A DNA stretch of 52,658 nt from an uncultured Clostridia bacterium (GTDB lineage Bacteria; Bacillota; Clostridia; UBA1381). Location of the stretch: positions 1-52,658 of the forward strand of contig CANQQS010000004.1 of the NCBI GenBank assembly GCA_947626045.1, written 5' to 3'. This document shows positions 1 through 52,658 of the stretch, in pieces. The notes beneath the pieces are model-generated. The model worked only from the letters and a program-made list of their open reading frames with translations. It searched no databases and was not told the origin of the DNA. The first letter of the stretch is position 1. Every line of letters starts with the position of its first letter. The position numbers and the translations under genes were made by a program.

Positions 1-1
1 C

Positions 2-1852
2 GTACCGTTCGCGTTCCTCACGGGCGGCTTCTTCTCGGGACTTTCCGGCTTTATCGGCATGAAGATAGCCACTTACGCGAACTCGAGAACAGCGGAGGGC
101 GCGAGACAGGGACTCAACAAGGGTCTTAAAATAGCGTTCTCGTCGGGAACGGTTATGGGTCTTACGGTTGTGGGACTCGGACTTCTCGACATAAGCGTAT
201 GGTTCATTCTATTGAAATTCGTGTTCAGACTGCCGAGTGAAACCGATATTATGTCGGCGATGCTCACATTCGGTATGGGCGCAAGCTCGATGGCTCTGTT
301 CGCTCGTGTGGGCGGCGGTATATTCACGAAGGCTGCCGACGTGGGCGCAGACCTCGTAGGTAAGGTTGAGGCGGGCATACCCGAGGACGACCCGAGAAAC
401 CCCGCTTGTATCGCCGATAACGTTGGCGATAACGTTGGCGACGTTGCAGGTATGGGCGCTGACCTTTACGAGTCGTACGTAGGTTCGGTAATTTCGTGCG
501 GCGCGCTCGCGACAGCTGCGGGTCTCGGCTTTAAGGGCGTGCTTGTGCCGATGCTTATAGCGGCAGTCGGTATTATAGCTTCGATCATCGGTACATTCTT
601 CGTTTCGACAAAGGAAGGCGCAAGTCAGAAGCAGCTTCTCGGCTCGCTCCGCCGCGGAACATATATAAGTTCGATTTTATCGGCTATCGGCGCGGCTGTA
701 CTTATCTTCACACTGCTCCCCGACAACTCAAACGTGTTCTGGGCGGTTATTTCGGGACTTGCCGCGGGCGTTCTGATAGGCTTCTTCACCGAATATTACA
801 CGTCCGACTCATATAACCCGACAAAGAAGCTCTCCGCTTCGTCGGAAACGGGTTCTGCTACGATTATAATAGACGGTATAGCGCTCGGTATGCTGTCGAC
901 GGCTATCCCCGTAATCATTATAGGTATTTCGGTTATTGTCAGCTTCTTTACTGCGGGCGGCTCCGTATCGGGCGATGACCTCGCATTCGCACGTGGACTT
1001 TACGGCGTAGGACTTTCGGCTGTCGGTATGCTTTCGACACTCGGTATTACGCTTGCCACGGACGCGTACGGACCGGTTGCGGATAACGCGGGTGGTATCG
1101 CGGAAATGTCGGGACTTCCCGGCGAGGTAAGAAACAGAACAGACGCTCTCGACTCCTTGGGCAACACAACGGCTGCCACGGGTAAGGGCTTCGCGATAGG
1201 CTCGGCGGCGCTTACGGCTCTCGCGCTTATTGTTTCATATACAAATAAAGTACAAGAGCTCGGTATGGAGCTTCACCTTGAAATAACAAATCCGGCTGTT
1301 CTTATCGGTCTGTTCATAGGCGCAATGCTGCCGTTCCTGTTCAGCGCTCTCACAATGAAGGCTGTCGGACGCGCGGCGCAGAAGATAGTTATTGAGGTAA
1401 GACGTCAGTTTAAGGAAATCAAGGGACTTATGCAGGGCAAGGCGGACGCCGATTACGAGACGTGCGTTGACATCTGCACAAAGTCGTCGCTTAAGGAAAT
1501 GATTTTGCCGGCGGCTCTCGGTATTGTGTCGCCTATCGTGGTAGGTCTTGTACTCGGCTGCAACGGCGTTGTAGGTATGCTCGCGGGCGCGCTCGTGTCG
1601 GGATTTGTTCTCGCTATCATGATGGCGAACTCCGGCGGCGCGTGGGATAACGCAAAGAAGTATATCGAGGCGGGTAACTTCGGCGGCAAGGGCAGCGAAA
1701 ACCATAAGGCGGCTGTTGTCGGCGATACCGTCGGCGACCCGTTCAAGGATACGTCGGGACCTTCCGTTAATATCCTTATAAAGCTTCTGTCAATGGTTTC
1801 GATCGTGTTCGCGTCGGTTGTCGTCGCTTACGGCGGTCTGGGATTGTTCTAA
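2..1852 (+). CDS. hppA: Membrane-bound proton/sodium-translocating pyrophosphatase, 5' truncated by window edge
   Basis: Frame stays open to base 2 upstream of the listed Met (VPFAFLTGGFFSGLSGFIGMKIAT); motifs KAADVGADLVGKVEAGIPEDDPRNPACIADNVGDNVGDVAGMGADLYESY and GDTVGDPFKDTSGPSVNILIKL. Confidence 0.97.
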   Translation, partial: VPFAFLTGGFFSGLSGFIGMKIATYANSRTAEGARQGLNKGLKIAFSSGTVMGLTVVGLGLLDISVWFILLKFVFRLPSETDIMSAMLTFGMGASSMALFARVGGGIFTKAADVGADLVGKVEAGIPEDDPRNPACIADNVGDNVGDVAGMGADLYESYVGSVISCGALATAAGLGFKGVLVPMLIAAVGIIASIIGTFFVSTKEGASQKQLLGSLRRGTYISSILSAIGAAVLIFTLLPDNSNVFWAVISGLAAGVLIGFFTEYYTSDSYNPTKKLSASSETGSATIIIDGIALGMLSTAIPVIIIGISVIVSFFTAGGSVSGDDLAFARGLYGVGLSAVGMLSTLGITLATDAYGPVADNAGGIAEMSGLPGEVRNRTDALDSLGNTTAATGKGFAIGSAALTALALIVSYTNKVQELGMELHLEITNPAVLIGLFIGAMLPFLFSALTMKAVGRAAQKIVIEVRRQFKEIKGLMQGKADADYETCVDICTKSSLKEMILPAALGIVSPIVVGLVLGCNGVVGMLAGALVSGFVLAIMMANSGGAWDNAKKYIEAGNFGGKGSENHKAAVVGDTVGDPFKDTSGPSVNILIKLLSMVSIVFASVVVAYGGLGLF

Positions 1853-1881
1853 GGGTAAATGTGATTTGACGACACAAATGT

Positions 1882-2112
1882 GGGACGTCGAGGGCGCCGT
1901 CCCCTACACCCATTATTTGTAAATAGTGCGCCGTAGGGGCTGGCGCCCTCGACAGCCCGTTTTCGTAGGGGCGACCCTTGCGGTCGCCTGTAAAACCCCT
2001 CAGTCACACTACGTGTGACAGCTCCCCTATTAGGGGAGCCATACGGCGTGCGCCGCATATCGCAAGCCTCCCCTACTAGGGGAGGTGTCGGCGGAGCCGA
2101 CGGAGGGGTTTT
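1882..2112. repeat. Composite intergenic hairpin repeat, copy A (modules M1+M2+M3)
   Basis: GGGACGTCGAGGGCGCCGTCCCC ... GGGGCTGGCGCCCTCGACAGCCC; GTAGGGGCGACCCTTGCGGTCGCC; AAAACCCCTC ... GAGGGGTTTT enclosing several hairpins. Same modules recur near 14.1, 15.1, 24.9 and 31.9 kb. Confidence 0.9.
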
Positions 2113-2135
2113 AAACACCTAAATCAAAATTCACG

Positions 2136-2163
2136 AAACGGATGGCATATGCCGTCCGTTTTT
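2136..2163 (+). terminator. Rho-independent terminator (downstream of hppA)
   Basis: AAACGGATGGCATATGCCGTCCGTTTTT. Confidence 0.75.
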
Positions 2164-2229
2164 GTATGCAGTGTCAAGAATTTTTACTTTAGTACTTTAC
2201 AAAGGCAAAAAAAAGTAGTAAAATAGAGT

Positions 2230-3336
2230 TTGGTTCAAAAAGATTATTTAATGAAAGAAGTGTTCACAGTGGAAATTAAGATTACAAAGACCACCAATCC
2301 GAAGCAGAAGCCGGCGGACGAGTCGAAGCTCGGTTTCGGACAGTATTACACAGACCATATGTTCATAATGAACTATGACGCGGGTCAGGGCTGGCACGAC
2401 GCGAGAATTGTTCCTTATGCCCCGTTTCAGATAGACCCCGCGAGCATGGTTCTCCACTACGCGCAGGAGGTATTCGAGGGCTTGAAGGCGTACCGCACAG
2501 CGGACGGCTCAATCCAGCTTTTCAGACCCGAGAAGAACATGGCGAGAATGAACGTGTCATGTGACAGACTTTGTATTCCCAAAATAGACGAGGAATTTGC
2601 CATAGAGGCGATAAAGACGCTCGTTAAGATTGACGAGGACTGGGTTCCCACCGCTGACGGCACATCGCTCTACATAAGACCGTATGTGTTCGCGAACGAC
2701 GTTCACATCGGCGTACATCCGGCGGAGCATCTCATATTCGCAATAATCCTTTCGCCTGTCGGTGCGTACTATCCACAGGGACTCGCTCCCGTTCCCATCT
2801 ACGTTGAACAGAAATATGTCCGCGCGGTTGTCGGCGGCACGGGCTTCACAAAGGCGGGCGCGAACTACGCGATTTCTCTTAAGGGTCAGGAGGAAGCCGC
2901 AGAGCAGGGTTATATCCAGACGCTCTGGCTCGACGGCGTTGAGAGAAAGTACATCGAGGAAGTCGGCTCGATGAACGTGTTCTTCAAGATTGACGGCGAG
3001 GTTATCACTCCCGCGCTCGTAGGCTCGATTTTGGGCGGTATCACGAGAATGTCAATCATTGAGCTTCTGAAGGCGAAGGGCTACAAGGTGTCCGAGCGCA
3101 GACTTTCTATAGACGAGCTTGTTGACGCGTTCAAGTCAGGCAAGCTCGAGGAAGCATGGGGTACGGGTACGGCTGCCGTTATTTCGCCTATCGGCGAACT
3201 TAAGTACGGCGACCTCGTCATGCCCGTAAACAACGGCGAAATCGGTCCCGTATCGCAGATGTGCTACGACACGCTCACCGGTATTCAGTGGGGCAAGATA
3301 AAGGACGAGTTCGGCTGGACGGTTAAGATAGACTGA
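2230..3336 (+). CDS. ilvE: Branched-chain amino acid aminotransferase (start uncertain; GTG at 2269 or ATG at 2251 also plausible)
   Basis: FGQYYTDHMFIMNYDAGQGWHDARIVPYAPFQIDPASMVLHYAQEVFEGLKAYR, EVGSMNVFF, class IV PLP aminotransferase. Confidence 0.95.
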   Translation: MVQKDYLMKEVFTVEIKITKTTNPKQKPADESKLGFGQYYTDHMFIMNYDAGQGWHDARIVPYAPFQIDPASMVLHYAQEVFEGLKAYRTADGSIQLFRPEKNMARMNVSCDRLCIPKIDEEFAIEAIKTLVKIDEDWVPTADGTSLYIRPYVFANDVHIGVHPAEHLIFAIILSPVGAYYPQGLAPVPIYVEQKYVRAVVGGTGFTKAGANYAISLKGQEEAAEQGYIQTLWLDGVERKYIEEVGSMNVFFKIDGEVITPALVGSILGGITRMSIIELLKAKGYKVSERRLSIDELVDAFKSGKLEEAWGTGTAAVISPIGELKYGDLVMPVNNGEIGPVSQMCYDTLTGIQWGKIKDEFGWTVKID

Positions 3337-3345
3337 ACATAAAAC

Positions 3346-3378
3346 ATAAAAAAGAAGCCGCGTATGGCTTCTTTTTTA
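3346..3378 (+). terminator. Rho-independent terminator
   Basis: AAAAAAGAAGCC-GCGTAT-GGCTTCTTTTTT. Confidence 0.8.
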
Positions 3379-3385
3379 TTTACAT

Positions 3386-3832
3386 TTAATAATACCTATA
3401 TGAGACAGATGAGGCGACAAATGCGCCAGTCATGAAAAGAATCAAGAATATTATAAGTACAATGCCGAATATAATCGCCATAACTATAAGCTGTGCCTTC
3501 GCCCAGTTTCTGAACGTTAGCTCCTTCGTCTGATCGCCCGACCAGATAAATAACATAATAAGATAAATAAGCCAACCGACCAACGGTATATACGGTATCA
3601 AAGACCTGCCTATCCAGCCGCCGATCGTCATCGGATAGCCTGTCGGTGGCTGCATGGGATACATGCCGCCGTACGGATTGTTGTTATAAGGATTATTGTT
3701 GCTTGATGTGTTGTATGTATTATTTTGTACTCCTGCCGAGGATGCCTGCGCCGTATTATCAACGGATGCTCCGCATGTTTGACAGAATTTTGAGTTTGGC
3801 GGCAGTTCCGAGCCGCAATTCGGACAATTCAT
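3386..3832 (-). CDS. Zinc-ribbon domain membrane protein
   Basis: N-terminal MNCPNCGSELPPNSKFCQTCGA, Asn-rich linker, two hydrophobic segments. Confidence 0.8.
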   Translation of the reverse strand: MNCPNCGSELPPNSKFCQTCGASVDNTAQASSAGVQNNTYNTSSNNNPYNNNPYGGMYPMQPPTGYPMTIGGWIGRSLIPYIPLVGWLIYLIMLFIWSGDQTKELTFRNWAKAQLIVMAIIFGIVLIIFLILFMTGAFVASSVSYRYY

Positions 3833-3892
3833 TGTAAATTCCTCCCTTTATTTTAATTAAATATTTTATATGTAAGCGGATAAGCCATCCGC

Positions 3893-5221
<1,329 letters not shown>

Positions 5222-5255
5222 TTACGGGTAGACGCATATATACCGGCTACCTCAT

Positions 5256-5285
5256 ATAATATCATATAATGCGCAATAATGTCAA
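5256..5285 (-). promoter_or_regulatory. Sigma-A-type promoter for eno
   Basis: Reverse complement TTGACA-18 nt-TATTAT. Confidence 0.5.
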
Positions 5286-5390
5286 TATTTATACAATTTC
5301 ACGCCTTACAGTAAAGAAAATAAATTTTTAAGGCAAAATTAAGAAATGTGTGGTATAATGAATATATACCGAAAAAAAGGAATGATACGT

Positions 5391-6068
5391 ATGAGAATAC
5401 TTGTGGTTGAGGACGAAATACATCTTGCCGAGGCGCTCGGTCAGATACTCAAAAAGAACAATTACACCGTGGATATATCAAACGACGGCGAGAGCGGTCT
5501 CGATAACGCGCTGAGCGGCATTTACGACGTTATAGTTCTCGATATAATGCTGCCTAAGATGGACGGTATCGAGGTGCTTAAAAATCTGCGCGCCGAGGGC
5601 TTTGACACGCCCGTGATACTGCTTACCGCGAAAAGCGACGTCGCGGACAAGGTGCGCGGTCTTGACAGCGGCGCGGACGACTACCTTTCAAAGCCGTTCA
5701 GTACCGAGGAGCTTTTAGCGCGTATAAGAGCGCTGGGAAGGCGGCGCGGTGAGATCGTCGCAGCGTCCGACTCGATAACCTTCGGCGACATAACGCTGAA
5801 CACCGGCACGCTGAATCTTACGAGCGGCAAAAACGAGATAACGCTCACCCTTAAGGAGAGCGAGCTTTTGGAGTACCTCATGCTGCACAAGGGTATTGTC
5901 TGCTCAAAGGAGCAGATCATAGAGAAGCTCTGGGGTTTTGAGAGTGAAGCGGAGGCGAACCATGTTGAGGTTTATATTTCATTCCTAAGGAAGAAGCTCG
6001 CCTTTGTACACTCAAAAACGTCGATTAACACTGTGCGCAGCGTCGGTTACACGCTGTCGGAGGGATAA
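5391..6068 (+). CDS. OmpR-family response regulator
   Basis: MRILVVEDEIHLAEALG receiver, DVIVLDIMLPKMDG, C-terminal winged helix. Confidence 0.95.
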   Translation: MRILVVEDEIHLAEALGQILKKNNYTVDISNDGESGLDNALSGIYDVIVLDIMLPKMDGIEVLKNLRAEGFDTPVILLTAKSDVADKVRGLDSGADDYLSKPFSTEELLARIRALGRRRGEIVAASDSITFGDITLNTGTLNLTSGKNEITLTLKESELLEYLMLHKGIVCSKEQIIEKLWGFESEAEANHVEVYISFLRKKLAFVHSKTSINTVRSVGYTLSEG

Positions 6069-6071
6069 ATC

Positions 6072-7379
6072 ATGTTTAAAAAATTACGCGACAGACTGCT
6101 TATAGTGAACACGCTCATAATAGCGGCTCTCGTGCTGGGCAGCTTTTCGGTCATATATTTTACCACGTGGCAGAACACGATGCACGGTGTGGATATGAAA
6201 CTTGACCGCGCGCTTGAAATGGCTGCCGGACGCGGCGGACACATGGGTATGCGCGAAAATTTACCGGCGCCTGACGGCGAGCGTATTCCGCCCGAGGACG
6301 CAAGACCCGACGGCGTGAAAAACACGCCGCCCGAAACGCGGCAGAACGAAATGTTCACGCTGACATTCACCGTCCAGACCGACAATGACGGCAGCGTCAC
6401 AAAGGTGAATATGCCGTTTGACATGACCGAGGATTTTTATTCGGACAAGCTCGGCGATATAGTCGCGTCACCGAAGGACAAAGGCGCGCTGAAATCGGAC
6501 GGGAGCTATTGGGCGTACAAAAGGGTCAAAACCGCCGACGGCTACGTTATCGCGTTTACCGATGCAAACGCGGAGCAGACGATAATGCGGAATCTTTTGA
6601 TTATATTGAGCCTTGTCGCGCTCGCGGCGCTCGCGGGAGCTTTTCTTATAAGCTTGTTCTCGGCGAACAAATCGATAAAGCCGGTCGAGGAATCGTACAA
6701 CAGGCAGAAACGGTTTGTCGCCGACGCGTCGCACGAGCTTAAAACGCCGCTCACGACGATAAACACAAACGCCGACGTGCTGCTGTCGCACGAGGACAGC
6801 ACGATCAAAGAGGAGAGAAAGTGGCTCGACTACATAAAAAATGAAACGGAGCGCATGACGAAGCTCACGAACGACCTTCTGTACCTCGCGCGGCTCGACC
6901 ACGACGAGGAAAGCGTTATGCTCACTCCCGTGTCGTTTTCGCAGTCGGCGGAAAGCGTCATACTGCTCATGGAGGCGGTCGTGTTCGAGAAGGATATTAA
7001 AATGACGTACGACATCACGCCCGACCTTGCGGTAAAGGGCGACGCGGAGCAGCTTCACCGTCTTGTGATGATACTTCTGGACAACGCGTGCAAGTACACG
7101 CCGCCGAAGGGTGAAATTGAAATAAAGCTTGTCCGTGACGCGTCCGACGCGGTGTTCACGATACGAAACAGCGGCGAGGGCATAAGCGAAGAAGCGCAGA
7201 AGCACATTTTCGAGCGGTTCTACCGCGAGGACACGTCACGCGCGCGCGAAAGCGGCGGCTACGGTCTCGGTCTTGCAATAGCGCACGCGATAGTGCAGTC
7301 GCACAAGGGAAGCGTCAAGGTTGACTCGGAAAAGAACGGATACACGCGCTTTACCGTTAAAATTCCGCTCGCAAAATAA
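6072..7379 (+). CDS. Sensor histidine kinase
   Basis: RFVADASHELKTPLTTINTNADVLL H-box; DNACKYTPP; GLGLAIAHAIV; 3 nt after the response regulator. Confidence 0.95.
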   Translation: MFKKLRDRLLIVNTLIIAALVLGSFSVIYFTTWQNTMHGVDMKLDRALEMAAGRGGHMGMRENLPAPDGERIPPEDARPDGVKNTPPETRQNEMFTLTFTVQTDNDGSVTKVNMPFDMTEDFYSDKLGDIVASPKDKGALKSDGSYWAYKRVKTADGYVIAFTDANAEQTIMRNLLIILSLVALAALAGAFLISLFSANKSIKPVEESYNRQKRFVADASHELKTPLTTINTNADVLLSHEDSTIKEERKWLDYIKNETERMTKLTNDLLYLARLDHDEESVMLTPVSFSQSAESVILLMEAVVFEKDIKMTYDITPDLAVKGDAEQLHRLVMILLDNACKYTPPKGEIEIKLVRDASDAVFTIRNSGEGISEEAQKHIFERFYREDTSRARESGGYGLGLAIAHAIVQSHKGSVKVDSEKNGYTRFTVKIPLAK

Positions 7380-7410
7380 ACGCCTGAAACGTTCCGATGT
7401 ATATTTTCCA

Positions 7411-7439
7411 TTGACATAACTGCCTTAATCGTATAAAAT
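7411..7439 (+). promoter_or_regulatory. Sigma-A-type promoter
   Basis: TTGACA-17 nt-TAAAAT. Confidence 0.5.
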
Positions 7440-7459
7440 GGCATTAAGGCGGTGAGGTT

Positions 7460-8857
7460 ATGAAAAAATTTCTTTTGCTTGTGCTTTTGATTACCGCGTT
7501 CGTTACGACGACGGCTTTCGGAGCTTATAACGTCGAGACGGACGATAACGAATATGTGTCCGACTGCGTATATTTTTCACATCGCTGCACTTGGGGACCG
7601 ATTCCGGCGGACAGAATAAATTTAAAAAAGGGCAGAATAACATTTTATGAGGGTGACGGAAAAGCCTCCGAAAAAATAGAAACCGACGTTATGCCGATAA
7701 ACGCGACGGAAAAGGAAGTTAAATTTAAAACGAACGACAGCTCGATTGCGACCGTTGACGCAAACGGCGTTGTAAGACCGACGGGCAAGGCGGGTGAAAC
7801 CGTTATAGACATAACGTGCGGAAAAGCGAAGTCGAGAATGAAGGTGAGCGTCATAAAGCCCGTAAGAGGCGTTGTAATGTCGCAAAGCTCGCTCACACTT
7901 TACGCTGATAAACCCGTCGCGGCGCAGCTTCAGGCGTTCGTGTCGCCCGAAGACGCGTCGGTAAAGGATGTTAAGTGGACGAGCAAGGACGAATCTATAG
8001 CGCACGTTGACGAGAACGGTCTCGTGTACCCGAACGGCGTGGGCGAAACGGAGATAACCGCGGAAACGGCGGACGGCGGATATAAAGCGTCGTGCGCCGT
8101 TACCGTCGCGACATGGGAAAAACGCGAGGACGATATACCCGTTACATATTCGGACTACGATATGACCGTCGAGGAAATGGCGGAAATCCAGATGGGCGCG
8201 TATCCTACCGTGTTCACCACCGGTGTGTATCCGGCGACGGAGGAGGAAGTTCTGTCGTTCGTGAACCCCGAAAACCTCGTGGGAAGCTACAATAAATATC
8301 AGTTCCTTGACCTCGGCGCGCAGAACGATGTTTCGGCCGACACGCTCAATAAATATCTTAACGGCAAAGGCGTTTTGAGCGGTATGGGAGATGTGTTTAA
8401 AGAAGCCGCGGAGGATAATAATATAAGCGAGGTGTACCTCGTTATACACGCGTGTCTCGAATCGGGCAGCGGTACGTCAGACCTTGCGCGCGGTGTGGAT
8501 TTTGACGGCACGGTCGTGTACAATCTGTTCGGCATCGGCGCGGTTGACAGCGACCCGCTTTACGGCGGTGCGGCTTACGCGTACTCGCAGGGCTGGACAA
8601 GCGTTGAAGACGCGATAGAGGGCGGCGCGCGGTGGATAAGCGAAAATTACATAAATAACCGCAGTCACAGGCAAAATACATTATATAAAATGCGTTGGAA
8701 CCCGGAAAGTCCGGCAAATCATCAGTACGCTACGGACATAGAATGGCCCTCGAAGCAGGCGGAGGATATGGCGGCTATGTTTGAGGCGTTCCCGTCGGCG
8801 GAATACCGATATGAGGTTCCCGTATACAGCGGTATGTCAAAGCCGCAGATACGTTAA
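7460..8857 (+). CDS. Secreted Ig-like (BIG2) domain protein with C-terminal N-acetylglucosaminidase-type peptidoglycan hydrolase domain
   Basis: Signal peptide MKKFLLLVLLITAFVTTTAFGA; BIG2-like repeats (FKTNDSSIATVDANGVVRPTGKAGET, WTSKDESIAHVDENGLVYPNGVGETEITA); VYLVIHACLESGSGTSDLARGV...YNLFGIGAVDSDPLYGGAAYAYSQGW. Confidence 0.8.
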   Translation: MKKFLLLVLLITAFVTTTAFGAYNVETDDNEYVSDCVYFSHRCTWGPIPADRINLKKGRITFYEGDGKASEKIETDVMPINATEKEVKFKTNDSSIATVDANGVVRPTGKAGETVIDITCGKAKSRMKVSVIKPVRGVVMSQSSLTLYADKPVAAQLQAFVSPEDASVKDVKWTSKDESIAHVDENGLVYPNGVGETEITAETADGGYKASCAVTVATWEKREDDIPVTYSDYDMTVEEMAEIQMGAYPTVFTTGVYPATEEEVLSFVNPENLVGSYNKYQFLDLGAQNDVSADTLNKYLNGKGVLSGMGDVFKEAAEDNNISEVYLVIHACLESGSGTSDLARGVDFDGTVVYNLFGIGAVDSDPLYGGAAYAYSQGWTSVEDAIEGGARWISENYINNRSHRQNTLYKMRWNPESPANHQYATDIEWPSKQAEDMAAMFEAFPSAEYRYEVPVYSGMSKPQIR

Positions 8858-8875
8858 GGCGTTGGGAGAGATATT

Positions 8876-9691
8876 ATGGCGGAAAAAATCAAGGAAGCAA
8901 TCTCGGTTCTCACAAAGGACAACACGGGGATTTACGCTGCACAGGCATCTTTTTTCCTTGTAATTTCCGCCATTCCTTTTCTCACGCTTATTTTTTCGGT
9001 CATATCGCTCTTTATCGAGATAGACCCGCAAAGCGTGATACATTCGGTAAGCTCGTTCGCGCCGGCGGAGGTGAGCGGACTTATATCGACCGTCGTGACG
9101 GAGCTTACGGCAAAATCCGCGTCAGTACCGGTAATATCGGTTACGGCTGTGTCGTCGCTGTGGCTCGCGTCGCGCGGTATAACGGCGCTTTACGCCGGAC
9201 TTAACCATATAAACGGCACGCCGAAGAGAGGCTACATTCGGGCGCGGCTCGTTTCGCTGCTGTACACCGCCGCATTTATCGCCGCGCTTGTTCTGACGCT
9301 TATATTTATAGGCTTCGGCGGTATGCTCGAGGAATTTCTCGCTCGCCGATTTGTAGGACTGGCGTCATTTATAAATTTTATTTTCAAGGGCAAAATACTT
9401 ATATTTTTCCTTTATCTGACGCTTATTTTCGCGCTGTTTTACAAATTCCTGCCGGAGGAAAGACCGAGCTTCCGCTCCGTTCTTCCCGGCGCGGCTCTCG
9501 CGGCGGCGGGCTGGCTCGGGTTTTCGTTCTTTTATTCGCTCTATATCGACAACTTCGCCGATTACACTCTCGTTTACGGCTCGCTTGCCGCGGTTGTTCT
9601 GCTCATGCTGTGGCTGTATTTCTGTATGAACATATTTCTTTTCGGCGCGCAGCTGAATAAACTTGTAAAAAACGGGTTTTTTGAAAAATAA
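8876..9691 (+). CDS. YihY/BrkB-family inner membrane protein
   Basis: AAQASFFLVISAIPFLTLIFSVISL, multiple TM segments, WLGFSFFYSLYIDNFADYTLVYGSLAAVVLLMLWLYFCMNIFLFGAQLN. Confidence 0.9.
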   Translation: MAEKIKEAISVLTKDNTGIYAAQASFFLVISAIPFLTLIFSVISLFIEIDPQSVIHSVSSFAPAEVSGLISTVVTELTAKSASVPVISVTAVSSLWLASRGITALYAGLNHINGTPKRGYIRARLVSLLYTAAFIAALVLTLIFIGFGGMLEEFLARRFVGLASFINFIFKGKILIFFLYLTLIFALFYKFLPEERPSFRSVLPGAALAAAGWLGFSFFYSLYIDNFADYTLVYGSLAAVVLLMLWLYFCMNIFLFGAQLNKLVKNGFFEK

Positions 9692-9764
9692 TACTATACT
9701 ATTTGAAAAAACTGTGTTATAATTGAGATGTGAAAAGACGCGCGCATCAAAGGAGGGGTAAGAA

Positions 9765-10367
9765 ATGGCATTCGATGTTATTGTTTTCAGTCAAAGTGAG
9801 CTTGACGACGCCTTAATGCGCGGCATAACGCGTATTGCCCTTTGCGACAACAGCTTTACCCTTCCCGATATAAGCGGCATAGAATACACTCTTATAGGCA
9901 GCGCGGAAATCGTTTCGGCAAAAAATGAAAACGAGGACAAGCCTCCCGTTTACGCGAATGTTGAGAGAAAAACGCTCTCTTGCGCGTCGTCCTACGGCTC
10001 TTTCGCGTCGTCCTACGGCGGCTCGTACGCTTCAGGCTCGGGCGGCTCGTACTCCTACGGCTATAAATACGAATACGGCGGCTCTTTTGCGGGTTCGTAC
10101 TCGTCATCGTTTATGTCGTCGTACGCGTCACTTTACGCGTCGTCGTTTTACTCGTTTATAAGCGGCATGTCGTTTGAATGGCTCGCAAGCTACGGCGGCA
10201 GTTACGGCTTCGCGTACAGCTTTTCTTACGGCGGCAGCTACAATTTCGGCTACAGCTTCGCATACGGCGGAAGCTTCGGCGGAAGCGGCGCGGCGCTTCC
10301 CGATATTATAGAATACGGCGGTTCGGGTATAATTTTTGTGAACGGATACGGAATAAACTTGATCTGA
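9765..10367 (+). CDS. Gly/Ser/Tyr/Phe-rich low-complexity repeat protein of unknown function
   Basis: Strong SD AAAGGAGGGG; about 70-aa non-repetitive N-terminal domain, then SSYGSFASSYGGSYASGSGGSYSYGYKYEYGGSF...SYGGSYGFAYSFSYGGSYNFGYSFAYGGSFGGSG; no evident signal peptide. Confidence 0.85.
   Translation: MAFDVIVFSQSELDDALMRGITRIALCDNSFTLPDISGIEYTLIGSAEIVSAKNENEDKPPVYANVERKTLSCASSYGSFASSYGGSYASGSGGSYSYGYKYEYGGSFAGSYSSSFMSSYASLYASSFYSFISGMSFEWLASYGGSYGFAYSFSYGGSYNFGYSFAYGGSFGGSGAALPDIIEYGGSGIIFVNGYGINLI
10191..10286 (+). repeat. 36-bp coding tandem repeat (2.7 units) in the GSY protein
   Basis: TACGGCGGCAGTTACGGCTTCGCGTACAGCTTTTCT / TACGGCGGCAGCTACAATTTCGGCTACAGCTTCGCA / TACGGCGGAAGCTTCGGCGGAAGC. 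Confidence 0.9.
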
Positions 10368-10414
10368 GAGCTTCCGCGGCGGAGTTCTCGGATATTTTTT
10401 TTGGAGGAACAGCT

Positions 10415-11257
10415 ATGGACGCGATACATGTAAACTGGACAAAACCCTTCGTGAACAAGACGCGCGCGCCGTACGAAACGGAGGATTTTGAAATTTTCAC
10501 AACCGTCCTGTCGGCTCTTACCTGGCGCAAAAAAAACGGCAGAATCACAATGGCAACCGACAGCGCCGGCGCGGAGTATTACGTAAAAAACGGACTTGAC
10601 GTAATATGGGACGGCATGGACGTGTGCCTTGACGATATTGACGTAAACCCCGACGTGTTCTGGGCAGCCGGTAAGCTGTTCGCGCTGCAAAAGCAGACCG
10701 CGCCCGTCGCGATGATTGACACCGATTTTATAGTCTGGGACACGCTCGCGAACTGCGGCGCGGACGCGGAGGTAATTCACTTTGAGGAGCTTGCGCCGCA
10801 TATTTACCCGCCGTTTGAGTATTTTAAGAACACGCACTTCACCTTTGACGATGATTTCGACCGCACCGTTAAAGCGTGCAACACCGCACTGTGCGTCATA
10901 CGCGACGCGGAGCTTTTGAAGTATTATACAGACACGGCGATACGGTTCATGCGCGAAAGCGACGAAAAGGACGACAGGCTCTGCTATATGGTATTTGCGG
11001 AGCAGCGGCTTCTCGCGATATGCGCGAAAAAGCTCGGCAAAACCGTCGCATCGTTTTCCGATATGCCGTCGCTCTTTTCGGGCAAAGACACGCGCTTTAC
11101 CCACACGTGGGGCATGAAGCAGCAGATGCGCGACAACGGCGCGCTGCGGTACGACTTCTGCAAAAGGTGTGCGCGGCGCATAAGCGCGGACTACCCGCGC
11201 ACGGCGGAAATTCTTGCAAAAATCGGCAGTCTTGCGCCGTATTTTGAGGATATGTAA
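10415..11257 (+). CDS. Putative glycosyltransferase-like protein of unknown specificity (DUF6734-like by recall, not searched)
   Basis: SD GGAGGA 6 nt before ATG; AMIDTDFIVWD resembles a GT-A DXD motif; the R-rich upstream extension of the listed ORF overlaps the GSY gene and is rejected. Confidence 0.6.
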   Translation: MDAIHVNWTKPFVNKTRAPYETEDFEIFTTVLSALTWRKKNGRITMATDSAGAEYYVKNGLDVIWDGMDVCLDDIDVNPDVFWAAGKLFALQKQTAPVAMIDTDFIVWDTLANCGADAEVIHFEELAPHIYPPFEYFKNTHFTFDDDFDRTVKACNTALCVIRDAELLKYYTDTAIRFMRESDEKDDRLCYMVFAEQRLLAICAKKLGKTVASFSDMPSLFSGKDTRFTHTWGMKQQMRDNGALRYDFCKRCARRISADYPRTAEILAKIGSLAPYFEDM

Positions 11258-11294
11258 AATTTTTTCCAAAATTAAATTTTTTTTACAATAATTG

Positions 11295-11322
11295 TAGACA
11301 TTTCCTTAAAATATGTTATAAT
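11295..11322 (+). promoter_or_regulatory. Promoter upstream of ppdK
   Basis: TAGACA-16 nt-TATAAT. Confidence 0.45.
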
Positions 11323-11386
11323 TATATTATGAGTAGTATGCGGAAAATTCCGCGCTGCAAAACAAAAAACTATAGGAGGAAAAAGA

Positions 11387-14014
11387 ATGGCACACAAGTA
11401 TGTATACCTTTTCTCGGAGGGTAATGCAAACATGAGAGAGCTTCTCGGCGGTAAGGGCGCTAACCTTGCCGAGATGACAAACCTCGGACTGCCCGTTCCG
11501 CAGGGCTTCACAATCTCAACCGAAGCCTGCACGCAGTATTACGAGGACGGCAGACAGATCAACGACGAAATTCAATCACAAATCAACGAGTACATTGTAA
11601 AAATGGAGGGTATCACCGGCAAGAAGTTCGGCGACCCCGAAAATCCGCTGCTCGTTTCCGTACGCTCGGGCGCGAGAGCGTCAATGCCGGGCATGATGGA
11701 CACAATCCTTAACCTCGGTATCAACGAGACCGTTGTCGATTACATGGCTAAGGCTTCGCAGAATCCCCGCTGGGCATGGGACTGCTACAGAAGATTTATC
11801 CAGATGTACAGCGACGTTGTTATGGAGGTCGGCAAGAAGTATTTTGAAGAGCTTATCGACAAGATGAAGGCTGAGAAGGGCGTTAAGCAGGACGTTGAGC
11901 TTACGGCAGACGACCTTAAGGAGCTTGCTTCGCAGTTTAAGGCTGAGTACAAGAAGGTTATCGGCAAGGACTTCCCGACAGACCCGAAGGAGCAGCTTAT
12001 GGGCGCTATCAAGGCTGTATTCCGTTCATGGGACAACCCCAGAGCGAACGTTTACAGACGCGATAACGACATTCCCTATTCATGGGGTACAGCCGTAAAC
12101 GTACAGATGATGGCGTTCGGTAACATGGGCGACGACTGCGGCACGGGCGTTGCGTTCACGCGCGATCCGGCTACCGGTGAAAAGCACCTCATGGGCGAGT
12201 TTTTGACAAACGCTCAGGGTGAGGACGTTGTTGCGGGCGTACGTACGCCGATGCCTATAGCCGAGATGGAACAGAAGTTCCCCGAAGCGTTCGCGCAGTT
12301 CAAGACTGTTTGTCAGACGCTTGAAGATCATTACAGAGATATGCAGGATATGGAGTTCACCGTTGAGCACGGCAAGCTCTATATGCTTCAGACAAGAAAC
12401 GGTAAGAGAACGGCGCAGGCCGCGCTTAAAATCGCTTGCGATCTCGTTGACGAGGGCATGAGAACCGAGGAAGAAGCGGTTGCTATGATAGATCCGCGTA
12501 ACCTCGACACGCTGCTTCACCCGCAGTTTGACGCTGCCGCTTTGAAGGCTGCAACGCCGATGGGCAAGGCTCTGGGCGCATCGCCGGGCGCTGCCGCGGG
12601 TAAGATAGTATTCACGGCTGACGACGCTAAGGAGTGGGCTGCGAGAGGCGAAAAGGTCGTACTCGTTCGTCTTGAAACATCGCCGGAGGACATCGAAGGC
12701 ATGAAGGCTGCTCAGGGTATACTGACCGTTCGCGGCGGTATGACTTCGCACGCTGCCGTTGTTGCGCGCGGTATGGGTACGTGCTGCGTATCGGGCTGCG
12801 GCGACATCGCTATGGATGAGGCTAACAAGAAGTTCACGCTTAACGGCAAGGAATATCACGAGGGCGACACTCTGTCGCTCGACGGTTCGACAGGTAATAT
12901 TTACGACGGAATTATCCCGACGGTCGACGCTTCGATCGCGGGCGAGTTCGGCAGGATCATGGGCTGGGCTGACAAGTTCAGAACATTGAAGGTTCGCACG
13001 AACGCCGACACGCCGGCTGACGCTAAGAAGGCGAGAGAGCTCGGCGCTGAGGGTATCGGTCTTTGCCGTACGGAGCATATGTTCTTCGAGGGCAACAGAA
13101 TCGACGCGTTCAGAGAGATGATCTGCGCGGATACGGTTGAGGAGAGAGAGGCTGCTCTCGATAAGATTTTACCGATGCAGCAGGGCGACTTTGAGAAGCT
13201 TTACGAGGCTCTTGAGGGTAACCCCGTAACTATCCGTTTCCTCGATCCGCCGCTTCATGAGTTCGTTCCGACAGAAGAGGCTGACATTGAGATCCTCGCT
13301 AAGTCGCAGGGCAAGAGCGTTGAGGCTATCAAGGACCTTATCGCGGGTCTCCACGAGGCTAACCCGATGATGGGTCACAGAGGCTGCCGTCTTGACGTAA
13401 CGTATCCGGAAATCGCGAAGATGCAGACAAAGGCTGTTATCCGCGCGGCTATAAACGTTCAGAAGGCTCATCCGGAATGGACGATAGTTCCCGAGATCAT
13501 GATCCCGCTCGTATGCGAGGTCAAGGAATTGAAGTACGTTAAGAAGATAGTCGTTGAGACAGCCGACGCCGAGATCGTGGCTGCGGGCGCTGATCTCAAG
13601 TATGAAGTAGGTACGATGATCGAGATTCCGCGCGCAGCTCTTACGGCTGACGAAATCGCGACCGAGGCTGACTTCTTCTGCTTCGGCACGAATGACCTCA
13701 CGCAGATGACGTTCGGCTTCTCGCGCGACGACGCGGGCAAGTTCCTCGACGCTTACTACGACGCTAAGATTTTCGAGAACGATCCGTTCGCGAAGCTCGA
13801 CCAGACGGGCGTAGGCAAGCTGATGGAAATGGCTATCAAGCTTGGCAAGCCGGTCAATCCGAATCTTCACGTAGGTATCTGCGGCGAGCACGGCGGCGAT
13901 CCTTCGTCGGTTGAGTTCTGCCACAAGATCGGTCTTAACTACGTATCCTGCTCACCGTTCAGAGTTCCTATCGCGAGACTCGCTGCGGCGCAGGCTAAGA
14001 TCAACGAAAAATAA
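11387..14014 (+). CDS. ppdK: Pyruvate, phosphate dikinase
   Basis: KYVYLFSEGNANMRELLGGKGANLAEMTNLGLPVPQGFTI; GGMTSHAAVVARGMGTCCVSG; GLCRTEHMF. Confidence 0.98.
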   Translation: MAHKYVYLFSEGNANMRELLGGKGANLAEMTNLGLPVPQGFTISTEACTQYYEDGRQINDEIQSQINEYIVKMEGITGKKFGDPENPLLVSVRSGARASMPGMMDTILNLGINETVVDYMAKASQNPRWAWDCYRRFIQMYSDVVMEVGKKYFEELIDKMKAEKGVKQDVELTADDLKELASQFKAEYKKVIGKDFPTDPKEQLMGAIKAVFRSWDNPRANVYRRDNDIPYSWGTAVNVQMMAFGNMGDDCGTGVAFTRDPATGEKHLMGEFLTNAQGEDVVAGVRTPMPIAEMEQKFPEAFAQFKTVCQTLEDHYRDMQDMEFTVEHGKLYMLQTRNGKRTAQAALKIACDLVDEGMRTEEEAVAMIDPRNLDTLLHPQFDAAALKAATPMGKALGASPGAAAGKIVFTADDAKEWAARGEKVVLVRLETSPEDIEGMKAAQGILTVRGGMTSHAAVVARGMGTCCVSGCGDIAMDEANKKFTLNGKEYHEGDTLSLDGSTGNIYDGIIPTVDASIAGEFGRIMGWADKFRTLKVRTNADTPADAKKARELGAEGIGLCRTEHMFFEGNRIDAFREMICADTVEEREAALDKILPMQQGDFEKLYEALEGNPVTIRFLDPPLHEFVPTEEADIEILAKSQGKSVEAIKDLIAGLHEANPMMGHRGCRLDVTYPEIAKMQTKAVIRAAINVQKAHPEWTIVPEIMIPLVCEVKELKYVKKIVVETADAEIVAAGADLKYEVGTMIEIPRAALTADEIATEADFFCFGTNDLTQMTFGFSRDDAGKFLDAYYDAKIFENDPFAKLDQTGVGKLMEMAIKLGKPVNPNLHVGICGEHGGDPSSVEFCHKIGLNYVSCSPFRVPIARLAAAQAKINEK

Positions 14015-14030
14015 TTTAACAGCGTAACGA

Positions 14031-14061
14031 AAGAAGCCGTCCATATGGACGGCTTCTTTTT
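14031..14061 (+). terminator. Rho-independent terminator of ppdK
   Basis: AAGAAGCCGTCCATATGGACGGCTTCTTTTT. Confidence 0.9.
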
Positions 14062-14073
14062 GCGGGCGAACAC

Positions 14074-14150
14074 GGGACGTCGGGGCGCCGTCCCCTACAC
14101 CCGTTATTTATAAACAGTGCGCCGTAGGGGCTGGCGCCCTCGACAGCCCG
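14074..14150. repeat. Composite intergenic hairpin repeat, copy B (M1 only)
   Basis: GGGACGTCGGGGCGCCGTCCCCTAC...GTAGGGGCTGGCGCCCTCGACAGCCC. Confidence 0.9.
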
Positions 14151-14183
14151 TATATATCTACAAAACACGATTGAACGGGACAA

Positions 14184-14639
14184 CTATTCTCCGAAATTAA
14201 AAATTTTAATCTTTTTTCGTTTCGCATATTCAATTGTTTTAGCCGCGCCGCCAAATGAACCGCTTACAAAGGCGATAAGGTAATTTGACTTATCAACCAT
14301 ATATTGATTACATTTTAGGATTTGATATTGTTTCGTAGTATTTGTCGGAATTTGCGCTATAAGTATATTATCATAATCTTTATAATACTGTTCTTTATGT
14401 GTATCTATGGTTTTTGTCAGATATGGAATTATAAGATTAAGCTCTATATTCGGGGACTGATTTTTCAATTTTCTTATAATATCAGCAGCCAATTTATCAA
14501 AGTTGCCGTAATTTCCCACCCAAAATTCATTGACGGAAAATTCCTCAACCAACTCACGGCATTTATCAAATACACGTTTTTTAATATCATCTCCGTATAT
14601 TATTTTACCATGACCTGCAAAACAGCATATATTTTTCAT
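14184..14639 (-). CDS. SLOG/DUF1273-like protein
   Basis: CCFAGHGKI ... FWVGNYGNFDKLAADIIRKLK ... YLIAFVSGSFGGAAKTIEYAKRKKIKIFN, Rossmann-like SLOG pattern. Confidence 0.7.
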   Translation of the reverse strand: MKNICCFAGHGKIIYGDDIKKRVFDKCRELVEEFSVNEFWVGNYGNFDKLAADIIRKLKNQSPNIELNLIIPYLTKTIDTHKEQYYKDYDNILIAQIPTNTTKQYQILKCNQYMVDKSNYLIAFVSGSFGGAAKTIEYAKRKKIKIFNFGE

Positions 14640-14801
14640 ATTTTATTGTCTCATCAAATATTATGCTGCCATTGTAATACATAAATCACCACTTGTAAAG
14701 ATGAAATAATCAATGTCAATGATTATTTTACCATATACACGGCATGTTTATATTTCCTTGTTTGCTATATACTTAATATATAAAACAATGGGGTGTTAAA
14801 T

Positions 14802-15035
14802 ATGACATACGGTGAAAAGCTTATCGCGTTAGGCTTGAATATTGCCTACTACAGAAAATTGAGATTACTCACACAAGAAAAATTAGCCGAAAAAGCCGAT
14901 GTCAGTATTTCAACAATCCGCAAATTAGAAAATCCCAATATGTTTACCGGCGTCACCTTTGAAAAAATATGTCGGCTGGCAGCTGCGCTCGATATTACGG
15001 AAAGCGAACTTCTTGATTTTAGAAAGAGTAAATAA
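14802..15035 (+). CDS. XRE-family HTH transcriptional regulator
   Basis: IAYYRKLRLLTQEKLAEKADVSISTIRKLENPNMFTGVTFEKICRLAAALDI. Confidence 0.85.
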   Translation: MTYGEKLIALGLNIAYYRKLRLLTQEKLAEKADVSISTIRKLENPNMFTGVTFEKICRLAAALDITESELLDFRKSK

Positions 15036-15052
15036 TAGAATTTTACACCCAA

Positions 15053-15330
15053 GACCCCCTCTCCGAGGGGGTTTTATGGGCTGTCGAGGTGAACCACACG
15101 CAAGCGTGTGGTAGGCGTGTTGCGAAGCAACAAACACCGTAGTAAGGGCGCCAGCCCCTACTACGCATGAAAAAATACGCCGTAGGGGCGACCCTTGCGG
15201 TCGCCCGAGGTAAACCCCTCAGTCACACTTCGTGTGACAGCTCCCCTAGTAGGGGAGCCATACGGAGAGCGGCGCATATCGTAAGCCTCCCCTATTAGGG
15301 GAGGTGGCGCCGGAGGCGCCAGAGGGGTTT
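15053..15330. repeat. Composite intergenic hairpin repeat, copy C (M4, interrupted M1, M2, M3)
   Basis: GACCCCCTCTCCGAGGGGGTT; GGGCTGTCGAG / 57-58 bp insertion / GGGCGCCAGCCCCTAC; GTAGGGGCGACCCTTGCGGTCGCCC; AAACCCCTC...GAGGGGTTT. Confidence 0.9.
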
Positions 15331-15345
15331 ATTGCCCCGCCGTTA

Positions 15346-15374
15346 TTGACAACACATTGCAAAACGTGTAAAAT
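15346..15374 (+). promoter_or_regulatory. Sigma-A-type promoter of the GH51 gene
   Basis: TTGACA-17 nt-TAAAAT. Confidence 0.6.
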
Positions 15375-15409
15375 TAATATAAGAATACGATATTTCAAGG
15401 AGGACTGTT

Positions 15410-18400
15410 ATGAAAAGGAGATTGATTGCCGTAATCGCGGCGGCGGCTCTCATGGCGGGAGCGATGCCTGCTGCAATGGCGGCGAACGGTGCGGCGGAGC
15501 CTGTTCTGCGCTACACGTTTGACAATAAAAATCCGCTTGCCGACGAAAGCGGCAAAAACGAATTAAAGCTCTCGGGCGGCGCGTCCGTTACCGACGGCGG
15601 CAACACCGGCAAGGCGCTCACTCTTGACGGCGCTGACGGCTATGCGCTTTTGCCGGAGGGAATTTTAACCGACAGCTTTACGGTCGCGTCATGGGTGAAG
15701 ATTGACCGCTTTACCGCGTGGGGACGCGTGTTCGACTTCGGAACGGACGCGAACAACAATTTCTTTTTCGCGCCCTATTCGGGCAGCACGGCGAGAATTG
15801 AAATGAAGTCGCCCACAGGCACGGACACCGTTGACACGGTGCAGGAAACGGAGCGCGACTGGGTACACTACGCCGTCACGTATGAAAACGGCACGCTGAA
15901 TTACTACAGAAACGGTCTGCTCGCCGACACAAAATCCAACATGTCAGTAAAGCCGACCGACATTAAGGACACGTTAAATTACATAGGCAAATCGCACTAT
16001 GACGGCGACGCGTACCTCGCGGCGGCGGTCGATGATTTCCGCGTGTATGACAAGGCTTTGAGCGCCGACGAAATATCCGCCGTATTCGCGGAGGGCGAAA
16101 TCAACCCCGCGGTGCTGCTCGGCTCGTACACGATTGAAAACGGCGCGCTAATAACCGGTAACACGTTCACGCTGCCGCAAACGGAAGGACTCATGTGGAG
16201 CGAAACTGACGGCCTCGGTCTTATAGACACGCAAACGGGCGCGGTAACTCACCCCGAAACCACGGCGAAGGTGATGCTCGCGGCGGAGTACGGCGGCGAA
16301 AAAGCGGAGTACACCGTTTACGTCGCGGGTACGGCGAGAAGTCCGTACACCGTGAACATCGACGCGTCCGACAGGTCGAAGGACGTTTCCGATATTATGT
16401 GGGGACTGTTTTTCGAGGACATAAACAGCTCCGCAGACGGCGGCTTGTACGCCGAAATGGTGCAGAACCGCTCGTTTGAGATTGCGGCAGACGGTAATTT
16501 GTACTCGTGGGAAACGTCGGGCGACGCGAAAATCAGCACCGAAAACCCGATGAACGAAAACAATCCGACATATATCACGCTCGGCAAGGGCGCAAGCATA
16601 ACGAATGACGGTTATATGGGCATGAGCGTTAAAAAAGACGCTGTTTACAGCTTTTCCGCGCGGGTGCGTGGCAAGGCTGATTTGACGGTTTCCGTAGGCG
16701 GCGCGTCAGCCGAAGTTAAGGCTGATGGCTCGGACTGGCAGGAGGTAACGGCTGCTCTTACGGCTGCCGAAAATGCGTCCGACGCGAAGCTTACCGTAAA
16801 GAATACGGGTGAAGCTGTCGATATGGACATGATTTCGCTTATCCCCGAGGACACGTACAAGGGTCACGGACTCAGAAAGGATTTAATGGAGGCTCTTGAG
16901 GATATGCACCCGAAATTCCTGCGTTTCCCGGGCGGCTGCGCCGTTGAGGGCAATACCATGGACGTGGCGTGGAACTGGAAGGACACGGTCGGCGATGTTT
17001 CGGAGCGCAAGGAAATGGTAAATATCTGGAGCGGCTCGGACGGTACGTATCAAATGACGTACGGCTTGGGCTTTTACGAGTATTTTCAAATGTGCGAGGA
17101 CTTGGGCATGGAGCCTGTACCGATATTAAACTGCGGTCTTTCGTGTCAGGTTCGCTCCGGCGGCAACGAGGACGAGAACCACGTTGTACCGATGGACGAA
17201 CTGCAGCCCTACATTGACGACGCGCTCGATTTGATAGCGTTCGCGAACGGCACCGACGAGAGCAATGAATGGGTGAAATTAAGGAAAGAAATGGGGCACA
17301 GAGAGCCGTTTAACCTCAAATATATCGGTATCGGCAACGAGCAGTACGGCGATATTTATTTTGAGCGTTACGCGGAGTTTGCGAAGCAGATACACGAAAA
17401 ATATCCCGACATTAACCTCGTCACAACATCCGGCACGGCTTCGAGCGGCTCGAACAACGACCTTGCGTGGAACTGGATAAACGCGAACACCGAGCTTGCC
17501 GACCGCGTTGACGAGCATTACTACGAGAGCGCGGACTGGTTCAGACAGCACGCTTACCGCTACGACGATTACCGCCGCGACACAAATTCAAAGGTATTTC
17601 TGGGCGAGTACGCGTCGAAGGGCAACACGTGGTACAACGCGCTCTGCGAGGCGGCGTTTATGACAGGTCTTGAGCGCAACGCCGACGTTGTGCGCATGGC
17701 GAGCTACGCGCCGATGTTCGCGAAGTACGGCAACACGCAGTGGACGGCGGCGAACATGATTTGGTTCACGAACGACGACTACGTTCTCACACCGAATTAT
17801 TACGTGCAGTCGCTGTTCTCGAACAATCACGGCGACTATACACTCCCGACCGATGTGGAGATGAGCGGCATACCGGCGGAGGACTATCTCCACGGCGGCG
17901 TTGTACTCGGCTCGTGGGGTACGCAGAACGAGTTTAAGGACGCGCATATACAGCAGAATATACCGATAGAGGGCGGCAGCGGTGAAATCGATGTTGCGCC
18001 CGAAGGCTGGCAGAAGGGTATCGGCGAATGGACAATCGGCAGTGACGGCGTTATTGTGCAGACCTCGGACAGCACAGGCGCGACCGTCTACAACGACTGG
18101 GCGGCTGCGAATCCGTCAATGGCTGACAGAGATTACACGTTCACCGTTAAGGCAAAGAAAAACGGCGGCGGCGAGGGCTTCCAGATAGGCGTTGCGGCGG
18201 AGGACGGCATGAATTATTACCGCGTCAACGTCGGCGGCTGGGGCAACACAACCGCGAAAATTCAGCATATAGTAAACGGCGTGAGCGCGGACGTGGGCAA
18301 CGCCGCGGAACAGTCGTACATCGGCGACGTGCATATAAACGACGGCGAGTGGTACGACGTTAAGGTCGAGGTAAGCGACTATGAGATCAAGGCGTATCTG

Positions 18401-19366
18401 AACGGCGAGTTTATCTGCTCGTACACGAAGCCGAAGGAGTACGGTCCCGTTTACGCGTCAAGCACATACGATTCGGAAACGGGTGAAATCATAGCGAAGA
18501 TTGTAAACACCACAAGCTCCGACACGACGGTCGAGGTGAATATCGACACGCCGAGAGGCATGGGTTTTGACACCTCGGCAAAGGCGAAAACAATCACGAT
18601 GACCGCCGACACAAGCGCGGTAAACACGCTTGAAAACAAAGACAATATCGTCCCCGTCGAGGGCGAGTTCGAGGGTATAGGCAGCAGCTTCGACTATCCC
18701 GTAAAGGCAAATTCATTGAGCATCATACGCATACCGACCATGAGCGTGAACGCCGTATCTCCCCCGGGATACCAGCATCAGGCGTACATGTCGGGTTACG
18801 GCGACGGTACGTACCGCCCCGATAGTCCTGTTACGCGCGCGGAGGCTGCGGCACTCATAGCGCGTATCACGGACGGCTTTGACGACACGCACACGTACAG
18901 AATCAACCATGAATTTACCGATGTCGCGGACGATGCGTGGTATAAAAATTACGTGAACTACCTGAGCGACAAACAATATATCAGCGGCTATTCCGACGGC
19001 ACGTTCCGTCCCGACAAAACAATAACGCGCGCGGAGCTTGCGAAAATAATCTGTTCATATCTCGGTGAAGCACCCGCCGAAAACACGCTGTACACCGATA
19101 TTAAAGGACACTGGGCGGAGGGTTATATCGCGGCGCTGAGCGCGAAAGGTATTATAACGGGTTACGATGACGGCACATTCCGTCCCGACGAGCCTGTGTC
19201 GCGCGCGGAAACGGTGACGCTTGTGAACCGCGCGCTTGGACGGTTTATAGAAAACACCGACTGGTTCCCGAACGAGTTTACCGACGTTCCGAAATCACAC
19301 TGGGCGTATAAGGAATTTGTCGAGGCGGTCATACCGCATAACACAAAACAATGTCAATTAAAATAA
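15410..19366 (+). CDS. Secreted LamG + GH51-like alpha-L-arabinofuranosidase + SLH domains (chimeric C-terminus)
   Basis: Signal peptide; LamG VLRYTFDNKNPLADESG; WGLFFEDINSSADGGLYAEMVQNRSFE; KYIGIGNEQYG; SLH motifs SGYGDGTYRPDSPVTRAEAAALIAR, SGYSDGTFRPDKTITRAELAKII, TGYDDGTFRPDEPVSRAETVTLVNRAL. Confidence 0.9.
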   Translation: MKRRLIAVIAAAALMAGAMPAAMAANGAAEPVLRYTFDNKNPLADESGKNELKLSGGASVTDGGNTGKALTLDGADGYALLPEGILTDSFTVASWVKIDRFTAWGRVFDFGTDANNNFFFAPYSGSTARIEMKSPTGTDTVDTVQETERDWVHYAVTYENGTLNYYRNGLLADTKSNMSVKPTDIKDTLNYIGKSHYDGDAYLAAAVDDFRVYDKALSADEISAVFAEGEINPAVLLGSYTIENGALITGNTFTLPQTEGLMWSETDGLGLIDTQTGAVTHPETTAKVMLAAEYGGEKAEYTVYVAGTARSPYTVNIDASDRSKDVSDIMWGLFFEDINSSADGGLYAEMVQNRSFEIAADGNLYSWETSGDAKISTENPMNENNPTYITLGKGASITNDGYMGMSVKKDAVYSFSARVRGKADLTVSVGGASAEVKADGSDWQEVTAALTAAENASDAKLTVKNTGEAVDMDMISLIPEDTYKGHGLRKDLMEALEDMHPKFLRFPGGCAVEGNTMDVAWNWKDTVGDVSERKEMVNIWSGSDGTYQMTYGLGFYEYFQMCEDLGMEPVPILNCGLSCQVRSGGNEDENHVVPMDELQPYIDDALDLIAFANGTDESNEWVKLRKEMGHREPFNLKYIGIGNEQYGDIYFERYAEFAKQIHEKYPDINLVTTSGTASSGSNNDLAWNWINANTELADRVDEHYYESADWFRQHAYRYDDYRRDTNSKVFLGEYASKGNTWYNALCEAAFMTGLERNADVVRMASYAPMFAKYGNTQWTAANMIWFTNDDYVLTPNYYVQSLFSNNHGDYTLPTDVEMSGIPAEDYLHGGVVLGSWGTQNEFKDAHIQQNIPIEGGSGEIDVAPEGWQKGIGEWTIGSDGVIVQTSDSTGATVYNDWAAANPSMADRDYTFTVKAKKNGGGEGFQIGVAAEDGMNYYRVNVGGWGNTTAKIQHIVNGVSADVGNAAEQSYIGDVHINDGEWYDVKVEVSDYEIKAYLNGEFICSYTKPKEYGPVYASSTYDSETGEIIAKIVNTTSSDTTVEVNIDTPRGMGFDTSAKAKTITMTADTSAVNTLENKDNIVPVEGEFEGIGSSFDYPVKANSLSIIRIPTMSVNAVSPPGYQHQAYMSGYGDGTYRPDSPVTRAEAAALIARITDGFDDTHTYRINHEFTDVADDAWYKNYVNYLSDKQYISGYSDGTFRPDKTITRAELAKIICSYLGEAPAENTLYTDIKGHWAEGYIAALSAKGIITGYDDGTFRPDEPVSRAETVTLVNRALGRFIENTDWFPNEFTDVPKSHWAYKEFVEAVIPHNTKQCQLK

Positions 19367-19451
19367 AAAATTGACCCCCTGAAGGTAACGTAAAATAAAA
19401 CAATAAAGTATGTTTTCGGGGAATGGCGCAGCTTAGGCTGCGTCATTCCCC
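19352..19451. mobile_element. Possible insertion-sequence end remnant (IS21-like terminal sequence by resemblance) with hairpin
   Basis: TGTCAATTAAAATAAAAAATTGACCCCCTGAAGG followed by hairpin GGGGAATGGCGCAGC-TTAG-GCTGCGTCATTCCCC; abuts an abnormal SLH end. Confidence 0.35.
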
Positions 19452-19661
19452 GCTTCTGTTTGTCACCCCCCTTTTCGTTTTTTCGTCCGGAAATCTTTAG
19501 CATAGCGGTTTTTCTATGGCTACCGTTTTTAGATACAACACAACATAATCACTCTGTACTCTAATTGATGTATAATAAACTTGTAATTTTTAAAAAATAT
19601 GATATAATTGAATTGATATGCAAGCAATATAACAAACTGTTAGAGGAGGGTATAAAGAAAT

Positions 19662-20351
19662 ATGAAACGAAAATTTATCATATTATTTATTGGCACAATC
19701 TTATTAGTTAGTTGTGGAACAAATAAAGATACATCTGATAAATACGCCGAATCTGTTCAAGAAATAGTAACGAGGTTAGAATCAAATCCTAAAAATATAG
19801 AATATGCTGATACATATACCGGAATTAAGCAAGACCCCTCTGAATCAGATGCTGAGACTTTTGTTGATTTTAAAATGCTTGAAATGGATGATGGCATTGA
19901 CGAACTTGTATGTTGGTGGGGTTCCTCTGAAACAAATTCTATTACTGTCAGTGTTTATAAATGGAACGGTGATCAATATAAAATATCGGCAACTATGAAC
20001 TTTTCTCATGGTGATCCGACAGTTAATTCGGGAGGGGAATATTTTGTACAACAAAATGGAATATATAATATATTAAGCTGGTCATCTCATAATAATTGGT
20101 TAAAGAGTTATAGCGTATTTACGTATGCAGGGGATCGCTTTGAAGAATTAGGAGGATATAATTATGCAAGAGTATTTAATGATTCGGGAGAAGCTGTATA
20201 CAATTTGTATAAATTTAACGCCGGTACTCAATCTGACGAACTTGTAATAAGTGATAGCAATAATAATGATAATGACAATACAGCTTTGAATCAATATCTT
20301 GATAACATGAATAAAGCGCGAGAAAACGCCATTGAGATTAAACGGAAATAA
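19662..20351 (+). CDS. Putative lipoprotein of unknown function
   Basis: MKRKFIILFIGTILLVSCGTNK lipobox. Confidence 0.75.
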   Translation: MKRKFIILFIGTILLVSCGTNKDTSDKYAESVQEIVTRLESNPKNIEYADTYTGIKQDPSESDAETFVDFKMLEMDDGIDELVCWWGSSETNSITVSVYKWNGDQYKISATMNFSHGDPTVNSGGEYFVQQNGIYNILSWSSHNNWLKSYSVFTYAGDRFEELGGYNYARVFNDSGEAVYNLYKFNAGTQSDELVISDSNNNDNDNTALNQYLDNMNKARENAIEIKRK

Positions 20352-20411
20352 GGGTATAATTCTTATAAAATTTATGGTGTGCAAGTGTGGTTGCCTAATT
20401 GGCAATATATG

Positions 20412-20447
20412 AAAAGGCATATCGCAATTCAAGCGATATGCTTTTTT
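20412..20447 (+). terminator. Rho-independent terminator
   Basis: AAAAGGCATATCGC-AATTCAA-GCGATATGCTTTTTT. Confidence 0.8.
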
Positions 20448-20522
20448 GTGTCCTGTCCGACAGCCTGTTATAAAATGATTGATTACACTGTCTTATGTCA
20501 TGCTATCGGTGGGGTTATTTTT

Positions 20523-21914
20523 TTATTCAACAATCATTTCATCTATATTCACAACGTCGCCCGCGCCCATTGTAAACACAATGTCGCCTTCTTTGACATT
20601 TTCCTTGAGGTACTTCGCGATGTCCTCAAACCTGTCGATATACGACGCGTTTACGCCGCGCGCCTTAATTTCCGCCGCGAGGTTTTCGGGCTTTGTAACG
20701 CCGTCGTCCTTTTCACGCGCAGCGTATATGTGCGTCAATATGAGTTCGTCCGCATTGTCGAACGCCTCGGTAAACTCCTTCCACAGCGTCCGCGTCCTCG
20801 AATACGTGTGCGGCTGGAACACGCAGACTATTCTGTCATGCGGGAATTTTTTCGCCGCCCTGAGCGTCGCGGCAATTTCGGTCGGGTGATGCGCGTAATC
20901 GTCGATCACGACCGCGCCGTTTACAAAGCCTTTCTTTTCAAACCGGCGGTGAGTGCCCTTGAACGTTTCTATTCCCTTTGCCGCCTTTTCCGCGTCAACG
21001 CCCGACAGTCCGCACACCGCTATCGTCGCGACGGCGTTTAATATGTTGTGGTCGCCCGGCACGTTAAGGCTTATATGACACACCTTATCTCCGTTTTTCA
21101 TCACGTCGAACGACGGAAAACCGGCGTGGTACGTTATATTCGCGGGGTAATAGTCGTTATTTTCCGACATTCCGTAGGTGATAATATCAAGGTCGTCCGC
21201 GCCCTTTAACGCGTCCTGTACGTTTTTATCGTCACCCATAGCCACAACGCTGCCGACGCCCTTCGTAAGATACGCGAACTTACGGAAGCTGTCCTTTATC
21301 ATATCTATACCGGTGAAAAAGTCGAGGTGATCCTCTTCGATGTTTGTGATAAGCGCGATTGTGGGATAGAATTTCAAAAAGCTGTTCGTATATTCACACG
21401 CCTCGGTGACAAAATAATCGTCGCTGCCCGTCTTTATATTTCCGCCGATAAGGTCAAGCTCGCCGCCGACGCTTATTGTGGGATCAAGCCCCGCGCCTAT
21501 GAGCGCGTGCGCGAGCATCGAGGTCGTCGTGGTTTTGCCGTGCGTGCCGCTCACGCCCACCGCGTGGTGGTACTTCTTCATCACCGCGCCGAGAAACTCC
21601 GCGCGGTCGATCACGCGCTTGTTTAAGCCGCGCGCGAGAATCATTTCGGGGTTATCCTCCTTTGCCGCCGCGGTGTGCACGACTACCGCCGCGCCCCTTA
21701 CGCCCTTATCGTTCACCGCGCCCACGCCGTAGACAATATCCGCGCCCATATCGGCAAGCTTATCGGTTATCGCGCTTTCGTGCCAGTCCGAGCCGGTAAC
21801 GCTGTACCCCGCCTGAATTGCTATCTGCGCCAGACCGCTCATGCTTATGCCGCCTATGCCTATAAAATGTATCCCGTCGTTTTCGGAAAGCTCCGACAAC
21901 ATAAATCTTTCCAT
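20523..21914 (-). CDS. murC: UDP-N-acetylmuramate--L-alanine ligase
   Basis: GIHFIGIGGISMSGLAQIAIQAGYSVTGSD; VGVSGTHGKTTTTSMLAHAL; start set at MERFMLSEL with SD AAAGGAG. Confidence 0.96.
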   Translation of the reverse strand: MERFMLSELSENDGIHFIGIGGISMSGLAQIAIQAGYSVTGSDWHESAITDKLADMGADIVYGVGAVNDKGVRGAAVVVHTAAAKEDNPEMILARGLNKRVIDRAEFLGAVMKKYHHAVGVSGTHGKTTTTSMLAHALIGAGLDPTISVGGELDLIGGNIKTGSDDYFVTEACEYTNSFLKFYPTIALITNIEEDHLDFFTGIDMIKDSFRKFAYLTKGVGSVVAMGDDKNVQDALKGADDLDIITYGMSENNDYYPANITYHAGFPSFDVMKNGDKVCHISLNVPGDHNILNAVATIAVCGLSGVDAEKAAKGIETFKGTHRRFEKKGFVNGAVVIDDYAHHPTEIAATLRAAKKFPHDRIVCVFQPHTYSRTRTLWKEFTEAFDNADELILTHIYAAREKDDGVTKPENLAAEIKARGVNASYIDRFEDIAKYLKENVKEGDIVFTMGAGDVVNIDEMIVE

Positions 21915-22064
21915 GAAAAAACTCCTTTTGCAATACGTTAAATACCTATTAAATCTATTATACACCTCAAAAACATAATTGAAAACCCCTTTTATCAAAT
22001 TTTAGAAAATTTACGCAAAAAACGGCTTTTTTATTGATTTTGCGACTAAATATCAGCAAAATGC

Positions 22065-22093
22065 TTGACAAATCGCAATTTTTACAGTATCAT
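22065..22093 (+). promoter_or_regulatory. Promoter of spoVG
   Basis: TTGACA-17 nt-TATCAT. Confidence 0.6.
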
Positions 22094-22131
22094 AAACTTA
22101 GGCAGAAATATGTCGAAGGGTGGTGAAACAC

Positions 22132-22413
22132 ATGGAAATCACAGATATCAGGATTAAGAAGGTTACCGGCGAAAGCAAGATGAAAGCGGTTGCTTCCGTA
22201 ACGTTCGACAATGCGTTCGCAGTTCATGATGTGAAGGTTATTGAAGGTCCCGAAAAGTTATTTGTGGCAATGCCTAGCAGAAGAACTCCGGACGGAGAAT
22301 ACAGAGACATTGCTCATCCTATCAACAGTGACATGCGTGCAATGCTTGAAAGCCGAGTTTTGGCGGCGTACGACGCGATAGAAGATGAGCCAGAAATCAC
22401 CGAGGAAGCATAA
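22132..22413 (+). CDS. spoVG: Septation/regulatory protein SpoVG
   Basis: MEITDIRIKKVTGESKMKAVASVTFDNAFAVHDVKVIEGPEKLFVAMPSRRTPDGEYRDIAHPI. Confidence 0.97.
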   Translation: MEITDIRIKKVTGESKMKAVASVTFDNAFAVHDVKVIEGPEKLFVAMPSRRTPDGEYRDIAHPINSDMRAMLESRVLAAYDAIEDEPEITEEA

Positions 22414-22440
22414 TATATTTTAACATAATTCATATAAAAT

Positions 22441-22469
22441 AAAAGCGTTTCACCGAGAAACGCTTTTTT
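22441..22469 (+). terminator. Rho-independent terminator of spoVG
   Basis: AAAAGCGTTTCACCGAGAAACGCTTTTTT. Confidence 0.85.
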
Positions 22470-22518
22470 AAATTCCTCTTGTTATCGCGGCGGAAATACT
22501 GTATAATAGAATACGGAA

Positions 22519-23343
22519 GTGATGAAAATGAAAAAGAAAATCCTGATCGCGGCTATGGCAGTAAGCATGGCGTTTCCTGTCGTGTGCCGCGCGGAGGACG
22601 ATATAAGGGTGTACCTCGACGGCGCGCGTCTTGAATTTGACGCAGCGCCCGTAATACGCGACAATTCCGCGCTCGTGCCGTTTCGGAAAATATTCGAATC
22701 GCTCGGCATGGAGGTCGGCTGGAACGGCGAAGCGCACACAGGCACGGCGCAGAAAGACGGTCTTGCAATTTCTGTAGTAACGGACAGTAACGTCATGCGC
22801 GTAAACGGAAAAGACGTAAATCTTATAACGCCGCCGATAATTATGAGCGAGCGCATACTTGTTCCGCTCAGGGCAGTATCGGAGGCGGCGGGTGCGGACG
22901 TTTTGTGGGACGGCGATGCGCGGACGGTTACAATAACGTCGGAGGAAGCGCTGCTTGAAAACGCAAGACGCGAGGTTCTCGCGCTCACAAACGCCGAGCG
23001 CGCCAAATACGGACTCAATCCGCTCACGCTCGACGACAGACTAACGGCGGCGGCTGACGCGCACTGCGACGACATGATTTTGCGCGGCTATTTCGACCAC
23101 GTAAACCCCGACGGCAAATCCCCCGCTGACAGACTTAACGACGCAGGCATAGATTATATGATGATGGGCGAAAACATAGCCGCCGGTCAGAGAAGCGCGG
23201 AGGAAGTTATGACAGACTGGATGAACAGCGAGGGTCACCGCGAGAATATATTCAATCCCGACTACAAATCCATCGGCATAGGCGTTCGGCGCGGCGGCGA
23301 GTACCACATGTACTGGGCGCAGGAATTTGCGCGTTTTAAATAA
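22519..23343 (+). CDS. Secreted copper-amine-oxidase-N-like domain + CAP/SCP domain protein
   Basis: IRVYLDGARLEFDAAPVIRDNSALVPFRKIFESLGMEVGWNG; LALTNAERAKYGLNPLTLDDRLTAAADAHCDDMI, HRENIFNPDYKSIGIG. Confidence 0.88.
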   Translation: MMKMKKKILIAAMAVSMAFPVVCRAEDDIRVYLDGARLEFDAAPVIRDNSALVPFRKIFESLGMEVGWNGEAHTGTAQKDGLAISVVTDSNVMRVNGKDVNLITPPIIMSERILVPLRAVSEAAGADVLWDGDARTVTITSEEALLENARREVLALTNAERAKYGLNPLTLDDRLTAAADAHCDDMILRGYFDHVNPDGKSPADRLNDAGIDYMMMGENIAAGQRSAEEVMTDWMNSEGHRENIFNPDYKSIGIGVRRGGEYHMYWAQEFARFK

Positions 23344-23358
23344 ATTTTGAAAAATATA

Positions 23359-23387
23359 TTGACACATATCGCATATAGTGATAGTAT
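23359..23387 (+). promoter_or_regulatory. Promoter for the lysine riboswitch/asd transcript
   Basis: TTGACA-17 nt-TAGTAT. Confidence 0.6.
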
Positions 23388-23409
23388 TATATAGAAAAGA
23401 AAAAGCAGT

Positions 23410-23590
23410 GATAGAGGCGCGTTTTCGTATCAGTACGCTTTATGAGGCATGCAGCTGCCGTCGATTAAAGCCGAAAGGACAAAACGCCGAAGCGGAAATA
23501 TTGACTGCGCGTATTTCCCGCTGGGCATGCCGTTAAGAGCGGTATGACTGTCATTTGAGCCGCTTAAGGCGGCAAAAGTGTTGAGCTATC
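23410..23590 (+). ncRNA. Lysine riboswitch aptamer (L box)
   Basis: GATAGAGGCGCG...CAGTACGC...GAAAGGACAAAACGCCGAAGCGG...CTGGGCATGCCGTTAAGAGCGGTATGACTGTCATTTGAG...TTGAGCTATC; upstream of asd. Confidence 0.92.
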
Positions 23591-23620
23591 GTCGTTTTGC
23601 AGATACAATACGCAAAATAT

Positions 23621-23647
23621 GGCAGCAGCTCAGTCTGCTGCTTTTTT
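23621..23647 (+). terminator. Riboswitch expression-platform terminator
   Basis: GGCAGCAGCTCAGTCTGCTGCTTTTTT. Confidence 0.85.
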
Positions 23648-23674
23648 AAACTAAAAATAAAAGGGAGTTTTAGA

Positions 23675-24778
23675 ATGAAGGACAATTACAAGGTAGGTAT
23701 TATAGGCGCGACGGGTATGGTGGGACAGCGTTTCATAACGCTTCTGCACGACCACCCGTGGTACACGATAGAGGTTCTCGCGGCTTCGCCGAGAAGCGCA
23801 GGCAAATCGTATAAGGACGCTGTCGGCGCGAAGTGGGCTATGAAAGAGGAAATTCCCGCGAGCGTCGCCGATATGGTGGTAATGGACGCGACCGGCGACG
23901 TTGAGAAAATTGCGTCAATGGTGGACTTTGTGTTCTGCGCGGTCGATATGAAAAAGGACGAAATAAAGGCTTTGGAGGAGCGTTACGCGAAGGCGGAGTG
24001 CCCGGTCGTTTCAAACAACTCGGCGCACAGACACACTCCCGATGTGCCGATGATCATACCAGAGATAAATCCGCAGCATATCGAGATAATTCCGGCGCAG
24101 AGAAAGCGGCTCGGCACGAAGCGCGGATTTGTGGCGGTCAAGTCGAACTGCTCGCTGCAGTCGTACCTGCCCGCGATGGCGGTCATAAATCAAAAATACC
24201 CGATAGACCACGCGCTTGTTACGACATATCAGGCAATTTCCGGCGCGGGCAAGACGTTTGAGACGTGGCAGGAAATGGTCGATAACCTCATTCCGTATAT
24301 CGGCGGCGAGGAGATGAAGTCGGAGGTCGAGCCTAATAAGATTTTGGGCAAGATAGAGGGCGGCGAAATTGTTCCGTCAACGGAGCTGCAGATAGAGTGC
24401 CAGACGTACCGCGTACCCGTTTCGGACGGTCACACGGCGGCGATATTCTTCTCGTTCAAGGACGGCGTGAATAAGCCGTCGGTTGAGGAGATTGAGAATA
24501 TGTGGCGCGAGTTCAAGGGCGTTCCGCAGGAGTTAAATTTGCCGCACGCGCCGAAGCAGTTTATTCATGTTTACACCGAAGCCGAAAATCCCGACCAACC
24601 GCAGATTAAGACGGCGCGCGAGATCGACGGCGGCATGGCGATAAGCTGCGGCAGACTCAGAGAGTCAACGCAGTACGATTATAAAATGGTTTCAATGAGC
24701 CATAATACATTAAGAGGCGCAGCCGGCGGCGCGGTGTTGTTGGCGGAGCTGCTGACGGCGAAGGGATACATGGATTAA
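23675..24778 (+). CDS. asd: Aspartate-semialdehyde dehydrogenase
   Basis: KVGIIGATGMVGQRFITLLHDHPWY; VVSNNSAHRHTPDVPMIIPEIN; VKSNCSLQSYLPA. Confidence 0.96.
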   Translation: MKDNYKVGIIGATGMVGQRFITLLHDHPWYTIEVLAASPRSAGKSYKDAVGAKWAMKEEIPASVADMVVMDATGDVEKIASMVDFVFCAVDMKKDEIKALEERYAKAECPVVSNNSAHRHTPDVPMIIPEINPQHIEIIPAQRKRLGTKRGFVAVKSNCSLQSYLPAMAVINQKYPIDHALVTTYQAISGAGKTFETWQEMVDNLIPYIGGEEMKSEVEPNKILGKIEGGEIVPSTELQIECQTYRVPVSDGHTAAIFFSFKDGVNKPSVEEIENMWREFKGVPQELNLPHAPKQFIHVYTEAENPDQPQIKTAREIDGGMAISCGRLRESTQYDYKMVSMSHNTLRGAAGGAVLLAELLTAKGYMD

Positions 24779-24813
24779 GGTAAGGTGTCACACGGGAATA
24801 GGTAACCCCGTAT

Positions 24814-25098
24814 GACCCCCTCTATGAGGGGCGAAAACCATACCCCGCAAGACCCCCTCTCCGAGGGGGTCAAAAGCCGGCAACGGCTTTTGGGGGGTGT
24901 CATTATTGGGGAATTAGTCATATACACCCCCCTAAACTTGCAAGCAAGTTTAGACCCCCTCGGAGAGGGGGTCATATGTAGGGGACGGCGCCCTCGACAG
25001 CCCGTTCCCGTAGGGGCGACCATTGGTCGCCCGCGGGCGGCGAATCGCCGCCCCTACGATAGACGATTTTAAAACACACGGGCGCCCCGACGTCCCGC
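24814..25098. repeat. Composite intergenic hairpin repeat array, copy D (M4 inverted pair, M1, M2 head-to-head pair)
   Basis: GACCCCCTCTCCGAGGGGGTC...GACCCCCTCGGAGAGGGGGTC; GTAGGGGACGGCGCCCTCGACAGCCC; CGTAGGGGCGACCATTGGTCGCCCGCGGGCGGCGAATCGCCGCCCCTACG. Confidence 0.9.
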
Positions 25099-25129
25099 AT
25101 AACATAATAAATCAATAGGAGGATATAAA

Positions 25130-26017
25130 ATGAAAACATTACCGTTCACAGGCTCGGGCGTTGCGATAATCACGCCGTTCGACGGTCAAAAGACCAACTA
25201 TGACGAGCTTGGCAGACTTATTGAATTTAACATTGAAAACGGCACCGACGCGGTCATAATCTGCGGCACCACCGGCGAGGCGTCAACGATGCCGGACGAG
25301 GAACATCTCGCGGCTATCGAGTACACCGTTAAAAAGGTAAACGGCCGCATACCCGTAATCGCCGGCACAGGCTCAAACGACACCGCTCACGCGACAGAGC
25401 TTACGAAAAGAGCGGAGGAACTCGGCGCGGACGCGATACTTTCCGTAACGCCGTACTACAACAAAACCTCGCAGCACGGACTTGTCGCGCACTTTACGGC
25501 TATTGCGAACGCCGTTAAAATCCCGATCATTCTCTACAACGTTCCGTCACGCACGGGCATGTCGTTCAACATAGACACGCTGAAGGAACTCGCGAAGGTT
25601 GAGAACATCGTCGCGGTCAAGGAGGCGAGCGGCAACATCAGCTACATGGCAAAGGTCGCCGCGGAGGTACCCGAGCTTTACATATACTCCGGCAACGACG
25701 ATATGATTGTCCCCGCACTGTCACTTGGCGGCAAGGGCGTCATATCGGTACTGGCAAACGTTATGCCGAAGGAGACGCACGAAATGTGCGCGAGCTTCTT
25801 TAACGGCGATGTGGAAAAGGCAAGAGATATGCAGCTTAAGCTGCTCACGCTCATAAACGATTTGTTTATCGAGGTAAACCCCGTGCCGGTAAAAACGGCT
25901 CTCAACATGATGGGCTTTAACGCGGGCAACCTGCGTATGCCGCTCGTCGAAATGACGGCGGAGCATAAGGCAAAGCTCGCGAAATCAATGGCAGAGGCGG
26001 GTATTAAGCTCGCGTAA
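25130..26017 (+). CDS. dapA: 4-hydroxy-tetrahydrodipicolinate synthase
   Basis: GVAIITPFDGQKTNYDELGRLIEFNIENGTDAVIICGTTGEASTM; ILYNVPSRTGM. Confidence 0.97.
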   Translation: MKTLPFTGSGVAIITPFDGQKTNYDELGRLIEFNIENGTDAVIICGTTGEASTMPDEEHLAAIEYTVKKVNGRIPVIAGTGSNDTAHATELTKRAEELGADAILSVTPYYNKTSQHGLVAHFTAIANAVKIPIILYNVPSRTGMSFNIDTLKELAKVENIVAVKEASGNISYMAKVAAEVPELYIYSGNDDMIVPALSLGGKGVISVLANVMPKETHEMCASFFNGDVEKARDMQLKLLTLINDLFIEVNPVPVKTALNMMGFNAGNLRMPLVEMTAEHKAKLAKSMAEAGIKLA

Positions 26018-26033
26018 AAAGGAGATACGTCCA

Positions 26034-26792
26034 ATGATAAAGATAATAATGAACGGCTGTAACGGTAAAATGGGTCAGGTTATATCGCGTCTTGCCGCCG
26101 CCGATGACGAGTGTGAAATCGTCGCGGGGTTCGACGTGAATGACGCGAAGGAAAACGCGTACCCCGTGTTTACCGACCCCAGTGAATTTACGGGCGACGC
26201 GGACGTTGTGATTGACTTTTCGCACCCCTCGGCGCTCACGGGTATTTTAACGTACTGCAAATCACGCAGACTTCCCGTTATCCTCGCGACGACGGGTTAC
26301 ACCGACGAGCAGAAGGCTGAATTTAAGAGCGCGTCGGAGGAAATTCCCGTGTTCTTTTCGGCGAACATGAGCCTCGGCATCAATCTTCTTATCGACCTCG
26401 CGAAAAAGGCGACGAAGCTTTTGGAGGGCAATTTTGATATTGAGATTGTTGAGCGTCACCACAACCAGAAAATCGACGCACCGTCCGGCACGGCTCTGGC
26501 GATTGCCGACGCGATTGACGAAACGCTGTCCTTCCCCGCCGAGTACGTCTATGACCGTCACGCGGTTCGGAGAAAGAGGAAGAAAACGGAAATCGGTCTG
26601 CACGCCGTCCGCGGCGGCACGATTGTCGGCGACCACGAGGTTATTTTCGCCGGCACGGACGAGGTTATAGAGCTTAAGCACAGCGCCCACAGCAAGGAGG
26701 TTTTCGCCGTCGGCGCGATCAAGGCGGCTAAGTTTATCGCGACCAAACCCGCCGGTATGTATAATATGAGCGATATTATAAGCGAACTGTGA
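26034..26792 (+). CDS. dapB: 4-hydroxy-tetrahydrodipicolinate reductase
   Basis: IKIIMNGCNGKMGQVISRLA; VERHHNQKIDAPSGTAL; LHAVRGGTIVGDHEVIFAG. Confidence 0.97.
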   Translation: MIKIIMNGCNGKMGQVISRLAAADDECEIVAGFDVNDAKENAYPVFTDPSEFTGDADVVIDFSHPSALTGILTYCKSRRLPVILATTGYTDEQKAEFKSASEEIPVFFSANMSLGINLLIDLAKKATKLLEGNFDIEIVERHHNQKIDAPSGTALAIADAIDETLSFPAEYVYDRHAVRRKRKKTEIGLHAVRGGTIVGDHEVIFAGTDEVIELKHSAHSKEVFAVGAIKAAKFIATKPAGMYNMSDIISEL

Positions 26793-26798
26793 TTTTGC

Positions 26799-26833
26799 GG
26801 CGCGGAACGGCAGAAGCTGCTCCGCGCCTTTTT
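26799..26833 (+). terminator. Rho-independent terminator of dapB
   Basis: GGCGCGGA...TCCGCGCCTTTTT. Confidence 0.8.
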
Positions 26834-26859
26834 GGTTGTCAAAAAACTTTTCCGAAATA

Positions 26860-26888
26860 TTTACAACCTTCAAAAAGTATGATATAAT
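26860..26888 (+). promoter_or_regulatory. Sigma-A-type promoter driving the structured leader of the 27138 gene
   Basis: TTTACA-17 nt-TATAAT. Confidence 0.65.
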
Positions 26889-26893
26889 TTCTC

Positions 26894-27055
26894 TACCACA
26901 TATTTTTTGAATACAATTTAATATTTTTCAAAAATATTCTTTTTTTAAGAATATTCTTTTGACGTTCCGAATAAAAGTTTGTATTAGCAAAAAATGCAGG
27001 CTTTATATCGGAATACTTTTATTTGGAATAATCCGTATTCAAAAAATGTGTGGTA
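26894..27055 (+). ncRNA. Candidate structured leader RNA (alternative: MITE-like inverted-repeat element)
   Basis: Outer arms TACCACATATTTTTTGAATAC / GTATTCAAAAAATGTGTGGTA; internal AATATTCTT...AAGAATATT and CCGAATAAAAGT...ACTTTTATTTGG; begins just downstream of the -10 box. Confidence 0.5.
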
Positions 27056-27079
27056 ACATTAAATCTAAGCCGCGTTTTT

Positions 27080-27117
27080 ATGCGTGGCATGGATTTATGT
27101 CACGCATTTTTTATTTT
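27080..27117 (+). terminator. Leader terminator/attenuator upstream of the 27138 gene
   Basis: ATGCGTGGCAT-GGATTT-ATGTCACGCAT followed by TTTTTATTTTT, then SD TTAAGGAGG. Confidence 0.65.
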
Positions 27118-27137
27118 TAATTTAAGGAGGAATTACC

Positions 27138-28784
27138 ATGAAAAAAATCATCAGTATCTTAGCGGCTTGTATGATGTTTACAGCCGCAACAGCAAGCGCA
27201 GCGGATATTGCGGTCGAGATAAACGGTCAATATCTCGGCTTTGACGTGCCGCCGACAATGCAAAACGACCGCGTACTCGTCCCTATGCGCGCTATTTTTG
27301 AGGCATTCGGCGCGCAGGTGGATTGGAACGGCAACACACAGCAAATTATCGCGACAACTCCTGATGCCACGATTGAAATGAAGATTGACTCGCAGAGAAT
27401 GAATGTCTTAAAATCCGATTTTACGCATCTTATAGACCTCGACCAACCGCCGGTAATAATCGACGGGCGCACTCTCGTTCCGGCGCGCGCGGTCAGTGAG
27501 GCGCTTGATGCGACGGTAAACTGGGACGGCTCCGGCAGCACGGTCAAAATTGACGCGGGTGTGGGAATAAGCGCGACCGAGGCGTTTTTCTACAAAGGCA
27601 ACGCCTATTATTCAATGTGCAACGAGCCGGCAATATATGTTTGGGACGGAAATACAAACTATCGTTACGCTGCGGGCGGTGAGGTACATGGCATAGTTGT
27701 ATATAACGATTACATTTTCTATTACAATTCCACAAGCGGCAAGATTTGCAGAATGAACCTTGACGGCAGCGACAGGCGAATTATGGCTTCCGCATATAAA
27801 GACCGTTTTGATAACAGTGATCCGGTGTTCATAATAAAAAGTGGGAAGCTGTATTGGCGCGAATTGGACACTGATTGGTGGGAATCAGGTGAAGGAGACA
27901 GCTACAGAATATGCGAAATGGATATAGAAGGCGGCAACAAAAAAATATTGGTTGAAGGAATAGCAAAGGCAGGTTTCAGTTTTTTTGGAGCATATAATAC
28001 ATCATGGGCAATCGGGAAAAATACAATATATTACGGTATTTTTCCGGAAGGAAGCGCCAGCTTAGATGATCCGTATTGGGGATGTCATCTTCACAGTCTC
28101 AATCTGACCACCGGAAATGACAGAGATTTAAACTCACTGGGAGTATATACGCTGTACGGCTTGGACGGCAACGGAAATGTGATATTTTCCAATGGAGCCA
28201 ACGAGGAAAATAAAGAATACTATATAATCAACGAAAAAACAGACACTTTTACTCCGTATTCACAATTTTCACAATATGCCGATCAATGGTGGTATTATGT
28301 TAAAGACGGAAGTTACGAAAAAGCAAAAACCTATCGGCAACATCTTTCAAACGGGGAATATGAGCTGCTTACAGACGGTAAAATGCTCGGCAAAGATGAT
28401 TCAACTATGCTGTTCGCGGTATCGACACTTTCGTATAAAGAAGATAGTGTTGAGCTTGGCAGAATAACAAACCAAGAGATATACGCGATGGATCTTGACG
28501 GAAACAATATGCGGCTTGTCAACGAATATTCCGATGATAACGGCGTAGTGCAGTCGAATACCGGCTTTGACAATTCGCAGTCTTCTCAGCAGACCACCTG
28601 CGCGATATGCCACGGCAGCGGAACCATAGACTGCAGCGTATGCCACGGCACGGGAAGACAAACACAATATTACACTCCCGGCTATGACGACGAGGACGTG
28701 AACAACAGAAGCTGTCTCACCTGCGGAGGCAGAGGCAAAAAGACCTGCATCGTATGCGGCGGAGACGGAATAGTGCATGACTAA
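27138..28784 (+). CDS. Secreted copper-amine-oxidase-N-like domain + beta-propeller-like (DUF5050-like) + C-terminal DnaJ-type zinc finger protein
   Basis: Signal peptide; VEINGQYLGFDVPPTMQNDRVLVPMRAIFEAFGAQVDWNG; YFYNSTSGKICRMNLDGSDRR style repeats; CAICHGSGTIDCSVCHGTG...CLTCGGRGKKTCIVCGGDG. Confidence 0.8.
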   Translation: MKKIISILAACMMFTAATASAADIAVEINGQYLGFDVPPTMQNDRVLVPMRAIFEAFGAQVDWNGNTQQIIATTPDATIEMKIDSQRMNVLKSDFTHLIDLDQPPVIIDGRTLVPARAVSEALDATVNWDGSGSTVKIDAGVGISATEAFFYKGNAYYSMCNEPAIYVWDGNTNYRYAAGGEVHGIVVYNDYIFYYNSTSGKICRMNLDGSDRRIMASAYKDRFDNSDPVFIIKSGKLYWRELDTDWWESGEGDSYRICEMDIEGGNKKILVEGIAKAGFSFFGAYNTSWAIGKNTIYYGIFPEGSASLDDPYWGCHLHSLNLTTGNDRDLNSLGVYTLYGLDGNGNVIFSNGANEENKEYYIINEKTDTFTPYSQFSQYADQWWYYVKDGSYEKAKTYRQHLSNGEYELLTDGKMLGKDDSTMLFAVSTLSYKEDSVELGRITNQEIYAMDLDGNNMRLVNEYSDDNGVVQSNTGFDNSQSSQQTTCAICHGSGTIDCSVCHGTGRQTQYYTPGYDDEDVNNRSCLTCGGRGKKTCIVCGGDGIVHD

Positions 28785-28791
28785 CCCACAC

Positions 28792-28827
28792 AAAAAAGCG
28801 TATCACGTTCAACGTGATACGCTTTTT
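28792..28827. terminator. Bidirectional terminator between convergent genes
   Basis: AAAAAAGCGTATCACGTTCAACGTGATACGCTTTTT. Confidence 0.85.
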
Positions 28828-28842
28828 GATATTCTTATTTAA

Positions 28843-29775
28843 TCAGTCCGCGAACATCGGGGTTGAGAGGTATCTCTCGCCGGTGTCGGGCAGGAGTGCG
28901 ACGATTGTTTTACCCTTATTTTCGGGGCGTTTCGCAAGCTCGGTCGCAGCCCATACCGCCGCGCCGGAGGAAATACCCACGAGCATACCCTCCGTTCTCG
29001 CGATTTCCTTACCCTTCGCGAACGCGTCGTCGTTTTCGACTCTTATGATCTCGTCGTAAATGTCGGTGTTGAGCGTTTCGGGAACAAAGCCCGCGCCGAT
29101 ACCCTGTATCTTATGCGCTCCGGCTCTGCCCTCGGACAGTACCGGCGACGATGCCGGTTCTACGGCGACAATTTTAACCTCGGGCTTCTTCGACTTCAGA
29201 TACTCGCCCACGCCCGACAGCGTGCCGCCCGTACCTACGCCGGCAACGAATATATCGACCGCGCCGTCGGTGTCGTTCCAGATTTCGGGACCTGTTGTCG
29301 CCTTGTGATAGGCGGGGTTCGCGGGGTTTGTGAACTGACTCGGTATAAAGCTGCCCTCTATCTCCGCGGCAAGCTCGTGCGCCTTCGCTATCGCGCCCTT
29401 CATACCCTGCGCGCCGTCGGTAAGAACAAGCTCCGCACCGTATGCCTTCAAAAGATTTCTTCTCTCGACGCTCATCGTTTCGGGCATCGTGATTATTATT
29501 CTGTAACCGCGCGCCGCCGCAACTGACGCAAGACCTATACCGGTGTTACCCGAGGTCGGCTCGATTATTACGCTGCCCTTTTTAAGCTTACCCGTTTTCT
29601 CCGCGTCGTCCACCATAGCTATTGCAATTCTGTCCTTTACGCTGCCTGCCGGATTGAAATACTCCAGCTTTGCCAGAACAGTTGCCTCCAAATTGTTTGC
29701 ACTCTCGTAATTGGTAAGCTCCAAAAGCGGCGTGTTGCCGACAAGCTCCGTTATTGCCTTATATATTTTTGACAT
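28843..29775 (-). CDS. cysK: Cysteine synthase A
   Basis: [62 protein letters not shown]. Confidence 0.97.
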
Positions 29776-29792
29776 TATATTTTCCTTCTTTC

Positions 29793-30284
29793 CTAAAAAT
29801 TCAATCTGTTTCTGTTTTTGATAAGCACCGGTATTATAACAGCCGACGCTGCCATGCTCATTGCCCACTGTATCGGCGACGACACGAGCGACACAAGCGC
29901 CTGCGCCATTCCCAAAATCGGGAACTCTGCTACGAAATATCCGCCCGTCACTATCACGAGCGACACTGCCGCCGCGAGTATGTACCGCTGTGCGCTCTGC
30001 TTTTCGTGCAAGATTTTACCTATCGTAAATCCGAGTATTCCCTTTATTATGAGCGTCGGTATACAGTATATCGGAAATCCCGAAATCAAATCCGCCAGGC
30101 TGTGACCTATCGCGCCGACAGCCGCTCCCGCTACGGGCCCCATTACAAGCGCCGCCGCGTAGATAACGCAGTCGCCGAAATGCACGTAACCCTCGCCTAT
30201 CGGCACCTTCGGAAATATCGTCAGCACGCACGCGAGAGCCGCGAGTACCGCGCACCGCGCGATAAATACCGTTTTGTTCTTCAT
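29793..30284 (-). CDS. ECF transporter S component (substrate unassigned)
   Basis: [77 protein letters not shown]. Confidence 0.8.
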
Positions 30285-30315
30285 TGCTATCCCTTCTTTG
30301 ATGTTGTTACAGTCA

Positions 30316-31605
30316 TTATACCACTGCTTTAAACGCATCGTCAAGGGCTTCGATAAGGTCAATTACGTTTTCCGTACCTATCGACAGTCTTATTGTATTC
30401 GGCTTTATGCCCTGCTCAAGAAGCTCCGCCTCGGTGCACTGTGAATGTGTGGTCGTCGCGGGGTGTATCACGAGCGATTTAACGTCCGCGACATTGGCGA
30501 GCAGCGAGAAAATCTCAAGGTTATCTATAAACTTTTGAGCCTTCGCCGCGTCGCCCTTAATCTCGAACGTGAATATGCTTCCGCCGCCGCTCGGAAGGTA
30601 CTTTTTATAAAACTCGTGACCCTCCTCTGTCGGAAGTGAAGGGTGGTGCACTGCCTCGACCTGCGGGTGGCTGTTAAGATATTCAACAATTTTAAGCGCG
30701 TTTTCCACGTGACGCTCAACTCTGAGCGACAGCGTTTCAAGTCCCTGAAGGAATATAAACGCGTGGAACGGTGAGAGCGTCGCGCCTGTGTCGCGAAGCA
30801 GTATCGCTCTTATGTACGTCACAAACGCCGCTGCGCCGACCGCCGCCGTAAAGCTTACGCCGTGATATGACGGGTTCGGCTCAACGAACTGCGGGAACTT
30901 ACCCGACGCCGCCCAATCGAACTTGCCGCTGTCAACGATAACGCCGCCTATCGCAGTACCGTGACCGCCGATGAACTTCGTCGCGCTGTGTACGACTATA
31001 TCCGCGCCGTACTCGATAGGTCTTACGAGGTACGGAGTAGCGAACGTGTTGTCAATCACTAGCGGAAGGTTGTGTGCGTGCGCGATTTTCGCTACGGCTT
31101 CAATGTCGATTATGTTTGAATGGGGGTTGCCGAGCGTTTCTATAAATATCGCCTTCGTGTTATCCTGTATTGCGTTCTCGAACGCGTTTTCCTCGTACGG
31201 GTCAACGAACGTCGTCGTTATGCCGTAGTGAGGAAGCGTATGCTCAAAGAGGTTGTATGTGCCGCCGTATATCGTCTTTGACGCGACAATGTGACCGCCG
31301 TCCTGCGCGAGCGCCTGTATCGCGTATGTGATAGCAGCCGCGCCCGACGCCGTAGCGAGAGCCGCAACACCGCCCTCGAGTGCCGCAATTCTCTGCTCGA
31401 ATATATCCTGTGTGGGGTTTGTGAGTCTGCCGTAAATGTTGCCCGCGTCGCGCAGACCGAAACGGTCGGCGGCGTGCTGTGAGTTGTGGAACACGTAGGA
31501 CGTTGACGCGTAAATCGGAACGGCTCTCGCGTCCGTTACCGCGTCCGCGCTCTCCTGACCTACGTGAAGCTGTAAAGTTTCAAATCTGTAATTTTTATTT
31601 GACAT
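30316..31605 (-). CDS. O-acetylhomoserine aminocarboxypropyltransferase/cysteine synthase family
   Basis: RFETLQLHVGQESADAVTDARAVPIYASTSYVFHNSQHAADRFGLRDAGNIYGRLTNPTQDIFEQRIAALEGG; HSATKFIGGHGTAIGG. Confidence 0.93.
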   Translation of the reverse strand: MSNKNYRFETLQLHVGQESADAVTDARAVPIYASTSYVFHNSQHAADRFGLRDAGNIYGRLTNPTQDIFEQRIAALEGGVAALATASGAAAITYAIQALAQDGGHIVASKTIYGGTYNLFEHTLPHYGITTTFVDPYEENAFENAIQDNTKAIFIETLGNPHSNIIDIEAVAKIAHAHNLPLVIDNTFATPYLVRPIEYGADIVVHSATKFIGGHGTAIGGVIVDSGKFDWAASGKFPQFVEPNPSYHGVSFTAAVGAAAFVTYIRAILLRDTGATLSPFHAFIFLQGLETLSLRVERHVENALKIVEYLNSHPQVEAVHHPSLPTEEGHEFYKKYLPSGGGSIFTFEIKGDAAKAQKFIDNLEIFSLLANVADVKSLVIHPATTTHSQCTEAELLEQGIKPNTIRLSIGTENVIDLIEALDDAFKAVV

Positions 31606-31732
31606 GGTTATTACCCGCTTTCTTCATTATATTTTATGGTTATCCCTTTTATCCGTAATTTTCAACATCGACACATTCGGTCGTCCTTAATGTTTTTCAG
31701 CCGCAGTACTAACATGCTTCGTCACCCTTTCC

Positions 31733-31760
31733 GTAATTCTTCCTTTTCCTATCGAATTAC
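31733..31760. promoter_or_regulatory. Inverted repeat upstream of the metY-like gene, possible operator
   Basis: GTAATTC-14 nt-GAATTAC. Confidence 0.25.
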
Positions 31761-31900
31761 TATGCTTTACATTATAGCACCTTTTTCCCGTTTGTCAAGG
31801 GATTTTTTAAATTTTTTTGAAAATAAAAGAAAAATGTGATAGAATGGTATGGTAGAATGGGAAATTGTGATTTTGTGCATTATTGGGATGTGTCACAAAT

Positions 31901-32095
31901 GCGGGCGACCGCAAGGGTCGCCCCTACGGCGCTAAATATATAAAATACGGGTGTAGGGGCGACCCTTGCGGTCGCCCGTCCAAGATAACCCGAATGCAAT
32001 AGGGTTGTCGTGGGAACGGGCTGTCGAGGGCGCCAGCCCCTACGGCGCACAATTTCAAAATTACGGTTGTAGGGGACGGCGCCCTCGACGTCCCT
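31901..32095. repeat. Composite intergenic hairpin repeat, copy E (M2 inverted + M2 + M1)
   Basis: GCGGGCGACCGCAAGGGTCGCCCCTAC; GTAGGGGCGACCCTTGCGGTCGCCCG; GGGCTGTCGAGGGCGCCAGCCCCTAC...GTAGGGGACGGCGCCCTCGACGTCCC. Confidence 0.9.
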
Positions 32096-32143
32096 CATTA
32101 CATTACGCCGCTAAATCACAATTTAATCACACGGAGGTTGCAA

Positions 32144-32602
32144 ATGATACGAATAATGATGATATGCTACGGCAACATATGCCGCAGTCCGATGGCGGAG
32201 TTTCTCCTGCGCGACATGGTACAGAAGCGCGGTATCGGCGACAAATTCTACATAGCGTCCGCCGCGACAAGCACCGAAGAAATCGGTAACGGCGTGCATT
32301 ACGGCACTCGCCGAAAGCTTGCGGAACATGGCATTTCAACGGACGGCAAGACGGCGGTACAGCTTAAACGCTCCGACGCTGACAGGTACGACTATTTTAT
32401 TGGTATGGATTCGCAGAACATACGCGCAATAACGCGCATACTCGGCGAGGAGCATCGGGACAAAATTTTCCGCCTGCTCGATTTCTCCGACAATCCGCGC
32501 GATATTGCCGACCCGTGGTACACGCATAATTTCGACGTTACATACGACGATATTGTCGAGGGCTGCGAGGCTTTTCTCAAATATATAGATGATTTTTCGT
32601 AA
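32144..32602 (+). CDS. Low-molecular-weight protein-tyrosine phosphatase
   Basis: IRIMMICYGNICRSPMAEFLLRDM (C-x5-R-S), DPWYTHNFDVTYDDI. Confidence 0.92.
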   Translation: MIRIMMICYGNICRSPMAEFLLRDMVQKRGIGDKFYIASAATSTEEIGNGVHYGTRRKLAEHGISTDGKTAVQLKRSDADRYDYFIGMDSQNIRAITRILGEEHRDKIFRLLDFSDNPRDIADPWYTHNFDVTYDDIVEGCEAFLKYIDDFS

Positions 32603-32678
32603 AAAACATTGTCAAACGGATGAAAATGGTATATAATGATTCAGTCTGTAGAATAAAACCGAGGAGGATTTTTAATAA

Positions 32679-34229
32679 ATGGAAAACACGGAAAATACAA
32701 AGGAATTATCGGCTCTCCTGCAGGTGCGCCGCGACAAGCTCACCGACCTTCAAAACGAGAGCAGAGATCCGTTCAAGATTACGAAGTTTAACCGTACTCA
32801 TACATCGGGCGAGCTTAAGGATGGCGCGCGCGAGGAACAGCGCGAGCTTACAAAGCGCGGCTCGGACGAGGTTGAAATAATCACCGCGAAAATTTCAAAA
32901 TACGACGGTCAAAATGTTACAGTTGCCGGCAGAATTATGTCAAAGCGCGGCATGGGAAAGGTTGGATTTGTCCACATCGCGGACATTGACGGGCAAATTC
33001 AGCTTTTCGTCAAGAAGGATATTCTCGGCGAGGACGAGTACAACCGTTTCAAAAAGCTCGACATCGGCGATATAGTAGGCGCGCACGGCGAGGTGTTCAC
33101 CACGCAGACGGGCGAAATTTCTATAAGAGTAGATGAAATAACGCTGCTCACAAAATCGCTGCAGCCGCTGCCCGAGAAGTTCCACGGCATGACCGATACG
33201 GATCTGCGCTATCGTCAGCGTTACATTGACCTCATTATGAACGAGGATGTAAAAAAGACGTTTATGAACCGCTCGAAAATCATCGCGTCTATCCGCTCGT
33301 ACCTGAACGGTCAGGGTTTTTTGGAGGTCGAAACGCCGATGCTCGTATCAAACGCGGGCGGCGCGGCGGCAAGACCGTTCGAAACGCATTTTAACGCGCT
33401 CGACGAGGACTTCAAGCTGCGTATTTCACTGGAGCTTTACTTAAAGCGCCTTATCGTCGGCGGCTTCGAGAAGGTTTACGAGATTGGCAAAGTGTTCAGA
33501 AACGAGGGACTCGACACGCGCCACAACCCCGAGTTCACGCTGATGGAGCTGTACCAGGCGTATACCGATTACCACGGCATGATGGATCTGACGGAAAATA
33601 TGTACCGCCACGTCGCGCAGGAGGTGCTCGGCACGACGAAAATCACGTATAACGGCGTGGAGATGGACCTCGGCAAGCCGTTTGAGCGAATCACAATGGT
33701 CGACGCGGTGAAGAAGTATTCGGGCGTTGACTTCAGCGAAATACACACGCTCGAAGAGGCGCGCGCGGCTGCGGACGCTCATCATGTGGAATACGAAAAG
33801 CGCCACAAGAAAGGCGATATTTTGAACCTTTTCTTTGAGCAGTTCGCCGAGGAGCACATGATCCAGCCGACGTTCGTAATGGATCACCCGATCGAGATTT
33901 CGCCGCTCACGAAGAAAAAGCCGGACAATCCCGAATATGTGGAGCGTTTCGAGTTTTTCATGAACGGCTGGGAAATGGCAAACGCGTACTCGGAGCTGAA
34001 CGACCCCGTTGACCAGCGCGAGCGTTTCAAGGCGCAGGAGGAGCAGCTGGCGCAGGGCGACGAGGAAGCGAACACCACCGACGAGGACTTCATGCGCGCG
34101 CTCGAGATAGGTATGCCCCCCACCGGCGGCATTGGCTTCGGTATCGACCGTATGTGCATGCTCCTCACCGACTCCCCCGCAATCCGCGATGTGCTGCTGT
34201 TCCCGACAATGAAACCGATTGAAGGGTAA
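32679..34229 (+). CDS. lysS: Lysyl-tRNA synthetase, class II
   Basis: RYRQRYIDLIMNEDVKKTFMNRSKIIASIRSYL; FRNEGLDTRHNPEFTLMELYQAYTDY; GIGFGIDRMCMLLTDSPAIRDVLLFPTMKP. Confidence 0.97.
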   Translation: MENTENTKELSALLQVRRDKLTDLQNESRDPFKITKFNRTHTSGELKDGAREEQRELTKRGSDEVEIITAKISKYDGQNVTVAGRIMSKRGMGKVGFVHIADIDGQIQLFVKKDILGEDEYNRFKKLDIGDIVGAHGEVFTTQTGEISIRVDEITLLTKSLQPLPEKFHGMTDTDLRYRQRYIDLIMNEDVKKTFMNRSKIIASIRSYLNGQGFLEVETPMLVSNAGGAAARPFETHFNALDEDFKLRISLELYLKRLIVGGFEKVYEIGKVFRNEGLDTRHNPEFTLMELYQAYTDYHGMMDLTENMYRHVAQEVLGTTKITYNGVEMDLGKPFERITMVDAVKKYSGVDFSEIHTLEEARAAADAHHVEYEKRHKKGDILNLFFEQFAEEHMIQPTFVMDHPIEISPLTKKKPDNPEYVERFEFFMNGWEMANAYSELNDPVDQRERFKAQEEQLAQGDEEANTTDEDFMRALEIGMPPTGGIGFGIDRMCMLLTDSPAIRDVLLFPTMKPIEG

Positions 34230-34320
34230 ACGTAACATTATAAAGGCGCTCAAAAATCGCATAAACAAGCCGTTTACGGGCATTTACACATTAAAAGCAA
34301 AAGCACAAAATTACGCCGAA

Positions 34321-34361
34321 TTTGCGAACATTTAGGCGGATTTGCGAACAATTTGCGAACA
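34321..34361. repeat. Three direct copies of TTTGCGAACA
   Basis: TTTGCGAACA at 34321, 34341 and 34352. Confidence 0.8.
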
Positions 34362-34375
34362 AACCAAGCAAAAAA

Positions 34376-34410
34376 CGCTGCAGGGACCATTTTCCCCGCG
34401 GCTTTTTTTG
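34376..34410 (+). terminator. Terminator downstream of lysS
   Basis: GCTGCAGGG...CCCCGCGGCTTTTTTT (imperfect stem). Confidence 0.5.
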
Positions 34411-34447
34411 CGTATTGACAACATAACAGAAAGGGGAGAGCTACACA

Positions 34448-35413
34448 ATGGACCTTACACAATACGACAACCCGCTCACGCCCAAGTTTTACGCGGACGG
34501 GTTAAGGGAAGAAGGTATAATCGGCAACGATGAGGCGGTGAAAGCAGTCGCTACGCTTTTCTATAAAACGGGCGAGGGATTGCCCGGTACAATGCTGATA
34601 GCCGGACCGACAGGAAGCGGCAAAACGGAAATTTTCCGCGCTTTGCGACGATTTACGCACGAAGACCTTATTAAGATCGTGGACGCTACAGCGATAACGC
34701 CCGCGGGTTTCAAGGGCGATTTCAAAATCACAAATCTAATAAAAGACCTTGCCTCGCCGGGGATTTTGGTGCTTGACGAAGCGGACAAAATGCTTGAACC
34801 TCACACCGGCGGAGACGGCACGAACTACACCGATATGCTGCAAAATGCTTTGTTGAAAATTACAGACGGTGATGATAAGGTTTTAATCTCAAAAGACGAC
34901 GGGAGCGGCGCCATGACATACGTGGACACTTCCCGCATTTCCGTCGTATTTGTCGGAGCGTTCCAAAGGCTGCTTGAAAAGAAAAGCCTCGAATCCGGCG
35001 GCATTGGTTTCGGTAACACTCCGCGCCATAAATGCGATTACTCGAACACTACCATTACGCAAGAAGATTTGGTCGGTTACGGAATGAGAGAAGAACTTGC
35101 GGGCAGAATACAGCAGATAATTTGCCTTGATTCGCTGACGCTTGAAACAATGCGGGAAATAGGGCTAAAAGCAGTAAAGGACATCTCGCGGCGTATCAAG
35201 CGCGACATAACAATAGACACTGATACGCTTAATAAAATCGCGAACGAGGCGCTGAAAAAGTCTTTCGGGGCGCGGTGGTTGAAGTCGGAAATTATACGCT
35301 TATTTGACGCACAACTTTACGAAGATCCGAACAAGCCAAGCTACACACTCGCATACAGAGACGAAGCCGCTGACATACAGAGCGCAGATGATGAATTGCC
35401 GTGGTGGGAATGA
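34448..35413 (+). CDS. ClpX-like AAA+ ATPase lacking the N-terminal zinc domain
   Basis: Walker A AGPTGSGKTEIFRAL, Walker B GILVLDEADKM, PRHKCDYSNTTITQEDLVGYGMREELAGRIQQII, C-terminal ClpB-D2-small-like SFGARWLKSEI. Confidence 0.8.
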   Translation: MDLTQYDNPLTPKFYADGLREEGIIGNDEAVKAVATLFYKTGEGLPGTMLIAGPTGSGKTEIFRALRRFTHEDLIKIVDATAITPAGFKGDFKITNLIKDLASPGILVLDEADKMLEPHTGGDGTNYTDMLQNALLKITDGDDKVLISKDDGSGAMTYVDTSRISVVFVGAFQRLLEKKSLESGGIGFGNTPRHKCDYSNTTITQEDLVGYGMREELAGRIQQIICLDSLTLETMREIGLKAVKDISRRIKRDITIDTDTLNKIANEALKKSFGARWLKSEIIRLFDAQLYEDPNKPSYTLAYRDEAADIQSADDELPWWE

Positions 35414-35433
35414 TACCCGCCGCGGCTTTTTTT
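35398..35433 (+). terminator. Terminator overlapping the 3' end of the AAA+ gene
   Basis: GCCGTGGTGGG-AATGATA-CCCGCCGCGGC-TTTTTTT. Confidence 0.65.
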
Positions 35434-35500
35434 GGTATATAAAACAACTTCATTCAGTCGGGTGCAACACTGCATTTATTAAAGAAGGAGTTGATTTACA

Positions 35501-35728
35501 ATGCAAAACGAAAAAGAGAAACGCGAGGCTCAACCACTGCTTGCTACAATTGTGATGTACCCAAGCGGCACAGCCGGTGTTGCTCAGGGCTCACACCTAA
35601 GCTACAATGATAAGCGAATTGTTATGAAACACACGGGAATGTATTGGCAGCTGATTACGCAGGAATTGAAAAAACAGACGCTGCATTGTCTTTTGAGTTT
35701 AACATTATTGCTATACCATGACAGGTAA
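35501..35728 (+). CDS. Small protein of unknown function, possibly 3' truncated
   Basis: MQNEKEKREAQPLLATIVMYPSGTAGVAQGSHLSYNDKRI with SD AAGAAGGAG. Confidence 0.45.
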   Translation: MQNEKEKREAQPLLATIVMYPSGTAGVAQGSHLSYNDKRIVMKHTGMYWQLITQELKKQTLHCLLSLTLLLYHDR

Positions 35729-35818
35729 CACATCGCCGAATTCTGTGCCGAAGTCACCGCGCACGGCAGCGCGGCAATCGCCATAACCGCCAAAGCAGCG
35801 TTGAAATAAATTTTTCAT
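35602..35818 (-). pseudogene. Frameshifted remnant of a secreted protein (signal peptide)
   Basis: ATG AAA AAT TTA TTT CA then, one frame off, AALAVMAIAALPCAVTSAQ; no downstream mature domain. Confidence 0.45.
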
Positions 35819-35865
35819 AGTAGTCCGCCTCTTATAATAATTCAATTTACAATAATCAAATGAGT

Positions 35866-36672
35866 TTAACGGTAAATCACCGTAAAATCCTCCGCCGTCA
35901 TTTTGAACGCTTCGTAGAAATCAGCGCGGAAATCCGACGCGTTATCATAATCCATATTTTTTGCGACAAAATCCACGTCCAAATTGGGATCGCAGAAAAG
36001 CAGATGCTTTGCGTTTTCCATACGCAGCTTATGATAATAGCTGTCAGCCGACATAAAAAATATATTATAGAACATATCATTCATGTTCTCGCGCGAAATG
36101 CCGAGCGCGGACAGGAGTCCGTCGTAGGGAATACGCGCCCGACGGTAATTTTTCTGCATATAGTCTATTATCGGCTTTATGAGCAGGCTGTTTTTGTCGT
36201 ACACGTAATTGTCCGCCTCGATAAGCACTGCGCCGAGCTTGCCTATAAGCGAATACAGCACCGCCGAAATTTCCGCGCCGTTTTCCGCCTGCTTGCCGTT
36301 AAAGCCGAAAACGATGTCAAAATACCTTCGCATAATATCCTTTTCGTTCTCGGACAGACGCACCACGCGAAATCTTCCCAGACCGCAGTAATGCAGCAGC
36401 GGATGCAGCCGCCTGCTCGTGAATGCAATGTGGCGCATACGCATATCGCCGTCGCAGCGAACACCGAAAAGATTGCCCGAACCGACGAAAATAACGTCGC
36501 CGGCGGAAAACTCCGTTTCGGGATTTTCCTGTGCTATGGCGTACCCCGGTTTATCCGGCAGAAGGAGCTGATGGCACGCGAAACCGTCCATGCGCATCTT
36601 CCCGTCAATCACATGGTCTGTTACGTCCGATAACGCAAGCATATATTTATGCCTGAAATCCGATACCCGCAT
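35866..36672 (-). CDS. AraC-family transcriptional regulator
   Basis: N-terminal cupin-like; C-terminal HTH LLSALGISRENMNDMFYNIFFMSADSYYHKLRMENAKHLLF. Confidence 0.75.
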   Translation of the reverse strand: MRVSDFRHKYMLALSDVTDHVIDGKMRMDGFACHQLLLPDKPGYAIAQENPETEFSAGDVIFVGSGNLFGVRCDGDMRMRHIAFTSRRLHPLLHYCGLGRFRVVRLSENEKDIMRRYFDIVFGFNGKQAENGAEISAVLYSLIGKLGAVLIEADNYVYDKNSLLIKPIIDYMQKNYRRARIPYDGLLSALGISRENMNDMFYNIFFMSADSYYHKLRMENAKHLLFCDPNLDVDFVAKNMDYDNASDFRADFYEAFKMTAEDFTVIYR

Positions 36673-36685
36673 AAAATTTACCTCA

Positions 36686-37531
36686 CTAAAAATTATATAT
36701 CGCCTGGTGGCGGAACTGCGCCGGCGTAAAGCCGGTTTTGGCTTTAAATACCTTTGTGAAATAGCTTACCGAGCCAAACCCCGATTTGGTCGCCACAATC
36801 CGTATCGGCATATCCTTATTTTCGGTAAGCAAAACTTTTGCCTTACCGACGCGCGCGTGCTGCAGAAAGTCGTGCGGCGTCATACCGTACACGCTTTGGA
36901 ACAGCCTGCACAGGTGCGGATGCGACATACCGGAATGTGCGTCTATCATTTCTGCCGTAAGATTGCAGTCGCCGCAGTGAGTTTTTATATACTGCACCGC
37001 GGGCATAAGCCTTTGAACGTCAGCCTCGATATTTTTCGACGAGCTTGTGCAGCATATCGACATAAGCGTAAGCAGATTGTGAAGCCTTACGGACGCGGTT
37101 ATGTGCCTTGAAGCGGTATCGCTTTTGTATGCGTCGTACACATCCCAAACAAGAGAACGCAGAAGTTTGCCTTGCTCGCCGTCTACGGAAAGCATACCGC
37201 TCGTGGGCAGGTTTAGACTGGTGTATATGCTGCTCAGTTCACAGCCCGAAAAGAGAATAAACAAAACCTTCCACGGACGAACTGCGGGCTTGTATCCGTG
37301 GGGCGTTTCGGGCATGAAAAAGAACATGTCACCGGGACGCACCGCGCTGACATGACCGAGCGAATTTGTAAAAATGCCTTCACCTTCAAGGCACAGCGAA
37401 ATCATGCCGCACGTTCCGAGTCCCGCCTCGCGCGACGTTATTTTTGTTTCCGTATGCTCTTTTACACCGTGTACAACCAAGGGGAGGAGACACATCTCCT
37501 TTTCGGTCGGTTCTTTGAACATAAATATCAT
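36686..37531 (-). CDS. AraC-family transcriptional regulator
   Basis: MIDAHSGMSHPHLCRLFQSVYGMTPHDFLQHARVGKAKVLLTENKDMPIRIVATKSGFGSVSYFTKVFKAKTGFTPAQFR. Confidence 0.92.
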   Translation of the reverse strand: MIFMFKEPTEKEMCLLPLVVHGVKEHTETKITSREAGLGTCGMISLCLEGEGIFTNSLGHVSAVRPGDMFFFMPETPHGYKPAVRPWKVLFILFSGCELSSIYTSLNLPTSGMLSVDGEQGKLLRSLVWDVYDAYKSDTASRHITASVRLHNLLTLMSICCTSSSKNIEADVQRLMPAVQYIKTHCGDCNLTAEMIDAHSGMSHPHLCRLFQSVYGMTPHDFLQHARVGKAKVLLTENKDMPIRIVATKSGFGSVSYFTKVFKAKTGFTPAQFRHQAIYNF

Positions 37532-37711
37532 CCGTCCTTTTTAAAAATTATATCATCATAAATACATAAAATCAAGCAAATACGACAATCAACCGCTTTT
37601 TTCGGTGTGTAATTTTATATCATTCGTGTTATAATATTATAATTTACTCATGGTCTGCGGTGTGGTAATATATAATTAAGAATATTATTTTTTGAAGGGA
37701 GTTTTCGTATT

Positions 37712-40700
37712 ATGAAGTTCAGAAAATCAATAAGTTTGTACACGGCATTGATTATGCTCGTGTCGATGTTTTCACCGTTCGGCGCTCTGTCAACGGCAAC
37801 GGCGTCGGGTGAAAATCATGTAATTTTTGCGATGAATTTTGACGAAGCGTCGGACAGCAAAACACCGGCACCGCAGGTCGGTCAGGCTGTTATTGAAGCG
37901 GGAAGCGGAACGGCTGTCGCATTTAAAGCACCGGAAAACGTGGACGGACATAACACTAACGCCGCGTATTTTCCGGGAGGTGGCAGCAAAACCAACCCAA
38001 CATGGATTGAAGCGAAAAACGGCGACGGTAATCCGCTGTTCAGCGGCATAGACGGCGCTGTTGTTTCCATGTGGATATTGCCGGAAGATGTGGGAAGCAA
38101 TACAAGCTGGCTTTATTCTGTTACGAATGCAGGAGACGGGCAATTTGAAGGCGCCGCTGTAGCGTCGCAGCGCGAATATATAGCGGCGTTTATCACATCG
38201 GGTAAACTTCTCAGATGTGAACGCGGCGCGGCGACAAATTCAACATCATATTTCATTGAGAAAGCCTATCCCGAGGAAACGAACGGACACAGAATTGATA
38301 TAATCGAAGGCGAAAATATTCAGGAAGTATATGTTGACGGAAATCTCTTTATGGAGGGCGGCACTAATAAAACCATATCGCAGATACTCGGCGAGAAAGG
38401 AACAAGGAGCAGTTCCTGTTTTAAAATCGGTTTTATAGGCTGGGGCGAAACATTTAAGGGCTACATAGATGATGTCGTAGTATATGACGTTGCGCCCAAC
38501 GTTAATCTCGGAATGACAGAGATTTCGGACGAATCCGTAGCGCTTCCCACACCCGCCGCTGACGCTGGCTATACCGTAAAATGGAGCGCTGAAGGAAGCT
38601 CGCCGATTTCTATTGATGAAAACGGCTATGACGCGACTATAACCAAGCCCGAAACAGATACCGATGTAAAGCTTACCGCGACAATCACTATCGGCGAGGG
38701 TGACGGCGATACATATAAGAGAGAACTCACAAAGGATTTTACCGTAAAGGTAAAAGGCACGACAAAGTACGCCGCTGAGGTTGACACAGGTTCAAACGAT
38801 TATTTGGAAATAGACGGCGCGGAAAGCGAATTCTTGGAAGCCGCTCCCGTCACAGTTAATGTAAAGGGCGCTGTTCCGGCGGGACAGTACATAAAGTCCG
38901 TAAAAGCAACCCAAGCCGACGGAGAAGAAACCGTTACGGCTACAAAGATCGGACTTAAAAAGTACACCTTTAATATGCCCGCGTATAACGTAAAAGTATC
39001 GGCAGAGCTTGCGAATATTCCCGATGATTTAAAGGATAAGCTTGCGGAAGCAAATAAAAAGTTTGACGCAACAGGCGCGGACAGCTCAAAGCTCACAGAC
39101 ATGGGTTTTGAAGAAAATACGAGCGCGGACGAGTCAACTCCCGATGTTAAACACGCTTCCGTTATGGCGAACAAAAATACACAAACCACTCCCGTTACAT
39201 TTAACGGTACGGACGGCTACGGCAAAAACGCCGATTGGTTTATGGTAGAGTTTGTGCCGTCGTCGTTCGGTAAAGGTAAGCCGGGATTTAACGATATGTG
39301 GTTTACCGATATGGACGGTACCGCGAGATACGGATTTTGTTACGCGGCACACGATGACGGATTTTTCTCCGGCGCAGGTGAAAGGAACGCTCCCGGCAAA
39401 AGCACTGACAGACTTGCCAATCATACAGGCACAACACCTGTATCAAGCAATATAACATCGTTTACATATACGGACGACGCGGACGTATGCCATATTTTGG
39501 TAGAAAACGGCACGGACGGGTATACCGTTAAGATGTATAAAAACTATGAGCTTATTGTTACTGAAAGCTATTCGGGAAAGTTTAACGGTATAAATAAACT
39601 CGGTATGTTTACCGCGACCGGCTCTAATGATTTACCCGTAAGCTTCGGCAACTTAAAAATCTATTCCGACATACCTCACGAGGGTACTCCGAATATCGAG
39701 ATAGATTATGAAAACGAAAAACTCACAGGATTTGATGAGGGCGGCTCGTACACGATAAACGAGGAAGAAGTATCGCCCGACGCTTCGACACACACGCTGT
39801 CCGTAACGGAGTATATTCCGACTGAGAACACAGAGACGCTTTCAATAGTTAAAAAGGGAAGCGAAGGCACGACAAAGGACAGTGCAGCGCAGTCGCTCGT
39901 TGTTCCCGCGCGTCCGGCTGCTCCGGCAGGCGTGACGGGCGAAGCTCCGACGGCAGAGGGCGGCAAGGGCAAGCTGAAAAATACTACGGATGGTATGCAG
40001 TACAGGGAAAAGACTGACGGAACCGGCGGCATGTGGACGGATTGCACGGCGAGTGAAACGGAAGTTGTCGCGGGCAAGACATACGAGGTTCGCACAAAGG
40101 CGACAGCAACAGCGTTCGCGTCATTGGCGGCAGATGTGGAAGTAGGAGCATACGTTGCGCCCGAACCGCCCGACGAGTACCCGACACGTCTTTTCTACGC
40201 GAATTTCGATGAAAACGAAATTGAGGCTGTAAAAGGTAAAATCACGAACCAAGGCGTGACCGTTGCGGAAGATAACGGCAATAAAGTTGCGAGCTTTGAC
40301 GGTTCCCACTATATGGAAATCGCGAAAGACGACGGCACTCCGCTCCTGAATGGTACGGAAACGGCGGCTATCCACATTAAGGCGAAGCCTGCGAACACAA
40401 CCGCCGACTGGTACTTCTACGCCGCTCCCGACGCAACGAGCCAGACCGACAGAACAAAAACCGGCGGCACAAAAGAAATGTACATCGGCGCGGCGAATAT
40501 AGACGGCGTGCTTAATCTTGAACGCTACAAGGGCGGACGCGAGGGTATGCCCGCAGTAAAGTCAACGCTTGCGAAGGACGCATGGCATGATCTTGATTTC
40601 CTCTTTAACGAGGACACCATGGAGGCGTATATTGACGGAAAATTCGTCGGCTCGCAGACGTATACGGGCGCGAAGCTTTCCGAAATCCTCGGCACGGCTG

Positions 40701-43700
40701 ACACGCAGGTATTCTACATAGGCAAAGCCAACTGGGGAACGGGCGAATACTTAAAGGGCATGGTTGACGACATTTCCGTTTACTCGATTGCTCCGATTGT
40801 TGACATTGAAAATAAGAGCATAACCGATTTGCTCACGCTCCCGACCGTTGACGCAGACGCGGGTTATACCGTGGAGTGGACGAGCGATAAGCCCGAAGTT
40901 ATCAAAATTGAAAACGGCGCGGCAACGGTAAAACAGCCGGCGGCAGATACAGCGGTAAAGCTCACAGCCAAGATAACATACGGCGCAGGCATTAACATAT
41001 CGAAGGATATTACCGTAACGGTTCAGGGACAGACCGCGCTTAAAGTAACGGTTGACGACGCGGTTCAGGATAACGTAACGGTTGACAAAACCGAAGCATA
41101 TTTGGGTGATGAGATTAACGTAACCGTAACCGCGCCCGACGGCAAGGTCATAAAGGACGTTAAGGCCGGTGATATGAGTATTCTCACAAGCGGCAGACAC
41201 GGCGCGTATAAATTCACTATGCCGTCGTCGGATGTAAAGGTAACGGTTGAATTTGAGGAAAAGAAACAGACCGCGGTATTCCATTTTGAGGACGGCACGG
41301 CTGACGGAATTACATACGTGCAGGAGGGAAGCGCAGGTACAATGGAATTTGCGGACGGCAAGACCGACAAGGCTTTAAAGCTTACTCCGAGCGCTAAAAA
41401 CGGTTGGTATGGCACGCTTGACAAATTCCCGCTTTCGCTGAGCTTCTCCGTAGGCGCGTGGATAAAGCCCGCAGATATGGATAATTGGTGGCAGAGAGTA
41501 TTCGATTTCGGCACAGGCGAGGGTAACAGTATATTTGTCACCACGCGCGGTGAAACTCCCAATGCGAAATCGGAGGGTACATACCGCATGGATGCTTTCG
41601 GAGCGGGCATAGATTCGCCCACAAAACTTACCGTGAACGAATGGGCATACATAACGGTAACTTACGATGAGGCGACCGATAAGGTAACGCTGTATCTTAA
41701 CGGCGAATCGGTCGGAACGGCAACATGTACCAAAAATATGGCTGAGGTTTACGGCGGTACTGCAAATTATATAGGAAAGTCGCAGTATGCGGCGGATGCT
41801 CTTTACAGCGGTCTTATAGACGAAATGGTAATCTACAATTACGCGATTACGGCGGATGAGATAAAGGAGCTTATGGGCGTTGAGGAAACTCCCGCACCTA
41901 CAGCGACACCGAGTGCAGCACCTACCGACGCGCCGACAGCAACGCCGAGTGCGACACCAACAGACGAGCCGACAGCGACACCGAGCGTAACACCGACAGA
42001 TGCGCCGACAGCGACACCGAGCGTAACACCTACAGACGCACCAACGGCAACGCCGAGCGTAACACCGACAGATGCGCCGACAGCAACTCCGACGGCAACG
42101 ACAGCGCCGAAGCCCGACGATTCAAGCGAACACCTAAAGGGCAACATCGTTGACGGCACATATGACACGGTATTTGACGCTTCGGCTATTGAGGACTCGT
42201 TTACCGATAAAAAGGTTGATGATGAGGAAGCTCTTTCGGGCTGGACGTCAAACTGGAGCGGCGAAAACAACTCAAAAGGAATGAACGTTAATTTTATAAC
42301 CGACGGCGACAAGCAATGGTTCCAGTTCTACGGTCCCGTTATCGCGGCAAGCGGCACACCGGCGGATCTGTACACACCGAAATACGGAAGCTCGGCGAAG
42401 TGGTTCGCGATAGATTTCCTTATGAGTTCCAGTATTGAAAAGGGTACGGGAGATCCGGTATTCTGTCATGACGCGGTTCTGCTCGACAATGATAAAAAGC
42501 CTATTTTCGGCTACGCGTACACAACTCACGACGATGGCTTCTTCCCCGGCTCGGGCGAACGCTCGTACGACGCTGACGGCACATACACCCAAATGCAAAG
42601 CGGTGATAATTTCGCAAGCTTCCTCGGTCAGGACAACGGCACGGCGGGAGTATTGTACGAAAACGGAAAATCCGTAATGCGTATAATCGTTGACAACGGA
42701 GTGAAATATGACGGTCAGGACGCGTATGCCGTAACATGCGCGATAGATAAGGATGGTACGGGTAATTTTGAAGTTATCAGCACGCGCTATTATAAGGGCA
42801 GCGCGAACGGCTTCGGCGGAATAAGAGAAGCCACGATTAATACCAAGGAATGGTATAACAACGCCCGCTACGGAAACATGAAGGTTTACGTGGAAAAGGA
42901 AGCGCCGACTCCCACAGCATCACCGAGCGTATCTCCTACAACTTCACCTAGTGCAACACCGACAGACGCACCGACAACAACGCCGAGTGCAGCACCTACA
43001 GACGCACCGACAACAATGCCGAGCGTAACGCCTACAGACGCGCCGACAGCGACGCCGAGCGTAACGCCGACCGACGCGCCGACGACAGCGCCGAGTGTAA
43101 CGCCTACAGACGCGCCGACAACTACGCCAAGTGTAACGCCTACAGACGAGCCGACAGCATCACCGAGCGTGTCACCGTCACAAAAACCGACACTGACGTT
43201 TGATGTTACGGGAGCGGTTAAAAACAGTGACGGCACAGCGGCGGCAAACCGCAAGCTTACATTGAAACCGCTCGGATTGGAAACGACTACGGACGAGAAC
43301 GGCAATTACGCGTTTGACGGAGTTGAGGCGGGCAGCTACAATATAGTTGTTGAAACGGGCGACGGAAAAACGGTCACAACGCTTATTGACGTAACGGACG
43401 GTAATGTCAGCGCGGACATAACGCTTCCCGCCGCTAATGTCGCAAGCGCGGTTGAAACAACCGACAGCGACACCGGTTCCGATATAAAGGTAGAGGACAT
43501 TGTTGTGGGCGGTCTTGACGAGCTTGCCGATGCGGTTGCCGATGCGCTTCCCGACGCGGATAAGACAAAGGATATTGAGGTCAAAATGACCGTCGAGAGT
43601 AAGAAGGAGGACGCTTCCGACACCGAGCAGCAGGCAATAAAGCAGGAGAGCAATAACAAAGCCGAAAAGCTTGATTACATTGATATAGACATTATTAAAA

Positions 43701-44689
43701 CTGTAGGCGTGTCGAGCGAAAACATCACCGAGACGGCAAACCTTATCAAAATCATTATTCCGTTCGTTACGGACGGCAAGAAGGATATAACGGTTTACCG
43801 TTACCACGGCGGCAAAGCCGAGACAATGGCAAGCAGCGGTACGGGTGAGCGTTATGAGGTCGGTGACGGAGTTGTCACAATTTACGCGCAGAAATTCTCG
43901 ACGTATGCTATTGCGTACAATGACGACACAACGGCGCCGAGCGCTTCGCCTTCGCCTACACCCAAGCCGAGTACGGGCAGCACATCGCGCGGCAGCGGCA
44001 GCGGCAGAGGATCGGCGGTAACAACACCGAAGCCCACCGCGTCACCAAAGCCAACGGCGACAGCCGAACCGACGGCGACGAGCGAACCTGGGAGCAAGCC
44101 GACCGACGCGCCGCAGCCTACGGCAAAACCGAGTGATACTGAGAAAGCAATGCCGTTCACGGATGTTGCGGAGACGGATTGGTTCTACGACGCTGTTTAT
44201 AACGCTTACGTAAATAATCTCATAACCGGCACGAGCGAAACGACATTCGCTCCCGAAGCAGCACTCACGCGCGGAATGCTCGCGGCAATACTCGGACGTA
44301 TGGAGGGCGTTTCCGCAGCGTCGGGAGCGACGGAGTACACCGACGTTGACGCGGACGCGTATTACGCGCCGTACATCGCGTGGGGTACGGAAAACGGAAT
44401 ACTCCACGGTATGGGCGACGGTACATTCCGTCCCGACGAAAGCGTGACGCGCGAGCAGGCGGCGAAAATTATCAAAGAGTATTACGACTACAAGGGAGAA
44501 GGCCCCGAGGGCGCGTGGGCTGTACGTCTCGACTACAGCGACATTGCCTCGATTTCGGACTGGGCTTTGGAAGGCGTAATGTTCTGCGCGATGAAGGATA
44601 TTATGGTAGGACGCGACGGCGGATCGTTCGATCCGAAAGCAAATATCACCCGTGCCGAATGTGCGGCTGTAATCGGGCGTATAAAATAG
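37712..44689 (+). CDS. Giant secreted multi-LamG/Ig-like protein with Thr/Pro linkers, carboxypeptidase-regulatory-like domain and C-terminal SLH repeats (2325 aa)
   Basis: Signal peptide; LamG-like segments (e.g. VIFAMNFDEA, RLFYANFDENE, AVFHFEDGTADG); PTDAPTATPSVT linkers; TGAVKNSDGTAAANRKLTLKPLGLETTTDENGNYAFDGVEAGSYNIVV; SLH AMPFTDVAETDWFYDAVYNAYVNNLITG. Confidence 0.88.
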   Translation: MKFRKSISLYTALIMLVSMFSPFGALSTATASGENHVIFAMNFDEASDSKTPAPQVGQAVIEAGSGTAVAFKAPENVDGHNTNAAYFPGGGSKTNPTWIEAKNGDGNPLFSGIDGAVVSMWILPEDVGSNTSWLYSVTNAGDGQFEGAAVASQREYIAAFITSGKLLRCERGAATNSTSYFIEKAYPEETNGHRIDIIEGENIQEVYVDGNLFMEGGTNKTISQILGEKGTRSSSCFKIGFIGWGETFKGYIDDVVVYDVAPNVNLGMTEISDESVALPTPAADAGYTVKWSAEGSSPISIDENGYDATITKPETDTDVKLTATITIGEGDGDTYKRELTKDFTVKVKGTTKYAAEVDTGSNDYLEIDGAESEFLEAAPVTVNVKGAVPAGQYIKSVKATQADGEETVTATKIGLKKYTFNMPAYNVKVSAELANIPDDLKDKLAEANKKFDATGADSSKLTDMGFEENTSADESTPDVKHASVMANKNTQTTPVTFNGTDGYGKNADWFMVEFVPSSFGKGKPGFNDMWFTDMDGTARYGFCYAAHDDGFFSGAGERNAPGKSTDRLANHTGTTPVSSNITSFTYTDDADVCHILVENGTDGYTVKMYKNYELIVTESYSGKFNGINKLGMFTATGSNDLPVSFGNLKIYSDIPHEGTPNIEIDYENEKLTGFDEGGSYTINEEEVSPDASTHTLSVTEYIPTENTETLSIVKKGSEGTTKDSAAQSLVVPARPAAPAGVTGEAPTAEGGKGKLKNTTDGMQYREKTDGTGGMWTDCTASETEVVAGKTYEVRTKATATAFASLAADVEVGAYVAPEPPDEYPTRLFYANFDENEIEAVKGKITNQGVTVAEDNGNKVASFDGSHYMEIAKDDGTPLLNGTETAAIHIKAKPANTTADWYFYAAPDATSQTDRTKTGGTKEMYIGAANIDGVLNLERYKGGREGMPAVKSTLAKDAWHDLDFLFNEDTMEAYIDGKFVGSQTYTGAKLSEILGTADTQVFYIGKANWGTGEYLKGMVDDISVYSIAPIVDIENKSITDLLTLPTVDADAGYTVEWTSDKPEVIKIENGAATVKQPAADTAVKLTAKITYGAGINISKDITVTVQGQTALKVTVDDAVQDNVTVDKTEAYLGDEINVTVTAPDGKVIKDVKAGDMSILTSGRHGAYKFTMPSSDVKVTVEFEEKKQTAVFHFEDGTADGITYVQEGSAGTMEFADGKTDKALKLTPSAKNGWYGTLDKFPLSLSFSVGAWIKPADMDNWWQRVFDFGTGEGNSIFVTTRGETPNAKSEGTYRMDAFGAGIDSPTKLTVNEWAYITVTYDEATDKVTLYLNGESVGTATCTKNMAEVYGGTANYIGKSQYAADALYSGLIDEMVIYNYAITADEIKELMGVEETPAPTATPSAAPTDAPTATPSATPTDEPTATPSVTPTDAPTATPSVTPTDAPTATPSVTPTDAPTATPTATTAPKPDDSSEHLKGNIVDGTYDTVFDASAIEDSFTDKKVDDEEALSGWTSNWSGENNSKGMNVNFITDGDKQWFQFYGPVIAASGTPADLYTPKYGSSAKWFAIDFLMSSSIEKGTGDPVFCHDAVLLDNDKKPIFGYAYTTHDDGFFPGSGERSYDADGTYTQMQSGDNFASFLGQDNGTAGVLYENGKSVMRIIVDNGVKYDGQDAYAVTCAIDKDGTGNFEVISTRYYKGSANGFGGIREATINTKEWYNNARYGNMKVYVEKEAPTPTASPSVSPTTSPSATPTDAPTTTPSAAPTDAPTTMPSVTPTDAPTATPSVTPTDAPTTAPSVTPTDAPTTTPSVTPTDEPTASPSVSPSQKPTLTFDVTGAVKNSDGTAAANRKLTLKPLGLETTTDENGNYAFDGVEAGSYNIVVETGDGKTVTTLIDVTDGNVSADITLPAANVASAVETTDSDTGSDIKVEDIVVGGLDELADAVADALPDADKTKDIEVKMTVESKKEDASDTEQQAIKQESNNKAEKLDYIDIDIIKTVGVSSENITETANLIKIIIPFVTDGKKDITVYRYHGGKAETMASSGTGERYEVGDGVVTIYAQKFSTYAIAYNDDTTAPSASPSPTPKPSTGSTSRGSGSGRGSAVTTPKPTASPKPTATAEPTATSEPGSKPTDAPQPTAKPSDTEKAMPFTDVAETDWFYDAVYNAYVNNLITGTSETTFAPEAALTRGMLAAILGRMEGVSAASGATEYTDVDADAYYAPYIAWGTENGILHGMGDGTFRPDESVTREQAAKIIKEYYDYKGEGPEGAWAVRLDYSDIASISDWALEGVMFCAMKDIMVGRDGGSFDPKANITRAECAAVIGRIK
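41888..42118 (+). repeat. Thr/Pro-rich linker tandem repeat 1
   Basis: Repeated PTDAPTATPSVT-type dodecapeptides. Confidence 0.85.
42902..43190 (+). repeat. Thr/Pro-rich linker tandem repeat 2
   Basis: Repeated PTDAPTTTPSVT-type dodecapeptides. Confidence 0.85.
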
Positions 44690-44731
44690 TTGCTTTTCAT
44701 GGGGTCCCTCCCGTGAAACACATACAACTCG

Positions 44732-44768
44732 GAAAATGACCGTTTGTAGAATACAAGCGGTCGTTTTC
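44732..44768 (+). terminator. Hairpin between the giant SLH gene and pectate lyase gene
   Basis: GAAAATGACCGTTTGTA-GAA-TACAAGCGGTCGTTTTC. Confidence 0.6.
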
Positions 44769-44789
44769 TGACATTACGGAGGTTTGTTT

Positions 44790-47327
44790 ATGAAAAAGTT
44801 AATTCCCTCTTTGCTCGCGCTGACCGTTCTTATATCAGCCGCGCCGTGCAATATTAAAACCGCGAAGGCTGCCGGAGAAATTCCAGCGTTTCCGGGCGCG
44901 GAGGGCGGCGGTATGTACGCAACGGGCGGACGCGGCGGCACGATCGTACACGTCACAAACCTGAACGACTCCGGTGCGGGTTCACTGCGCGACGCGGTAT
45001 CACATTCTGGAAGAATAGTCGTGTTCGACGTGGGCGGCACGATCAATTTAAAATCCGACATCTCGTGCGCCGGCAATGTCACCGTAGCCGGTCAGACTGC
45101 TCCCGGCGGCAAGGGAATTACGCTTAAGGGCGGAAAATTCGCGTTCGGCGGCGATAATACAATTGTAAGGTTTATATCCTCGCGTCCGGGCGAAAAGGGC
45201 GTGGAGTCCGATTACGACGCGTGGGGCGGCTCGAAGGGTTCAAATTCCATAATCGACCACTGCTCCATCGGCTGGGCGAACGACGAGCAGTTCGGCTTGT
45301 ATTCGGCGAGCAGCCAGACGGTGCAGTACACTATTATAGGACCGTCCAACTGCGTGTCGTACCATTCAAAAGGCGCGCACGGCTTCGGCGTGATGTTCGG
45401 TGCGTCGAACAACTCATGGCACCACAATCTTTTGTGCCACTCGCTTTCGCGTAATTTCCGCGGCAAGGTGAGCGGCTCAAATCCTATGGAATTTGTAAAC
45501 AATGTAATATACGACTGGGGCTACCAGACCGCGTACGGCTCAATGGGGCATTTGAATTATGTGGGAAATTATCTTAAAATGGGACCCTCGACAAAAGGCG
45601 GTCAGCGGTTTATAAATTTGTCGAGCGGTTCCCACTATGAGCTTTTCAGATTTTATCTTACGGGCAATAAAATAACACGACCCGACGGCACTCCGTATTC
45701 CGACGCGGTAAACACGAACAACCGGAACGGCGGCGTAAGCTATAACAGCCACGGCGCGGAAGCGGATTACCGTGTTGACACGTATTTCCCGATAAGCGCT
45801 TCAACGGGCGCGGACGTGTCTATGGCGAAATCGCCGGAAACGGCTGACGCTGCGTTTGAAAAAGTCGTGTCATACGCGGGCGCGTCGATAAATCCAGCTG
45901 ACAACTCGCAGAGCGGATATAATTACGCGTCCGACGACACCCGCACGAAAATAGACGCGCAGGTGCTATACGAGGCGCGCACCGGCACAGGCTCGCTCAC
46001 AGGCGGACGCGATTTTTCGACCGTGACGGACAGCGCCGTAAAGGACGCAATCAGCACCTACGGCATACAGTACTGCGACTATAATTCATACTATCCTCCC
46101 GCAACGCAGAAGGAGATAGTCGATACCGATTACGACGGTATGCCGGATGAGTGGGAGCTCGCCCGCGGGCTTGACCCGAATAAAGCGGCTGACGCTAAAA
46201 GCGACTATCTCGGCGACGGCTATAACAATATCGAATATTATATAAACGACTTGACGGTCAACGCATTCCCGAAAGGCGTTGTAACGGTTTCACCGACGAC
46301 TGTCGATTTGGGCGAGGATTACGCTCATGCCAAGGCTGACGCGGACGCGATAACGCTTTCACCGACGACGATAAAGGAAGCGTCGGATTTAACGCTCCCG
46401 CAGACGGGCGCGCTGCACGGCTCAAAAATAGTGTGGAGCAGCAGCTCGTCCGCAATCCTCATGCAGAACAATCAAATTTCCGAGGTTATACGTCCCGACG
46501 GCGCAAACGAGACCGTTACGCTTACGGCAAGCGTCACCGTCGGAGATTTTACGATAAGGCGCGGATTTACCGTAACGGTAATAGGACTGCCGAAAAAGTT
46601 TGATTTCGGCGACGGCGCGGCTCAGGACGGCTATACCGCCGTTACGTCATCATCGGCGTACTCGCTCATGACGCGCTACGGTTTTATCGAAACGAATGTG
46701 GAAGGAATGACGCGCGCGCCGGGAGAAATCCCGTCCGGCTTTGACGCGCTGTACGGCGATCAGATTTTGTGCTCCGCGGTAAACGCTCCGTTTACCTTTA
46801 AGGCGGACGTTCCGAACGGAAAATATATTGTGACTGTCCACTACGGCAGCTGGAACGATGCGTTCGGTACAAATTACACAGTGGAAGGCGTTGTTTCCGG
46901 CAACCTTGAGTCAACCGCGTCGGCGCAATATAAAACAAAGGTTGAAGTTACAGACGGCGCAATCGACATAACCGTAAACAAGGGCGCGAAAGCGTGGGGC
47001 GGCTACATAAGCGGCATGGATGTAATCCCGATCGAAGCGCCGCCCATAGCAGAACCGCCCGACGAGGATCCGCGTGTAGAAACGGAGCTTTCGCCCGACA
47101 AAACAATAATTACCGCGTCGCCCGTAAACTGCGGTGAAGGTACGCTCATCTGCGCACTTTACGCAGGAGACGGGCTGATAAAATGCTTTACCGGGGAGTA
47201 CACGGGCGACGATATGGATTTTGATGTTGTAAGCGGCGCGGACAAGGCGGTTGTCATGCTGTGGAACAGCATGGACGGTATGACGCCGACATGCGAAGCA
47301 TGCAAAACAAACCTTCTCGGGCAATAA
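44790..47327 (+). CDS. Secreted pectate lyase-like (PL1) multidomain protein
   Basis: IPAFPGAEGGGMYATGGRGGTIVHVTNLNDSGAGSLRDAVSHSGRIVVFDVGGTI; SIIDHCSIGWANDEQFGLYSASSQTVQYTII; DTDYDGMPDEWELARGLDPNKAAD. Confidence 0.9.
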   Translation: MKKLIPSLLALTVLISAAPCNIKTAKAAGEIPAFPGAEGGGMYATGGRGGTIVHVTNLNDSGAGSLRDAVSHSGRIVVFDVGGTINLKSDISCAGNVTVAGQTAPGGKGITLKGGKFAFGGDNTIVRFISSRPGEKGVESDYDAWGGSKGSNSIIDHCSIGWANDEQFGLYSASSQTVQYTIIGPSNCVSYHSKGAHGFGVMFGASNNSWHHNLLCHSLSRNFRGKVSGSNPMEFVNNVIYDWGYQTAYGSMGHLNYVGNYLKMGPSTKGGQRFINLSSGSHYELFRFYLTGNKITRPDGTPYSDAVNTNNRNGGVSYNSHGAEADYRVDTYFPISASTGADVSMAKSPETADAAFEKVVSYAGASINPADNSQSGYNYASDDTRTKIDAQVLYEARTGTGSLTGGRDFSTVTDSAVKDAISTYGIQYCDYNSYYPPATQKEIVDTDYDGMPDEWELARGLDPNKAADAKSDYLGDGYNNIEYYINDLTVNAFPKGVVTVSPTTVDLGEDYAHAKADADAITLSPTTIKEASDLTLPQTGALHGSKIVWSSSSSAILMQNNQISEVIRPDGANETVTLTASVTVGDFTIRRGFTVTVIGLPKKFDFGDGAAQDGYTAVTSSSAYSLMTRYGFIETNVEGMTRAPGEIPSGFDALYGDQILCSAVNAPFTFKADVPNGKYIVTVHYGSWNDAFGTNYTVEGVVSGNLESTASAQYKTKVEVTDGAIDITVNKGAKAWGGYISGMDVIPIEAPPIAEPPDEDPRVETELSPDKTIITASPVNCGEGTLICALYAGDGLIKCFTGEYTGDDMDFDVVSGADKAVVMLWNSMDGMTPTCEACKTNLLGQ

Positions 47328-47353
47328 AAACAGAAAAACCACCCTCAACCTAC

Positions 47354-47383
47354 AAGCGATTACCTTTTGGTAATCGCTTTTTC
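47354..47383 (+). terminator. Rho-independent terminator
   Basis: GCGATTACCTTTTGGTAATCGCTTTTT. Confidence 0.85.
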
Positions 47384-47393
47384 ATGTTTGCTT

Positions 47394-47851
47394 CTATTTT
47401 CTCAGTTGCATTGTATTCAATACAATTCTCTTGATTGCCCGATTAACAGATTGCGGATTTGGAACATTGCCGTAACGGTTTTTAAATACAAATCCTGTCA
47501 TTCCATCTATTACGGTTTCGTTTGCTCCGGTTTCTTTCTGCTCATTCTTAATCATTTCAAATGCGTCTCTGACTGAATCTAACATAGGAATTGTACGGAT
47601 GCCTGTCTCTGTCTTTACCTCAGAAATATGCAATACTGATGTGCGCTTTTCTCCGACCGGATAATAAACAACGCTATGGTTAATGCTGATTACACCTTTT
47701 TCAAAATCCAAATCCTTCCACCGCAAACCCAACGCTTCACCGATACGACAGCCTGTACCGAATAAGAATACACATACCGATTATCTGAACTTCTCTGCAT
47801 CTCTCCTTTAAGCAGAGCTCCTTCCCGCGAATCTTTTCTTGTCTTAGCCAT
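47394..47851 (-). pseudogene. Tyrosine recombinase/integrase with internal deletion
   Basis: N-terminal MAKTRKDSREGALLKGEMQRSSDNRYVYSY joined out of frame to FGTGCRIGEALGLRWKDLDFEKG...GIRTIPML. Confidence 0.8.
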
Positions 47852-47905
47852 TTTGATTCCCCTTCTAAAGTGTGTATGGCGTTTTTGCCAAAAAAGAAAG
47901 GACTG

Positions 47906-48052
47906 ATGAAAGTGAAACAAAAATATTTACCGGGAACAGTTCGAGAACGGATGCGGGATTGAATGAAAAAATCAAACCTCACTCAATCAGAGCTAACAAA
48001 ACGCATTGATATTGCGGAAAGCAGGTTACCAAAGGAACTAATCTTCAATTAG
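47906..48052 (+). pseudogene. Truncated XRE regulator remnant with in-frame TGA
   Basis: MKVKQKYLPGTVRERMRD*MKKSNLTQSELTKRIDIAESRL then loss of homology-like sequence. Confidence 0.5.
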
Positions 48053-48104
48053 GAAATCAGCAGCAGTTACGCCTTCTCTGTACGGAATAAATGATATAAT
48101 CAAG

Positions 48105-48276
48105 TTATCTTCCTTTATAGAGATCATGAACAATACCGCTGATAGCCTCTAAAACATTGCTTTTGCCCGATCTGTTGTTGCCAACCATTATTGTAAGACT
48201 ATTTCCCGATTCAAAATTTACATTAAAATCTATTAAGTTTTTATAATTTTTAACAAATAATCCTTTTAATTTTCAT
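48105..48276 (-). pseudogene. Frameshifted N-terminal fragment of a RecF/OLD/SMC-type P-loop ATPase
   Basis: MKIK(+1)GLFVKNYKNLIDFNVNFESGNSLTIMVGNNRSGKSNVLEAISGIVHDLYK; start overlaps the hsdS stop. Confidence 0.65.
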
Positions 48277-49636
48277 TAAAAATCGTCTCCTCGAACTCTT
48301 TTTTTGCTTGTGTACGTAGTTTTGCGGCTTCCGCATGCTTTATTTTGATTTGATTTCTAATTGCAGAATTTTTTTTCACTATAGTTTCTTGAGTAATAAC
48401 ATCAGGATTGTCAGAATGTAGTGGTAATCTGGGCAGTGTCAACATCTCAAGAAAATCCGCACTTACACGCTGCTGACCGGCTGAACCGGTAAAATAGTTC
48501 ATGGCAATTTTTCGTAATCTTTTGGTTCTCAGAAGGCAATGTATATATCCGGGAATAGCATTTTTATTTGTTCTAAACACGTGAAACTCTGTAGAACCAT
48601 ATGCAAACCCGTTTTTTAAATTTACCGCAACCGCACATTTTCCGTTTTGCATACATGGAGTTATCTTTGCCCATATAATGTCATTTTCTTGAAAAGCCGT
48701 ATATCCTTTACTCTTGCTTACTTTTCCGGTCTTTTGTTCAATAATTTCACCATATATGTCGGATACGCATTCCATTGGTATAAACGAAACATCTTCAATA
48801 TTTTCCGGATATATGGTTTTGGGGTTAATTGCACAAAAGAATTCTAATGGCAGATTGTCAAACTGTGACGATTTGAAAACATCCTGCGGCTTGATTGTAT
48901 TGCTGTTCATTTTCGCGCCCCAACCGACCAGTTTAGAAAAACTTGTAGTTTTTAATAATTTTAAATCGTTTTTGTTTACAATGTTTTTTTCTATTTTTAA
49001 CATATCAAAAATATAATTATCCATTTCTTCATTCAGCGAATCTGCTTCGAGCTCAAGTGCCTGAGCTTTCTTTATGCGCTTATTGTATTTTTCAACCAAC
49101 TTATATTGAACATCTATTGGCGGCACAGGAATATTAATATTTGATAATTTGTCATACGATAATGTCTGTCGAACCGATCCTGTAGTATTATCTTTTATCA
49201 ATGTGTTGAATATCGATGTTTTTAAAACAAGGTACAGATATTCCGGTAAAAGAGTTTCCTTGCATTTGAAAACGACATATGCCGGACTGATATACTCATT
49301 TGATAATTCAGCAGTTTTTAATCCAATGGAACCGACATTTACCCTGTAGGGATTGTATGTCAAATACCCATTCTCAACATAAATATAAGGTTGGTTTATG
49401 TTTTTTCCCAATTCCGTATAGGCATCAAACATACCGACTTCATTTGAAATACCTAAAATCCCGAACTTCCTTTCCGGTTCTTCATAAAGCTTTGTTTTTG
49501 CCGTAATATGAATTGTATGTTTGCCTATATTACTAATAGGATAATTTGAGGCAACGGATGTTGAAAAGAAGTATTTTACATTCCACTGTTCGGTTTCACT
49601 GAAGCGAATAGTCTTTAATAAATTACTTCTTACCAC
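48266..49636 (-). CDS. hsdS: Type I restriction-modification specificity subunit
   Basis: Two TRD-like halves: TTGSVRQTLSYDKLSNINIPVPPIDVQYKLVEKYNKRI and FTGSAGQQRVSADFLEMLTLPRLPL. Confidence 0.9.
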   Translation of the reverse strand: MVRSNLLKTIRFSETEQWNVKYFFSTSVASNYPISNIGKHTIHITAKTKLYEEPERKFGILGISNEVGMFDAYTELGKNINQPYIYVENGYLTYNPYRVNVGSIGLKTAELSNEYISPAYVVFKCKETLLPEYLYLVLKTSIFNTLIKDNTTGSVRQTLSYDKLSNINIPVPPIDVQYKLVEKYNKRIKKAQALELEADSLNEEMDNYIFDMLKIEKNIVNKNDLKLLKTTSFSKLVGWGAKMNSNTIKPQDVFKSSQFDNLPLEFFCAINPKTIYPENIEDVSFIPMECVSDIYGEIIEQKTGKVSKSKGYTAFQENDIIWAKITPCMQNGKCAVAVNLKNGFAYGSTEFHVFRTNKNAIPGYIHCLLRTKRLRKIAMNYFTGSAGQQRVSADFLEMLTLPRLPLHSDNPDVITQETIVKKNSAIRNQIKIKHAEAAKLRTQAKKEFEETIFNEN

Positions 49637-51906
49637 TTTAATTCAACCTCCTTACAATCAGAAATACGGCAAAGTTTACCCGAGGAATTTATGGTATAAG
49701 ATATACGGCCCTCGGATTCTGTCCATAGCCTATTCTTGATTCTATATTCTTTATACTCATCTTTAAGATTTGGCAGCTGATTACCGGCAGAGAACGACCC
49801 TGTTGAAGTAATCCCTGCATCATCAACTATAGCAACGGGAATTTCGTAATCGAAATATTGTTTTGTAAGTGATTTTGCCTCTTCCGAGATTGTTTTTTCA
49901 AGATTTTTAAGCTCTCTTTCCGCATTGGTGATAATGGTTTTAACCTTAAGCTTTTTTGCCTTTTCTGTTTTAATTTTTTCTTTAAGAGTATTTATTTCAG
50001 CAATGTATTGCTCACGGACTTCTTGCTCAGCCTTTGTTTTTGCATCTGAATATTGCAATTCTTCTTCTTCGGTAAAACGCTTGAAGAATACAAGGCTTGG
50101 TTTTACGGTAGCGCCGGCGGCAATAAATACATCCTGAGGAATTGAGCAAATTAAAATTATTTTTGCTCTTCCTTCAAAATATTCTCTGACTTTTTGAAGA
50201 TTGGATGTATTCAGTACGCCTTCCGGTAAAACCATTCCCATACGTCCACCCTTCTTAAGAAGACGCAGGCAGCGTTCCATAAAAAGAACCTCTGTAAGAC
50301 CGGACATTGACCCGGTATCATACAATGAAAGCAGCTTTTTACCTATATTATCATTCACTTGTTTCAGTGCATTTTCGTAAGCCTCACCATATTTCTTTTT
50401 ATATTTTTTAATTAAAGTTTCATCGGTAAACCTATCAGCTTCCGTAACCTTTTGATTTTTGTCGATACGCGCACCAAAAGGAGGGTTAGTTAAAATAACA
50501 TCAAAACGCTCTTCGAAAATGCCGTTAACATTCAACAAACCGTCATGATGATGAACTCCACCGTGTCCATCACCATGCATAATCATGTTCATCTTTGATG
50601 TTCTTGCCATACGGGGATTAGCATCGGTACCATAAATACAATTATGTGACAAATTGTACATACGGCTGCCCTCTGTTTGTGTATCCAGCTCTTTATTTAA
50701 AATTGTCTGCATATTTTCAATACGCTTATTAACAGCGAGCTGTGCCGATTCTGAAAGATTTTCATAATTATCTCCCTCGATTTCGGTACGCAATTTTGCT
50801 TTTTGCGTCTTTATGTCATTCTCAATCTGTTCACGCACATATTCAAATGCTTTAATTAAAAAGCCCCCGCTGCCGCAAGTAGGATCACAAATAACTTCAC
50901 ATTCCTTTGGATCCAGGATTGACGTCATAAAATCTACAATAGTACGCGGTGTAAAGAATTGACCAAGTTCACCCCTGAAAGTTGTGCCAAGAAATTGTTC
51001 AAATGCAATTCCTTTGACATCGTCCTGTGTATCAGAAAGGTTATAGACTTGTAATTTTTCCAATATTTGTTCAAAACTGTTCTGACGAATCTTTATGTTT
51101 TCATTGTCATCAAACAATCTGTCTTCTTTAAAAACATCTTTTGTATCGTTAAACAAAATTTGCATGTACGGTAAATCAACACCACTTTTTTTGAGAGTTG
51201 GCCGGGTGTATTTTTCATAATCTTTTTCTAATTGTTGGAATTTTTTTAGTGTAAAAACCTCGCTTCCTCGTTTATCTCTTTCATAGCGAATCTTCATGAA
51301 TAATATTTTGCTTATTTCATCAAAAGCAGCCTCGGGAGAAAGTTTATCATTGTTTCTAATGATGTTATGGCATGTACGAAGCATTTTAGTAAATTCTTCT
51401 CGTGTAAAGGTTTTCGTCTTTCCTAAAATCTCTTTTACCTTTTTATCAATAAGCGCTTCTTCCGCGGTGGGGATAGCGACAACTTCGACCAATTCTTTGG
51501 GTAAATATTCTTTATTAACATTAAAGTATTTTGTTTCTTTTTCATTTGTAGTCACAAAAAAACTTGCCCCCGCCCAAGAGGCATAATTATATCCCTGATA
51601 ATAATCTTCTTCACGGATACGCACATTTTCTGCTTTACATTCAACAACTATAAAAGCAGCTTTACTTTCGTCTTTGTCCTTTTTCGATTTCCAAACAACA
51701 ATATCAGCGCGTGCTTTTCCTTGACCGCGTTGAGAGTTGTTGACTTTGAGTTCTTGTGCCATTTGTTCAAGGGAATAACCATAGTCATCAACAAGTTTCT
51801 TTATATATTTTTGACGCACTTTTTCCTCCGGTGTTTCTATATGCCAGGAATTTGTCAGCGGACAAAATATTTTTCCGTTCTCTCTTTTTATTTGCAATTC
51901 ACTCAT
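49630..51906 (-). CDS. N6-adenine DNA methyltransferase with N-terminal HSDR_N-like nuclease-type domain
   Basis: N-terminal KARADIVVWKSKKDKDESKAAFIVVECKAEN; GQFFTPRTIVDFM, CDPTCGSGGFLIKAFEYV, DVILTNPPFGAR. Confidence 0.88.
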   Translation of the reverse strand: MSELQIKRENGKIFCPLTNSWHIETPEEKVRQKYIKKLVDDYGYSLEQMAQELKVNNSQRGQGKARADIVVWKSKKDKDESKAAFIVVECKAENVRIREEDYYQGYNYASWAGASFFVTTNEKETKYFNVNKEYLPKELVEVVAIPTAEEALIDKKVKEILGKTKTFTREEFTKMLRTCHNIIRNNDKLSPEAAFDEISKILFMKIRYERDKRGSEVFTLKKFQQLEKDYEKYTRPTLKKSGVDLPYMQILFNDTKDVFKEDRLFDDNENIKIRQNSFEQILEKLQVYNLSDTQDDVKGIAFEQFLGTTFRGELGQFFTPRTIVDFMTSILDPKECEVICDPTCGSGGFLIKAFEYVREQIENDIKTQKAKLRTEIEGDNYENLSESAQLAVNKRIENMQTILNKELDTQTEGSRMYNLSHNCIYGTDANPRMARTSKMNMIMHGDGHGGVHHHDGLLNVNGIFEERFDVILTNPPFGARIDKNQKVTEADRFTDETLIKKYKKKYGEAYENALKQVNDNIGKKLLSLYDTGSMSGLTEVLFMERCLRLLKKGGRMGMVLPEGVLNTSNLQKVREYFEGRAKIILICSIPQDVFIAAGATVKPSLVFFKRFTEEEELQYSDAKTKAEQEVREQYIAEINTLKEKIKTEKAKKLKVKTIITNAERELKNLEKTISEEAKSLTKQYFDYEIPVAIVDDAGITSTGSFSAGNQLPNLKDEYKEYRIKNRLWTESEGRISYTINSSGKLCRISDCKEVELKW

Positions 51907-51950
51907 ATTATTTCTCCTGCTCAACTGTAATCAGATATTATTCTATGACT

Positions 51951-52658
51951 CTAAATCATTTCTTTATACTCAACCAAACTCACATTACCCATCTCATTTG
52001 CTCTATCAATACAACCTTTTGTAAAGCCTGCTTTTGAGAACAGGTAATAATGCTTTGTCGTATAATTAAATAGTTCGCTCCGCTTTACAAGAGTGTCCAA
52101 AACACCAAGGTCAACTTTTTCGTTTGTCCATTTACATTCTGCAAAGAGGGCTGTGTTTTTATCCTGTTCTCCCATAATATCAATTTCGGCTTGGGCTTTT
52201 TCTTTCGGATCATTGCCCCACCAACGACCGAGAGATTTGAACTCTACCGGACAATTGCCGGAAAGAAGCTGTTTCCAAAGATATTGTTTACAGATTTCTT
52301 CAAAAACCTTGCCCATATAATCAGAAAGCTGAGGTTCAATGCGTTTATAAACCAAATCGGCGGCACCGCGGGCAATAATTGAATTATTATCAAGCACAAA
52401 ACGATACCAGAAACGGAACATATTATCCTCAATGGAATAGATAGATTTTCTGGAAGCCTTTTCTCCATAAGGCGTTTCCTTCTGCACAATCCCAAGATTT
52501 ATAAGATTCTTAAGGTAGCTCGTGCAAACATTTGTATCTTCGCCTACCTTGCTTGAAATCTCAGACATTCTTGATGAACCAGTTGCGATAGCCGTAATAA
52601 TTGCCGTATAAGTAGCAGGCTCACGCACTTCCTGTTTTAACAGGTTGGTCGGCTCTTC
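51951..52658 (-). CDS. DUF234-type (archaeal-ATPase-like) C-terminal region, truncated by window edge
   Basis: Open to window end (EEPTNLLKQEVREPATYTAI); RFWYRFVLDN, GKVFEEICKQYLW, EIDIMGEQDKNTALFAECKW. Confidence 0.75.
   Translation of the reverse strand, partial: EEPTNLLKQEVREPATYTAIITAIATGSSRMSEISSKVGEDTNVCTSYLKNLINLGIVQKETPYGEKASRKSIYSIEDNMFRFWYRFVLDNNSIIARGAADLVYKRIEPQLSDYMGKVFEEICKQYLWKQLLSGNCPVEFKSLGRWWGNDPKEKAQAEIDIMGEQDKNTALFAECKWTNEKVDLGVLDTLVKRSELFNYTTKHYYLFSKAGFTKGCIDRANEMGNVSLVEYKEMI

Follow-up and report, generated by a model that had tools for sequence, protein, structure and literature searches.

A variable protein with an invariant C-terminal tail and its DUF6734 glycosyltransferase-like partner form a candidate undescribed two-gene system in Clostridia

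The window analysed here, a 52,658-nucleotide stretch of DNA from an uncultured Clostridia bacterium, contains a two-gene locus whose features all lie on the forward (+) strand. ORF1 (9765..10367) encodes a 200-aa tail protein composed of an N-terminal domain, a Gly/Ser/Tyr/Phe tract and the C-terminal sequence GYGINLI. Its ribosome-binding site, AAGGAGGGG, occupies 9750-9758, and an extended -10 box (TGtTATAAT, 9715-9723) was recognised 5′ of the gene by eye, being absent from the promoter scan list. ORF2 (10415..11257) follows with its own ribosome-binding site (GGAGGA, 10403-10408) and encodes a 280-aa member of DUF6734 (PF20508), a predicted GT-A glycosyltransferase on the combined evidence of Pfam, AF2 and Foldseek. 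Both reading frames had been proposed in a first-pass annotation, one with a strong Shine-Dalgarno sequence and the other with an AMIDTDFIVWD motif, and both are confirmed at these positions; the 48-bp gap given there measures 47 bp. Between the genes lies a terminator-like 13-pair hairpin with a T run after it (10362..10393).

Family searches assigned the gene 5′ of ORF1 (8876-9691) to BrkB/YihY-type membrane proteins. Such a gene stands directly 5′ of the tail gene in most loci with a type-A N-terminal domain, the type found in the window, including two in which DUF6734 is not adjacent (L153, L160), and was not seen there in types B and C. Because of this position it may share the tail gene's transcription unit in the window's family. 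The gene 3′ of ORF2 (11387-14014) is, judged from its sequence alone, presumably a pyruvate phosphate dikinase gene.

ORF1 matched nothing in Pfam, NCBIfam, PADLOC or PHROGs, and no signal peptide or wall anchor was apparent when the sequences were read by eye. Its type-A N-terminal domain (residues 1-52; 9765..9920), delimited by the A2/A4 alignments and an AF2 block with pLDDT 74-79, is predicted to consist of beta strands and one helix. The low-complexity tract (residues 71-178; 9975..10298) is predicted by AF2 to be disordered, and 95 of its 108 residues are Ser (32), Gly (22), Tyr (19), Phe (11) or Ala (11). The tail with its stop codon (10344..10367) completes the protein.

Codon and substitution analyses revealed that the tract is maintained as a protein. 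Serine is encoded by all six of its codons and the longest exact DNA repeat spans 16 bp, which places maintenance of the repeat at the protein rather than the DNA level. In pairwise comparisons within a set made up of the window and four close relatives (partner identity 91-94%), dN/dS was 0.05-0.15 for the tract, 0.07-0.43 for the N-domain and 0.08-0.14 for ORF2, so that purifying selection on the tract is no laxer than on either of the others, even as tract length differs between relatives by short blocks. The low values in both frames indicate that ORF1 and ORF2 are genuine genes. A DNA microsatellite artefact was rejected on the mixed serine codons, the lack of exact repeats above 16 bp and dN/dS values well below 1.

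Comparison across relatives identified the tail, a feature absent from the first-pass description, as the sole part of ORF1 that is invariant in the family. Across about 65 distinct tail proteins the last seven residues follow the consensus GYG[ILVM][NHDE][LI][IV]-stop; this collection was selected for G-Y-G, and the loci anchored on ORF2 give the same result without that requirement. The Tyr and both flanking Gly residues occur in every tail protein found through the DUF6734 anchor, tract-less ones included. In G812, a genome from outside the class, a gene for a 350-aa protein ending in SGSGFGGYGLELI-DAR stands directly 5′ of DUF6734. A covariation comparison of tail position -3 with DUF6734 columns comprised only seven independent pairs, and among the columns listed none agreed in more than about three. 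Besides the tail, ORF1-type proteins have little in common. The proteins make up an unannotated family for which no model exists. Standard tools miss it because all that its members share is a seven-residue C-terminus and their low-complexity composition.

The N-terminal domain, by comparison, is exchangeable, with at least four types swapped freely between members. Type A carries VFSQxELDxAL..LCDNxFxLP..YxxIG, type B carries LWxxGKKI..NFDI..GYFxGGxLxxWL, and type C carries MKLLLMFFNERCYTYLL..GGRRSRPVG with (SG)n after it; genome G183 has a fourth type, and short tail proteins of 60-80 aa are found in Clostridium and others. In the window's family, a profile search recovered type A in 40 of 70 genomes, the weakest of the 40 probably by chance. 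Mapped onto the DUF6734 tree, the N-domain types require 8 changes, one more than the minimum of 7, which assigns each DUF6734 clade its own N-domain, with the tail constant throughout.

The same modules also occur elsewhere. In two genomes (G023, G027) domains B then A are fused at the N-terminus of larger proteins adjoining an AAA ATPase gene, a third (G009) encodes a B+A fusion protein too, and G812 joins B, A and tail in one protein; these likenesses were recognised by eye and, for A, also by profile. Since both domains occur fused in this way, tail proteins seem to have borrowed pre-existing modules, to which tract and tail were added. Fused type-B then type-A N-terminal domain proteins lie at L190:1111-4015, L191:1142-2716 and L192:1093-1779; the L190 and L191 genes adjoin a Cdc48/FtsH-like AAA ATPase gene, and L190 has two near-identical N-terminal copies in tandem. 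The B+A fusions beside an AAA ATPase look like another system sharing these modules.

The tract, too, varies in form: [ST]S[YF]x tetrads, GSFxx pentads, pure (SG)n or almost none. The exact pattern of tetrads and hexads described in the first-pass annotation is specific to the window's species group, others having pentads or (SG)n. That annotation's treatment of a hydroxyl- and aromatic-rich tract as the defining feature does not hold for the family, because Clostridium members are almost tract-less and in one family the tract is pure (SG)n and lacks aromatics. What recurs is serine, found near the tail in every member read. Many tracts also contain a YEYEYE/WEWEWE block in mid-tract, an alternation of aromatic residues and Glu (YEYEYEYEF, WQWEWEWRY, HEYEYEYEY) conserved even in 60-aa members (for example L118:1841-2023, L179, L074 and L064).

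Low-complexity sequence of this kind might serve a structural purpose, the G/S-Y/F tract self-assembling in a FUS-like manner or as an aromatic ladder, with DUF6734 merely tuning the assembly. Successive S-[YF] units are spaced mostly by 4 or 5 residues (229 and 115 spacings), GSF, GSY, SSF and SSY are the commonest units, and the tract has a (G/S)-(Y/F) sticker-spacer composition, all in keeping with such a role. However, AF2 returned no ordered repeat for ORF1, its model of the tract being uninformative, and the absence of aromatics from the (SG)n family and the near absence of a tract from Clostridium argue that assembly is not the common function. We regard this reading as quite improbable.

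Turning to the partner, ORF2 matches PF20508 nearly over its full length (residues 3-261 on profile positions 3-277 of 286) at 63.1 bits against a cut-off of 27 (E 3.6e-17); Pfam gives the family no function. The AF2 model, built on 56 homologues, reached pLDDT 95.8 and pTM 0.91, and all PDB matches listed by Foldseek were glycosyltransferases, mostly GT-A enzymes of GT8/GT24 (best E 1.7e-5). Among these matches the closest solved folds are YeGT, glycogenin, the UGGT catalytic domain, B3GalT5 and alpha-1,3-galactosyltransferase. A GT-A-like partner, as first suggested from its DxD motif, is thus borne out by the predicted fold. TM-scores are 0.40-0.50 for most of the listed matches and mostly 0.35-0.50 for these closest folds, so that the fold does not disclose donor, acceptor or stereochemistry.

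Likely active-site residues are strictly conserved. The DxD motif D102-T-D104 (10718..10726), situated between strands 98-101 and 105-107, is invariant in the 56 homologues, as is H230 (11102..11104), a candidate C-terminal metal-binding His in an HxWGxK context whose W, G and K residues are likewise invariant. According to a survey of GT-A enzymes, DxD, xED, G-loop and C-His are core positions of the active site, the C-His coordinating metal in the GT8 enzyme LgtC (PMC7185993). By its order in the predicted fold H230 would be the equivalent of this C-His, and an invariant AEQR, if it stands for xED, would fit a retaining enzyme. Fold, DxD and C-terminal His therefore place ORF2 alongside GT-A enzymes near GT8/GT24 (glycogenin, UGGT, LgtC), whereas its sequence sets it apart: a profile search against PDB sequences up to E 10 returned no GT8 and no significant solved relative, Pfam at E up to 1 returned PF20508 alone and no GT family, and ORF2 does not belong to GT8 (CAZy) at the sequence level.

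The likeness to glycogenin, a self-glucosylating enzyme, invites an account in which DUF6734 glycosylates the Tyr of the Gly-Tyr-Gly tail and ORF1 primes an intracellular glycan, its N-domain and tract setting the location. Retention of this Tyr and both Gly residues in all DUF6734-anchored tail proteins, even without a tract, is consistent with priming. On the other hand, Foldseek likeness holds at the GT-A level only, several other enzymes scoring alike; the flanks contain no conserved glycan synthase gene; and the Tyr may be kept for binding. We consider priming unlikely.

To assess the pairing, we collected 55 loci through ORF2 similarity alone. A tail ORF lies directly 5′ of DUF6734 in 39 and one gene away in 1, with other genes 5′ in the remaining 15. 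The first-pass annotation let its proposal stand or fall on three points, among them conserved adjacency and a GT-A-like partner fold. Both of these are borne out, adjacency being observed in 39 of 55 loci, with genome-wide pairing even where the genes are unlinked. In our class sample, DUF6734 was present in 20 of 390 genomes, each of which also encodes a tail protein. A strict tail DNA pattern, which like all our tail-pattern searches demands G-Y-G by design, matched 16 of the 20 DUF6734-positive against 2 of the 370 negative genomes (Fisher 7e-23, a value that, like the other co-occurrence p-value of 1e-13, ignores relatedness, is thereby inflated and is descriptive only). In the remaining four positives, recognised on reading, the tail has Glu at position -3. 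Neither match in the negative genomes is a tract protein, one lying in a frame of fewer than 25 aa and the other being without a tract.

Within the window's family the 70 genomes divide into 39 with both genes, 26 with neither and 5 that are discordant. Most genomes sampled are MAGs, and the five discordant ones are all MAGs at most 87% complete, one of which (G048) has a sub-threshold DUF6734 adjoining its tail gene; incompleteness may account for all discordances. In the 26 family genomes with a completeness of 90% or more, the two genes are present or absent together without exception (18 both, 8 neither). Copy number is usually one tail gene and one DUF6734 per genome.

The pair is kept even when the genes are apart. 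In genus g9 they lie on different contigs, the tail gene adjoining what we take from sequence to be a U32-peptidase gene and DUF6734 following a presumed O-methyltransferase gene; G005 is a second unlinked case. Across the g9 loci L117-L121 the tail gene is directly 5′ of the U32-peptidase-like gene, which it abuts or overlaps in L118 and L121. Since pairing persists on separate contigs, we argue for a functional tie beyond synteny. The flanks contain no third gene consistent across DUF6734 clades; neighbours vary from clade to clade and seem to be unrelated housekeeping genes.

These unlinked genomes also disfavour nascent-chain arrest, by which the C-terminal peptide would stall the ribosome and regulate DUF6734 translation. 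The conserved peptide does abut its stop codon, usually -4 to about 60 nt before DUF6734, yet it is equally conserved with DUF6734 on another contig, and a terminator-like hairpin separates the genes in some loci. Such a mechanism is highly improbable.

Co-occurrence is symmetric: it marks a link, not an enzyme-substrate direction. The tail protein might accordingly anchor, activate or localise DUF6734, the sugar target being elsewhere (a surface polymer or another protein). N-domains that vary like targeting modules and a tail as constant as a binding motif would also suit such a partner, but a Ser-rich tract under purifying selection is more acceptor-like than a folded adaptor, and the putative attenuator suggests that ORF1 exceeds the enzyme. 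We judge this role rather unlikely. The attenuator in question is the intergenic hairpin, which is probably a site of partial termination yielding more ORF1 than ORF2 transcript. Comparable hairpins with a T run occur in L032-L034 and L043, and in L035 and L040 with a different stem sequence; at other loci the tail gene and DUF6734 overlap by 4 bp or sit close.

Outside the class DUF6734 is rare. A phylum sample contained it in 4 of 399 genomes, of which two belong to the class; of the other two, G812 has the 350-aa protein described above and G748 has no tail protein. In the samples searched, the tail-linked DUF6734 clade hardly extends beyond the class. Another locus from outside the class (L180) has a DUF6734 scoring 204 bits, 3′ of a gene for a 489-aa protein, with no tail protein beside it; a large protein near this DUF6734 is, we presume, DUF4157-like in appearance. 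Viral contigs L182-L189 carry a distant DUF6734 relative (26-29% identity) beside structural or terminase-like genes, and no tail protein stands beside it in the three loci read (L182, L184, L187). A phage or plasmid origin of the pair was rejected, annotated phage and plasmid collections giving no match and IMG/VR only these 26-29% enzyme relatives, and a defence system was rejected for want of a PADLOC match.

Known systems offer partial parallels. For serine-rich repeat glycoproteins of the accessory Sec pathway, GtfA/GtfB provide a cytosolic glycosyltransferase that is dedicated to a single Ser-rich protein of low complexity, an arrangement like the one proposed here. ORF1 differs in ending GYGIxLI; no signal peptide or wall anchor is visible in it by eye, and no secA2/secY2 or GtfA/GtfB gene was noticed in the flanks inspected. 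RiPP precursors and glycocins share the order of a small gene followed by a modifying-enzyme gene, and short Clostridium members resemble precursor peptides; however, RiPP precursors combine a conserved leader with a variable core, whereas ORF1 is the reverse, with an invariant C-terminus and several N-terminal types. No RiPP maturation peptidase or transporter is conserved in the pair's flanks. As for pentapeptide repeats (PF01469), the GSFNx pentads of L074's type-B tract score above the Pentapeptide_2 cut-off (33.8 against 26.4), whereas the window's ORF1 is unmatched and other tracts repeat every four residues or as (SG)n; with L074 alone passing among the members scanned, this repeat was rejected as a general explanation. 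Our literature search found no paper on DUF6734/PF20508 and nothing on point for the general idea of such a pair; with no family model for the repeat protein, the original suggestion of a candidate undescribed two-gene system stands.

We favour the interpretation, at a probability of roughly 0.5, that ORF1 is the dedicated intracellular substrate of the GT-A enzyme DUF6734, docked or modified at its tail and glycosylated on tract hydroxyls and/or Tyr. ORF1 would act as a substrate or scaffold, combining an exchangeable N-terminal module, a flexible Ser-rich tract (mostly Gly/Ser/aromatic) and the recognition tail GYG[IL]xLI. DUF6734 would be a nucleotide-sugar glycosyltransferase, probably metal-dependent and retaining, that acts on ORF1 in the cytosol, docking on or modifying the tail, and that glycosylates tract hydroxyls (Ser, often Tyr) and/or the invariant tail Tyr. 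As the sole universal substrate feature, the tail is the natural docking or acceptor site; with Clostridium members and G812 almost tract-less, the tract is not a universal acceptor. In the window's genus, the intergenic attenuator would hold substrate in excess of enzyme. The analysis establishes the gene structure, the family, the predicted fold and its catalytic motifs, the constancy of the tail, a near 1:1 co-occurrence across genomes and purifying selection on the tract; sugar transfer, ORF1 as its acceptor, docking at the tail, the acceptor residue, the cytosolic location and attenuation are inferred.

A broader proposal, for now a long shot, is that GYG[IL]xLI is a C-terminal tag on interchangeable modules. 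In each genome it would single out one intracellular protein, to be glycosylated by a GT-A enzyme of its own, perhaps at the tag Tyr. The product could be a tag-directed intracellular glycoprotein or a primed glycan, and the pair a bacterial equivalent of glycan synthesis primed on a protein.

Collectively, one tail protein with one matching glycosyltransferase-like enzyme in many gut Clostridia suggests an undescribed, self-contained protein-sugar-tagging pair, and supplies a function hypothesis for a Pfam family that has none assigned. It also adds a bacterial example of a conserved low-complexity domain of the (G/S)(Y/F) kind, one that may come with its own modifier. If DUF6734 does read a short portable tail and glycosylate its carrier, protein engineering would gain a compact tool, and tag-directed glycosylation in gut Clostridia would rest on a simple system of two genes.

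Follow-up and report, generated by a model that had tools for sequence, protein, structure and literature searches.

The region between asd and dapA on contig 4 of a 2.6-Mb Clostridia MAG contains a 123-bp inverted pair of a repeat designated M4 (positions 24851–24973 of the 52,658-nucleotide stretch analyzed here, referred to as the window). We are highly confident that M4 is a mobile, REP-dimer-like repeat with two unlike arms, in which whole stems are exchanged. The further reading, in which M4 is a REP/BIME-like heterodimer that encodes no protein, its class of hairpin elements bears DUF559 genes, and the nuclease starts the exchange, has in our estimation only slightly better than even chances of being correct.

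The element consists, in order, of an outer hairpin, an inner hairpin, a core, a 23-bp center, a core, an inner hairpin, and an outer hairpin. A preliminary description had recognized two units, the left on the minus strand and the right on the plus strand, and both were confirmed in place. In the left arm (minus strand), the outer hairpin, read outward as GACCCCCTC-GGA-GAGGGGGTC (unit sequence GACCCCCTCGGAGAGGGGGTC), occupies 24851–24871, the inner hairpin of stem class A, AAAAGCCG-TTGC-CGGCTTTT, occupies 24872–24891, and the core, ACACCCCCC, occupies 24892–24900. The center (24901–24923) differs among most copies, but resembles that of two A/B pairs, L084 and L147, whose sites are unrelated. 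In the right arm (plus strand), the same core (24924–24932), which pairs with the left core over 9 bp, is followed by the inner hairpin of stem class B, TAAACTTG-CAAG-CAAGTTTA (24933–24952), and by an outer hairpin with the same unit sequence as that on the left (24953–24973). Just outside the outer hairpins are the terminal motifs CGCAA on the left (24846–24850, plus strand; consensus CGYAW) and ATATG on the right (24974–24978, plus strand; a degenerate WTRCG), and the outward consensus of 146 arm flanks was W-T-R-C(0.74)-G(0.66). Upstream of the pair lies asd (aspartate-semialdehyde dehydrogenase; 23597–24778, plus strand), for which the mechanical ORF starts with TTG at 23597 and the real start is probably further in; downstream lie dapA (4-hydroxy-tetrahydrodipicolinate synthase; 25130–26017, plus strand) and then dapB, which starts at 26034. 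The names of asd and dapA were inferred from their translations. The right end is adjoined by GTAG-type hairpin repeats (GTAGGGGACGGCGCC..., GTAGGGGCGACC...GGTCGCCC; 24978–25058), a solitary outer hairpin of the M4 family lies at 15053–15073, and a 36-nt direct repeat in two arrays was observed at 41825–43246.

The two 8-bp inner stems of the pair differ at four of their eight base pairs and, as previously described, every change is compensated. The pair is not a product of chance: the sequence GACCCCCTC occurs six times in the window against 0.14 expected, and GACCCCCTCNNNGAGGGGGTC has 52 sites in the genome against none for the reversed control. The 133-nt stretch is predicted to fold far more stably than expected (z = -11.9 as DNA and -12.3 as RNA), and the predicted structure for either is a four-way junction consisting of a basal stem, a left hairpin, a core stem with the center as its loop, and a right hairpin. 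Three features had not been described: the 23-bp center, the truncated and older class-C arm at 24814–24836, which consists of an outer hairpin and CGAAA and occupies the place of an intact C arm in the congener G009, and the possible pairing of the two outer hairpins with each other. This outer–outer basal pairing was considered as a required stem and was rejected: the loops mismatch, and they are equal less often than expected by chance (9 of 71 pairs against 17 expected, P = 0.008).

To collect copies regardless of their stems, 61 genomes were searched for ACACCCCCC, 10–34 bases, and GACCCCCTC. This stem-blind search gave 123 matches in four of the 61 genomes, all of one genus (40 in the genome of the window, 23 in G005, 36 in G009, and 24 in G011); the remaining 12 congeners and 45 less closely related genomes gave none. 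Three of the four M4-bearing Clostridia MAGs (G005, G009, and G011) are from rabbit gut. The loci parsed from these four MAGs comprised at least 73 distinct pairs, or 146 arms, which were mostly intergenic and mostly had a linker of 17–30 bp. All 146 inner stems fell into four discrete classes common to the four species: class C (GAAATC-GATTTC; 48 arms), class A (AAAAG(C/T)C..; 44 arms), class B ((T/A)AAACTTG; 31 arms), and class D ((A/T)AAACTCA(C/T); 23 arms). The stem bases of class C did not vary in any of its 48 copies. The contigs of other genomes gave many chance matches, and true M4 was confined to the uncultured Clostridia MAGs and a single MAG that carries the label Ruminiclostridium; none of 29 pattern matches in viral contigs was a true M4 arm, and the Rfam search returned no family matching M4. 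In the left arms of L145, L150, and L090, the outer hairpin had a compensated change (GACCTCCTC...GAGGAGGTC), in all three cases in a class-C arm beside an altered core, GGGTGGTG.

How the stems change was analyzed at orthologous sites in different species, where flank identity was roughly 85–96% over up to 1.3 kb. L131 of G011 (C-D) and L157 of G009 (C-A) have in common the C arm, the whole center, the core, and the outer loop ATA. They differ in the second inner stem, where one has AAAA-CTCACAAGTGAG-TTTT and the other AAAA-GCCGTTACCGGC-TTTT. At a second site, a rare TGC loop of the left outer hairpin is kept in all three species, while the pair is A-B in the genome of the window (L080), A-D in G011 (L122), and C-D in G009 (L154). 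The right stem is B or D in L076 (C-B) and L156 (C-D), and B or C in duplicated segments of the genome of the window (A-B in L079; A-C in L079 and L092). The asd-dapA slot itself holds C-B in G009, and A-B beside the truncated C arm in the window. The inner stems of the arms, at times together with the center, are therefore seen to be replaced in place, and the outer hairpins stay. At these orthologues, both sides of the stem were altered at once at most inner positions, and among the 123 stem-blind matches there was no half-and-half stem with one class on its 5' side and another on its 3' side; the classes therefore move as whole stems. At L151:1195–1340 and L143:1495–1640, chimeric arms were found in which an M4 arm is joined at CCCCCTC to a Y arm of a sister family or is cut off by a GTAG-type hairpin, and arms thus fuse between families.

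Judged from these sequence comparisons, the large differences between stems fit whole-stem exchange between copies better than snap-back rewriting. The exchange is probably recombination between the copies, and would proceed by recombination or gene conversion. The changes of a single compensated base pair (A6 C-G to T-A, D9 C-G to T-A, and A-T and T-A at position 1) are a separate and smaller process than the switching of classes. Compensated cells numbered 14 against 8 uncompensated cells in the inner stems, and 4 against 24 in the outer hairpins.

Evidence that M4 is mobile as a pair comes from copies with the same arm classes and near-identical centers at non-homologous sites (the window, L084, and L147; L088 and L089; L129 with L135, and L140). 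No repeat was found between asd and dapA in five congeners, other hairpin cassettes occupy this position in several more, and the same intergenic slots are occupied by several hairpin families. No clean empty site that would give an exact insertion point was found in G008, because its slots hold other hairpin cassettes. No clear target-site duplication was found at the M4 pairs, and a slight excess of equal flanking W bases was unconvincing.

Two other explanations of these hairpins were weighed against exchange between mobile copies. The preliminary description was right that the flanks are conserved, that the stems vary and stay complementary, and that they change with the flanks fixed; it had attributed this to snap-back repair synthesis, in which the hairpin templates its own rewriting. 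Template switching has been reported to create and maintain hairpins (PMC8794818), an intermediate stem, AAAAGTCG...CGGCTTTT, exists (L156:9581), and the compensated single-pair changes are common relative to uncompensated ones in the inner stems. However, in snap-back synthesis one side of a stem serves as the template for the other, so that a single step cannot convert CTCACAAGTGAG into GCCGTTACCGGC, and the simultaneous change of both sides in the orthologues and the absence of half-and-half stems also speak against it. A hotspot of rewriting with unconstrained stems that keep only their complementarity does not describe M4: it had been proposed that one common stem sequence would count against such rewriting, and no single common stem was found, but there are only four classes. 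Snap-back synthesis as the source of the classes is therefore largely refuted and we regard it as very unlikely to generate the stem diversity; free rewriting does not stand, and hairpin-templated correction that polishes single pairs is plausible. The hairpins might instead be kept for an RNA function of the host, such as mRNA stabilization, attenuation, or two-way termination, as the very stable fold and the mostly intergenic positions, including that inside the asd-dapA gene pair, would suggest. This is improbable, if slightly less so than snap-back synthesis: the copies lie beside convergent (23), tandem (29), and divergent (15) genes, no T-run follows the stems, no Rfam family applies, and in the congeners described above the asd-dapA gene pair either lacks an insert or holds different repeats.

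The two arms of M4 pairs were never of the same class. Same-class arms occurred in none of the 73 pairs, against approximately 19.6 expected from the class frequencies and a minimum of 6 in 20,000 permutations; the test treats the copies as independent, and since they are related, the nominal probability of approximately 1e-10 is too strong. A clustering of the centers into lineages, at a threshold that was too lax, merged 61 of the 73 pairs. All six unlike combinations were seen (A/C, 21; A/B, 15; B/C, 14; C/D, 13; A/D, 8; and B/D, 2), and arms therefore mix freely. The longest perfect inverted run between two arms never exceeded 21 bp. Same-class versions of the element are predicted to form one straight hairpin (-109 to -116 kcal/mol, against -87 kcal/mol). 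With its unlike inner stems, the element folds as separate hairpins or a four-way junction rather than one long perfect palindrome. Same-class pairs may thus be lost because they form long cruciforms, and we consider it an even question whether the rule reflects such palindrome instability rather than a structural demand of the enzyme. In the sister family, whose outer hairpin reads CCTCCC or GCTCCC, Y arms (CTCAGTC-stem-GACAGC) were paired with Z arms (e.g., CTCCGTC-stem-GCCACC) in all 22 pairs found. Like arms were found flanking DUF559 genes at L382 and L433 (28-bp and 45-bp perfect arms), approximately 370 bp apart, which fits a loss of closely spaced like arms only.

The preliminary description had also proposed to look for a factor acting in trans, and this proved a good lead. 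In one long-centered M4 pair (L085/L369; G000:C66:6615–6929), an ORF of 124 codons lies between a C arm and an A arm, beginning just inside the left arm and ending within the right arm, and encodes a DUF559 protein (PF04480, E = 3.6e-30; solved relative, 3hrl). This is the only case of DUF559 inside M4 arms proper, and many DUF559 genes lie between hairpin arms of the sister families, usually unlike arms. PF04480 occurs in 9 of the 16 genomes of the genus, among them the four M4 genomes, with one or two copies in each. It is absent from seven congeners, at least one of which (G015) nonetheless has a solitary, related hairpin arm. Upstream of tpiA, four DUF559 genes lack an enclosing pair of arms. 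Within the taxonomic family, 13 of 24 testable DUF559 genes were flanked on either side, at no more than 150 bp, by exact inverted repeats of ≥ 12 bp; the corresponding rate at 4,000 random positions was 1.7%. Outside the family, inverted repeats of ≥ 11 bp were found at 10 of 22 DUF559 loci, in Deinococcus, cyanobacteria, alphaproteobacteria, and viral contigs, against 1% of controls, which here were shuffles and not real intergenic positions. DUF559 genes lie within 45-bp arms between paaD and paaZ in Deinococcus psychrotolerans, within 22-bp arms between sufB and sufC in Sphingomonas, and, in G008 and G011, with arms between genes that resemble purM and purN (the latter names inferred from sequence). 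Such positions within conserved gene pairs (L375, L376, L432, and L433; purM-purN by sequence, sufB-sufC and paaD-paaZ by annotation) are those that selfish inserts would take. A putative active-site motif, VDFYC...ELDGSQH, is conserved in these genes. A link between DUF559 and hairpins was not apparent in the titles and abstracts of a limited set of papers that mention DUF559.

We propose that the M4 pair belongs, as a MITE-like member without a coding region, to a family of mobile elements built of paired hairpins, in which two arms, each made up of a core, an inner hairpin, and an outer hairpin, face each other. In one M4 element and in many elements of the sister families, which are its coding relatives, the gene of a DUF559 endonuclease (Vsr-fold, PD-(D/E)XK) takes the place of the short center. 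The nuclease would nick or cut the hairpins and thereby start copying and stem exchange, and would also act in trans on the non-coding copies. That DUF559 is the enzyme of M4, with a role in its mobility, is a possibility that we place somewhat below even. To our knowledge, a Vsr-like nuclease alone has no transposition chemistry, which is a point against the model.

Two alternatives bear on the pairing rule and on the enzyme. The absence of same-class pairs might be an artifact of assembling short reads, since every genome is a MAG and perfect palindromes sequence and assemble poorly. Against this, the arms, at approximately 50 bp, fall below the k-mer lengths commonly used in assembly, identical arms assemble in spite of their many recurrences, few arms lie at contig ends, and the nine pairs with identical outer loops did assemble; this is the least probable of the explanations considered. 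The main rival to DUF559 is a resident RAYT (REP-associated tyrosine transposase, HUH Y1) that would move REPINs or BIMEs by acting on single-stranded hairpins, DUF559 being a passenger that lands near hairpins. A RAYT-like gene, P0001, occurs in 8 of the 16 congeners, among them every M4 genome, with PF01797 above its cut-off and TnpAREP (4er8) as the best solved relative, and paired inverted hairpins are the classic substrate of RAYTs (PMC3116915, PMC8266576). P0001 matched NF047646 with 71 bits (E = 9.6e-20), under the NCBIfam cut-off of 80; the tag of M4 is CGYAW in 146 arms, with no GTAG next to the hairpin; and the RAYT genes in the loci examined had GTAG-type hairpins near or inside them and no M4 arms in the roughly 1.5 kb of flanking sequence. 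Four RAYT-positive congeners have no M4 pair. M4 is present in four of eight RAYT-positive and four of nine DUF559-positive genomes and in none of the rest, so co-occurrence does not decide between the two enzymes because both fit the pattern about equally; the position of the gene between the arms favors DUF559. RAYT as the sole driver is ranked second, and is unlikely. Two RAYT genes contain in-frame hairpin repeats (L095:1462–1977, G000:C49:12830–13342; and L303:1459–2034 in G005), and the peptides encoded (RGDPCGRP; GANRVRPS and GRTRFAPT) differ between the two species.

Compared with known systems, M4 has the two inverted palindromic units, short linker, and many intergenic copies of REP dimers, but neither a conserved GTAG/CGTC tetranucleotide at the hairpin end nor a cognate RAYT gene flanked by its repeats. 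Like the BIMEs of Escherichia coli (y-z1/y-z2 REP pairs; PMC8266576), it is an intergenic, mosaic inverted pair of two hairpin types with a linker; unlike them, it has two hairpins per arm, no GTAG tag that we could find, four interchangeable stem classes, stem switches at orthologous sites, and coding relatives with DUF559. It resembles the REPINs associated with RAYT in Pseudomonas fluorescens in being a non-autonomous inverted doublet of approximately 100 bp that moves as a unit and has a variable spacer; in REPINs the two units are mostly identical in type and mixed doublets are rare (PMC3116915), whereas the two arms of M4 always differ in type, and a RAYT link is here only a candidate. 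Some GTAG/CGTC REP families occur as heterodimers only, with "no obvious explanation" (PMC3733652), and M4 is like them in this pairing but carries neither tag. The Z arms of the sister families often read CCGTC before the hairpin, and in families with Z arms DUF559 is often enclosed, which makes it a candidate for the missing enzyme. VsrA of Caulobacter, a DUF559 protein studied as a putative mismatch-repair endonuclease (PMC12907096), belongs with Vsr to the same nuclease family, but the DUF559 gene here is enclosed by inverted hairpin arms and often has genes of a single operon on both sides. MITEs are similarly short and non-coding with inverted ends and have longer coding relatives with the same ends, as L085/L369 is for M4; M4 differs in that no target-site duplication was found, its ends are hairpins, and the coded protein is a single-domain nuclease rather than a known transposase.

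Taken together, our results suggest that M4 and its relatives form a little-known class of very small mobile DNA. More tentatively, DUF559 endonucleases may be the dedicated enzymes of hairpin-ended mobile elements, coding and non-coding, throughout bacteria; copying from hairpin to hairpin, started by the nuclease, would allow these elements to spread and to exchange stems, DUF559 would be the missing enzyme of several orphan REP-like families, and the different-stem rule would keep short copies from becoming unstable palindromes. Two stated puzzles become testable, namely why many REP families pair only unlike units and by which enzyme hairpin repeats are moved when they lack a transposase. 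Exchange between very short repeats is clearly recorded in the whole-stem switches at orthologous sites. Should DUF559 be the enzyme in question, this would give a role to a common gene whose function is unknown, and a mechanism to many intergenic hairpin repeats of bacteria.
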